Origin: Clostridia bacterium
GTDB lineage: Bacteria > Bacillota > Sulfobacillia > SLMV01
NCBI GenBank assembly: GCA_003566675.1
Contig: PXCI01000110.1
Span: forward strand, 1-39,170
DNA length: 39,170 nucleotides
Reading direction: 5' to 3'
Position numbers and translations under genes: made by a program. Shown in pieces: positions 1 through 39,170 of this stretch. The stretch's first letter is position 1. Each line of letters begins with the position of its first letter. Below the pieces are notes generated by a model. That model saw nothing but the letters and a program-made list of their open reading frames with translations, searched no databases and was not told the DNA's origin.

Positions 1-132
1 ATCTAAGGTGCTCAGGGGACCGCACCGCAGCCAGGGGATCTCACATCGTCGCTGGGACCGCCGGCTGCCCTCGCCTTTTGTGAGGAGACTTGGACCTGCA
101 GCCGATCCCGCTGAGGACGGAGATGATGCTCA

Positions 133-684
133 ATGAACATGCGCAAGGTGGCAGTGATCGGCCCTCCCGGTACGGGCAAGAGCACTCTGTCGCGGGAGCT
201 GGCGCGAGTGACAGGTCTGCCCCTCATCCACCTCGACAGCCGCTTCTGGAAGCAGGGCTGGGTCATGACCCCACGGGATGAATGGGAGCGCGATCAGCGG
301 CGCATGATCGAGGACAATGCCTGGATCATCGACGGCAACTATGGTTCCACCCTGGATATTCGCCTTGAGGTCGCTGACACGGTGATCCTCCTCGACCTAC
401 CCCGGAGATTATACATCTGGCGGGTGGTGACCCGGATGTTGCGGAGCTTCCTCCTCCGCCAGAAGAGAGATGATATGCCCCCCGGCTGCCCCGAGAGGCC
501 CGATCAGAACTGGTTCCGCTTCCTGCGTTATGTCTGTGACTTCCAACGGGATGCGAGGCCGGGGCTCCTTGGACAGGTGGCAGATCTGCCCCCGGACACC
601 CGGCTCTTCTGGCTCCGCGGGTCGGAGGACGTGCGGGCGTTGAGCCGGGAGATTGAGGAGGCGTGGGGGCGGGAGGGTGACTGA
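133..684 (+). CDS. P-loop nucleotide kinase-like protein (FlaR/topology-modulation family)
   Basis: A 183-residue protein of the small adenylate-kinase-like P-loop family often annotated as 'DNA topology modulation protein FlaR'. Visible motifs are a Walker A loop GPPGTGKST at residues 10-18, the family's W-I-I-D-G-N-Y segment at 64-70, a Walker B-like strand TVILLDLPR at 83-91, and an arginine-rich lid-like stretch around 91-121. The ATG at 133 follows a purine-rich GGACGGAG; a second in-frame ATG lies two codons on. Members probably phosphorylate a small molecule or nucleotide in the cytoplasm, but the substrate is not established and the topology role in the name is historical. It is followed after 42 nt by the ATC-hydrolase-like gene, so the two may be co-transcribed. 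Family call is firm; function is open. Confidence 0.85.
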   Translation: MNMRKVAVIGPPGTGKSTLSRELARVTGLPLIHLDSRFWKQGWVMTPRDEWERDQRRMIEDNAWIIDGNYGSTLDIRLEVADTVILLDLPRRLYIWRVVTRMLRSFLLRQKRDDMPPGCPERPDQNWFRFLRYVCDFQRDARPGLLGQVADLPPDTRLFWLRGSEDVRALSREIEEAWGREGD

Positions 685-726
685 AGATTTGCTTTGATGG
701 ATGGTGCGAAGAGAGGAGAGATGCTG

Positions 727-1767
727 ATGGATTCGCAGCAGGAAGCTGTGACAAGAATTGGCGACATATGGGCGCTTCTATACTACCATCTGGCCCGGGA
801 GCTCACGGGGCAATTCGGTGTACCCGGAGATGGTGCCCTCCGCCGGGCGATCCGGAAGTTCGGCCGCGAGAGGGGCCTGAGCCTGAGGGCCCGGCACATC
901 TATGAGGGCAGACCGATCAGTCTCAAGTCCCTCTTTGAACACTATGACCTACCCTCGGATCCCCGCTCGGAGCGCACCACCTACGAGCTCTCGGAGCAGG
1001 AGCGTATTACGAAAACCACGGCCTGTCCCTATGCTGACCTGTGGCTGAGCTATCCCGACGGTGGGCGCCTGGGCAGGATCTACTGCGAGGAGATCCATCA
1101 TGCCATATTCTCGGGATACGATGCCGCGGTTCAGACCAATCTGACCGATACCATCACCCAGGGTCACGAGGGCTGCCGGTTTGCCGTGTATCTGCGCCCG
1201 TCAAACCAGAGAGCCCAGGAACACGTGGTCCAGCCCCATGTGCCTCTTCCCCACGAGGACGATCCCCTCGCCCGGACTACGGACATGTGGATCAACCTCT
1301 ACTACTACGTGGCCCGGGAGTATCTTGATACCTTCGGAGAATCCGGTGAGAAGGCCCTCCGCCGGGCTATCCGGGCCTTTGGCGAGGATCGGGCTCACCG
1401 CATGATCCGGGGGCACGAGACCCAGGGCCTGCCCATCAACATCGAGACACTGTTCACCCGGCGCGATCAGCCCTCCGATCCCAGGGAGGAGTCGGTGCTG
1501 CATCGGTTGACGCACCAGGAGTGGATCCTGGACGTACTCCGGTGCAGCTTCTACGATGCATGGAAAGTCCGGGGTGGCCTGGATGTGGGCCTGATCTACT
1601 GCCAGGAGGTACACCATGCCATGTGGGAGAGCTATGACACCCGCCTGCAGGTCAATCTTCCCGAGACCCTGACCGCCGGCGACGGCCTCTGCGAGTTTCG
1701 GGTGTACTGCAAGGAAGCGGGGGAGAGCAAAGGGGGGCAGCGCCCCGGGAACTGGTCCTGTGGATGA
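727..1767 (+). CDS. Tandem-duplicated ATC hydrolase-like protein
   Basis: A 346-residue protein built from two copies of the L-2-amino-thiazoline-4-carboxylate (ATC) hydrolase-like domain, at about residues 8-156 and 182-328. Equivalent residues repeat at an interval of 172-173: Cys100/Cys273, Cys120 with EEIHH versus Cys292 with QEVHH, and Cys150/Cys322. Each copy has an L-Y-Y-x-x-A-R-E helix near its start, the 'ALRRAIRxFG' segment, and the C-x-E-x-H-H core followed by the G-x-x-x-C-x-F/E-F end. Single-domain members open the thiazoline ring in L-cysteine synthesis in Pseudomonas; most relatives have no assayed activity. The start is set at 727 because GAGAGGAGAG ends 6 nt before it; ATG 721 and TTG 694 are also in frame but badly spaced. 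No signal peptide or membrane segment is visible. Confidence 0.72.
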   Translation: MDSQQEAVTRIGDIWALLYYHLARELTGQFGVPGDGALRRAIRKFGRERGLSLRARHIYEGRPISLKSLFEHYDLPSDPRSERTTYELSEQERITKTTACPYADLWLSYPDGGRLGRIYCEEIHHAIFSGYDAAVQTNLTDTITQGHEGCRFAVYLRPSNQRAQEHVVQPHVPLPHEDDPLARTTDMWINLYYYVAREYLDTFGESGEKALRRAIRAFGEDRAHRMIRGHETQGLPINIETLFTRRDQPSDPREESVLHRLTHQEWILDVLRCSFYDAWKVRGGLDVGLIYCQEVHHAMWESYDTRLQVNLPETLTAGDGLCEFRVYCKEAGESKGGQRPGNWSCG

Positions 1768-1863
1768 ATCCGCCCCCGGAAGATGTCCCCCGTGTGCCGC
1801 GCTCTGGGACATTCTTCTCAGCTGAGTCGGGGCACACCGCTTTTGAATTCTCATCTCATCTTC

Positions 1864-2908
1864 GCGGTCTGGAGAATCGGTCTGCGGCAGGACGTGCAGG
1901 GCCGGGTCCAATATGCCATGCCGCATGAATATGGGGACGGATACCGTCGGTGATTGCTGTCCATGGCCCAGGGGCTCTGGGACGGTGACGGCTCCGGACA
2001 GTTGAGTCAGGTGGAGATCATCGCGTTACCGAGGGGCTTTCGTCACGTCGGCGCAGCTGGGCCTGTCCAGTGCGGCCCGGGAGGGGGCCGGCAGGCCGGG
2101 GGTGCGCGACGGGATCGAGAGCCTGTTGGTCCTCGGCGGTCTGGACGACAAAGATGCGGTGATCCGAGTGTAGCCGGGCCAGGCCGCGTACGGGCGACCG
2201 ATCAACGTGGGTGTGGTCCATCCATACCGGGTACGTTCCCGGGTCCTGCGGGTCTTCCTGTCGGCGATCATTGACCTGGAGGTAGGGGTGTTGACCTGCA
2301 GTGACCGTCTGCCCGATGGCGGGTGAGAGGAGGGGGCAGCCCTTTCTTGCCAGGCACCGGATGCAGGCGGCCGTTGTCCGGGCCGTTTAGGCGGCGGTAC
2401 AGTCCCTCGATTGGGACCGGTTGGCCGAGGGAGAGGTCATCATCGCCGATGAGGCAGGGGAGATCCGCGGCAGTATCTTGCGGACAACCTCGTTTCTCCT
2501 ACGGGCGGGGGCTTCGAGGAGTTCGATGTGTGGGTGGTCAACGCGAGCCCCGAAATGCCGCGAGTCCACCCTGTGACGAGAGAAGATGTTTTTCACTCCA
2601 CGGTGATCCTGCGCTGTCACATGTGGGGCCCGGCAAGCTGGTTTGGATCCTGGAGAGAGGCCCGGGTCCTGAAGGCCGAGGCCGACGCCTCCCTCCGACC
2701 GTGAGGGGAGGATTGATGCGCAGCGAGTTTTGCTGTCGTCGCTGTACAATGGTGCTGAGCGAATGCAGGTGTCGACGCGAGCTGACCGAACGCTTCTTGG
2801 GGGCATCCGGTTCGCCCCTCGCCAAAGGTTGCCGAACCTGGTGCCGGGGGAGATCCCCGGGCCATGCCTTGAATCCCTCCTATGCCAACACGGGCATTCG
2901 CGATCATG
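1864..2908 (+). pseudogene. Decayed protein gene, family not recognised
   Basis: No intact gene occupies this 1.2-kb gap, but coding-like stretches with the local G/C third-position bias follow each other in changing frames. Frame 1 runs from 1864 to about 2040 with a TGA near 1951. Frame 2 runs from 2042 to about 2330 (for example GIESLLVLGG and INVGVVHPYRV) with an internal TAG near 2171. Frame 3 runs from 2361 to about 2475 (SLDWDRLAEGEVIIADE) with a TAG near 2388. Frame 2 resumes to the TGA at 2702 (FEEFDVWVVNASPEMP), and frame 3 resumes to about 2908 (RVLLSSLYNGAERM). Joined, they would give a protein of roughly 300 residues. I cannot name the family. At least three frameshifts and three stops argue for real decay rather than one sequencing error. 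Boundaries are approximate. Confidence 0.42.
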
Positions 2909-2943
2909 ATGTGTCCCAACGGGGCCATGGGGTGGTGTGGGTT

Positions 2944-3519
2944 CTACAGTACCGAGGTCAGCAGGACGGCTGCGACGATGAGCAAACCGACAACCAGGAC
3001 AAGCACAATACCGGCTATCACGTAGCTGAGAATGCTCTTCCCGGTTGACAGTCCCCGGCTCTCCCGAAGTGCCATCACCGCGAGTGCAAGGGTCCAGATC
3101 CCGACCCCGAAGGAGATCAGTCCACCGAGGAAGCCGACGCCTGGGGTGCGGCTCAGAAGGCTCGCAGGTATGCCGAACAGCGTGGGGAACTGGGAAAAGC
3201 CGATGGCCGAGAGTGTTCCTGCAAGATCCCCAGAGGGGCGAAACAGGGCCGACGTACCGTATACGATAAGGATCCCGATCAGGGAACCGAAGAACGAAAG
3301 GGCCGACGAACCAGTGATGATCCACGCCCGCGAGAGCTCGATTTCGAATGCCTGCATCGCGGACGCTCCGAGTGGACTGGTCGCCGCTGCCTGCAGAACG
3401 GTTACTGAGAAGATAAGGAGCACCGCCGCACCTACGGGCTTCTCCCGGGCGACGGTCCGAAAGGTCTCAACGGGTGAGACCAGTACCCCGTACAGCCAAT
3501 CCAACACCTGATCATTCAT
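2944..3519 (-). CDS. YIP1-like integral membrane protein
   Basis: A 191-residue polytopic membrane protein. The N-terminal segment (LDWLYGVLVSPVETFRTVARE, residues about 6-26) is the amphipathic 'W..vl.sP..tf..i...' start typical of bacterial Yip1-domain proteins. It is followed by about five hydrophobic segments: roughly 29-49, 66-90, 100-122, 125-150 and 164-190. No catalytic residues are expected. Yip1-like proteins of bacteria are uncharacterised membrane proteins; relatives in eukaryotes act in membrane traffic. It lies 21 nt downstream of sppA on the same strand, so the two are probably one transcript and both act in the cytoplasmic membrane. The ATG at 3519 is the natural start. Confidence 0.72.
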   Translation of the reverse strand: MNDQVLDWLYGVLVSPVETFRTVAREKPVGAAVLLIFSVTVLQAAATSPLGASAMQAFEIELSRAWIITGSSALSFFGSLIGILIVYGTSALFRPSGDLAGTLSAIGFSQFPTLFGIPASLLSRTPGVGFLGGLISFGVGIWTLALAVMALRESRGLSTGKSILSYVIAGIVLVLVVGLLIVAAVLLTSVL

Positions 3520-3540
3520 GTGTCCACGCCCCCAAACCCC

Positions 3541-4464
3541 TCAGTAGTTGACCCGGGGATAGTTGTACTGTTCAAACATCTCGATCCAGCGCATCGGTTC
3601 GGGCACGAACCGGTTTTGCAGGAGGATGCGGGCTTCGACTGTTAACCACTGCATCCACTGAAAGGGCGACGGTGGCGGCAGCTCGTGGCGCTGTGGATCC
3701 CGTAGTTCCGCCAGCTCCCCTGCGAGTAGGATCGCCTCCTCCTCGCCCCCGAGCACATCGACCAGGCCGAGTTCGTACGCCTGGCTGCCCAGGAAAACCT
3801 CTCCCGTGGCGAGGGCCCGAACATCCTCGGGATCCATGTTCCGGTGGTGAGCGATATGCCCGATGAACTGCTCGTAGGCTTCATCAGAAAGGTCCTGCAG
3901 GAGCCTTCTCTCCGCGTCGGTCAGGGTTCGCTGCATCATATCCTTGTGCCGTCCGGACTTGATGATCTCCATCTCAATGCCCAGCTTCTCGTATAGTCCT
4001 TCCAAGTTCATGGCGGTGAGGATGACGCCGATGGAACCGGTTATCGTACCCGGGTGCGCCACGATCCCATCGGATGCCGATGCGATATAGTAGCCCCCGG
4101 ATGCGGCCATGTCGCCCATCGATACCACCACGGGAAGTGGGAACTCCGCGATCATCGAGGAAATGGCCTGTGATGCCGCTACCGAACCCCCGGGGCTGTC
4201 AATGCGGAGCACCACAGCGCGAATGCTCGGATCCTCTTCAATCGTTGAAAGCACCTTGCGCACCCTCTCCGGCGTGATGGAACTCGCCATGGCGAGTCCG
4301 GATGCTCTTTCTGCGATGGGACCGCTGAGGGGAACGACGGCGACTCGCTCTACGCCGCGCTGGCGGACCGTCTCCCGTTCCGTGATGTATAGTGAGACAA
4401 TCGCGGAGGCCAGCGCGATGACAATGATGGTGATGACGATAACGTGATTCCGCTGCATGCCCAT
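3541..4464 (-). CDS. sppA: Signal peptide peptidase SppA (short, 36K type)
   Basis: A 307-residue membrane-anchored serine protease that degrades cleaved signal peptides or other membrane-embedded peptides. The N-terminus is one transmembrane anchor (residues about 7-27). The ClpP/crotonase-fold core has the nucleophile Ser122 in D-M-A-A-S-G-G-Y and the general base Lys174 in S-G-R-H-K-D. Their 52-residue spacing equals that of the Bacillus SppA Ser-Lys dyad. The LRIDSPGG segment at 86-93 forms the oxyanion region. The start is ATG 4464, with GGAGA 8 nt upstream; ATG 4458 is an alternative served by the GGGAG. An upstream extension to 4527 has no ribosome binding site and would put a non-family peptide before the anchor. 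It is followed by the YIP1-like gene 21 nt downstream. Confidence 0.92.
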   Translation of the reverse strand: MGMQRNHVIVITIIVIALASAIVSLYITERETVRQRGVERVAVVPLSGPIAERASGLAMASSITPERVRKVLSTIEEDPSIRAVVLRIDSPGGSVAASQAISSMIAEFPLPVVVSMGDMAASGGYYIASASDGIVAHPGTITGSIGVILTAMNLEGLYEKLGIEMEIIKSGRHKDMMQRTLTDAERRLLQDLSDEAYEQFIGHIAHHRNMDPEDVRALATGEVFLGSQAYELGLVDVLGGEEEAILLAGELAELRDPQRHELPPPSPFQWMQWLTVEARILLQNRFVPEPMRWIEMFEQYNYPRVNY

Positions 4465-5318
4465 GCTCCCTTCTCCAGACGATGCGGTGAGGCGGACTGT
4501 GCTCCGAATCAAGCGCAGCAAATCCAATGCGGAGCCTATCGCTGATAGGTTGATCCCGTTTCACTACGGCCAGCTCGGGGTTTTCAAGCGTCGCGTTCGT
4601 CGGGTCCCTTTCATCCGCCCACTCATAGAGGCCGATCTTCACCCCATTGAAGCCAGCCGGACCTCTGAGGCCCTTTCCGTGCTCAACTCTCTCGGATCGA
4701 GACCATCGCCGGCATTTCGGGACAGGCGAAAGAAACCGCACTCTCTTCGCTGCTACCCCTTTCCCTTGATCTTGTGGAGGCCCTGGAACTTGAGCAGGGC
4801 GCACCCCTGTTCTCAGGGAACCGGCTTGGGCCGACAGATGGGTCAATCCCATGCTACTGCATGTTCATCATACCACCTGGTTCTCACTGCCAACAATGAG
4901 TCGAGCCGTCGTTGGAGGGGCCTGACGGGTTCTCGTGCTGGGGCAACGGGGAGGAGCCCATCATTGCGTTTTACCGGGACCTGTGGGTGATCGTCAGCGG
5001 TTCAGTCTCTCCTGTGAACTGGGACCGAGGGCAGAGAACGTCAGATTTGCCAGAGCTATGGCTTCCGAAGCCGGAGTACGGAGTCAGCATCCAGTCGGGG
5101 ATTCGTCATGCGCACGATCTGAACATCATTAGCAGCGGTCATGCCTACAGTCAACGGTTCCGATGCCTTTCATAAGGGTTGACGAACCTGCGAACCCAGC
5201 GGCATTGCAGCGGAGAGACCCAGGAGGCTCAGGCTCCTTGTGCAACGGGCACTGGCGGAAGACTCCTTAAGCCAGGGTTCGGGAGAGGTGCGTCGTAGAC
5301 TGCAGTGCTTCGATCAAT
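4465..5318. other. 850-bp gap without an intact gene, weak coding remnant
   Basis: This stretch between sppA and the insertion sequence holds no gene I can support. One open stretch on the plus strand, 4669-4893 (frame beginning after a TGA at 4666), reads protein-like (RIETIAGISGQAKETA, then LVEALELEQGAPLFSGN) but has no start codon or ribosome binding site and no recognised family. It may be the remains of a gene. From 4900 to 5318 codon bias disappears and only short, unconvincing open frames are present. The minus-strand open frame reaching 4852 overlaps the start of sppA in a different frame and is a shadow. The promoter of sppA should lie just left of 4530 on the minus strand, but no convincing -35/-10 pair was seen. 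Confidence 0.4.
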
Positions 5319-5334
5319 TACTACTCCGTTAAGT
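5319..5334 (+). repeat. Left terminal inverted repeat of the IS
   Basis: TACTACTCCGTTAAGT, exactly complementary to 6683-6698. The identity ends abruptly on both sides, which sets the likely ends of the element. Confidence 0.85.
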
Positions 5335-5373
5335 GAGCAGGAGATCCCCAGTCCCGGGTAGAATATCCATGGT

Positions 5374-6663
5374 ATGAAAGCGAAAGAGTTGCTGGAAGGC
5401 AGAAGAAGATTGCGGGAGTTCGTCAGGCCGTTGTTACCGCTATTCGGGCGCTCTGAGCGACGTCATTGGGCCGCCGTGTATCTACACGGACTGCTTCTGG
5501 AAGGAGGAGGACGCAAGACAGCTGCTGGTATTGCGCGGCAGTTGGAAGGTGATGAACAGGCCCTTCAGCAGTTTCTCAGTCAGAGTCCGTGGGATTGGGA
5601 GGCGGTGCGGCGACAGTTGGCGCTGCAGATGATGAGTTTTGTGCCAGCCGGTGGCGGTTGGGTAGTGGATGACACCGGTTTCCCGAAGAAAGGGGAGCAC
5701 TCGGTGGGGGTTGCCCGGCAGTACTCGGGGACGTTGGGCAAGGTCGGTAACTGCCAGACCGGAGTCAGTCTGAACTACGCCACCGAGGATGCATGTTTCC
5801 CTCTGGATTTTCAGTTGTACTTGCCGGAGAAATGGGCGCAAGATGCTGAGCGTTGCAATCGGGCGGGTATACCCCGGGGTCGAAAGTTTCAGACCAAATG
5901 GCAGCTGGCAGTTGAGATGATCGAGAGGGCGCTTGGGTGGGGTGTCAATCCGGGTCCGGTGATAGCGGATTCGGGATATGGCGTAGCGACCAAGTTCCGG
6001 CAGGCCCTGCGCTCGCTGAATCTGACGTATGTGGTGGGTATAGGAGCAGAGACGGGATTCTGGTTGCAAGAGATCAAACCTGATATACCCAGGCACAGTG
6101 GCAGAGGCAGACCGTGTACCCGGGATCACGATCTGCCGGATCCACAGAGTGCGGTGGCAATAGCCCGTCGATTACCCGAGGATGCCTGGAGGGAAGTAAC
6201 GTGGCGGCAGGGTAGCAAGGGACCCCTGAGAAGCCGATTTGCCGCCGTCAGAGCTCAGCCATCGCATGGCCATGCCCATGGCAAGGTCACAGAGCCGATG
6301 GGTTGGTTGCTGATCCAGTGGCCCGAGGATGAGGAAGCACCGACAAAATTTTGGGTATCCAACCTGGATGAGACCATGACACTGCGACAGCTGATCTACT
6401 GGGGCAAACTGCGATGGTGGGGGGAGCAGAACTATCAGCAGCTGAAGGATCAGCTGGGTTTGGATCACTTCGAGGGACGCTCATGGACCGGATGGCATCA
6501 TCACGTAACCATGACCATGATGGCATTCGACTTCCTCACTCTCGAAACCCTGCGGGCAAAAAAGAACTTCTGGGTGGACTCTCCCCACAGTACAGCGCGA
6601 GATCGTGATGGAGATCCTGCTACTACAGCTCGGCTTCTGCCCGATGTGCTGCAGGAGAATTGA
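5374..6663 (+). CDS. IS701-family DDE transposase
   Basis: A 429-residue transposase with the DDE (RNase H-like) catalytic fold, expected to cut and rejoin the ends of the surrounding element. Acidic residues visible in family positions are Asp99/Asp100 in V-V-D-D-T-G-F-P-K-K-G, Asp199 in V-I-A-D-S-G-Y-G, and Glu351 in W-W-G-E-Q-N-Y followed by K-x-x-L-G-L-D-H-F-E-G-R-S, the typical IS701 C-terminal signature. The N-terminal 90 residues contain the R-x-x-x-x-Y-L-x-G-L-L segment common to the family. Length is normal (about 400-440). The frame is intact, so the element may still be mobile. The start is ATG 5374, with only a weak ribosome binding site (the GGTA just upstream), as usual for transposases kept at low expression. 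Confidence 0.93.
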   Translation: MKAKELLEGRRRLREFVRPLLPLFGRSERRHWAAVYLHGLLLEGGGRKTAAGIARQLEGDEQALQQFLSQSPWDWEAVRRQLALQMMSFVPAGGGWVVDDTGFPKKGEHSVGVARQYSGTLGKVGNCQTGVSLNYATEDACFPLDFQLYLPEKWAQDAERCNRAGIPRGRKFQTKWQLAVEMIERALGWGVNPGPVIADSGYGVATKFRQALRSLNLTYVVGIGAETGFWLQEIKPDIPRHSGRGRPCTRDHDLPDPQSAVAIARRLPEDAWREVTWRQGSKGPLRSRFAAVRAQPSHGHAHGKVTEPMGWLLIQWPEDEEAPTKFWVSNLDETMTLRQLIYWGKLRWWGEQNYQQLKDQLGLDHFEGRSWTGWHHHVTMTMMAFDFLTLETLRAKKNFWVDSPHSTARDRDGDPATTARLLPDVLQEN

Positions 6664-6682
6664 GGATGAAGAACCGTCATAT

Positions 6683-6698
6683 ACTTAACGGAGTAGTA
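6683..6698 (+). repeat. Right terminal inverted repeat of the IS
   Basis: ACTTAACGGAGTAGTA, the exact reverse complement of 5319-5334, 20 nt after the transposase stop codon. Confidence 0.85.
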
Positions 6699-6759
6699 CT
6701 AGTCTCGGGGCGCAGGCGGCAACGCCGGCACTGGGCACCGTGTCCGCTTGAGCTTGTTG

Positions 6760-6789
6760 TTGCAATGACCCTCCAAATGGTACCATTAT
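6760..6789 (+). promoter_or_regulatory. Candidate SigA promoter for the aminotransferase
   Basis: TTGCAA (6760-6765) and CATTAT (6784-6789) with an 18-nt spacer, about 130 nt before the aminotransferase start. Matches are moderate, so this is a guess from pattern only. It lies just outside the right end of the insertion sequence. Confidence 0.3.
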
Positions 6790-6920
6790 GTCATTACTGT
6801 ACTGTTTCTCTCATGAGACGCCATGCTAGGATGATCGGGCAGATGTCGGCTGTCGACACGATGTGGACAGGATTCGGTTTTGCGACAGATTCAGCACCAT
6901 TCACCTAAGGATGTGAGAGT

Positions 6921-8180
6921 ATGGAGGAGAAGGGTAAGATCGATGTGGAGGATTTTCTGAATGATCTTGGGGAGTATGTGAACCCCGGTAGGGCGCGGGT
7001 GTACCGCCTGATGGGTATGACGAATGTGGAGCATAAAGGTTTCGGTTCAACCGTGGTGGATATCGAGGGCAAGGAATTCATCGACCTTTGTGCCGGCTAC
7101 GCTGTCATTAACGCAGGGCACAGGCATCCACGGATCCTGGGTGCCGTTCAGCAGCAGATGGAGCACATGGGGCTGTCGACCAAGACCATGCTGTCCGCAG
7201 GCGAGGTGGAATTGGCCCGGGCCCTGGCGGAGATCACGCCCGGGGACCTGAAGCGTTCTTTTTTCTGTGCCACCGGGGCTGAGGCCGTGGAGGTGGCCCT
7301 GAAAGTCGCCCGAATGTACACGGGTCGGACAAACTTTGTGGCCGCCGACAATGGCTTTCACGGCAAGACCCTGGGCGCCCTCTCTGCCACGGGTGGGGGG
7401 AGTTACCGCGACGCTTTCGAACCCCTGATTCCGGGCTTCACCCACGTACCCTTTGACGACATCGAGGCCATGGAGGAAGCGGTGGATGAGCAGACGGCCG
7501 CGGTGATTCTGGAGCCCATCCAGGGAGAAGCCGGTGTGGTCATTCCCCATCCAGACTACCTACCCCGGGTGCGCGAGATCTGTGACCGGGCGGGAGCCCT
7601 GTTGATCCTGGACGAGGTGCAGACCGGCATAGGTCGGACGGGGGAAAACTTCGCCTGCGAGCATTACGGCGTCACTCCCGATATCATGACCCTGGCCAAG
7701 GCACTGAGCGGCGGGATGATTCCGGTCGGGGCTGCTGTGGCTCGTTCCGAGGTCCTTGAGGTCTTCGACGCTAATCCGTGGATCCATTCCAGCACCACGG
7801 GCGGCAATGCCCTGGCCTGTGCTGCGGCAACGGCCGCGCTGCAGGTTTTGCAGGAGGAGGATCTGGCGGGACAGGCCCAGCGCAAGGGCGTAAGGGTCTT
7901 GGAACGCCTGGAGGAGATGGCCCGGAGATACCCTGAGGTCATCCAGGAGGTGTCGGGCAAAGGACTGCTCGCAGGAGTCCGTTTCACCAAGCCCGCAGGA
8001 GGGCTGATGATCATGGCGGAACTGTACAGCAGGGGAGTCCTGGTGATTCCCAGCCTGATGAACTGGACCGTGATGCGGATTGCACCGCCGTTGAACATTG
8101 AGGAGGAACGACTTGAGAGGGGCCTCGACATTGTGGAGGAGGCCGTGGAGTATATCAGACCAGACATAGAGGACATGTGA
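6921..8180 (+). CDS. Class III PLP-dependent aminotransferase (putrescine/acetylornithine-like)
   Basis: A 419-residue fold-type I aminotransferase of class III. Pyridoxal-phosphate features are visible in order: ATGAEAVE (117-124, phosphate binding), F-H-G-K-T (146-150), EPIQGEAGV (198-206), ILDEVQTGIGRTG (229-241, with Asp231 contacting the ring nitrogen) and the Schiff-base lysine Lys260 in T-L-A-K-A-L-S-G-G. It transfers an amino group from an omega-amine or amino acid such as putrescine, ornithine, acetylornithine or 4-aminobutyrate to 2-oxoglutarate. The overall pattern resembles putrescine aminotransferase, but the substrate cannot be fixed from sequence. The start ATG 6921 follows GGATGTGAGAG. 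An SRPBCC gene follows 16 nt later, so they likely share a transcript. No arginine-biosynthesis genes are nearby, which argues mildly against ArgD. Confidence 0.88.
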   Translation: MEEKGKIDVEDFLNDLGEYVNPGRARVYRLMGMTNVEHKGFGSTVVDIEGKEFIDLCAGYAVINAGHRHPRILGAVQQQMEHMGLSTKTMLSAGEVELARALAEITPGDLKRSFFCATGAEAVEVALKVARMYTGRTNFVAADNGFHGKTLGALSATGGGSYRDAFEPLIPGFTHVPFDDIEAMEEAVDEQTAAVILEPIQGEAGVVIPHPDYLPRVREICDRAGALLILDEVQTGIGRTGENFACEHYGVTPDIMTLAKALSGGMIPVGAAVARSEVLEVFDANPWIHSSTTGGNALACAAATAALQVLQEEDLAGQAQRKGVRVLERLEEMARRYPEVIQEVSGKGLLAGVRFTKPAGGLMIMAELYSRGVLVIPSLMNWTVMRIAPPLNIEEERLERGLDIVEEAVEYIRPDIEDM

Positions 8181-8196
8181 GGGCGAGGTGATTTGT

Positions 8197-8649
8197 GTGC
8201 CGAAGGTTGACACGGAAATTTTTGTGGATGCACCTGTAGACGCCTGCTGGGAAATTGGCGCCGACATGGAGCGGTATCCGGAATTCTTCCCCTCTGTCGA
8301 TGAAGTTAAGATTACCGAACGGGGCGAGAACTGGACGGTGACGGAGTGGTCCGGGAAGCTCCAAGGGCGTCGGCTGAAGTGGGTTGAACGTGACGAGTTT
8401 GATGAGGAGCGCGGTACCATTACGTATGACCAGATCAGTGGAGACCTCAAGGTCTTTCGCGGGCAATGGTCCTTCGAGGAGGAGGAAGAGGGCTGCCGGG
8501 TCCGGCTGACGATCGAGGCCAGTCTCGGGATCCCCATGCTGGAGGCGGCCCTGAACCCCCTGCTCAGGAAGGTGATTCGCGACAACGGCAACAGCATGTT
8601 AAAGGGACTCAAGGAGGAGGCCGAGAGGAACAGGACGGCCGATGCATAA
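8197..8649 (+). CDS. SRPBCC / START-like domain protein
   Basis: A 150-residue single-domain protein with the helix-grip (SRPBCC, polyketide cyclase / Coq10-like) fold. Seen are the opening strand with V-D-A-P-V-D-A-C-W-E-I, the D-M-E-R-Y-P-E-F-F-P-S-V loop, the central beta strands ending in W-S-F-E-E-E, and a long amphipathic C-terminal helix (residues about 118-145). Such proteins bind hydrophobic ligands in a central cavity; no catalytic residue is predictable. The start is GTG 8197, 8 nt after GGGCGAGG; the GTG at 8188 would sit inside that ribosome binding site. It follows the aminotransferase by 16 nt and is probably co-expressed with it, although the family gives no obvious metabolic link. 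Confidence 0.75.
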   Translation: MPKVDTEIFVDAPVDACWEIGADMERYPEFFPSVDEVKITERGENWTVTEWSGKLQGRRLKWVERDEFDEERGTITYDQISGDLKVFRGQWSFEEEEEGCRVRLTIEASLGIPMLEAALNPLLRKVIRDNGNSMLKGLKEEAERNRTADA

Positions 8650-8715
8650 TCCCGCAGACGGGTCTATCGCTGCTCTTTTCACCAGGCACTCTGCCGCACA
8701 TCTCTGAGAAGATGG

Positions 8716-8749
8716 CTCCCATCCTAGTTCCCGTGATCCAGGATGGGAG
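8716..8749 (+). terminator. Hairpin after the aminotransferase-SRPBCC pair
   Basis: A perfect 10-bp stem, CTCCCATCCT (8716-8725) and AGGATGGGAG (8740-8749), with a 14-nt loop, 66 nt after the SRPBCC stop. No T-run follows, so it may be a transcript-end stabiliser or a Rho-type or weak terminator rather than a classic intrinsic one. Confidence 0.45.
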
Positions 8750-8936
8750 TCGGCTCTGTGCAGACCCTTGAGGTTGCCCCTCGTCAGACCCTGACTGAAG
8801 CCCGGCGGAGGGGCCTGGGGGCGCTGGTCACCTGGGTACGTGATCGGGTCATCTGGGGGACTTGAGGCGGCTGTATCGAACTCTCCTTCTTGTTTCACTG
8901 CGTATCAGTTCTCAGGCGATGGTCCATCCTATTTCC

Positions 8937-10013
8937 ATGAACCAAAGACATATTCTATGGGTGTTGCGTCCCCTCCGGGGCGGCATGAAAACCCATGTTC
9001 GTCAGCTGTTGGGCAATCTCGAATCCGTGGAGGTAGAGGTCACGGTCGCGGCACCGGTTGGGCCGGAGTATGTTCTGGGGCGACAGCAACCGGCCGCGCT
9101 GGGGCCGTGGGTGACCCTGCCGGAGGGTTATGCGCGATCTCCTTTTGGGTTTATGCGTGCCCTGCGCGTGCTGCGGCGCACCTTGCGGAATCATCCTCCC
9201 GATGGGTGCCACGCCCACGGCCTGGCCGCTGCCCTGCTGTGTTGTGCCTCGGTCCGTGCCCTCTCACCGGTTCCTCCCGTGGCCTTCACCGCCCACAATC
9301 GGTTTGCCGGCGGCCCGCGGCTGCTCGGGGTCCTGAAATACCTGTCGCGGGACGTCGACCTGCACATCTGTGCCGTGTCGGACGCCGTTCGTCGCAGCCT
9401 CGAGGGCGTCGGAGCCTCCATGCGGGTCATACCCAATGGTTGGCCTGCCCCGGTCGAACCGAGGAGCCGCGGGGGGAACCCCTGCAGGCTGCTGTACGTG
9501 GGACGCCTGGTGCGCGACAAGGGCCTTGACCTGCTGGTGGCAGCCCTGGACAGCATTTCGTCGATGTCCTGGACCCTGCAGGTGGTGGGTGATGGCCCCA
9601 TGCAGACCCGGGTCCAGAGGGCCGTGCACCGGAGGGGCTGGGCGAACCGGGTGTCCTTCGCGGGGTGGACCGACGACGTCCTTCCCTATTACCAGGAGGC
9701 GGACCTGCTGGTGCTGCCGTCTCGCACCGAGGGTGCTGGCCTGGTGATCAGCGAGGCCATGAGCTGCGGGATCCCGGTCCTCGCGTCGGAGGTCGGTGGA
9801 ATTCCCGAGATGCTGGACCACAGGAGGACCGGCTGGCTGGTACCGCCGGGGGATCCCGGGTCCCTGGCGGAGGGACTGGCCATCTTGATCAATGATGGGC
9901 CGCTGCGTGAGGTCCTGGGGGCCTGTGCCCACCAGGAAGCCGCAGCGAAACCCCGGTGGGGGGACATGGCGCGGAAAGTTGAGGGGATGTACCGGGAGAT
10001 GATCAAGGATTGA
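8937..10013 (+). CDS. Glycosyltransferase, GT4 family
   Basis: A 358-residue GT-B-fold retaining glycosyltransferase that would transfer a sugar from a nucleotide-sugar donor to an acceptor at the cytoplasmic face of the membrane. The N-terminal half starts with I-L-W-V-L-R-P-L-R-G-G-M-K-T-H (acceptor-side glycine loop) and contains the C-H-A-H-G segment at about 91-95. The C-terminal half has YVGRLVRDKG (187-196), VVGDGP (216-221) and the E-x7-E motif Glu265...Glu273, followed by G-I-P-V-L-A-S. No transmembrane segment is seen. The start is uncertain: ATG 8937 matches where the family begins, but its ribosome binding site is weak. ATG 8919 and TTG 8862 are in frame. Its TGA overlaps the TTG start of the next gene, which implies translational coupling and a shared pathway with that membrane protein. 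Confidence 0.88.
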   Translation: MNQRHILWVLRPLRGGMKTHVRQLLGNLESVEVEVTVAAPVGPEYVLGRQQPAALGPWVTLPEGYARSPFGFMRALRVLRRTLRNHPPDGCHAHGLAAALLCCASVRALSPVPPVAFTAHNRFAGGPRLLGVLKYLSRDVDLHICAVSDAVRRSLEGVGASMRVIPNGWPAPVEPRSRGGNPCRLLYVGRLVRDKGLDLLVAALDSISSMSWTLQVVGDGPMQTRVQRAVHRRGWANRVSFAGWTDDVLPYYQEADLLVLPSRTEGAGLVISEAMSCGIPVLASEVGGIPEMLDHRRTGWLVPPGDPGSLAEGLAILINDGPLREVLGACAHQEAAAKPRWGDMARKVEGMYREMIKD

Positions 10014-12244
10014 GTTGGGGGGAATCGATACTGCATACAACAAGAGGACGCAACCTGGTACTGGTCTTTATCCTGGCGGTTCTTGTGGCCATCGTCAGCG
10101 TGAGGGCCTACATATCGTGGGGTCCCCTTGCCGCAACGACGGAGCTGAGCCATCCTCAGGGCGACCTGGATCGGGCCGTCCTGGTACTGGCTCCGGGCCT
10201 GGCCGCGCTTGCCCTATCTGAAAGACTCCCCGAGGAGCCGATGGGCAGCTGGGGCGCGGCCCTGGTCAATGTTCGGACCGGGGGTGGGGGATATCCCTTC
10301 GATGCTGCGGCCACCGTGTCAGCAGGGGCCAGGGCCTTCGGATTGAACGATCTCATCCTGGCCGGGTCGGGTGACTCGATCTGGACCGGGGAGGCTGCGG
10401 ACATCTATTCTTCCTGGTACGGGAGGGACATCCCCCCCGGAGGTGCTGCCGTACTGGACTATCCCCGGCTCATCGCTGCCCAGAACCGGTTGACTCACCG
10501 TGTCAGGGTTGGTTTTCTCGGCGACGCCTTTCGCGATGGGGGAAGGGCTACGGCTTTTTTGCAGGGAATGTCCTCCGGGAGCGGTATTCTCGTCGCGGCT
10601 GACCGGGAAGGGATCGTGGACCACTACGCCCGGTGCGTGGCCACCTCCGTCGTCACGCCCGGGGGTTGGCGGACTGACTGGGAACAGCTGGCCGAGGCCT
10701 ACGACCAACTGCCGCCCGGGGTCGGTCTGGTGGTGGTTGAAACTGCGGAGATGGAAATGCTCGCTGAATGGCTGCCCGATGATGTTCGCTATTCCGAGAC
10801 TGCCGTGTTTGCTGGGGAGCTGGGGTCCTTTGTGGATCGGATGGGCGAGGACGCCCTGGTGCTGCTCCTCGATCCCCTGCCGGGTGAGGGAGGAATGGGG
10901 TTGATGATGACCCCAGGATCACCCGGTCGCCTTCTCGGCAGTCCCACGACGCGCCGACCCGGGATTGTGTCGCTCCAGGATGTGGGAAGCACGCTGTTGG
11001 CTGCTGTGGGCCTGGGTGTGGAGGAAGGTTTCGGTCGGCCCGTGGGCGTGACGGCCCCGGGGGACACCGCGACCCTGGCGTATCTGGTCCGCCTTGATTG
11101 GGCCATGAAGGAGGCCGGGGCCCTGAGGGCGCCGTTGGCCCAGGCGATGGCCGCGGGGGTTGTGTTGGCATCCATGGTGGTCATCGCTTCCCTTTTGCAG
11201 TTCCCCCGGCTCTATTCCGCGGCCGCTACCAGCCTGGGGGCCCTATCCCTGTTGCCCCTGGCCGCTTTCCTGGCGCCGGGCCTCGCCAGAATCCTGCCCC
11301 AACTCGCTGCCCTGCTGGTTTTCTGGTCGGTCCTGGTGGTGATTGCCCGTTCCCTCACCGTCGCGGTCGGTTTCAGGCGATCGGTTCAGATCCTTGCTGC
11401 GGCCGGCCTGAGCCTGATCCTGGTGGATCAGATCGGAGGAGGGCGCTGGGCTCTGCTTTCACCCCTGGGGTACTCCGCGGCAGCGGGTGCGCGGTATTAC
11501 GGCCTGGGCAACGAGTTCCTGGGGGTGACCCTGGGGGCAGCGGTCCTGGTGTGGGCCTTCGGCCTGGGGGCGGACCAGGACCGAGATGATGGGCCCTGGC
11601 CGTCGATGCGCTGGGGAGATGTCATGCGTGGGGGCTTGCTCCTGGCCGCTACGGTCATCGCAGCGAGCCCTGAATGGGGATCCAATTTCGGGGCTACCAT
11701 GGTGTTTATGTTGTGGCTGAGCGGGGCCGCTGCCCACCGTCTTCTGCCCATGCAGGACCTGGCATTTTGCCGGAACCCGCGGTTGGCCTGGCGGTTGGCC
11801 GGTGCCGCCTGCGTCCTTTTCGCCCTCGGTCTCGCCGGGGTCCTCCTGTGGCACGGAGGCTCAGCCCCGGTGAGCTCGACCCACGTTGGTCGGCTCCTGG
11901 CTGGGGGCACCGGGGAGGCCCTGTGGCAAGTGGTGGCCAGGAAACTCTTCACGGGCATCCGGCTCTTCCGCTACACGGTCTGGACGAGGATCTGGCTGTT
12001 CATCCTGGCCGTCTACGCGCTGGTCTCGTTCCGGCCCTTCGGGGCAATGAAGAAAATCTTCCGCGGTTCCCCGTCCCTGGCCACCGTGAGCCAGCTGGCT
12101 GTTGCCCTCAGCGTGGCGGCACTGCTTACCAACGATTCGGGGGTGGTCACCGCTGCTCTGACGGTCATGGCGCCCATTGCGGTGACGCTGTTGGCCCTGG
12201 AGGAGGAAGTTGTTGGGCAAAGGACGAAAAGTGATGAAGAGTAA
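10010..12244 (+). CDS. Polytopic membrane protein with alkaline-phosphatase-like outer domain, function unknown
   Basis: A 744-residue protein. Residues about 17-37 form a membrane anchor. Residues about 50-365 form an extracytoplasmic domain with traces of the alkaline-phosphatase/sulfatase fold: VLVLAPGL at 57-64, NVRTGG at 87-92, the A-A-T-V-S-A-G-A-R-A segment near 99-108, and T-T-R-R-P-G-I-V followed by D-V-G-S-T-L-L-A near 313-331. About ten membrane segments follow (roughly 376-740). Conserved-looking motifs in the membrane part are Y-Y-G-L-G-N-E-F (496-503), G-S-N-F-G (557-561) and N-D-S-G-V-V (708-713). I recall similar motifs from unassigned clostridial proteins, but no function. 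The usual metal-binding Asp/His residues and Ser/Thr nucleophile are not evident, so the outer domain may be inactive. TTG 10010 overlaps the glycosyltransferase stop by 4 nt. A role in making or exporting a surface glycan is inferred from context only. Confidence 0.75.
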   Translation: MSWGESILHTTRGRNLVLVFILAVLVAIVSVRAYISWGPLAATTELSHPQGDLDRAVLVLAPGLAALALSERLPEEPMGSWGAALVNVRTGGGGYPFDAAATVSAGARAFGLNDLILAGSGDSIWTGEAADIYSSWYGRDIPPGGAAVLDYPRLIAAQNRLTHRVRVGFLGDAFRDGGRATAFLQGMSSGSGILVAADREGIVDHYARCVATSVVTPGGWRTDWEQLAEAYDQLPPGVGLVVVETAEMEMLAEWLPDDVRYSETAVFAGELGSFVDRMGEDALVLLLDPLPGEGGMGLMMTPGSPGRLLGSPTTRRPGIVSLQDVGSTLLAAVGLGVEEGFGRPVGVTAPGDTATLAYLVRLDWAMKEAGALRAPLAQAMAAGVVLASMVVIASLLQFPRLYSAAATSLGALSLLPLAAFLAPGLARILPQLAALLVFWSVLVVIARSLTVAVGFRRSVQILAAAGLSLILVDQIGGGRWALLSPLGYSAAAGARYYGLGNEFLGVTLGAAVLVWAFGLGADQDRDDGPWPSMRWGDVMRGGLLLAATVIAASPEWGSNFGATMVFMLWLSGAAAHRLLPMQDLAFCRNPRLAWRLAGAACVLFALGLAGVLLWHGGSAPVSSTHVGRLLAGGTGEALWQVVARKLFTGIRLFRYTVWTRIWLFILAVYALVSFRPFGAMKKIFRGSPSLATVSQLAVALSVAALLTNDSGVVTAALTVMAPIAVTLLALEEEVVGQRTKSDEE

Positions 12245-12266
12245 CTCAAGTGGGGGGAGATATCAG

Positions 12267-13064
12267 ATGAAACAGTTTATCAGATTCATGTTCGAGGGCG
12301 AAGCCGCCTACGGTCAGATCACACCCGAGGGGGTGTATCGGCTGGAGGGCAGTCCCTTTGGGCCCTATGGCCCTGGGGAGCTGGCCGGAGATCTGGACGA
12401 CCTGGATCTCTGTATCCCATTGATGCCCGGCAAGATCATCGGGGGGGGCCTGAATTACCGGGACCACGCGGCGGAATCCGGAAGTGAGGTTCCTGAGGAG
12501 CCGATCATATTCATGAAGCCGACCACCACTCTCATCGGTCCGGACGAGGAAATCGTGCTTCCTCCCGACGTTGGCCGCGTCGACTACGAAGGGGAACTGG
12601 CGATCGTCATCGGCAAGACCGCCTTTCGCCCAGATCCGGCCGAGGCCCGGCGGGCCATTTTTGGCTACACCTGTGCCAACGACGTCAGTGCCCGGGTTTT
12701 GCAGCGCAAAGACGGGCAGTGGGTCCGGGCCAAGGGCTTTGACACGTTCTGCCCCCTGGGTCCCATTGTCAACTACGACGTGGACCTTGGATCGCGCCGG
12801 ATTATCACCCGGCTAAATGGGGAGGTCCGGCAGGATTCAACCCTGGATCAGCATGTCTTCGATCCTGATTTCCTGGTGTGGTTCATCAGCCAGGTGATGA
12901 CCCTGCATCCCGGGGATGTCATCATCACGGGAACCCCGAGCGGTGTCGGGCCCCTTCAGCCTGGCGACGTCGTGGACGTGGAGATCGAGGGGTTTGGGAC
13001 CCTGCGCAACCCCGTCGTGGGCACCTGCGAAGGGGTTGGGTGCAGCGATACCGCGGGTGCGTGA
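12267..13064 (+). CDS. Fumarylacetoacetate hydrolase (FAH) family protein
   Basis: A 265-residue member of the FAH superfamily, whose enzymes use a divalent metal to hydrolyse or decarboxylate beta-diketo acids (for example 5-oxopent-3-ene-tricarboxylate decarboxylase, acylpyruvate hydrolase, oxaloacetate decarboxylase). Typical elements are I-I-G-G-G-L-N-Y-R-D-H-A-A-E near residues 57-70, P-I-I-F-M-K-P-T-T-T, the metal ligands in V-D-Y-E-G-E-L-A (two Glu), and Asp in Y-T-C-A-N-D-V-S-A-R, then K-G-F-D-T-F-C-P-L-G-P and I-I-T-G-T-P-S-G-V-G. Substrate cannot be assigned. ATG 12267 follows GGGGGGAGA with good spacing; it begins 22 nt after the membrane-protein gene, so read-through from that operon is possible, but a pathway link is not obvious. 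Confidence 0.9.
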   Translation: MKQFIRFMFEGEAAYGQITPEGVYRLEGSPFGPYGPGELAGDLDDLDLCIPLMPGKIIGGGLNYRDHAAESGSEVPEEPIIFMKPTTTLIGPDEEIVLPPDVGRVDYEGELAIVIGKTAFRPDPAEARRAIFGYTCANDVSARVLQRKDGQWVRAKGFDTFCPLGPIVNYDVDLGSRRIITRLNGEVRQDSTLDQHVFDPDFLVWFISQVMTLHPGDVIITGTPSGVGPLQPGDVVDVEIEGFGTLRNPVVGTCEGVGCSDTAGA

Positions 13065-13332
13065 GCACCGGTGGGGATGCCTGCACGCCTCGTTGTGGGG
13101 CACCCTCTGGGCAGCTGAGCGACCGATTCACAGGGGCATGCAGCGCTTTTCGATAGATCGGCATGGCAGTCTCCGGGGAGGGTCGCCATGTCCCATCAGG
13201 CTGAGCAGTGTATCTCCTGAGAGGGGTAGGGCCGTCCGAACGCCTTTCGCCGCATGTGTGAGCGTTTGAAACGTGGATGGAAGATCACAGCCATCGCAAC
13301 CTGGCTGGGCAGTTATTGTCGCTGTCCAGGAG

Positions 13333-13560
13333 GTGGATCGCGTGCAGAGGATACCCGCCTAGATCGCCCCACCGGACTGTTCGCGATGTGGCCTTTGCGG
13401 GCGAATCTGCATCGATGAAGCCCTCAAGGCCCTGGAGAGGGCAAGCCTTTCGGGTTGGTGGTTATTGCAGTGGGTGTGGACTCTGTGATGAATGGTGTCC
13501 CTCCGGGGCCATACGACGGGGACCCCTCTCGAGGGAGGATAGGCGGCGCTGCGTCCCGGG
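13333..13560 (+). pseudogene. Broken 2[4Fe-4S] ferredoxin remnant
   Basis: Two cysteine signatures of the bacterial dicluster ferredoxin type are present in different frames. The first, at 13378-13410, reads C-S-R-C-G-L-C-G-R-I-C (C-x2-C-x2-C-x3-C, with Ile where Pro is usual), followed by I-D-E-A-L-K-A-L-E-R-A. The second, at 13466-13501, reads C-S-G-C-G-L-C-D-E-W-C-P-S-G-A-I, an intact C-x2-C-x2-C-x3-C-P. The 55 nt between the last codon of the first and the first codon of the second give about 18 residues plus a one-base shift. A TAG at 13360 interrupts the first frame just upstream, and no start or ribosome binding site remains. An intact version would carry electrons between redox enzymes. 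One frameshift could be an error, but the additional stop and missing start indicate decay. Confidence 0.6.
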
Positions 13561-13606
13561 GAGTGACGATTGTGATATCACTGAACATCGCGTTTGCGGG
13601 AAGCAC

Positions 13607-13638
13607 AGGCTACCGGGAACATCTGTTCCCGGTAGCCT
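13607..13638. terminator. Perfect 15-bp inverted repeat between convergent units
   Basis: AGGCTACCGGGAACA (13607-13621) and TGTTCCCGGTAGCCT (13624-13638) are exact reverse complements separated by TC. It lies 11 nt beyond the stop of the minus-strand PfpI gene and downstream of plus-strand transcription, so it can serve both strands. No T-run follows on either strand, so its strength as an intrinsic terminator is uncertain. Confidence 0.6.
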
Positions 13639-13648
13639 CGTGGATGAA

Positions 13649-14167
13649 TCAGGTGAGGGCCCGGATGATCTCGCGGCAGAAGGCCGGAAGATCGGGCGGG
13701 GTGCGGGAGGTGATGAGGTTTCTGTCGACGACAACTTCCTCATCGACGTATGTGGCCCCCGCATTCTTCACATCGTCAACAATGGCGGATACACAGGTGG
13801 CCGTGCGTCCGGGGAGAATGCCGGCGGAAACGAGAACCCATCCAGCGTGACAGATGGCCGCGACTACCTTGCCTTCGGCGTCCATATCGCGCACAAAGGA
13901 GGTCATATCTTTCACCCTGCGCATCCGATCCGGTGCAAATCCTCCGGGGACGATCACGGCGTCAAAATCGTCCACCTCAGCTTCATTTGCGGAGATGTCT
14001 GCTGTAACGGGGTAGCCCTTTCCACTGGTGAACTGCTCCTTGCGGCCCGACCCAACGACGGTGACGTCTGCCCCAGCTTCGCGAAGACGCAGAAGGGGGT
14101 ACCAGAGCTCGAGCTCCTGATAGTTGTCCTCGGCCAAAATTGCGACGCGTTTGTCGGTCAGTTCCAT
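13649..14167 (-). CDS. DJ-1/PfpI family protein (glutamine amidotransferase-like; stress/deglycase type)
   Basis: A 172-residue protein of the DJ-1/ThiJ/PfpI superfamily, PfpI/YraA/YhbO branch. These cytoplasmic oligomers are described as proteases or as deglycases that repair methylglyoxal-modified proteins and nucleotides. The nucleophile is Cys106 in A-A-I-C-H-A-G-W, with His107 next to it and the conserved acidic Glu18 in Y-Q-E-L-E. VIVPGGFAPDRMR near residues 71-83 is a family hallmark. ATG 14167 has a strong AAGGAGAG ribosome binding site about 8 nt upstream. The gene is transcribed alone on the minus strand, divergent from ndk and ended by the 15-bp hairpin. Stress-induced expression is common in the family but nothing here proves it. 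Confidence 0.92.
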   Translation of the reverse strand: MELTDKRVAILAEDNYQELELWYPLLRLREAGADVTVVGSGRKEQFTSGKGYPVTADISANEAEVDDFDAVIVPGGFAPDRMRRVKDMTSFVRDMDAEGKVVAAICHAGWVLVSAGILPGRTATCVSAIVDDVKNAGATYVDEEVVVDRNLITSRTPPDLPAFCREIIRALT

Positions 14168-14233
14168 GAACCTCTCTCCTTTCGTGGTAACCCATGGAAC
14201 CTCTTATAGATCTGGTTTGACATGTCCTGCTTC

Positions 14234-14263
14234 TTGGCTAGCTGTACCAGCTTGAGATATGCT
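14234..14263 (+). promoter_or_regulatory. Candidate SigA promoter upstream of ndk
   Basis: TTGGCT (14234-14239) and TATGCT (14258-14263) with an 18-nt spacer, in the divergent region between the PfpI gene and ndk. A TACAAT at 14264-14269 just downstream could be an alternative -10. This promoter could drive ndk and perhaps the MarR/SAM-recycling genes that follow on the same strand. Confidence 0.4.
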
Positions 14264-14353
14264 TACAATGTGGAACAATTGGTGGGAAGTAGGTATACCG
14301 TCAGACCACAAGACAACAGGAAGGTGGTGGGGGCAAGTTCACGCCTTTCATCC

Positions 14354-14773
14354 ATGAATGAACGGACGTTCGTAATGGCCAAACCCGATGCCGTGCAGCG
14401 CGGCCTTGTCGGGGAAATCATCAAGAGACTGGAACAGCGCCAGCTGCGGCTCGTTGGGATCAAGCGGATCCAAATCGACCAGGCCCTTGCAGAAAGACAC
14501 TACGGTGTACATCGGGAGAAGCCCTTTTTCTCCTCTCTGATCGAGTACATAACCTCCGGCCCTGTCGTACCCATGGTCTGGGAGGGCCCCAATGCCATTA
14601 CCGCTGTGCGCGCCACCATGGGGGCCACGCATCCCCTTGAGGCCTCGCCGGGGACCGTGCGCGGGGATTTTGGCCTGGACATTGACCAGAACCTTGTACA
14701 CAGCTCCGATGGACCAGATACGGCACAGGCAGAGATTTCGCTGTTTTTCGGCGCATCGGAACTGGGTGGTTGA
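14354..14773 (+). CDS. ndk: Nucleoside diphosphate kinase
   Basis: A 139-residue NDP kinase, which balances nucleoside triphosphate pools by passing the gamma phosphate of ATP to NDPs through a phosphohistidine. Family positions are kept: Lys10 in M-A-K-P-D, Tyr50 in H-Y, Arg86 and Thr92 around R-A-T-M-G-A-T, Arg103, Asn113 and the catalytic His116 in N-L-V-H-S-S-D. Two mild departures are Ala13 where most have Gly (K-P-D-G) and Ser117 where Gly is usual after the histidine. ATG 14354 gives the normal family N-terminus, but there is no clear AGGAGG; GTG codons at 14324 and 14327 are in frame next to a purine-rich tract, so an extended start is possible. The MarR gene begins 33 nt later. Confidence 0.93.
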
Positions 14774-14806
14774 GGCGAGATCTGTCCACCAGAAAGGGGG
14801 ACATTC

Positions 14807-15310
14807 ATGACGGATAAAAATCTCGATCCCCGGGTGAAGGATGTCGAGTATCTGCTCCGCCACACGAGCATGATCGTGCGCAGGCACGGTCGAGAGATTC
14901 TTTCCAAGTTTGATATCACGCCGCCGCAATTCAATGCCCTGACCACGATCATACGTCACGACAACCTGACCATGGGTACGCTCTGCCGCCACTTGTTTCT
15001 GGCTTCCAGCACGGTGACCGATCTGATTGACAGGATGGAGCGAAATGCCCTGGTCCGGCGGGTCCGAGATGATCAGGACCGGCGGGTGATCCGGATCCAG
15101 TCCCGGGAGAAGGGCCGGGAGCTTCTTGGTAGAGTGATGGATGCGCGCCTCGAGTATCTTGCAGAGATCCTGGAGCACTTTGAGGACGATGAGGTCGACT
15201 CCCTGGAATTGTCCCTTGAGACGCTTCACCGTTTGATGAAGGAAATCGACGAGAGGGCCGAGCAGCTGAAGAAACGGAAGGAGACAGGCGAAACCGGTGA
15301 CGAGGCCTGA
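14807..15310 (+). CDS. MarR-family transcriptional regulator
   Basis: A 167-residue winged-helix regulator. The helical dimerisation N-terminus (1-37) precedes the wHTH (about 38-98): the family's I-T-P-P-Q-F-N-A-L-T-T-I start, the recognition helix in S-S-T-V-T-D-L-I-D-R-M-E, and the wing with the D-Q-D-R-R-V-I-R-I signature containing the conserved Asp-x-Arg-Arg. A charged helical tail follows. Dimers bind palindromic operators and release DNA on binding a phenolic or other ligand. ATG 14807 sits 6 nt after AAGGGGGAC. Its position immediately before the MTA phosphorylase (24-nt gap) suggests that it might control the downstream recycling genes, or itself, but no convincing operator palindrome was found near it. 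Confidence 0.9.
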   Translation: MTDKNLDPRVKDVEYLLRHTSMIVRRHGREILSKFDITPPQFNALTTIIRHDNLTMGTLCRHLFLASSTVTDLIDRMERNALVRRVRDDQDRRVIRIQSREKGRELLGRVMDARLEYLAEILEHFEDDEVDSLELSLETLHRLMKEIDERAEQLKKRKETGETGDEA

Positions 15311-15334
15311 TCATTCTGAGAGGATGAAGCTGTC

Positions 15335-16126
15335 GTGGGCGATACTTTGAAGCTGGGGATCATCGGTGGCACGGGAGTTTACGATCTGGATGTACTCACT
15401 TTCGATGCAGAGGAGCAGGTGCGCACCGAATACGGTGCGGTTCGGGTGAATGCGGCCAGCTATCGTGCCGCCGAAGGCGAGGAACTGTCGGTGGTGTTTC
15501 TGCCTCGTCACGGGCTGGGACATACGACACCGCCGCACAGGATCAACTATCGCGCCAACATTCGGGCACTGAAGGACCTGGGGGTCACCCACATCTTTGC
15601 CACGACGGCGGTGGGTTCGCTGCGGGAGGATCTCGGCCCCGGAGAGATGGTGCTTCTGGATCAGTTCGTTGACGTCACCCGGACGCGGCAGTACACCTTT
15701 TTCGAGGGGGGCTTGGAAGGGGTTCGACACACGGACATGACCTATCCCTATGATGAGTCGTTGCGCCAGGTCATCATTGACGTGGCCAGGGAGCGGGACC
15801 TGGACCTTCTGCCCCGGGGCACCTATTTCTGCACCGAGGGCCCGCGGTTTGAGACGGCTGCCGAGGTTCGACTGTTCGGAAAATTGGGGGGAGATGTGGT
15901 CGGGATGACAGGTGTTCCCGAGGTGATCCTGGCCAACGAATTGGGTTTGCAATATGCGGCGGTGTCCCTTGTCACCAACTATGGGGCGGGCCTGAGTGAT
16001 ACGCCCCTGACCCACGAGGAGGTCTACGAGGTGATGGGGGCCAATCAGCTCAAACTAGGTGACCTGGCCCTCGGACTGATCCAACACCTGGCTGTGCATG
16101 GAGGCGAGATCAACGATGAAAGGTAG
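15335..16126 (+). CDS. mtnP: S-methyl-5'-thioadenosine (or thioinosine) phosphorylase
   Basis: A 263-residue member of the purine nucleoside phosphorylase family, MTAP branch. It cleaves methylthioadenosine (or methylthioinosine) with phosphate to the base and 5-methylthioribose-1-phosphate. Seen are the N-terminal phosphate loop I-I-G-G-T-G-V-Y, L-P-R-H-G-L-G-H-T-T-P-P-H-R-I-N-Y, A-T-T-A-V-G-S-L-R-E, Y-F-C-T-E-G-P-R-F-E-T-A-A-E, and V-V-G-M-T-G-V-P-E with the catalytic/ribose region, then V-T-N-Y-G-A-G-L. GTG 15335 lies about 11 nt after GAGAGG. It overlaps the ahcY-like gene by 11 nt, indicating coupling. The MTA/SAH deaminase encoded 3 kb downstream makes methylthioinosine a plausible true substrate. 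Confidence 0.9.
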   Translation: MGDTLKLGIIGGTGVYDLDVLTFDAEEQVRTEYGAVRVNAASYRAAEGEELSVVFLPRHGLGHTTPPHRINYRANIRALKDLGVTHIFATTAVGSLREDLGPGEMVLLDQFVDVTRTRQYTFFEGGLEGVRHTDMTYPYDESLRQVIIDVARERDLDLLPRGTYFCTEGPRFETAAEVRLFGKLGGDVVGMTGVPEVILANELGLQYAAVSLVTNYGAGLSDTPLTHEEVYEVMGANQLKLGDLALGLIQHLAVHGGEINDER

Positions 16127-17363
16127 TACCGTGCGGAATCGGGAACTGGCTTCTGCGGGGCAGGTCAAAATTGACTGGGCCGCCGCCCACATGCCGGTGT
16201 TGAACCGTCTACGCGATGAGTACAAGCAGAGTCGGCCCTTCGACGGTCTGCGGGTGGGGATCTGCCTTCATCTCGAGGCCAAGACGGCGCACCTGGCCCG
16301 GGTCCTGGCCGACCTTGGTGCCGAGGTGACGATCACCGGCTCCAATCCCCTGTCCACCCAGGACGATGTGGCAGCAGGGCTTGTCTCGGAGGGGGTCGAG
16401 GTGCACAGCTGGTACGCGGCGACGGCAGCCGAGTACGAGGACTTTGTCATGAAGGTGGTCAATTCCGGTCCCAACCTGATCATCGATGACGGCGGGGACC
16501 TGGTGACGCTTCTACACAGTCGGCGAAGGGATCTCTTGTCGGATGTGGTCGGCGGTGCCGAGGAGACCACCACCGGCCTGCTGCGGTTGAGGGCGATGCA
16601 CGATGCGGGCGAACTGGGGTTTCCGATGATCGCGGTCAATGATGCCCTGTCCAAGTACCTTTTTGACAACCGCTACGGGACGGGACAGTCCGTGTGGGAC
16701 GGGATCCTGCGGTCAACAAACCTGGTGGTTGCAGGGAAGCTGGTGGTGATCGCAGGATACGGCTGGTGCGGCAAGGGCGTGGCCTTGCGGGCCCGGGGCA
16801 TGGGAGCCCGGGTTTTGGTCACCGAGGTCGATCCGATCGCTGCCAACGAGGCCCTGATGGACGGGTGCGAGGTGGCGACCATGGATGAGGCCGCTCCCCG
16901 GGGGGATATCTTCATCGCCGTCACCGGATGCCGGGAGGTCATCTGCGACAGGCACTTCGCCACCATGAAGGACGGCGCGATCCTCTGCAATGCAGGGCAC
17001 TTTGACGTGGAGGTCGCAGTGGAGGATCTTGAACGTCAATACCCCTCCCGGCAGGTTCGGGCCAACATCACCGAGTACCGGCGCCCCGACGGGGTCCGGC
17101 TGTATCTGTTGGGTGAGGGACGGCTCGTGAACCTGGCCTGTGCCGACGGCCATCCCGCCGAGATCATGGACATGAGTTTTGCCCTTCAGCTTCTGGCCCT
17201 GGATTACCTTGTCCGGGCGGCGGATCTGCCCCCAGGGGTCCACCGCGTGACCAATGAGATTGACCAGAAAGTGGCCTCGCTGCGGCTGAAGGCCCTCGGG
17301 ATTGAAATTGATCGACTCACGGGGAGACAGACGGAGTATCTCAACAGTTGGCGCATTGATTGA
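16116..17363 (+). CDS. ahcY: Adenosylhomocysteinase (Thermotoga/archaeal type)
   Basis: A 415-residue NAD-dependent hydrolase that splits S-adenosylhomocysteine, or in some lineages S-inosylhomocysteine, into homocysteine and the nucleoside. Hallmarks in order: A-A-H-M-P-V-L-N near residue 20, the substrate region S-N-P-L-S-T-Q-D-D-V-A-A, I-I-D-D-G-G-D-L-V, E-E-T-T-T-G-L, the N-D-A-L-S-K-Y-L-F-D-N-R-Y-G-T-G-Q-S segment, the Rossmann NAD site I-A-G-Y-G-W-C-G-K-G, N-A-G-H-F-D-V-E-V, and L-A-C-A-D-G-H-P-A-E-I-M-D. The short form (about 415 rather than 430-480) and 'NPLSTQDD' wording are those of thermophile and archaeal enzymes. ATG 16116 has GGAGGCGAG 7 nt upstream, inside the end of the phosphorylase gene (11-nt overlap), so translation is coupled. 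Confidence 0.93.
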   Translation: MKGSTVRNRELASAGQVKIDWAAAHMPVLNRLRDEYKQSRPFDGLRVGICLHLEAKTAHLARVLADLGAEVTITGSNPLSTQDDVAAGLVSEGVEVHSWYAATAAEYEDFVMKVVNSGPNLIIDDGGDLVTLLHSRRRDLLSDVVGGAEETTTGLLRLRAMHDAGELGFPMIAVNDALSKYLFDNRYGTGQSVWDGILRSTNLVVAGKLVVIAGYGWCGKGVALRARGMGARVLVTEVDPIAANEALMDGCEVATMDEAAPRGDIFIAVTGCREVICDRHFATMKDGAILCNAGHFDVEVAVEDLERQYPSRQVRANITEYRRPDGVRLYLLGEGRLVNLACADGHPAEIMDMSFALQLLALDYLVRAADLPPGVHRVTNEIDQKVASLRLKALGIEIDRLTGRQTEYLNSWRID

Positions 17364-17382
17364 GTAGAGGGAGGGGATCAAA

Positions 17383-18210
17383 TTGGCAGACACGATTCAA
17401 ATCGTCACCGATACTACCGCTGACCTGCCGGAGGACCTGGTAGAGGAACTCGGAGTGACGGTTGTTCCGCTGAATGTGACGCTGGAAGGCGAGACCTTCC
17501 TGGACGGCACTTATCCACCGGAGGAATTTCTGGCCATGATGAACCGGGCAAAGGAGCTTCCGCGGACGTCGCAACCTTCGCCGGGAGATTTCGTCAAGGT
17601 CTTCACACCCCTGCTGGAGCGGGGCCCGGTGTTGTGTATGACCATGTCGAGCAAGCTGAGCGGGACAGCCCAGTCTGCCACGGTGGCAGCCCAGATGTTT
17701 GGTGATCGAGTTACGGTCTTTGACACGCTGTCGGCGACCCTGGCCGAGGGGGCCCAGGTGATCCGGGCGGCGGAACTGGTGGACGAGGGCTGTACGGTGG
17801 ACGAGGTGGTCGCCGAGATCACCCGTTATCGAGACGAGCATCGGGCCCTGGTCGCGGTGTCAGATCTGACCAATCTGGTCAAGGGGGGGCGTCTGCCCAA
17901 GTGGCAGGGCAAACTGGCTGACCTGATGAAGATCAAACCCCTTCTGCACAACGTCGAGGGTGCGATCGAGCCCCTGGAGAAGATCCGTGGCATCGATCAC
18001 ATGTTCCAGCGCGTTGTGGAGAGGGTTCGCGATGAGACGGAGAACATCGGGGAACGCATTGTGGGGATCAGTCATGCCGGGAATTTGGAGCGAGCCAACT
18101 GGCTCGCCGATCAGGTCCGGCCCCTCGGCCCGAAGAGAATCGTGATGGGGGATATGGGATGCGTCATCTCAACCCACGCAGGCCCGGGAGCCGTGATTAT
18201 CGGCGTTTGA
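17383..18210 (+). CDS. DegV family fatty-acid-binding protein (FakB-like)
   Basis: A 275-residue DegV-fold protein. Relatives bind a fatty acid in a buried tunnel, and those that partner FakA present it for phosphorylation before membrane lipid synthesis. Seen are the N-terminal I-V-T-D-T-T-A-D-L-P, T-S-Q-P-S-P-G-D-F, the T-M-S-S-K-L-S-G-T-A-Q-S-A segment that cradles the carboxylate, L-V-K-G-G-R-L, the I-K-P-L-L strand, and the C-terminal T-H-A-G-P-G-A-V-I-I-G. The TTG start at 17383 follows GAGGGAGGGGATCAAA. It lies 19 nt after ahcY and 18 nt before the deaminase, so it belongs to the operon, though its biochemical link to SAM recycling is unclear. Confidence 0.92.
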   Translation: MADTIQIVTDTTADLPEDLVEELGVTVVPLNVTLEGETFLDGTYPPEEFLAMMNRAKELPRTSQPSPGDFVKVFTPLLERGPVLCMTMSSKLSGTAQSATVAAQMFGDRVTVFDTLSATLAEGAQVIRAAELVDEGCTVDEVVAEITRYRDEHRALVAVSDLTNLVKGGRLPKWQGKLADLMKIKPLLHNVEGAIEPLEKIRGIDHMFQRVVERVRDETENIGERIVGISHAGNLERANWLADQVRPLGPKRIVMGDMGCVISTHAGPGAVIIGV

Positions 18211-18228
18211 GGAGGACTGAAATACACC

Positions 18229-19542
18229 ATGGGTGAGTTTGTGATCACGGGAGGTCACCTCGTCTTACCCGCAGGTGAGGGCAGGGTGAAGGTGCAGGCC
18301 GGCGACCTGTTCATCAGCGGCGGCGAAATTGCCGAGGTGGCGGGCCCCGGGACCCCGGCAGGCTCCGGCTCCATAAAGACCGTTGATGCCACCGGATGCG
18401 CCGTGATGCCTGGGCTGGTCAATGCTCACTGTCACGGGGCCATGAGCTTGTTCCGAGGCTACGCCGACGACCTGCCCCTGATGCGATGGCTTGAAGAATG
18501 GATCTGGCCGGCAGAGGCCCATTTGACCCCGGAGGATGTCTACTGGGGAACGGCCCTGGCAGTCCTGGAGATGCTGAGGGGGGGCGTCACCACCTTTGCA
18601 GACATGTATTTTCACATGGACGAGGCGGCCAGGGCGACCGCGGACCTGGGAATGCGGGGGATTTTGTCCGAGGGCCTGATCGGGATCAAGAGGGGGGGGC
18701 AGGAGGATCTGTACCGATCGCGGGCGCTGTTCGAACGATGGCACGGCTCCGCAGGGGGGCGACTCCAGGTGCAGCTGGGTCCCCATGCACCGTATACCTG
18801 TCCGCCCGAGTACATGGAGCAGGTGATTTCGCTGGCGAGGGAGCTCGGATGTGGGATCCACATCCATGTGGCTGAGACCACCGATGAGGTCGAAGAAATC
18901 CGCCAGGAATACGGGATGAGCCCGGTTCAATACCTGGACCGGGTTGGACTTCTGGACGGCCTGCCCCTCATCGCTGCCCATTGCGTGTACGTCGATGAAG
19001 AGGATCTCAGGCTGTTGAAGACCGCTGGTGTCGGGGTGGTTCACTGCCCGGGCAGCAACCAGAAACTCGGCAGCGGGGTAGCTCCCCTTGGACAGATGCT
19101 GGAGGCGGGTGTCACCGTCGGCCTGGGAACCGACGGAGCGTGCAGTACGGGTCGCCTTGATCTGTGGTCGGAGATGAGAGCCGCCGCGTTGATGCAGAAG
19201 GCGGTCCATCGGGACCCGGAGCGGATCCCGGCGGCGACCATGCTTTATCTTGCCACACGGGGGGGCGCGAAGGCCTGCGGCCTTGAGGATGTCGGCGAAC
19301 TGTCAGTGGGCATGAAGGCAGACCTTGCGATCGTCGACCTCAGTGCGCCTCATCTCGTCCCTCACCACGATATTTTATCCCTTCTGGCCTATTCCGCCGG
19401 CCCCAGCGATGTCCGGGACGTCTACGTCGAAGGACAGCCCGTTGTCTCAGGCCGGCGCACAGTCCGGCTGTCAGAACAAGGGATCGTCCAGAAGGCCCTG
19501 ATGGCCGCCGAGGATCTCGTGGGGAGGGTGGGATTGGTATGA
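18229..19542 (+). CDS. mtaD: 5-methylthioadenosine/S-adenosylhomocysteine deaminase
   Basis: A 437-residue amidohydrolase (TIM-barrel, metal-dependent) of the MTA/SAH deaminase subfamily, which converts the adenine of MTA and SAH to hypoxanthine with release of ammonia. Metal ligands and substrate motifs are in place: V-N-A-H-C-H-G-A-M-S-L-F-R-G (His67, His69), the W-L-E-E-W-I-W-P-A-E segment typical of the subfamily, H-I-H-V-A-E-T, A-A-H-C-V-Y-V, and L-G-T-D-G-A-C-S-T. Length is normal. ATG 18229 has GGAGGA 12 nt upstream, slightly far. Its stop overlaps the start of the thioesterase (ATGA). Together with the phosphorylase and ahcY genes it would make S-inosylhomocysteine and methylthioinosine as intermediates. 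Confidence 0.92.
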   Translation: MGEFVITGGHLVLPAGEGRVKVQAGDLFISGGEIAEVAGPGTPAGSGSIKTVDATGCAVMPGLVNAHCHGAMSLFRGYADDLPLMRWLEEWIWPAEAHLTPEDVYWGTALAVLEMLRGGVTTFADMYFHMDEAARATADLGMRGILSEGLIGIKRGGQEDLYRSRALFERWHGSAGGRLQVQLGPHAPYTCPPEYMEQVISLARELGCGIHIHVAETTDEVEEIRQEYGMSPVQYLDRVGLLDGLPLIAAHCVYVDEEDLRLLKTAGVGVVHCPGSNQKLGSGVAPLGQMLEAGVTVGLGTDGACSTGRLDLWSEMRAAALMQKAVHRDPERIPAATMLYLATRGGAKACGLEDVGELSVGMKADLAIVDLSAPHLVPHHDILSLLAYSAGPSDVRDVYVEGQPVVSGRRTVRLSEQGIVQKALMAAEDLVGRVGLV

Positions 19543-19973
19543 ATCTTGATGACCGCATGCGGGATGCCTCGCGCTGCATGGTCTGCGGGGCAGACAGTGA
19601 GGGAGGCATGAAGATGCGGTTTGCCCGTTGGGGCTCCGAGGGCGCCGCCGCCCAGGGGCAGATTCCCGCGTTCTTTGGGGGTTTTGGTGGCCTCGCCCAT
19701 GGGGGAGCCATTGCAGCCCTTCTCGATGACGCCATGTGGTGGGCCATCCAGCACACCTGTGGCGCCGACACGCTGACGGCAGAACTCAAGGTCCGCTATC
19801 ACGCCCCCATTGAGGTGCAGAGGAAGCTCTGGGTGCAGGGCCGGCTGTTGAAACGCCGGGGGCGGCTCTACCGGGCCGAGGCGGCGATTTGTTCCGAAGA
19901 GGGAGCCCCGCCCCTCGCCGAGGGCAGTGGTTCCTTCATGACCCCAGATGACCGGACGCTCAGAGGGAGGTGA
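19539..19973 (+). CDS. PaaI-type hotdog thioesterase
   Basis: A 144-residue hotdog-fold protein of the PaaI/4HBT group, expected to hydrolyse an acyl-CoA. It starts with a C-M-V-C-G-A-D-S-E-G-G-M segment, the usual N-terminal 'CxxCG..n..G' of this group. It then has the catalytic helix G-G-L-A-H-G-G-A-I-A-A-L-L-D-D-A-M, with the expected H-G-G and Asp, and the strand K-V-R-Y-H-A-P-I. The ATG overlaps the deaminase stop codon by 4 nt, so translation is coupled. The acyl substrate is unknown, and no acyl-CoA pathway genes are nearby. Confidence 0.87.
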   Translation: MNLDDRMRDASRCMVCGADSEGGMKMRFARWGSEGAAAQGQIPAFFGGFGGLAHGGAIAALLDDAMWWAIQHTCGADTLTAELKVRYHAPIEVQRKLWVQGRLLKRRGRLYRAEAAICSEEGAPPLAEGSGSFMTPDDRTLRGR

Positions 19974-19977
19974 AAAC

Positions 19978-20376
19978 TTGCAGAATGTGCACGATTGTGC
20001 CCATGAACTGGCGCGGGCCCTCCGCGAATCGCAACAGTACCAGAAATACCAGCAGGCCCGCGATAACATCGGAGATGATGATCGCAGTTTTAAACTGATC
20101 TCCCAGTTTCACCAGCGGCAGTTTGAATACCAGGCCAAACAGATGAGCGGCGGCGAGCTGAGCGACGAAGAACGAGAGGAACTGGCCAGTCTTCGCAGCA
20201 TCCTGGAGCTGAAGCCGGAGGTGCGAGAATACCTGCATGCCGAGGCGCGGATGGTGCAGATGATCGCAGATGTGCAGGGCATCCTTGCCGGGGCCGTCAA
20301 CCTGGACCTGCCCCAGGCGCCCTCTGAAGAGGATCTCACTCCCCCCGGCGACGCCGAAGATACTTCGGATCAGTAG
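19978..20376 (+). CDS. YlbF/YmcA family regulator
   Basis: A 132-residue mostly helical protein of the YlbF family. In Bacillus, YlbF, YmcA and YaaT form an Fe-S-bearing complex that steers RNase Y-dependent mRNA processing and, through it, biofilm, competence and sporulation choices. The typical features are an N-terminal A-H-E-L-A-R-A-L-R-E-S-Q-Q-Y helix, a second helix through Q-F-H-Q-R-Q, and a third with V-R-E-Y-L-H-A-E-A-R-M. An acidic tail follows. The TTG start at 19978 is chosen because AGGGAGG lies 9 nt before it. The gene's end overlaps the convergent dehydrogenase gene by 7 nt, so there is no room for a terminator between them. Confidence 0.82.
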   Translation: MQNVHDCAHELARALRESQQYQKYQQARDNIGDDDRSFKLISQFHQRQFEYQAKQMSGGELSDEEREELASLRSILELKPEVREYLHAEARMVQMIADVQGILAGAVNLDLPQAPSEEDLTPPGDAEDTSDQ

Positions 20377-21317
20377 CCCTCGTCGTAGTCGACCACCCAC
20401 ATGAGGGGTTCTTCCCTGTGCCAGCGTTTCAGATTCTCAATCAGGCGGCGAGCGACCTTCTCGCCGCTTCTAGTTTGTTGCCCGGCGACGTGGGGGGTCA
20501 CAATCACATTCTCCATGGCCCACAGCGGGGAGTCCTCCGCCAGGGGTTCCTCGGCAAACACGTCCAGGCCGGCTCCCCCGAGGTGCCCCTCACGGAGGGC
20601 CTCGATCAGTTCCTCCTCGTCGATGACCGGGCCACGGGCGATGTTCACGATGAAGGCTCCCCGCGGCAGGGCTCTGAGGGCCTCGCGCCCGAGTAACCCC
20701 TCGGTCTGGGCAGTGAGGGGGCAGCAGACGGCGAGGAAGTCGCAGCGGGGGAGCATCTCGAGCATCTGATCGGTAGGGTATACGGCATCGGCCTCCGGGA
20801 CGTCGGCGCCGCTCCGTCGGGTTCCGAGGACCGTCATGTCAAAGGCCCGGGCCCGCCCGGCGACCTTCCGGCCAATGCCTCCCAGGCCGATGACCCCGAG
20901 GGTCGTACCCGCCAGTTCCCTGGCGTCGCCTCCCCGGTCCCAGCGGCCCTCACGCTGCCGCTGCAGGCGCAGGGGCAGCTTCCGGGACCAGGCCAGGATG
21001 AGGGCCATCACGTGATCCGCGATGGTGTCTCCGTGCATGCCCTGTGCGTTGGTGGTGATGATGCCCCTCCTGCTGAGCTCCGCCAGCGGCAGCGTGTTGA
21101 CTCCAGCCGCTCCGACGTGCAGCCATTCCAGGTTCCCAGCCGCTTCCAGGAGTTTCTCACCGGGCCATCCGCAGAGAACATGGATCCGATCAGCCAGGGC
21201 CAGGGCCTCCTCCTCGGAGGAGGCGGCGTGAAACACCGCCCAGGGGGCCTCCTGTTGCAGAATATCCAGTGATGATTCAATCACCCTCTTGTCCGTCAGC
21301 ATAACCTCAAGGGTCAT
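20370..21317 (-). CDS. D-isomer-specific 2-hydroxyacid dehydrogenase
   Basis: A 315-residue NAD(P)-dependent dehydrogenase that interconverts a 2-keto acid and its D-2-hydroxy acid. The nucleotide site is L-G-V-I-G-L-G-G-I-G (about 139-148). Catalytic residues are Arg in N-I-A-R-G-P-V-I-D, Glu in D-V-F-A-E-E-P-L, and His in T-P-H-V-A-G. There is no ACT domain, so it is not the long type of phosphoglycerate dehydrogenase. The substrate (glyoxylate, hydroxypyruvate or another keto acid) is undetermined. ATG 21317 has GAGAGG 10 nt upstream, in a hairpin stem of the leader. It converges on ylbF with a 7-nt overlap of the coding ends. Confidence 0.9.
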   Translation of the reverse strand: MTLEVMLTDKRVIESSLDILQQEAPWAVFHAASSEEEALALADRIHVLCGWPGEKLLEAAGNLEWLHVGAAGVNTLPLAELSRRGIITTNAQGMHGDTIADHVMALILAWSRKLPLRLQRQREGRWDRGGDARELAGTTLGVIGLGGIGRKVAGRARAFDMTVLGTRRSGADVPEADAVYPTDQMLEMLPRCDFLAVCCPLTAQTEGLLGREALRALPRGAFIVNIARGPVIDEEELIEALREGHLGGAGLDVFAEEPLAEDSPLWAMENVIVTPHVAGQQTRSGEKVARRLIENLKRWHREEPLMWVVDYDEGY

Positions 21318-21327
21318 TTCCGATCAT

Positions 21328-21383
21328 CCTCTCAGAAAGAGAGGGAACCTCCCCGCTCGGCGGGGTTCGGTGGCACAGCCGAA
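21328..21383 (-). promoter_or_regulatory. Three successive hairpins in the dehydrogenase 5' leader
   Basis: Read on the minus strand ahead of the ATG at 21317, three stems follow each other: 21366-21383 (TTCGG/CCGAA), 21351-21365 (CCCCGC, loop TCG, GCGGGG) and 21328-21344 (CCTCTC, 5-nt loop, GAGAGG). The last stem contains the GAGAGG ribosome binding site itself, so its opening could control translation. No known riboswitch class was recognised. Confidence 0.45.
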
Positions 21384-21648
21384 GAGATCTCCTCCCTTTG
21401 ATGTTGTGATAGATGTTTCACACCTCGGCGCCCGTCGGGGAGGGCGCATTCTTCCATTGCCTGGCAGATGTTTGTTTCGACCAGCCCGTGCGTCCTGCTG
21501 CTGGCGCCAGATGATCCTCCGGGTCATGTGCCGTCCCGGTGAGAGCTGGCGTCGGCTCACCGGGCCCACATGGTCAGAAGGTGGGCGCCTGTACACCGAA
21601 TGCAGGCAGTTCCTCCGCAGAATCTTCTTAGTTTTCGCCTCACCTTCG

Positions 21649-21677
21649 TTGATTCCTGCCCGATCTCGGGGTATATT
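21649..21677 (+). promoter_or_regulatory. SigA-type promoter of the endonuclease IV gene
   Basis: TTGATT (21649-21654), 17-nt spacer, TATATT (21672-21677), about 40 nt before the TTG start. Both hexamers match the consensus at five of six positions or close to it, and the spacer is ideal. Confidence 0.65.
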
Positions 21678-21716
21678 TTTATACGGACGCCTGAAACGCG
21701 TTGGGAGGATCACAGA

Positions 21717-22622
21717 TTGACGAAAGATCAGCTGGTTCGAATCGGGGCGCACATGTCCTCTGCCGGTGATTTTCCGAGGGCTGCGGGCAATGCCGCAGCC
21801 CAGGGACTGAACTGTGTGCAGTATTTTTCCCGCAACCCCAGGGGTGGACGGATGCGCAGGCTGAAGGGAAGGGAGATTGACCGCTGGCGAGAAAAGCGGA
21901 ATGAGATCGACCTGGATCCCGTTGTCTTGCACGCTCCCTACTCGGTGAATCTGGCCTCTGCGCGCGAGGATGTCGTACAGTTTTCCCGGGACGTGGTTGC
22001 CGGGGATCTTGACAGGTGTCTTCTCCTTGACGTCCCCTACCTGGTCATGCATCCGGGAACCTGTGGGGATCAGGGAACGGAGCGAGGCATAGAGCTGGTG
22101 GCAGAGGGGCTGGACCGGGCGCTTTCCCGGGCATCGAAGGCCCGGGATGGGGGCGTGATGGTGCTGCTGGAGCTCATGTCGGGCAGGGGTAACGAGGTGG
22201 GCAGCACCCTGGAGGAGATGGCCGCGATCATCGCCCAGACGAAGTCCCCGGATTCGGTGGGGATCTGCATGGATACGTGCCACTGTTTCGTCCGCGGCTA
22301 CGCCGTGGACGAGGCGTCGGGCCTGGACTGCTTTCTCGAAGGATTTGACCGGGCGCTGGGCCTGGATCGCCTAAGGGTGATCCACCTCAATGATTCGGTA
22401 CATGAGCGGGGATCTCGCAAGGACCGCCATGCCCAGCTGGGCACCGGCCAAATCGGCGAGACGGCGTTGAAGCGAATCGTCAATTGTGAGCGTCTCGCGC
22501 ACCTTCCTTTCATCATGGAGGTACCCGTAAAGACCGACGATGAGTATGCTGAGCAGGCGAATCAGGTCCGCTGCTGGCGTGCAGAGGCCCCAAAGGTGGA
22601 TCTGGGCCATGTAAAGTTGTAA
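21717..22622 (+). CDS. nfo: Endonuclease IV (AP endonuclease)
   Basis: A 301-residue TIM-barrel, three-zinc AP endonuclease of base-excision repair; it nicks DNA 5' to abasic sites. The start reads R-I-G-A-H-M-S-S-A-G (His12 region). Zinc-binding segments are visible as V-M-H-P-G-T-C, L-L-E-L-M-S-G (where E-N-T/M-A-G is usual), I-C-M-D-T-C-H, I-H-L-N-D-S and the D-R-H-A-Q-L-G-T-G-Q-I-G stretch, ending in M-E-V-P. The change to E-L-M-S-G in the second zinc motif is a mild departure. The TTG at 21717 follows GGGAGGAT by 6 nt; longer in-frame starts lack a ribosome binding site and would place the promoter inside the gene. Its stop codon overlaps the -35 box of the rimP promoter. Confidence 0.9.
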   Translation: MTKDQLVRIGAHMSSAGDFPRAAGNAAAQGLNCVQYFSRNPRGGRMRRLKGREIDRWREKRNEIDLDPVVLHAPYSVNLASAREDVVQFSRDVVAGDLDRCLLLDVPYLVMHPGTCGDQGTERGIELVAEGLDRALSRASKARDGGVMVLLELMSGRGNEVGSTLEEMAAIIAQTKSPDSVGICMDTCHCFVRGYAVDEASGLDCFLEGFDRALGLDRLRVIHLNDSVHERGSRKDRHAQLGTGQIGETALKRIVNCERLAHLPFIMEVPVKTDDEYAEQANQVRCWRAEAPKVDLGHVKL

Positions 22623-22645
22623 GGTGTAACACACTGTGCTATACT
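22617..22645 (+). promoter_or_regulatory. SigA-type promoter of the rimP-nusA-infB operon
   Basis: TTGTAA (22617-22622), 17-nt spacer, TATACT (22640-22645). The -35 overlaps the nfo stop codon. Transcription would begin near 22652, leaving a leader of about 100 nt that contains an intrinsic terminator. Confidence 0.7.
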
Positions 22646-22685
22646 CGGGTTAGGCTTAGTGTGTGAATCTGGAAGTTCCACGGCG

Positions 22686-22711
22686 AGAGTGGGCCCGGCC
22701 CCACTCTTTTT
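22686..22711 (+). terminator. Intrinsic terminator in the rimP leader (candidate attenuator)
   Basis: AGAGTGGG (22686-22693), 6-nt loop, CCCACTCT (22700-22707), then TTTT. It is a clean Rho-independent terminator. It lies downstream of the promoter at 22617-22645 and 39 nt before rimP, so it can end nfo transcripts and also attenuate the operon. Confidence 0.8.
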
Positions 22712-22749
22712 CATAGTCGGGGCCTAAATGCGGATTGCAAAGGGGTAGG

Positions 22750-23235
22750 ATGCAGGTGTCAAAACAAGTCAGCAGAGTGGAAGAATTGGTGGAGCAACTG
22801 GCGGAGCCAATTGCCAGGGCCGAAGGACAAAGTCTGGTTGCAGTGGAGTACGCGGTGGAGCACGGACGTCCGCGGATGCTGGTCACCCTGGATAAACCGG
22901 GAGGGATCAGTGTCGGCGACTGTCAGCGGTTCAGTGATCTGCTCGGGGCCAGGATGGACCTGGAGGAGGACCGTCTGCCGGATGGCTACTATCTTGAGGT
23001 TTCTTCTCCCGGGCTGGACCGGGTCTTGAAGAGGGATCGGGAATATGATGTCTTCCGGGGACGATTGGTCGAGATTCGAACGTACGCTCCCGTGCAGGGG
23101 CAGAAGAAGCATCTTGGTACGTTGGGGGGCCTCTGTGAGGATCACGTAATCCTCACCGATGAAGAAGGGAATTTACTGCGCATTCCGCGCCACATGATAT
23201 CCCGAGCCAAGCTGCATTACCGATCGGAAATCTGA
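22750..23235 (+). CDS. rimP: Ribosome maturation factor RimP
   Basis: A 161-residue factor for late 30S subunit assembly. The N-terminal alpha/beta domain has V-E-Y-A-V-E-H-G-R-P-R-M-L-V-T-L-D-K-P-G-G-I written here in part, with V-G-D-C-Q-R-F-S-D-L-L, Y-Y-L-E-V-S-S-P-G-L-D-R-V-L as the family signature near residue 85, and a C-terminal SH3-like barrel ending in H-M-I-S-R-A-K-L. It is first in the nusA operon, as in most bacteria. ATG 22750 lies close to AGGGGTAGG; the GTG at 22756 has better spacing and could be the true start, removing two residues. The nusA start is 47 nt downstream. Confidence 0.93.
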   Translation: MQVSKQVSRVEELVEQLAEPIARAEGQSLVAVEYAVEHGRPRMLVTLDKPGGISVGDCQRFSDLLGARMDLEEDRLPDGYYLEVSSPGLDRVLKRDREYDVFRGRLVEIRTYAPVQGQKKHLGTLGGLCEDHVILTDEEGNLLRIPRHMISRAKLHYRSEI

Positions 23236-23282
23236 GGTCCCGTCCTGATGCGGAAGGATTCGTCCCAGGAGAGGGGTTGGCC

Positions 23283-24602
23283 ATGAATCATGACTTCATG
23301 AATGCACTGGATGAACTGAGAAAGCAACATGGCATAGACAGGGAGACCCTGTTGGAGGCCATCGAGTCTGCCGTCAAGTCCGCTTACAGGCGCAATTTTG
23401 GCAGCGCGGGACAGGACGTGGAGGTTCGGCTGGACCGCGAAAGCGGATCGATCCGAATCGGTGTCTACAAAGATGTGGTCGAGGAGGTCACCGATGAGAC
23501 CCGGGAAATCACCTTAAAGGACGCCAAGGAGATTGACCGTGGGTATGAGCTCGAAGATCGTGTGGAATTCGAGGTGGCTCCCGAGAGATTCGCGCGGATT
23601 GCGGCCCAGACGGCGAAACAGGTGATCACCCAGCGGGTCCGGGAAGCAGAACGCGAGCGCATCTACCAGGATTTCATCGAAAAAGAAGCGGACATGATCA
23701 CGGGCCTGGTGCAGCGTGTCCACCAGGGGAACATCCTGATCGATCTGGGTAAGACCGAGTCGCTCCTGGAGCCCTCGGAGCAGATTCCCGGGGAACGATT
23801 TCGCGAAGGAGATCGGGTCAAACTGTACATCGCCGAGGTCAACCGAACTACAAAGGGGCCCCAGGTCGTGCTGTCCAGGACCCATCCCCAGCTGATCAAG
23901 CGGTTGCTGGAGCTCGAGGTTCCCGAGGTTCACGACGGCCAGGTCGAGATCGTGGAGATCGTTCGTGAGGCGGGAGCGCGTTCGAAGGTGGCCGTGCGTT
24001 CCACCGAGCCCAATGTTGATCCCGTCGGCGCCTGCGTCGGACAACGGGGCAACCGGGTTCAGAATGTGGTGCGAGAGATCAAAGGAGAAAAGGTGGACAT
24101 CGTTCGCTGGTCCTCGCTGGAGGAAGAGTATATTGCCAATGCGCTGAGTCCAGCGGATGTTCTGCAGGTGGTCCTGCACGAGGATACCAAGCTGGCCCAG
24201 GTCATCGTACCCGACGATCAGCTGTCCCTGGCGATTGGCAAGGCGGGGCAGAATGCCCGGCTGGCTGCCCGACTTACGGGATGGAAGGTCGACATCAAGG
24301 GCAAGACCGAGGCCGAGGAGAGCGGAATCGGTGAGCAGGGGGTCAAGATCAGGACCGGGGAGGGCGAGGTACGCGTTCCTGGATTTTTCCTGCGCAAAGA
24401 GGACGAAGATGACGAACGCCCCAGCCGCCTGATTGATAGGTTGCTCAATGATGCTAAAAAAGACGAGGATGCCCGGGAGGAAGAAGTGCGGGAGCAAGAG
24501 GCCCGGGAGGAACAGGCCAGGGAGAAGGTGGCCCGGGATAAGGACGCCGGTGACGAAGATGCCGGTGAAGAGGATGCCGATGAGGATCCAGAGTCCAGGT
24601 AG
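23283..24602 (+). CDS. nusA: Transcription termination/antitermination factor NusA with charged C-terminal tail
   Basis: A 439-residue NusA, which binds RNA polymerase and nascent RNA and tunes pausing, termination and antitermination. Domains in order are the N-terminal polymerase-binding domain (1-125; D-R-E-T-L-L-E-A-I-E near 17-26), S1 (about 135-200), KH1 (with G-A-C-V-G-Q-R-G-N-R-V) and KH2 (L-S-L-A-I-G-K-A-G-Q-N-A-R-L-A). A tail from about residue 375 consists almost wholly of Glu, Asp, Arg, Lys and Ala in irregular repeats such as A-R-E-E-Q-A-R-E-K. This is unlike the short end of Bacillus NusA and distinct from the acidic repeats of enteric NusA. ATG 23283 follows AGGAGAGGGG. The next gene is rnpM, 30 nt downstream. 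Confidence 0.95.
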   Translation: MNHDFMNALDELRKQHGIDRETLLEAIESAVKSAYRRNFGSAGQDVEVRLDRESGSIRIGVYKDVVEEVTDETREITLKDAKEIDRGYELEDRVEFEVAPERFARIAAQTAKQVITQRVREAERERIYQDFIEKEADMITGLVQRVHQGNILIDLGKTESLLEPSEQIPGERFREGDRVKLYIAEVNRTTKGPQVVLSRTHPQLIKRLLELEVPEVHDGQVEIVEIVREAGARSKVAVRSTEPNVDPVGACVGQRGNRVQNVVREIKGEKVDIVRWSSLEEEYIANALSPADVLQVVLHEDTKLAQVIVPDDQLSLAIGKAGQNARLAARLTGWKVDIKGKTEAEESGIGEQGVKIRTGEGEVRVPGFFLRKEDEDDERPSRLIDRLLNDAKKDEDAREEEVREQEAREEQAREKVARDKDAGDEDAGEEDADEDPESR

Positions 24603-24632
24603 GGTGGGACAGGAAAGGATCGGTGGTAGATA

Positions 24633-24935
24633 GTGACCAGACGGAAGCGTCCCCTGCGCCGCTGCATTGGCTGTGGGGTCAGCCAGCCGAAGAAGGATCT
24701 GATCAGGATTGTACGCAGCCCTGACGGTCAGATCCTGAGTATCGACACCGGAGGGAAGATGTCCGGTAGGGGAGCATATGTGTGTCCGGATGGGAACTGT
24801 CTCGAGAAAGCCTTCTCCGGGAAACACCTGGTTCGAGCTTTGAGAATGTCACACATTGATGAGAAGGTTCAGAGGGACCTGTTTACCCGGTTGCAGCGGA
24901 TGACCGAGTCGTGTAAGTTATGCGGAGGTGAATGA
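24633..24935 (+). CDS. rnpM: RNase P modulator RnpM (YlxR), with an extra C-terminal CxxC
   Basis: A 100-residue YlxR-family protein; the Bacillus member binds the RNase P RNA and modulates its activity. It opens with R-R-C-I-G-C-G (the usual CxxC), then the I-R-I-V-R strand, G-R-G-A-Y-V-C-P, and a basic helix. The C-terminus adds S-C-K-L-C-G-G-E, a second CxxC not usual in the family. The GTG at 24633 has a GGATCGGTGG-type site upstream that is weaker than its neighbours'. It overlaps the open frame of infB; the likely infB start is 1 nt after its stop. The ylxQ gene often found here is absent. Confidence 0.9.
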   Translation: MTRRKRPLRRCIGCGVSQPKKDLIRIVRSPDGQILSIDTGGKMSGRGAYVCPDGNCLEKAFSGKHLVRALRMSHIDEKVQRDLFTRLQRMTESCKLCGGE

Positions 24936-24936
24936 T

Positions 24937-27024
24937 TTGGCGCGCAATGTTCGTGTATACATGCTTGCACGTGAGTTGGATGTGCAGAGCAAGGAAGTGC
25001 TTAGAATTCTTCAGGAGGATTTGAACCTGGACGTCACCAATCATATGACCTCGATAAATAACCAGGTTGCTGATCGCGTCAGCAAGATCGTAAAGGGAGA
25101 GGACTCTCCGGGTGAGCCGAGTCCTCCCGCCGAGAAGGCCCCGCCCGAAACGGAGAAGCCCGAGCCACAGGCGAAGGCAAAGAAGGTCAAGAAGAAGGGG
25201 GTCAGTCCCAGGAGGCGGCGCCCAGACCGGAAACGGGCACCCCGGCGATCCCTGCAGGTTCCCGTGGAGAAGGTCATCCTCACCGGTTCGCTGACGGTCG
25301 CAGAACTTGCAGAGAAGCTCAGTGTAGAGCCTTTGCAGTTTATGCAACATCTGATCGGTATAGGGATCATGGCCAACATTAACCAGGAGCTCGATGTGGA
25401 GAGCGCTGCCCTGATCATCAGTGAGCTTGGAGTGGAATTTGAGCACGTGGAGCCGGAGGAGGATGATGGCGATCGGGGAGAGGACGTTCTGGCGGAGCAT
25501 ATTGATGACGAGAACGCCGACCGGACGATGCCCCGCGCACCCGTCGTCACCGTCATGGGCCATGTTGATCACGGTAAGACCACCCTGCTGGACACCATCC
25601 GTCGTACCTCGGTGATCGAGGAGGAGATGGGCGGGATCACCCAGCACATCGGCGCCTCCACGGTCATCCACGACGGCAAACCCATCGTGTTTCTGGATAC
25701 CCCCGGCCACGAGGCCTTCACGGCCATGAGGGCCCGGGGAGCCAGAGTCACCGACATCGTGGTGCTGGTGGTCGCTGCCGACGACGGCGTGATGCCCCAG
25801 ACCATCGAGGCCATTGATCACGCCAAGGCCGCTGGGGTTCCATTAATCGTTGCCGTGAACAAGATCGAGCTTCCAAACGCACAGCCCGACCGGATCCGGC
25901 AGGAGCTGACTGCCCAGGAGATGGTGCCCGAGGAATGGGGCGGAGAGACCATCTACGTGGATATCTCGGCTCTGCGGGGCGACAACGTGGACGAGATTCT
26001 GGACATGATCCTGTTGGTGGCGGAGATGTCCGAATTAGAGGCCGACCCCGAGCAGAGGGCCCACGGCATTGTCGTCGAGGCCGAGTTGGACAAGGGACGG
26101 GGTGCGGTGTCGACCGTACTGATCCAGGGCGGCACGCTGCGGAGGACCGATCCCTTCGTGGCCGGCATCTACAGCGGCAGGGTTCGCGCGATGTTTGATG
26201 ACCGGGGCAATCCCATCGACGAGGCGGGTCCGGCCACGCCGGTTGAGGTTCTCGGAGCCTCGGGCGTTCCCCTGGCGGGAGACCGCTTCGTGGTCGTGGA
26301 GAATGACGCTGCAGCCAAGGACCTGGCCCGCACCCTTCAGCAGGAGGCGAGGCAGGAGGAGCTGCAGAAGACCACGCCGGCATCCCTGGAGGATTTCTAC
26401 GATGATGAGGAGTCTCACAAGGAGCTGCGGATCGTGCTCAAGGGCGATGTGCAGGGTTCTCTCGAGGCCTGTTCCCGGGCCCTCGAGCGGATCGAGAACG
26501 AGGAGGTATCGGTCCGTGTGATCCACGGTGGCGTCGGTGCCATCAACGAATCGGACATCATGTTGGCGTCTGCCTCAGGTGCGGTGACCATCGGCTTCAA
26601 CGTGCGTCCCAATGCCGGGGCACGCAGGTCTGCCAAGGAGCAGGGAGTAGATATCCGCACGTACCGGGTAATCTATGAACTGCTAGAGGACATCGAGGCC
26701 GCCATCACGGGGATGCTTGCACCGCAATACCGCGAGCGTGTCATCGGCAGGGCCGAGGTTCGCGATACGTTCCAGGTCTCCGGAATCGGGCGGATCGCTG
26801 GCCTGTACGTGACCGAGGGAACCGTTCAGAGACGAGCTGCGGTGCGGGTCGTGCGCGACGGACGGGTGATCAACGAGGGACGGATCGCCTCCCTGAGACG
26901 TTTCCAGGACGACGTTCGCGAGGTCGCATCTGGCTACGAGTGCGGACTGGGGATTGAGAACTTCAACGATGTGCAGGTCGGCGATGAGATCGAGTTCTGG
27001 ATCCAGGAAGAAGTGCCAAGATAA
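24937..27024 (+). CDS. infB: Translation initiation factor IF-2
   Basis: A 695-residue GTPase that brings initiator tRNA to the 30S subunit and promotes subunit joining. There is an N-terminal IF2N helix bundle (Y-M-L-A-R-E-L-D-V near residues 8-16), a short charged linker (about 55-110), and a second IF2N domain. The G domain begins near 208 with [11 protein letters not shown]; further G motifs are D-T-P-G-H-E-A-F and N-K-I-E-L. Domains II, III and C2 follow to the end. The length is typical for Firmicutes. The start is TTG 24937, 8 nt after GCGGAGG; the in-frame GTG at 24928 overlaps that site and is unlikely. It overlaps nothing and is followed by rbfA after 24 nt. Confidence 0.95.
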
Positions 27025-27048
27025 TATTGTCATGCGAAGGTGATCAAC

Positions 27049-27411
27049 GTGGCAACTCAAGAGACGATCAGGCGCATCGGTAACGACATCAAGCAGCTGG
27101 TCGGCCGGGTTATCTCTCATGAAATGAAGGACCCAAGGATCGGGATAGCCTCTGTGGTCTCGGTGGACATGTCGCCGGATCTAAAATTAGCCCGCATCTA
27201 CGTCTCGGTCCTCGGTGACGAACAGCACCAGCAGGATACTATAGAGGTTCTCGAGGGTGCGCGCGGTTTTGTGCGTTGTGAGATGGGAGAAAGGCTGGAT
27301 TTGAAGTATGTACCCGATATCCAGTTCATCCTGGACCAGACCATCGAGCAGGGTCGGCACATTGACCGGATTTTGCGAAAGATCAAGGAGGAGGCAGATG
27401 ACGACTCCTGA
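27049..27411 (+). CDS. rbfA: Ribosome-binding factor A
   Basis: A 120-residue KH-type (kink-turn AxG) cold-shock protein that binds the 30S neck near helix 1 of 16S rRNA during maturation. Typical elements are R-I-G-N-D-I-K-Q-L-V near the start, the conserved D-P-R-I-G-I-A-S-V-V, A-R-I-Y-V-S-V-L and the terminal P-D-I-Q-F-I-L-D-Q-T-I-E-Q-G-R-H-I-D-R-I-L, which is spread over residues about 86-108. The GTG at 27049 has GAAGG 8 nt upstream; the GTG at 27040 overlaps it. Its end overlaps the start of nrnA by 14 nt, so the two are translationally coupled. Confidence 0.93.
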   Translation: MATQETIRRIGNDIKQLVGRVISHEMKDPRIGIASVVSVDMSPDLKLARIYVSVLGDEQHQQDTIEVLEGARGFVRCEMGERLDLKYVPDIQFILDQTIEQGRHIDRILRKIKEEADDDS

Positions 27412-28402
27412 CTGGCGAGATCTGGGGCTGACCGGACTGCTGAGCAGCGCAGATTCTGTGCTCATCCCCCTTCATGTCTCGCCGGATGGTGACAGTGTGG
27501 GGTCGGCCCTGGCGATGGCTGCGGCCTGCCGCCATCTTGGCAGCCGGGCAACCGTGGTCAGTTCCGACCCGCCACCTGAGACCTATCGCTTCCTCGCCGG
27601 GTGGGAGGACATCCGTCGGCCCGAGGATCTGTCCCCCCCCTTCGATCTATTGTTGCTCCTCGATTGCAGTTCCCTGAGCCGAACGGGACGGGTCAGGGAA
27701 CTTTTTGATACCTCCGGTCTTCCCCTCGTTGTCACCATAGATCACCACCGCAAGGGGGAGAGGATCGGAGACTATGTCTGGGTGGATCCGGCGGCTGCTG
27801 CCACCGCGGAGATGGTCTTCGACTGGATTTCGGATGCTGGCCTCCCCCTGGAGGCGGACGTGGCTTCCGCCCTCTACACGGGCATCGCCACGGACACCGG
27901 TTTCTTCGCCTATCCCAATGCTTCGGCGGGCACCTTTGACCGGGCTGCTGCCCTGGTCCGCCGGGGAGCGGTCCCCGATCGGATCTACCGAAAAATCAGC
28001 GAGGACAGGCCCCTGCAGGAGATCCGAATCCTGGGTCGTGCCCTGGAGAAACTCCAGGTGGAGGCGGGGGGGCTTCTGGCCTGGACGGCCCTGACCCGGG
28101 AGGACATGCTGGAAAAGGCCGCGGGCCCCGACGATACCGAGGGCATAGTCAATCGGCTCCGCTCTATCGCCGCCAACGAGGTGGCCATCTTGCTTGTTCA
28201 GACGGACAGCGGGCATGTGAAGATCAGTTTTCGATCGCGCAAGAAAGTGGATGTGAGCGAACTGGCCGGCGAGTTTGGCGGCGGAGGTCATGCAAGGGCT
28301 GCCGGGGCCACGGTTGCCGGAAATGTGGACGAGGTGACCCGCGAGGTTCTGGCGGCCGCGCTGAGCCGGCTGCCGCAGACGGAGGGGGACCACAGGTCTT
28401 GA
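27398..28402 (+). CDS. nrnA: Bifunctional nanoRNase / pAp phosphatase NrnA (DHH family)
   Basis: A 334-residue DHH-DHHA1 phosphoesterase. It degrades RNA fragments of two to five nucleotides and dephosphorylates pAp from sulfate assimilation. Metal-binding motifs are H-V-S-P-D-G-D-S-V-G-S (His26, Asp30, Asp32), L-L-D-C (Asp89), D-H-H (115-117) and A-T-D-T-G-F-F. The DHHA1 substrate-binding domain shows F-G-G-G-G-H-A-R-A-A-G near residue 300. ATG 27398 follows AAGGAGGAGG inside the end of rbfA (14-nt overlap). Its stop shares bases with the TTG start of truB. The order rbfA-nrnA-truB-ribF is typical of Firmicutes. Confidence 0.93.
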   Translation: MTTPDWRDLGLTGLLSSADSVLIPLHVSPDGDSVGSALAMAAACRHLGSRATVVSSDPPPETYRFLAGWEDIRRPEDLSPPFDLLLLLDCSSLSRTGRVRELFDTSGLPLVVTIDHHRKGERIGDYVWVDPAAAATAEMVFDWISDAGLPLEADVASALYTGIATDTGFFAYPNASAGTFDRAAALVRRGAVPDRIYRKISEDRPLQEIRILGRALEKLQVEAGGLLAWTALTREDMLEKAAGPDDTEGIVNRLRSIAANEVAILLVQTDSGHVKISFRSRKKVDVSELAGEFGGGGHARAAGATVAGNVDEVTREVLAAALSRLPQTEGDHRS

Positions 28403-29277
28403 ACGGAATCATCAACGTGTTCAAGCCGCCGGGCTGGACATCCCACGATGTGGTCAACCGGGTGCGAAGGGTGTTCGGGATTCGCAAGGTGGGCCATGCC
28501 GGGACCCTGGATCCGGGGGCTTCGGGGGTTTTGGTGGTCCTGGTCGGCAGGGCAACCAGGACGCAGCAGTATTTCACCGCCCTGGACAAGACCTATGTGG
28601 GAGAACTCACCCTGGGCCTACAGACCGACAGCGGCGACGGCTTTGGCCGTGTGATCACGGTTGATGAGGCGCCACCGGATGACCCCGCCGTCCTGGAGGG
28701 CCTTCTGCCGCAGTTCACCGGAGAGGTGGATCAGCTTCCTCCCATGACGTCTGCGGTCAAACATCGGGGTGAACCCCTGTACCGCCTCGCGCGGCGAGGC
28801 GTGACGGTGAAAAGAAAGATACGGAGGGTCCGCATCGATTCCCTCCGACTTCTGAACTGGAACGATAGTACTCCTCCCCGCGCGCTGCTTGAGATCCGGT
28901 GTTCCTCGGGAACCTATGTGAGAACGCTCATGATGGACCTGGGCACTGCCGCTGCGAGCTGTGGATACATGTCTTTCCTGGTTCGAACCGCAGTGGGTCG
29001 TTTCGCGATCTCTGGGGCTATCTGGCCAGGTGACATCTGCCGGGAGGCTCTGATACCCTTATCCAGGGCCCTGAGTTTTTTGCCTGCGCTCTGTTTGGAT
29101 TCGTCGGACGCCAGGCGGGTGTCCGGGGGTGCGCGTCCGCAGAACATAGGCCGCGTTGAGGGGTGCGATGGTGATAGGGTGAGGCTTCTCGGACCGCAGG
29201 ATGCATTCTTGGCGGTGGGCAGGGTGTCTGCAGGCTTGGTGTATCCGGAAAAGGTATTTCCGCCGTCAGATGATTGA
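28399..29277 (+). CDS. truB: tRNA pseudouridine-55 synthase TruB
   Basis: A 292-residue enzyme that makes pseudouridine 55 in the T-arm of nearly all tRNAs. The catalytic Asp38 lies in G-H-A-G-T-L-D-P-G-A-S-G. The start is the typical G-I-I-N-V-F-K-P-P-G-W-T-S-H-D, and D-K-T-Y-V-G-E-L-T-L-G, R-R-V-R-I and C-S-S-G-T-Y-V-R-T-L follow. The C-terminal PUA-like region ends with Y-P-E-K-V-F. TTG 28399 overlaps the nrnA stop (TTGA). It precedes ribF by 13 nt. Confidence 0.93.
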   Translation: MNGIINVFKPPGWTSHDVVNRVRRVFGIRKVGHAGTLDPGASGVLVVLVGRATRTQQYFTALDKTYVGELTLGLQTDSGDGFGRVITVDEAPPDDPAVLEGLLPQFTGEVDQLPPMTSAVKHRGEPLYRLARRGVTVKRKIRRVRIDSLRLLNWNDSTPPRALLEIRCSSGTYVRTLMMDLGTAAASCGYMSFLVRTAVGRFAISGAIWPGDICREALIPLSRALSFLPALCLDSSDARRVSGGARPQNIGRVEGCDGDRVRLLGPQDAFLAVGRVSAGLVYPEKVFPPSDD

Positions 29278-29290
29278 GGAGAGAGTTAAA

Positions 29291-30256
29291 TTGAGATGCT
29301 ATGAAGGATTGGATCTCGGTGACTGGGATAAAAGTAGACGTCGCGTGGTGGTGATTGGCGCCTTTGATGGTGTTCATCTTGGCCATCAGCGCTTGATCTC
29401 GGCAGCACGCGACCAGGCCCGTGAGGACGGCGCAGAGCTGGCTGTCCTGACGTTCTGGCCACCGCCGCAGGTGTTGCTGCAGCCCGGGCGCGGGGCGCGG
29501 CTTCTGTGCACCCGCCGGCAAAAAGCAGGGCTGATGAGGGACCTGGGGGTCGATTCCCTGGTCACGCTCTCCTTTGACCGGGATCTGGCAGGGATGTCCG
29601 CCGAGCATTTTGCCCGGGGCATTCTGTGGGAGCAGCTGGGCGTTGACCAGGTCTTTGTCGGGTACAACTTCACCTTTGGCCGGGACTCCGGTGGCGACGC
29701 GGAGACCTTGAAGGACTATGGTGCGGATCTGGGTTTCGGGGTCAGGGTTTTATCACCGGTGCGTTTCGGTGATTGCACGGTTTCCAGTACCCGGATTCGA
29801 AGGAGACTGGAGGAGGGTCGCGTCCGCTCCGCAGCAGAGCTTCTGGGTCGGCCCTTCAGCATTGAGGGTCAGGTGATCCACGGGGAGGGACGCGGAGGGC
29901 GCCAGGTCGGCTATCCCACCGCTAACCTCAGGCCTTCCGAGATGGTGATGTTACCCCGGGAGGGGGTCTATGCGGTTCAGGCCCACCTGGAGGAGAATCC
30001 ATCAGAGGCCCATCCTGGAGTCGCCAGCGTGGGGGGGCGGCCCACCTTTGTCCGGTCCGAAGATCGGCCTGGCGTGGAGGTGCACATCCTGGGTTTTGAA
30101 GGTGACCTGTACGGCAGCGAAATGAAGGTGGCTTTCAGGCGCAGACTACGGGATTTGAGAGCATTTTCGTCCCCTGAGGCTTTGAGTGAGCAAATTCAAC
30201 GTGATATTGAGACCAGCTGGGGCTCATCGGATCACAATGCCGCTGGAGGCTCCTGA
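29291..30256 (+). CDS. ribF: Bifunctional riboflavin kinase / FAD synthetase
   Basis: A 321-residue enzyme making FMN from riboflavin and FAD from FMN. The N-terminal nucleotidyltransferase has I-G-A-F-D-G-V-H-L-G-H (HxGH at 29-32), V-L-T-F-W-P-P-P, F-V-G-Y-N-F-T-F-G and the S-S-T-R-I-R-R motif. The C-terminal kinase starts with G-R-P-F-S-I-E-G and includes G-R-Q-V-G-Y-P-T-A-N-L and G-V-Y-A-V. The start is TTG 29291, served by GAGGAGAG; the ATG at 29270 inside truB has no ribosome binding site. The next gene, rpsO, has its own promoter 6 nt after the ribF stop. Confidence 0.94.
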   Translation: MRCYEGLDLGDWDKSRRRVVVIGAFDGVHLGHQRLISAARDQAREDGAELAVLTFWPPPQVLLQPGRGARLLCTRRQKAGLMRDLGVDSLVTLSFDRDLAGMSAEHFARGILWEQLGVDQVFVGYNFTFGRDSGGDAETLKDYGADLGFGVRVLSPVRFGDCTVSSTRIRRRLEEGRVRSAAELLGRPFSIEGQVIHGEGRGGRQVGYPTANLRPSEMVMLPREGVYAVQAHLEENPSEAHPGVASVGGRPTFVRSEDRPGVEVHILGFEGDLYGSEMKVAFRRRLRDLRAFSSPEALSEQIQRDIETSWGSSDHNAAGGS

Positions 30257-30261
30257 TGAAT

Positions 30262-30290
30262 TTGCAGATCATGGCAGATTATGCTACAAT
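30262..30290 (+). promoter_or_regulatory. SigA-type promoter for rpsO-pnp
   Basis: TTGCAG (30262-30267), 17-nt spacer, TACAAT (30285-30290). It begins 6 nt after the ribF stop codon. Transcription would start near 30297, giving a leader of about 110 nt before rpsO. Confidence 0.68.
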
Positions 30291-30296
30291 TGATGG

Positions 30297-30408
30297 AAGT
30301 GCTTTTGAACCGCAACTGGGCTGTTCGATCACCTCCGGCGGCACGCTCGGTTGACGGGGATATCCCACCCCCTGAGGGGGATGGCAGAGATCCGGGAGGT
30401 AGAAAACA
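30297..30408 (+). promoter_or_regulatory. rpsO leader, candidate S15 autoregulatory RNA
   Basis: A leader of about 110 nt with at least one strong stem: CCCCC (30368-30372), loop TGA, GGGGG (30376-30380), just before the GGGAGG ribosome binding site. S15 is known to repress its own mRNA in several phyla through structured leaders near the start codon. The position and structure fit that, but I cannot match it to a described leader class. Confidence 0.4.
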
Positions 30409-30672
30409 ATGACAGAAGATGAGAAACAGGGCATTGTAGAGGAATACAAGCTCCACGAGACCGATACCGGTTCACCCGAGGTGCAGATTGCACTGCTTTC
30501 GGGCCGAATTAGACAGCTCACTGAACATCTGCGGGAACACCGCAAGGATCACCATTCACGTCGTGGGCTTCTCAAGATGGTAGGCCAGCGCAGGAACCTG
30601 TTGAACTACTTGCGGAAAAAGGACAGCGACAGGTATTACGATTTGATCAAAAGGCTGGGATTGAGAAGGTAA
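30409..30672 (+). CDS. rpsO: 30S ribosomal protein S15
   Basis: An 87-residue S15, a primary binder of the central domain of 16S rRNA that helps form the platform and bridge B4. The four-helix pattern and signature residues are clear: [12 protein letters not shown] near residues 19-30, [19 protein letters not shown], and [15 protein letters not shown] 30409 has GGGAGG 8 nt upstream. The gene pairs with pnp 53 nt downstream, as in most bacteria; the pair usually shares a transcript that PNPase and RNases process. Confidence 0.97.
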
Positions 30673-30725
30673 TCCAATGCCCGGCCCGGATTTAGCGAAT
30701 GCATACATCTTTGGGAGGTGTACTT

Positions 30726-32924
30726 TTGCAATTGGAAGGCACAAGAGAATATAAGATGGATTTTGCCGGCAGGCAGTTGACCATGGAGTTCGGTCACATG
30801 GCCAGGCTGGCGGGCGGTTCGGTCGTGGTGCGCTACGGCGACACCGTGATTCTGGCCACCGCCTGCGTATCGGACGCACCTCGAGACCTCAATTTTCTGC
30901 CCTTCAGAGTGGATTACGAGGAACGACAGTATGCGATCGGAAAGATACCGGGAAGTTTCTTCCGGCGAGAGGGGAGACCCTCGGAGCGAGCGATCCTGAC
31001 CTGTCGATTGATCGATCGACCTTTCAGGCCCCTCTTCCCTTCCGGCTACAGAAATGACATCCAGGTGATCATAACGGTTCTCTCGTACGATCCGGATCAT
31101 TCCTCCGAGGTGTGCGCCATTCTGGGTGCCTCCTTGGCCCTGGGAATATCCAGTATACCCATTCACGAGGTGGTTACCGCTGTCAGCGTCGGGCTGGTGG
31201 ACGGCGAAATCGTGCTCAATCCGTCGGCGGAGCAGATGGATACCAGTACCCTGGAGCTCATGGTGGCTGGAACCGAAGAGGCTGTCGTCATGGTTGAGGC
31301 CGGCGGAGATGAGGTCCCGGAGGAGATCGTGCTGGATGCCATCCTGCAGGGCCACGAGGAAATCAAAAAGGTGGCCCGGAAGCAGAAGGAGATCATCGCC
31401 GAGCTCGGTGTTCCCAAGGAGGAGTTTGAAGAGGAACTCGTCCCCGAAGAGCTTGATCGTGCGGTGCGGGAACTTGCCACCGAGGATGTCCGGCAGATGA
31501 TGTCTGTTGTGGACAAGCAGGAGAGGGGCGACACCCGCAGCGGCATCCGCGAGAAGGTTCAGGAGGCCCTGGAGGAACGCTTTCCCGATGAACAGGACCA
31601 AATTAAGTCGATTCTCAAAGACATCGAAAAAGAGGAGATGCGCAAGACTATTCTCACCGAGGGGCGGCGGGCCGACGGAAGACAGCCCGACGAGATTCGC
31701 AAGGTGACCTCCGAGGTGGGCTTTTTGCCCAGGGCTCACGGCAGCGGGCTTTTCACCCGCGGCGAGACCCAGGTTCTGACGGTGACTGCGTTGGGGCCTG
31801 TCGGAGATAGACAGCGTATGGACACCCTCCAGAATCAGGAGGAGTTGAAGCGCTTCATGCACCACTACAATTTCCCGCCATATAGCACGGGCGAGTCCTG
31901 GCCCCTCCGGGGTCCTGGTCGCCGAGAGATTGGCCACGGGGCCCTTGCGGAGAAGGCCCTACGGCCGGTGCTGCCACCCGAGGACAAGTTCCCCTACACC
32001 CTTCGGTTGGTGTCGGAAGTTCTCGCCTCCAACGGCTCATCCTCCATGGCTGCCATCTGCGGAAGCACGCTGTCCCTGATGGATGCCGGGGTGCCGATCT
32101 CTTCACCCGTGGCGGGTGTGGCGATGGGGTTGATCATCGAGGGCGACGACGTCGCTATCCTTTCGGACATCCTGGGCCTGGAGGATCAACTGGGCGATAT
32201 GGACTTCAAGGTGGCCGGAACCGAGCACGGCATCAATGCCATCCAGATGGACATCAAGACCCACGGAGTGACGAGGGAGGTTCTGAGAAAGGCCCTCGAT
32301 CAGGCCAGGGGAGGCAGGTTGTTCATCCTGGACAGGATGAAGGAGGCCATTGCAGAACCCAGAGCCGAGATGTCGAAGTATGCGCCGCGGATCTTCACCA
32401 TGAAGGTGGATCCCAGCAAGATCAGGCATATTATTGGTCCTGGCGGCAAGACCATTAACGCCATCATCGACGACTATGGCGTCTCGATCGATGTTGAGGA
32501 CGATGGAACGGTGTACATTGCCTCGGAAGGCGGAGAAGGTGCGGCTGGGGCACAGGAGCGGATTCACCAGCTGACCGCCGACGCGGAGGTTGGCAAGATC
32601 TACAAGGGTACGGTCAAGCGAATCGTCGATAAACTCGGTGCCTTCGTTGAGATCCTGCCCAATAAGGATGGGTTGGTGCACATCTCGAACCTCACCCCGT
32701 CCTTTGTCGATGATGTTGAATCCGTGCTGTCTGTGGGCGACGAGATCATGGTCAAACTGGTCGAAGTCGACGATCTGGGCAGATTGAACCTGTCCCGCAA
32801 GGTCGTGATTAGTGAATTAGGCCAGGAGAAAGTCGACTCGATGGAGAAGCGCACGCCGGGCGGCGGGAAGAAGTCAGACCAGAAGAAGTCCCAGGACAAC
32901 CGGCGCGGGCGTCGACGGAGGTAA
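30726..32924 (+). CDS. pnp: Polyribonucleotide nucleotidyltransferase (PNPase)
   Basis: A 732-residue 3'-to-5' phosphorolytic exoribonuclease of the RNA degradosome. The first RNase PH domain (about 10-140) contains F-F-R-R-E-G-R-P-S-E and R-L-I-D-R-P-F-R-P-L-F-P. An alpha-helical domain follows, then the second, catalytic RNase PH domain (about 315-545) with T-R-G-E-T-Q-V-L, G-P-G-R-R-E-I-G-H-G-A-L and S-N-G-S-S-S-M-A (here A-S-N-G-S-S-S). KH (I-I-G-P-G-G-K-T-I) and S1 (G-A-F-V-E-I-L) domains come next. The very end is a basic tail, R-R-G-R-R-R-R. TTG 30726 is chosen because GGGAGG lies 7 nt before it. The expected downstream neighbours ylxY and mlpA are missing; a Spo0E-like gene follows. 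Confidence 0.96.
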   Translation: MQLEGTREYKMDFAGRQLTMEFGHMARLAGGSVVVRYGDTVILATACVSDAPRDLNFLPFRVDYEERQYAIGKIPGSFFRREGRPSERAILTCRLIDRPFRPLFPSGYRNDIQVIITVLSYDPDHSSEVCAILGASLALGISSIPIHEVVTAVSVGLVDGEIVLNPSAEQMDTSTLELMVAGTEEAVVMVEAGGDEVPEEIVLDAILQGHEEIKKVARKQKEIIAELGVPKEEFEEELVPEELDRAVRELATEDVRQMMSVVDKQERGDTRSGIREKVQEALEERFPDEQDQIKSILKDIEKEEMRKTILTEGRRADGRQPDEIRKVTSEVGFLPRAHGSGLFTRGETQVLTVTALGPVGDRQRMDTLQNQEELKRFMHHYNFPPYSTGESWPLRGPGRREIGHGALAEKALRPVLPPEDKFPYTLRLVSEVLASNGSSSMAAICGSTLSLMDAGVPISSPVAGVAMGLIIEGDDVAILSDILGLEDQLGDMDFKVAGTEHGINAIQMDIKTHGVTREVLRKALDQARGGRLFILDRMKEAIAEPRAEMSKYAPRIFTMKVDPSKIRHIIGPGGKTINAIIDDYGVSIDVEDDGTVYIASEGGEGAAGAQERIHQLTADAEVGKIYKGTVKRIVDKLGAFVEILPNKDGLVHISNLTPSFVDDVESVLSVGDEIMVKLVEVDDLGRLNLSRKVVISELGQEKVDSMEKRTPGGGKKSDQKKSQDNRRGRRRR

Positions 32925-33000
32925 TTTGCTGTTCAGTTCACAAGGAGGCCTTGTCTGCTGGCAGTTCTCAGATCGTTGTGAGCGGAGAGAATGCGGGGGG

Positions 33001-33210
33001 ATGCCAGTGAAAGAAACGTCCTCACCGGAGGATCTATTGAGTGAGATTGAGAGCATCAGAGCGGAGATGTACAGATTGGCAGAAGGTCAGGATTCAGCGG
33101 AGGCTGTGGCCTCCGTTCGACAGATGAGCGAGCGGATGGACAAACTCATCTACCGATTCATGTGTTGCTTGCGCAACAGCGATTCGAATTGGAGTGAGAA
33201 CGCATTTTGA
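33001..33210 (+). CDS. Spo0E-like aspartyl-phosphate phosphatase
   Basis: A 69-residue two-helix protein with the Spo0E pattern: helix 1 is I-E-S-I-R-A-E-M-Y-R-L-A and helix 2 is V-R-Q-M-S-E-R-M-D-K-L-I-Y-R-F-M, which contains the S-x-x-(L/M)-D-x-L-I signature. Spo0E-family phosphatases remove phosphate from Spo0A~P and so delay sporulation. The gene is in a small gap between pnp and the YlmC-like gene. ATG 33001 directly follows GCGGGGGG with GGAGAGA 10 nt upstream; GTG 33007, 6 nt after the G-run, may be the true start. The C-terminal S-N-W-S-E-N-A-F tail has no recognised role. Confidence 0.72.
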   Translation: MPVKETSSPEDLLSEIESIRAEMYRLAEGQDSAEAVASVRQMSERMDKLIYRFMCCLRNSDSNWSENAF

Positions 33211-33361
33211 TTCTGCCGTGCAGACGAGGCCTCCTCCCGTGTCACCGCCCCTCGCGGTGGCATTTGCACTTTTTCGCTCTGTTGGGTCCTCCCCGGGGTC
33301 ATTGTGCTCCCGTCGGGACATATACTCTAGTGACGGGAAATGCGGACCCTGGAGGTGGGCT

Positions 33362-33646
33362 GTGCGTTGGTCTGAGATTGGTGAACGAGAGATGATTGAC
33401 ATTAATAACGGCGCTCGCCTGGGTCGGCTAGACCAGGCGGACATGGTAATCGATCCCGAAACTGGAGAGATTGTCGACCTGATGGTCACGGGTGCAGCTG
33501 GGCTTTTTGGGGGTTTCAAGAAAAATGTTGAAACGCGCATCCCCTGGAGTGCCGTGAGGCAGGTGGGGCCGCAGATTTTGCTGGTCGACTGGGGTGCCGA
33601 TGCACCCGAATCTACGCAAGACAAGCTGCGTTTTCCTCGCGAATAG
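33362..33646 (+). CDS. PRC-barrel protein, YlmC/YmxH sporulation family
   Basis: A 94-residue single PRC-barrel protein of the YlmC/YmxH family, found in spore formers and often under sporulation control, with no defined biochemical role. The pattern is M-R-W-S-E-I-G-E-R-E-M-I-D-I-N-N-G in shortened view, then G-A-R-L-G, D-M-V-I-D-P-E-T-G-E-I-V-D-L-M-V, and W-S-A-V-R-Q-V-G-P-Q-I-L-L-V. GTG 33362 has GGAGG 6 nt upstream. In Bacillus, ymxH also follows the pnp region, which supports the assignment. A CATATACT -10-like box at 33319-33326 lies upstream, but I saw no convincing -35 partner. Confidence 0.83.
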   Translation: MRWSEIGEREMIDINNGARLGRLDQADMVIDPETGEIVDLMVTGAAGLFGGFKKNVETRIPWSAVRQVGPQILLVDWGADAPESTQDKLRFPRE

Positions 33647-33674
33647 CTGTCACGACCCGAGGTGACACTATAGG
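33647..33674 (+). promoter_or_regulatory. Promoter with embedded palindrome before the YflT-like gene
   Basis: CTGTCA (33647-33652), 16-nt spacer, TATAGG (33669-33674). A perfect palindrome TGTCAC-N8-GTGACA (33648-33667) fills the space from the -35 to the -10, the classic position of a repressor site. It begins right after the stop codon of the YlmC-like gene. Confidence 0.5.
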
Positions 33675-33708
33675 GTGTAAGACAGTAAAAAAGGCGAGGA
33701 GGGAAAAC

Positions 33709-34203
33709 GTGGCGGAACGAACGGTTGTTGGTGTATTCAGATCCAGAGACAACGCTGAGAGAGCCGTTGAGGAGTTAAGAAGCGCGGGATGGGATCGAGA
33801 TATCTCGATTCTGGCCCGTGAAGAAGGCAGAGAGGGCCGTAAAGGTCGGGGTGGTGATGACCGCGCCCGGATGAAAGATCAAGATCTCAGCGAGGGAGTC
33901 GCAACGGGTGGCGTCCTTGGAGGCCTGGCTGGGCTTGCAGCCAGCGCAGGACTGATGACCATTCCCGGAGTGGGCCCTGTTCTCGCAGCGGGACCGATTG
34001 CTACCACGCTGACCGGCGTGGTCACCGGTGGACTGGCCGGAGGCCTGGTGGATTACGGGATCCCGGCTGAGGACGGACGGGAGTACGAGGAAGAGGTCAA
34101 GAGAGGCCGCATTCTCACGATGATCCGGACCGAGGAGCGCCGGGCATCCGACGTGGAGAGAATACTGAGGGAACGCGGAGCAGACCGAGTACGAAGTCAC
34201 TGA
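33709..34203 (+). CDS. YflT/general stress protein 17M-like protein with glycine-rich hydrophobic core
   Basis: A 164-residue protein. The N-terminus V-V-G-V-F-R-S-R-D-N-A-E-R-A-V-E-E-L is the opening of the general stress protein 17M / YflT domain. Residues about 61-110 are glycine/alanine-rich and hydrophobic (G-G-V-L-G-G-L-A-G-L-A-A and T-G-V-V-T-G-G-L-A-G-G-L), resembling glycine-zipper membrane-inserting segments. A Y-E-E-E-V-K-R-G-R-I-L strand and an R-A-S-D-V-E-R-I-L helix close the domain. Function is unknown; relatives are induced by stress. GTG 33709 has GAGGAGGG 5 nt upstream. It has its own promoter with a palindromic site and its own terminator, so it is a single-gene unit. Confidence 0.72.
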   Translation: MAERTVVGVFRSRDNAERAVEELRSAGWDRDISILAREEGREGRKGRGGDDRARMKDQDLSEGVATGGVLGGLAGLAASAGLMTIPGVGPVLAAGPIATTLTGVVTGGLAGGLVDYGIPAEDGREYEEEVKRGRILTMIRTEERRASDVERILRERGADRVRSH

Positions 34204-34221
34204 TGTGTAACTAGCTTTCGG

Positions 34222-34259
34222 CAGCCGGAGGCTGGCAATGCCTAGCTGGCTTCCGGCTG
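34222..34259 (+). terminator. Hairpin terminator after the YflT-like gene
   Basis: CAGCCGGA (34222-34229) pairs with TCCGGCTG (34252-34259), with further pairing of the GGCTGG and AGCTGGC inner parts, followed by TTTC. It lies 19 nt after the stop codon. The T-run is short, so efficiency is uncertain. Confidence 0.6.
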
Positions 34260-34295
34260 TTTCATCGGGTATTGCAGAGTCCGTGCCTCTTTCGT

Positions 34296-34324
34296 TTCCC
34301 TTGCCTCCAAGGACATAATATAAT
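34296..34324 (+). promoter_or_regulatory. Candidate promoter of the RNase J gene
   Basis: A perfect TATAAT at 34319-34324 with a weak -35, TTCCCT at 34296-34301, 17-nt spacer, 39 nt before the RNase J start. The -10 is convincing; the -35 is not. Confidence 0.45.
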
Positions 34325-34362
34325 GGATGTATATGGCATGATACTGCTATGGAGGTGAGAGT

Positions 34363-36057
34363 TTGACAGCGACATCAGGACAAAAAAAAGAGGGCACCAT
34401 TGTGCGTCTCATTCCCCTGGGGGGCATGGGAGAGATCGGCAAGAACATGTGCATCTGGGAGTGTGATGATGAAGCAATCGTCGTTGATGCCGGGCTGGCC
34501 TTCCCGGAAGAGGAGATGCTGGGAGTAGACATTGTGATCCCTGATCTTGAGTATCTTCTTTCCATAAGGGACAAGGTCTCAGCTATCTTTATCACCCACG
34601 GACACGAGGATCATATTGGATCCCTTCCATATGTGCTCAGGGAAATGACCGTACCGGTCTATGGGCCGGGACTCGCCCTGGGGTTAACCCGTCGGAAGTT
34701 GGAGGAGTATGGTTTGAAGCTTCCGGTGGGATCCGAGCGGGTCAGACCAAGAGATACCATCAGCACAAAGCGGTTTGAAGTGCAGTTTTTCCGTGTGAAT
34801 CACAGCATCGCGGATGCCATGGGACTGGTTATCAAGACCCCAGTCGGGACAATGGTCCATTCTGGCGACTTCAAATTTGATCACACGCCTATCGATGGAG
34901 AAGTCACCGATTTCTTCACCCTCGCCAGCGTTGGAGACGCGGGCGTCCGATGCCTGATTTGTGACAGTACCAATGCAGAGCGCAGCGGCTACACGGGCAG
35001 TGAGCGCCTCGTCGGGGAAGAACTGGAGGAGATCTTCGGCAATGCGGAGGGTCGGATCCTTTTCACCACCTTTGCATCGAACATACCGCGGCTCCAGCAG
35101 GTCATCACAACCTCGCAGGCCCATCGGCGGAAAGTTGCCGTGGTAGGAAGGAGCATGCGCAACAGCCTGGAGGTCTCCCGGGAACTGAACTATATAAGGA
35201 TGCCCGCGGACACCATGATCCGGCCTGAGCAGATGAAGGACTATCCCCTGGAGCAGCTGACCCTGATGATCACCGGAAGCCAGGGAGAACCCATGAGTGC
35301 CCTGACCCGGATGTCCCGTGGTGATGATCGGCGGCTGAAGATCATTCCGGGAGACACGGTTGTCATCGCTGCAAATCCCGTTCCCGGCAACGAGAAGCTG
35401 GTCTACCGTACTATCGACAACCTGTCGAGGCTGGGGGCGAAGGTCATTTATGGCGCCGAGTACGGGGTTCATGTATCCGGACACGCCAGCAGGGAAGAGC
35501 TCAAGTTCCTGCTGAACCTCGTTCGGCCCGAGACCACGATTCCAGTTCACGGAGAGTATCGTCACATGAAGGCATATTTCGAGCTGGCCCAGTCCCTCGG
35601 GATGCCAGACAAGAGCATCCTTCTCATAGACAACGGCGACGTCGTGGAGTTTTCTGCAGAGTCGGCGAGGATCAATGGCAGGATCGCCTCGGGCAACGTG
35701 CTCGTGGACGGCCTTGGCATTGGAGATGTGGGCAATGTGGTGCTACGTGACCGGGACCAATTGTCCCAGGACGGTATCGTGATTGTCGTGATCTCGATCG
35801 ATGGGGACACCGGAGAGGTCCTGGCAGGCCCAGAAATCGTCACCCGTGGCTTTGTTTATGTACGTGAATCCGAATCGCTGCTGCAGGAGGCGACCGACCG
35901 GGTCGCGTCCGTGCTGGCCTCAGATTCAGACAGGGGGACGACAGACCGAGGTAAGCTCAAGCGCAAGGTGCGCAGCGTTCTCAGCAGTTTCATCTATGAC
36001 AAGCTGCAGCGCCGCCCGATGATCTTGCCCGTGATCATGGAAGTCGAGGATAGCTGA
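34363..36057 (+). CDS. rnj: Ribonuclease J
   Basis: A 564-residue metallo-beta-lactamase / beta-CASP nuclease with 5'-to-3' exonuclease and endonuclease activity, central to mRNA turnover and rRNA 5' maturation in Firmicutes. The N-terminal part has P-L-G-G-M-G-E-I-G-K-N and the zinc motif T-H-G-H-E-D-H-I-G (HxHxDH at 79-84), then H-S-G-D-F-K-F-D and C-D-S-T-N-A-E. The beta-CASP insert carries G-R-S-M-R-N, and P-V-H-G-E-Y-R-H-M holds a late metal ligand. Length matches RNase J1/J2; only one paralogue is in this window. TTG 34363 has GGAGG 7 nt upstream. It precedes tepA, the same order as Bacillus rnjB (ymfA)-tepA-ylzJ-spoIIIE. Confidence 0.95.
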   Translation: MTATSGQKKEGTIVRLIPLGGMGEIGKNMCIWECDDEAIVVDAGLAFPEEEMLGVDIVIPDLEYLLSIRDKVSAIFITHGHEDHIGSLPYVLREMTVPVYGPGLALGLTRRKLEEYGLKLPVGSERVRPRDTISTKRFEVQFFRVNHSIADAMGLVIKTPVGTMVHSGDFKFDHTPIDGEVTDFFTLASVGDAGVRCLICDSTNAERSGYTGSERLVGEELEEIFGNAEGRILFTTFASNIPRLQQVITTSQAHRRKVAVVGRSMRNSLEVSRELNYIRMPADTMIRPEQMKDYPLEQLTLMITGSQGEPMSALTRMSRGDDRRLKIIPGDTVVIAANPVPGNEKLVYRTIDNLSRLGAKVIYGAEYGVHVSGHASREELKFLLNLVRPETTIPVHGEYRHMKAYFELAQSLGMPDKSILLIDNGDVVEFSAESARINGRIASGNVLVDGLGIGDVGNVVLRDRDQLSQDGIVIVVISIDGDTGEVLAGPEIVTRGFVYVRESESLLQEATDRVASVLASDSDRGTTDRGKLKRKVRSVLSSFIYDKLQRRPMILPVIMEVEDS

Positions 36058-36121
36058 GCCCCGATGCATCGAATCGTTCCATGGCCGCTATACTAGGAAC
36101 GGTTATGATCAATAACGGGGC
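36058..36121 (+). promoter_or_regulatory. Nested inverted repeats between rnj and tepA
   Basis: Two nested stems: outer GCCCCG (36058-36063) with CGGGGC (36116-36121), inner CGTTCC (36075-36080) with GGAACG (36096-36101). A TATACT sits in the inner loop at 36089-36094. The outer right arm overlaps the GGGGCAGG ribosome binding site of tepA. It may be a structured leader that hides the site, or a promoter with an operator. Confidence 0.4.
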
Positions 36122-36132
36122 AGGTGAACGTG

Positions 36133-36963
36133 ATGATGGATGACGAAGAGACACATCGACCCAGATCCGACACAGATCCGAGCATAGACCCGGCCCTTCC
36201 GCCGCCACAGCCAAAGCAGCCTGAAGGGGAAGATTCTCAGAACATACACCAGCTGGGCACACCTGAGATTCCACGTATGCCCAGCAATATTCATTGTCTG
36301 AACATCATTGGGCAGATCGAGGGACATCTGATTCTGCCCTCTCAGAATAAGACCACCAAGTATGAACACGTGATACCCCAGCTGGTGGCCGTTCAGCAGA
36401 GCCCTGAGACGGAGGGGCTCCTGATCCTTCTCAATACGGTGGGCGGCGATGTGGAGGCAGGCCTGGCCATTGCCGAGTTGATCGCGGGGGTAACCAAACC
36501 CAAGGTGTCGGTGGTCCTCGGAGGAGGACACAGCATCGGCATTCCCATCGCCTGTGCTGCGGATCGCTCCTTCATCACCGAGAGCGCGACCATGACGGTT
36601 CATCCGATCCGGCTTTCCGGGCTGGTACTGGGTGTGCCTCAGACCTATGAATACCTGGAGAAGATGCAGGACCGGGTGGTGAAGTTCGTGGTCAGCCACT
36701 CCGGGATCAGCGAGCAGAACTACCGGCGGCTCATGTTCCGCACGGGGGAGCTGGCCCGTGATATTGGTACGATCCTGGTCGGGAGCAGTGCGGTGGAGGA
36801 GGGGATGATCGATGCCGTGGGAAGCATGGGCGAGGCCATCTCCGCCCTCCGGGAAATGATCGAACAGCAAAGAAATTATGACGACGCCCAGGCTGGAGCT
36901 TCCGAGGGGGTGAGAGATGATGCTATGGACAATCTACCCTCCCGAGGTGGTCTTCAAAAATGA
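36133..36963 (+). CDS. tepA: ClpP-like serine protease TepA (translocation-enhancing family)
   Basis: A 276-residue ClpP/crotonase-fold protein of the TepA/YmfB family. In Bacillus it is linked to protein export and to clearing spore proteins early in germination. A hydrophilic proline- and acid-rich N-terminus (1-50) precedes the core: [15 protein letters not shown] near 96-110, the nucleophile Ser134 in G-G-G-H-S-I-G, and His157 in M-T-V-H-P-I-R. No signal peptide is visible. The start is set at ATG 36133, 8 nt after GGGGCAGG; GTG 36124/36130 and ATG 36136 are alternatives. Its last 47 nt overlap the start of ylzJ. Confidence 0.9.
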
Positions 36964-37135
36964 GGAGGAGACGCCGCGACACGAAGAGATTTCTGTAGGC
37001 AACCGGATCTTCATGGTCTCTCGTACGAAAGGAGGCCAGCGCCAGATTGAAAGACTCATTTCCACCGATCCGGCTGATTATATGAATCCGACCTGGCAGC
37101 CGGGGCAGATCCTGATGATGGAAGAGCAGAAATAG
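36917..37135 (+). CDS. ylzJ: YlzJ-like small protein
   Basis: A 72-residue protein matching the YlzJ family in start ([11 protein letters not shown]) and end ([11 protein letters not shown] then W-Q-P-G-Q-I-L). No function is known. Relatives sit between tepA and ftsK/spoIIIE in spore formers, as here. ATG 36917 (or 36920) follows GAGGGGG inside the end of tepA, with a 47-nt overlap in another frame, so translation is probably coupled. Confidence 0.83.
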
Positions 37136-37156
37136 ATCGTACCGGGGGGAGATGCG

Positions 37157-37987
37157 GTGCGCTGGATTCGTCTTGTAATTCTGGGTGCGGTCCAGGGGTT
37201 GACCGAGTTCATTCCTGTCAGCAGCTCGGGCCACCTTGTCTTGTTCCAACGGCTTCTCGGACTTGAATACGAGGGTATAACCCTCGAGGTCGCGGTGCAC
37301 ATGGGGACTCTTGTGGCTGTCCTTGCGGTGTACGGCCGAGATATCCTCAAGATCGGAGGGACCCTGCTCCGATCGAGTTGGGGAATTCTTCGGGGGAAGA
37401 TGCGATTCAAGGATGCGATTCGCGAGCCGAGATTCTATCTTGGAGCCAGTCTTCTCGTCGGGACGGCCATCACGGCGGCCATTGCCCTCCCGTTGAGCGA
37501 TGTGATCCAGGGCATGTTTGGCAACCTCAGGCTGGTTGCGGTGGCCTGGCTTGTGACCGGAGGGCTGTTGTACGGGACCCGGGGATATAAGCCCCTGGGG
37601 CGGTTGCCAACGGTGGGCTCCACGATTCTGATCGGAATCTTCCAGGCCCTGGCCACCGTGCCGGGGATCTCGCGTTCAGGTGCCACCATAGCGGCCGGGC
37701 TCTACTCGGGCCTCTCCAGGGAAGAGGCTGCGAGGTATTCCTTTTTGCTGAGTGTGTTTGCCATCGTGGGGGCATCCATTTTGGATCTACCTGAGGCTCT
37801 TCCCAGGGTGACCGAGATAGGATTTCTGGCGGACATACTCGTTGCCACCGCGGCCGCGGGGATCTCGGGGTACTTCGCCCTTCGGTTCATCATACAAAAG
37901 GTCATGCGGGGAGAAATGCATCGATTCGCCCTCTACGTTTGGAGTCTGGCCACCGTCGTACTGGTGTGGCTGAACTTCAACCTGTAA
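37157..37987 (+). CDS. uppP: Undecaprenyl-diphosphatase UppP (BacA family)
   Basis: A 276-residue polytopic membrane phosphatase that recycles undecaprenyl pyrophosphate to the monophosphate carrier for peptidoglycan and other wall polymers; overproduction gives bacitracin resistance. The two family signatures are G-A-V-Q-G-L-T-E-F-I-P-V-S-S-S-G-H-L (residues about 10-27, with the catalytic Glu and Ser-rich loop) and V-P-G-I-S-R-S-G-A-T-I near 170-180. About eight hydrophobic helices are visible. GTG 37157 follows GGGGGGAG. It lies 21 nt after ylzJ; uppP is not part of the Bacillus tepA-ylzJ-spoIIIE set, so it is an insertion into that order. Confidence 0.95.
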   Translation: MRWIRLVILGAVQGLTEFIPVSSSGHLVLFQRLLGLEYEGITLEVAVHMGTLVAVLAVYGRDILKIGGTLLRSSWGILRGKMRFKDAIREPRFYLGASLLVGTAITAAIALPLSDVIQGMFGNLRLVAVAWLVTGGLLYGTRGYKPLGRLPTVGSTILIGIFQALATVPGISRSGATIAAGLYSGLSREEAARYSFLLSVFAIVGASILDLPEALPRVTEIGFLADILVATAAAGISGYFALRFIIQKVMRGEMHRFALYVWSLATVVLVWLNFNL

Positions 37988-38069
37988 CCGGAGGGGGGAG
38001 GAGTCGTGCTGCATGATATGGAATACTAGGTAGACCGTTGAGTCGCAGTGCAGATGGGGAGAGGACCGG

Positions 38070-39170
38070 ATGCCGGGCAAGGCTACGAGTAAGAAAAAGC
38101 AAAAAAGGAAGAAACAACAGAAGAAGAATACGGCGGCCAACAATGCCGTGCGCCTGGAGATTGCGGGCCTTCTTACGGTTGTGGCAGGGCTCCTATTGCT
38201 GTTGAGCCTGTATCACGATGGAATGGGCTATGTGGGGCTGATTTTCCGCACGATCCTTATGTGGGCTCTCGGGAGGGCCGCCTGGGTAATCCCCCTGGTT
38301 CTGGTCGGAGCAGGGATCCTTTATCTGGTCTCTGTTCGCCCCAGGGAAATGGCCTCCCGCCTGTGGGGGCTCCTACTGAGCACACTGATCCTGTCTGCGA
38401 TATATCACGGAATTCTCGGGGCTGAGGAACCCTTTACCCCCCAGGTTATGGTCGACGGTGGGGGCTACACCGGGGCGGTGATTGCCTGGGCCCTGACATC
38501 CGCCGTGGGCACAGTCGGAATGAACATCATCCTCACCGCCGGGATGATCGCATCCCTTCTGCTGATCGTAAATACCCCCATGACGGAGCTGGTCGGCGGC
38601 GCAGTCCGGGGGATTGGTGCTGCGACCAGGGCCGCCTATTCTGCTTTCATGGGCTTTTTCACATGGGAGCGGGAGGAAGAGGACGACTCCGACTCCTTAC
38701 TGGATCGAGTCGAAACCGAGTTGACTGAGGATGTGGCCATCCATTCCTACCCCGATGACGGTGAGCCGAAGCCGGACGGGCGCTCAAACGGAAGGGTCCT
38801 CCCCTTTAAGCGTAGCAAAACCGAGGATGCTGCCCCGGACAAGGATGCATCAGCCCCGGACAAAAAGAAGGACAAGGGCAAGGGGGTGCGCGTCCCGGAG
38901 GAGCTGGAACAGGTTAAGATGGATGTAAACATCCTCTACAAACTGCCCGATCCAAGCCTTCTGAGCCGCCCTGAGAGCCGCCGGTTTCTTCCAGGCAGGA
39001 CCCGTGATGAACTGAACCGCAAGGCCCGGCTCCTCGAATCCACGCTGGAGTCCTTTGGGCTTCGATGTAAAGTCACAGACATCAGCCACGGCCCCACCAT
39101 TACTCGCTTCGACATGCACCCAGGTCCAGGGGTCAAGGTCAGCCAGATCGTCAATCTCGCCGATGACATC
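38070..39170 (+). CDS. FtsK/SpoIIIE DNA translocase, N-terminal part (cut by window end)
   Basis: The first 367 codons of an FtsK/SpoIIIE protein, open to the window edge. The start M-P-G-K-A-T-S is followed by a Lys-rich stretch (about 8-20). Four or so membrane helices (about 29-48, 55-90, 98-115, 130-165) anchor it at the septum. A charged linker (about 205-280) leads into the alpha domain: L-P-D-P-S-L-L, L-E-S-T-L-E-S-F-G, G-P-T-I-T-R-F-D and V-K-V-S-Q-I-V-N-L-A-D-D. The motor and gamma domains lie outside. Such hexamers pump chromosome DNA through the division or sporulation septum. ATG 38070 has GGGGAGAGG upstream. Position after ylzJ matches Bacillus spoIIIE, but FtsK versus SpoIIIE cannot be told from this part. 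Confidence 0.93.
   Translation, partial: MPGKATSKKKQKRKKQQKKNTAANNAVRLEIAGLLTVVAGLLLLLSLYHDGMGYVGLIFRTILMWALGRAAWVIPLVLVGAGILYLVSVRPREMASRLWGLLLSTLILSAIYHGILGAEEPFTPQVMVDGGGYTGAVIAWALTSAVGTVGMNIILTAGMIASLLLIVNTPMTELVGGAVRGIGAATRAAYSAFMGFFTWEREEEDDSDSLLDRVETELTEDVAIHSYPDDGEPKPDGRSNGRVLPFKRSKTEDAAPDKDASAPDKKKDKGKGVRVPEELEQVKMDVNILYKLPDPSLLSRPESRRFLPGRTRDELNRKARLLESTLESFGLRCKVTDISHGPTITRFDMHPGPGVKVSQIVNLADDI

Follow-up and report, generated by a model that had tools for sequence, protein, structure and literature searches.

A conserved GT4 glycosyltransferase and membrane protein pair in Bacillota, with a possible role in building an envelope glycoconjugate

Envelope proteins with a domain of the alkaline phosphatase superfamily come in several arrangements. 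The phosphotransferases LtaS, GacH and BcsG each hold an extracytoplasmic domain of this fold on a membrane anchor, and the envelope protein PbgA/YejM has a metal-free, alkaline-phosphatase-like domain outside the membrane. In eukaryotes, the GPI-ethanolamine-phosphate transferases PIG-N, PIG-O and PIG-G have an active metal site and place a lumenal alkaline-phosphatase-like domain at the N-terminus, ahead of a many-helix half; the GPI pathway also employs a GT4 glycosyltransferase, PIG-A. Other systems that invite comparison are the polytopic families WaaL, Wzy, SEDS, GT-C and MurJ/Wzx, which act on lipid-linked glycans, the GT4 enzymes BshA, PglA and PimA, some of which use lipid acceptors, and DUF5693 (PF18949), a large unnamed membrane protein encoded beside a GT4 enzyme in loci with a CsaB-type pyruvyltransferase.

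The window analyzed here, the whole 39,170-nucleotide stretch of contig PXCI01000110.1 from a Clostridia bacterium, encodes a gene pair that resembles each of these systems in part, a glycosyltransferase (GT) and a large membrane protein (MP):

8937..10013, + strand: GT4 glycosyltransferase, 358 aa, ATG start, stop TGA at 10011-10013, Pfam Glyco_trans_1_4
9729..9755, + strand: EX7E catalytic motif of GT (E265-E273), both Glu invariant in 33 MP-linked GTs
10010..12244, + strand: MP, membrane protein of 744 aa, TTG start, 4-nt overlap with the GT stop

A preliminary description had read these genes as a GT4 enzyme overlapping a 744-residue partner by 4 nt, and the start and stop coordinates and open reading frames agree: the overlap is the TTGA at 10010-10013, and the MP frame runs for 744 residues with no internal stop. 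MP is present in a single copy in its own genome. The GT4 assignment is equally secure, as Pfam matches GT to Glyco_trans_1_4 (E=4e-39) and Glycos_transf_1 (E=1.7e-37), and the protein combines Glycos_transf_1 / Glyco_transf_4 domains with an intact EX7E pair that is invariant across the 33 relatives. GT is therefore of the same family as BshA, PglA and PimA, but falls below the curated NCBIfam equivalog cut-offs of the GT4 subfamilies compared (BshA, MshA, EpsE, TIGR03088 and others), its best score being 104 bits where the cut-off is 409. The solved structures nearest to the GT profile include 2jjm (3.6e-60), 5d00 BshA (5e-54), 8dvz (6.6e-50) and 4n9w PimA (8e-44).

There does not appear to be any described family for MP. 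Neither the Pfam nor the NCBIfam library gave a credible family for the window protein, and the Pfam profiles for O-antigen ligase, Wzy, SEDS, GT-C and MurJ-Wzx matched none of 65 MP relatives, which sets MP apart from those polytopic families. Weak hits to YijD, DUF1422 and PsbN (E 0.0007-0.08) reflect a hydrophobic stretch alone and recur in no other member. DUF5693 occupies a comparable position beside a cousin GT4, but it was ruled out by its sequences and by profile comparison (hhalign prob 0.5 and 0.2), and no DUF5693 profile match occurs in the genome that encodes MP. That genome has a GT4-CsaB fusion of 751 aa at a separate place (L157:3932-6184, + strand). A parallel layout, with the cousin GT4 directly before DUF5693 and CsaB, was seen in three loci (L170:3887-8139, L171 and L172). 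Anti-phage defense profiles in PADLOC gave no match, searches of viral structures, PHROGs and PADLOC returned nothing relevant to the pair, and a search of the open-access literature found no paper on it. Membership of MP in a characterized transporter or synthase family, which would have told against the preliminary description, thus found no support; its view that the pair has no assigned role stands, with MP outside the Pfam and NCBIfam families and its membrane half without a fold match in the PDB.

The architecture of MP was examined with an AlphaFold2 model built from the 65 relatives (pLDDT 85, pTM 0.87 at full length). The following features of the membrane portion are used below:

10040..10117, + strand: N-terminal membrane anchor, residues 11-36, a helix in the model, N-terminus inside; GT is fused N-terminally in relatives
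11099..12241, + strand: membrane half of 11 helices in the AF2 model, residues 364-744
11426..11524, + strand: outer loop L4 motif, residues 473-505 (D473...GARYYGLGNE...G505), with columns invariant in 65 relatives
11669..11695, + strand: outer loop L6 motif PEWGSNFGA, residues 554-562, with P554, G557 and G561 invariant and N559 at 89%
11882..11983, + strand: outer segment L8, residues 625-658 (H625, R644-K645, W658), from alignment columns
12131..12142, + strand: outer loop L10 motif NDSG, residues 708-711, with N708, D709 and G711 invariant in 65 relatives

Modeled alone, the membrane half reached pLDDT 86.9 and pTM 0.88, and a comparison with the PDB up to April 2026 found no fold match (best E=0.35, probability 0.16). 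TM-scores were at most about 0.27 among the matches listed, none of which has a WaaL, Wzy, SEDS, GT-C or MurJ/Wzx fold, and profile comparison found no internal repeat in this half. The model and the charge distribution give an N-terminal anchor plus 11 helices, close to the roughly ten helices first proposed. The topology of MP is supported by prediction: loops L2, L6 and L10 are poor in K/R and alternate with the K/R-rich loops L1, L5, L7 and L9, so that L1, L3, L5, L7 and L9 are predicted to lie inside and L2, L4, L6, L8 and L10 outside. L8 is long and rather basic, and its placement outside rests on alternation with the neighboring loops. The fused form, with GT at the N-terminus, requires the same topology as the loop charges give.

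By this alternation nearly all of the invariant residues would lie outside. Within L4 the invariant positions are D473, G493, R495, Y497, G498, G500, N501, E502 and G505, and within L8 they are H625, R644 and K645, with W658 at 97%. The motifs picked out in the preliminary description, Y-G-L-G-N-E and the N-D-S-G of N-D-S-G-V-V, prove real and have the consensus Y-G-[ILM]-G-N-E and N-D-[SAT]-G; Y497, G498, G500, N501, E502, N708, D709 and G711 are identical in 65/65 relatives, including the four residues it had singled out as functional (Asn501, Glu502, Asn708 and Asp709), all on the predicted outer side. Because the relatives are only 18-27% identical to the window MP, such identity is far beyond chance. 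Judged from the predicted topology, D473, R495, Y497, N501, E502, H625, R644, K645, N708 and D709 would cluster at the outer side. Such a membrane half, modeled with confidence, unmatched among solved structures and with some ten invariant polar residues on the predicted outer side, points to a type of enzyme yet to be described.

The reading we favor, tentatively and at somewhat less than an even chance, is that GT and MP form a dedicated envelope-glycoconjugate module in which MP is an outer-face glycosyl- or glycan-transferase or ligase. GT would act in the cytosol as a retaining enzyme, moving a sugar from a nucleotide-sugar donor to a membrane-embedded acceptor, which may be a polyprenyl-phosphate intermediate or another lipid. 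MP, whose N-terminus is predicted inside and whose phosphatase-like domain lies outside, ahead of 11 more helices, would receive the GT product and process it at the outer face, with transfer or ligation the most probable reaction. It would do so through an outer-face site made up of the ten polar residues just listed, and the outer domain may bind or position the substrate. Such a pair would probably build a sugar-containing part of the cell surface. The earlier proposal allowed MP to move, ligate or trim the GT product, and it may do any of these; where the polar residues lie, and the fact that they do not vary, argues for a reaction at the outer side over mere passage. Transferase, flippase and sensor are indistinguishable by sequence.

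That MP is mainly a transporter, flipping a GT-made glycolipid outward for the phosphatase-like domain to receive, is possible but doubtful. The 11 helices plus anchor and the pairing with GT would suit such a role, as would the handling of lipid-linked phosphates by the same outer-domain fold in LtaS and GacH. That said, the invariant charged residues crowd the outer face of the predicted topology rather than a central cavity, and neither Pfam nor the PDB matches listed reveal kinship in sequence or fold to solved transporters.

The outer domain raises questions of its own:

10172..11053, + strand: extracytoplasmic alkaline-phosphatase-superfamily-like domain, residues 55-348, from Foldseek and column frequencies, with no conserved His

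Its fold is clear. Foldseek placed LtaS 4uor first among PDB matches (E=4.2e-4), followed by a sulfatase, iPGM and phosphopentomutase, with prob 1.00 for LtaS, iPGM, sulfatase and PPM; GacH, BcsG and a glycerol-phosphate-bound LtaS are among the best fold matches. The relatives also give weak profile matches to SGSH_C (30/65, best E=5.7e-5), Sulfatase (9) and Metalloenzyme (5). The outer domain was at first called degenerate, and fold and profile matches alike uphold the description. No His is conserved among the 65 relatives, position 90 is Thr in only 65%, and the alignment columns hold no active alkaline-phosphatase site, with its Asp/His metal ligands and Ser/Thr nucleophile. At 185-190 the relatives retain a GN-D-R set, and at 247/250 a D-R pair; the window MP lacks G185, N186, D188, R190, D247 and R250, which are kept in 95-98% of them. 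Since no His is conserved despite the fold, the outer domain is probably not a phosphatase, and it more likely binds or positions a substrate than cuts phosphate. The missing His and the residues lost from the window MP together place the constrained site in the membrane half.

A degenerate domain of this kind recalls PbgA/YejM, which differs from MP in helix number and order; MP, moreover, is tied to a GT4. By this analogy MP could sense or regulate the state of the envelope, with only a secondary link to GT, and MPs without an adjacent GT do adjoin genes of general housekeeping, for example ireB, alaS, tsaD and parAB. We consider this unlikely, as GT is fused to MP in some relatives and belongs to an MP-specific group, and the invariant site in the membrane half has the look of a catalytic rather than a signaling one.

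It is likewise improbable that MP works as LtaS and EptA do, its outer domain moving a phospho-group onto the GT glycolipid and its membrane half serving only as scaffold. The presence of glycerol-phosphate-bound LtaS, GacH and BcsG among the best fold matches speaks for this, but no His is conserved in the 65 relatives, the window lineage has lost further polar residues, and the supposed scaffold is where the invariant residues lie; the missing metal site thus counts against a phosphotransferase. Moreover, the domain order is reversed relative to the LtaS/EptA type, the domain of MP preceding 11 helices of unmatched fold. That order, with a GT4 in the same pathway, is shared with PIG-N, PIG-O and PIG-G, to which no sequence match of MP was found here.

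Whether GT and MP belong together was assessed across relatives, with genes called by a simple script and trees built as quick searches. Among 109 MPs in fetched loci, 42 have a GT just upstream, 11 have one downstream (including L093 and L081:3419, which are distant or partial), 2 are fused to it and 54 have none adjacent. In a 250-genome sample, at least 69 of 137 strong GT matches lie within 1.2 kb of a same-strand MP, upstream in 62 cases and downstream in 7. The two fusions (L042, 1092 aa; L044, 1055 aa) come from two genera of one family and one clade of the MP tree. A third candidate, the 1096-aa MP of L035, was rejected, as GT there is in another frame and the MP frame is merely open upstream. 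Mapped on the MP tree, the paired or unpaired state has to change 15 times, which implies repeated loss or gain of pairing.

On the GT tree, all 38 MP-adjacent GTs fall in one group of 48 (SH-aLRT 81, below the tool's 95 mark), and the GTs of CsaB/DUF5693 loci lie outside it. Every one of the 48 comes from an MP-encoding genome or an MP locus, though 10 are not MP-adjacent. Co-occurrence of GT and MP in the 250-genome sample, from 2x2 counts read by hand, has an odds ratio of 12.7 (Fisher p=3e-16, without correction for kinship). Four genomes with an orphan MP (G304, G309, G310 and G311) carry a second MP that adjoins GT, and a fifth (G313) has GT elsewhere. The Alkaliphilus and Geosporobacter genomes tested yielded no close GT, and this clade seems to be without an MP-type GT. 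As about half of MPs have no adjacent GT, and these genomes no close one, MP can work without GT. GT4 and MP are thus a dedicated and conserved pair, but not an obligatory one.

The two-protein machine first envisaged therefore survives in part: the pair is dedicated, occurs in two gene orders and is fused in two genera, but pairing is not obligatory, and in eight families GT is preceded by an aminotransferase, as a rule together with a START-like protein. The objection that MP might usually occur without a glycosyltransferase is half borne out by adjacency and not by genome content. Mere conservation of gene order, with the two proteins acting separately, is very improbable: MP does lie in a slowly changing region where an unrelated AdoMet decarboxylase is also kept in 36 loci, but the pair shows two gene orders and fusion, the GT tree has a group confined to MP genomes, and where the two genes are apart GT is still encoded in the MP genome.

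Three neighbors deserve mention:

6921..8180, + strand: class-III PLP aminotransferase, first gene of the block (Aminotran_3 1.9e-110)
8188..8649, + strand: START-like (SRPBCC, Polyketide_cyc/RatA-like) protein, second gene of the block (Polyketide_cyc 2.5e-23)
12210..13064, + strand: fumarylacetoacetate-hydrolase-family gene directly 3' of MP (FAA_hydrolase 1e-66), start probably at 12231 or 12264

The aminotransferase precedes GT in the window and in 10 further loci (eight families by code), namely L028, L029, L031 and its duplicate L109, L035, L037, L045, L142, L144 and L150, and the START-like gene usually sits between the two, with homologues holding the same place. The block is interrupted by other genes in L031/L109 and is without the START-like gene in L150; MP is out of view in L142 and L150 because both end at a contig edge. 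Identity with the window proteins in the compared loci is 42-54% for the aminotransferases and 40-56% for the START-like proteins, and in the lineages that have it the block may indicate binding of a lipid-like molecule and a step involving an amino group. A transposase-like ORF (DDE type by eye) lies just upstream of it, at 5374-6663. No polymerase, flippase or teichoic-acid gene was recognized near the GT-MP pair.

Downstream, the fumarylacetoacetate-hydrolase cluster (c8) recurs in 13 loci around MP, and its link to MP is uncertain. The AdoMet decarboxylase kept near MP is confirmed by Pfam. In L061-L078, MP-GT often precedes this gene and then UbiA/UbiD/UbiE- and futalosine-menaquinone-like genes, judged from the start of the sequences only. 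The decarboxylase and the menaquinone-like genes were rejected as MP partners; they look like stable neighbors in many Clostridia, since they are absent around the window MP and in other clades.

MP itself is widespread. Relatives were found in 28/61 close genomes and in 182/250 evenly drawn genomes of the phylum, about 157 of them strong once some 25 weak matches, counted by hand, are set aside. Named carriers include Desulfotomaculum-like bacteria, Thermoanaerobacter, Brevibacillus, Alkaliphilus and some bins of Actinomycetota and Armatimonadota. Queried with the window sequence alone, the genome collection gave no match, as the patterns of that sequence are window-specific; an alignment query gave more than 500 relatives, with 527 stretches encoding one. 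The class to which the window belongs falls within Bacillota, since loci of its members are identical to loci of named Bacillota (L033 = L060, L030 = L064 and L031 = L109). In Clostridioides difficile, a copy annotated as 'hypothetical protein' sits 3' of a PIN/TRAM gene. Unusual arrangements were also seen, MP being fused in tandem (1488 aa), tandem-duplicated or flanking GT on both sides (L168:3989-8452, - strand; L169:3986-8369, + strand; L081), and in Thermoanaerobacter wiegelii the GT-adjacent MP is broken by stops and the orphan copy is intact (L167:3878-6147, + strand). In Thermoanaerobacterium saccharolyticum strain NTOU1 it is GT that looks frameshifted.

MP is thus strongly present in roughly 60% of the sampled genomes of the phylum, yet is unnamed in the family libraries searched. 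A bolder proposal, which we hold loosely and well short of evens, is that its membrane half has an undescribed fold and belongs to a new glycan-transferase class that acts at the outer face, is common across Bacillota and is served by its own GT4. It would make an envelope glycoconjugate not known before, for which the aminotransferase and START-like protein may prepare a lipid or sugar in some lineages. The dedicated GT offers a way in to the substrate of MP.
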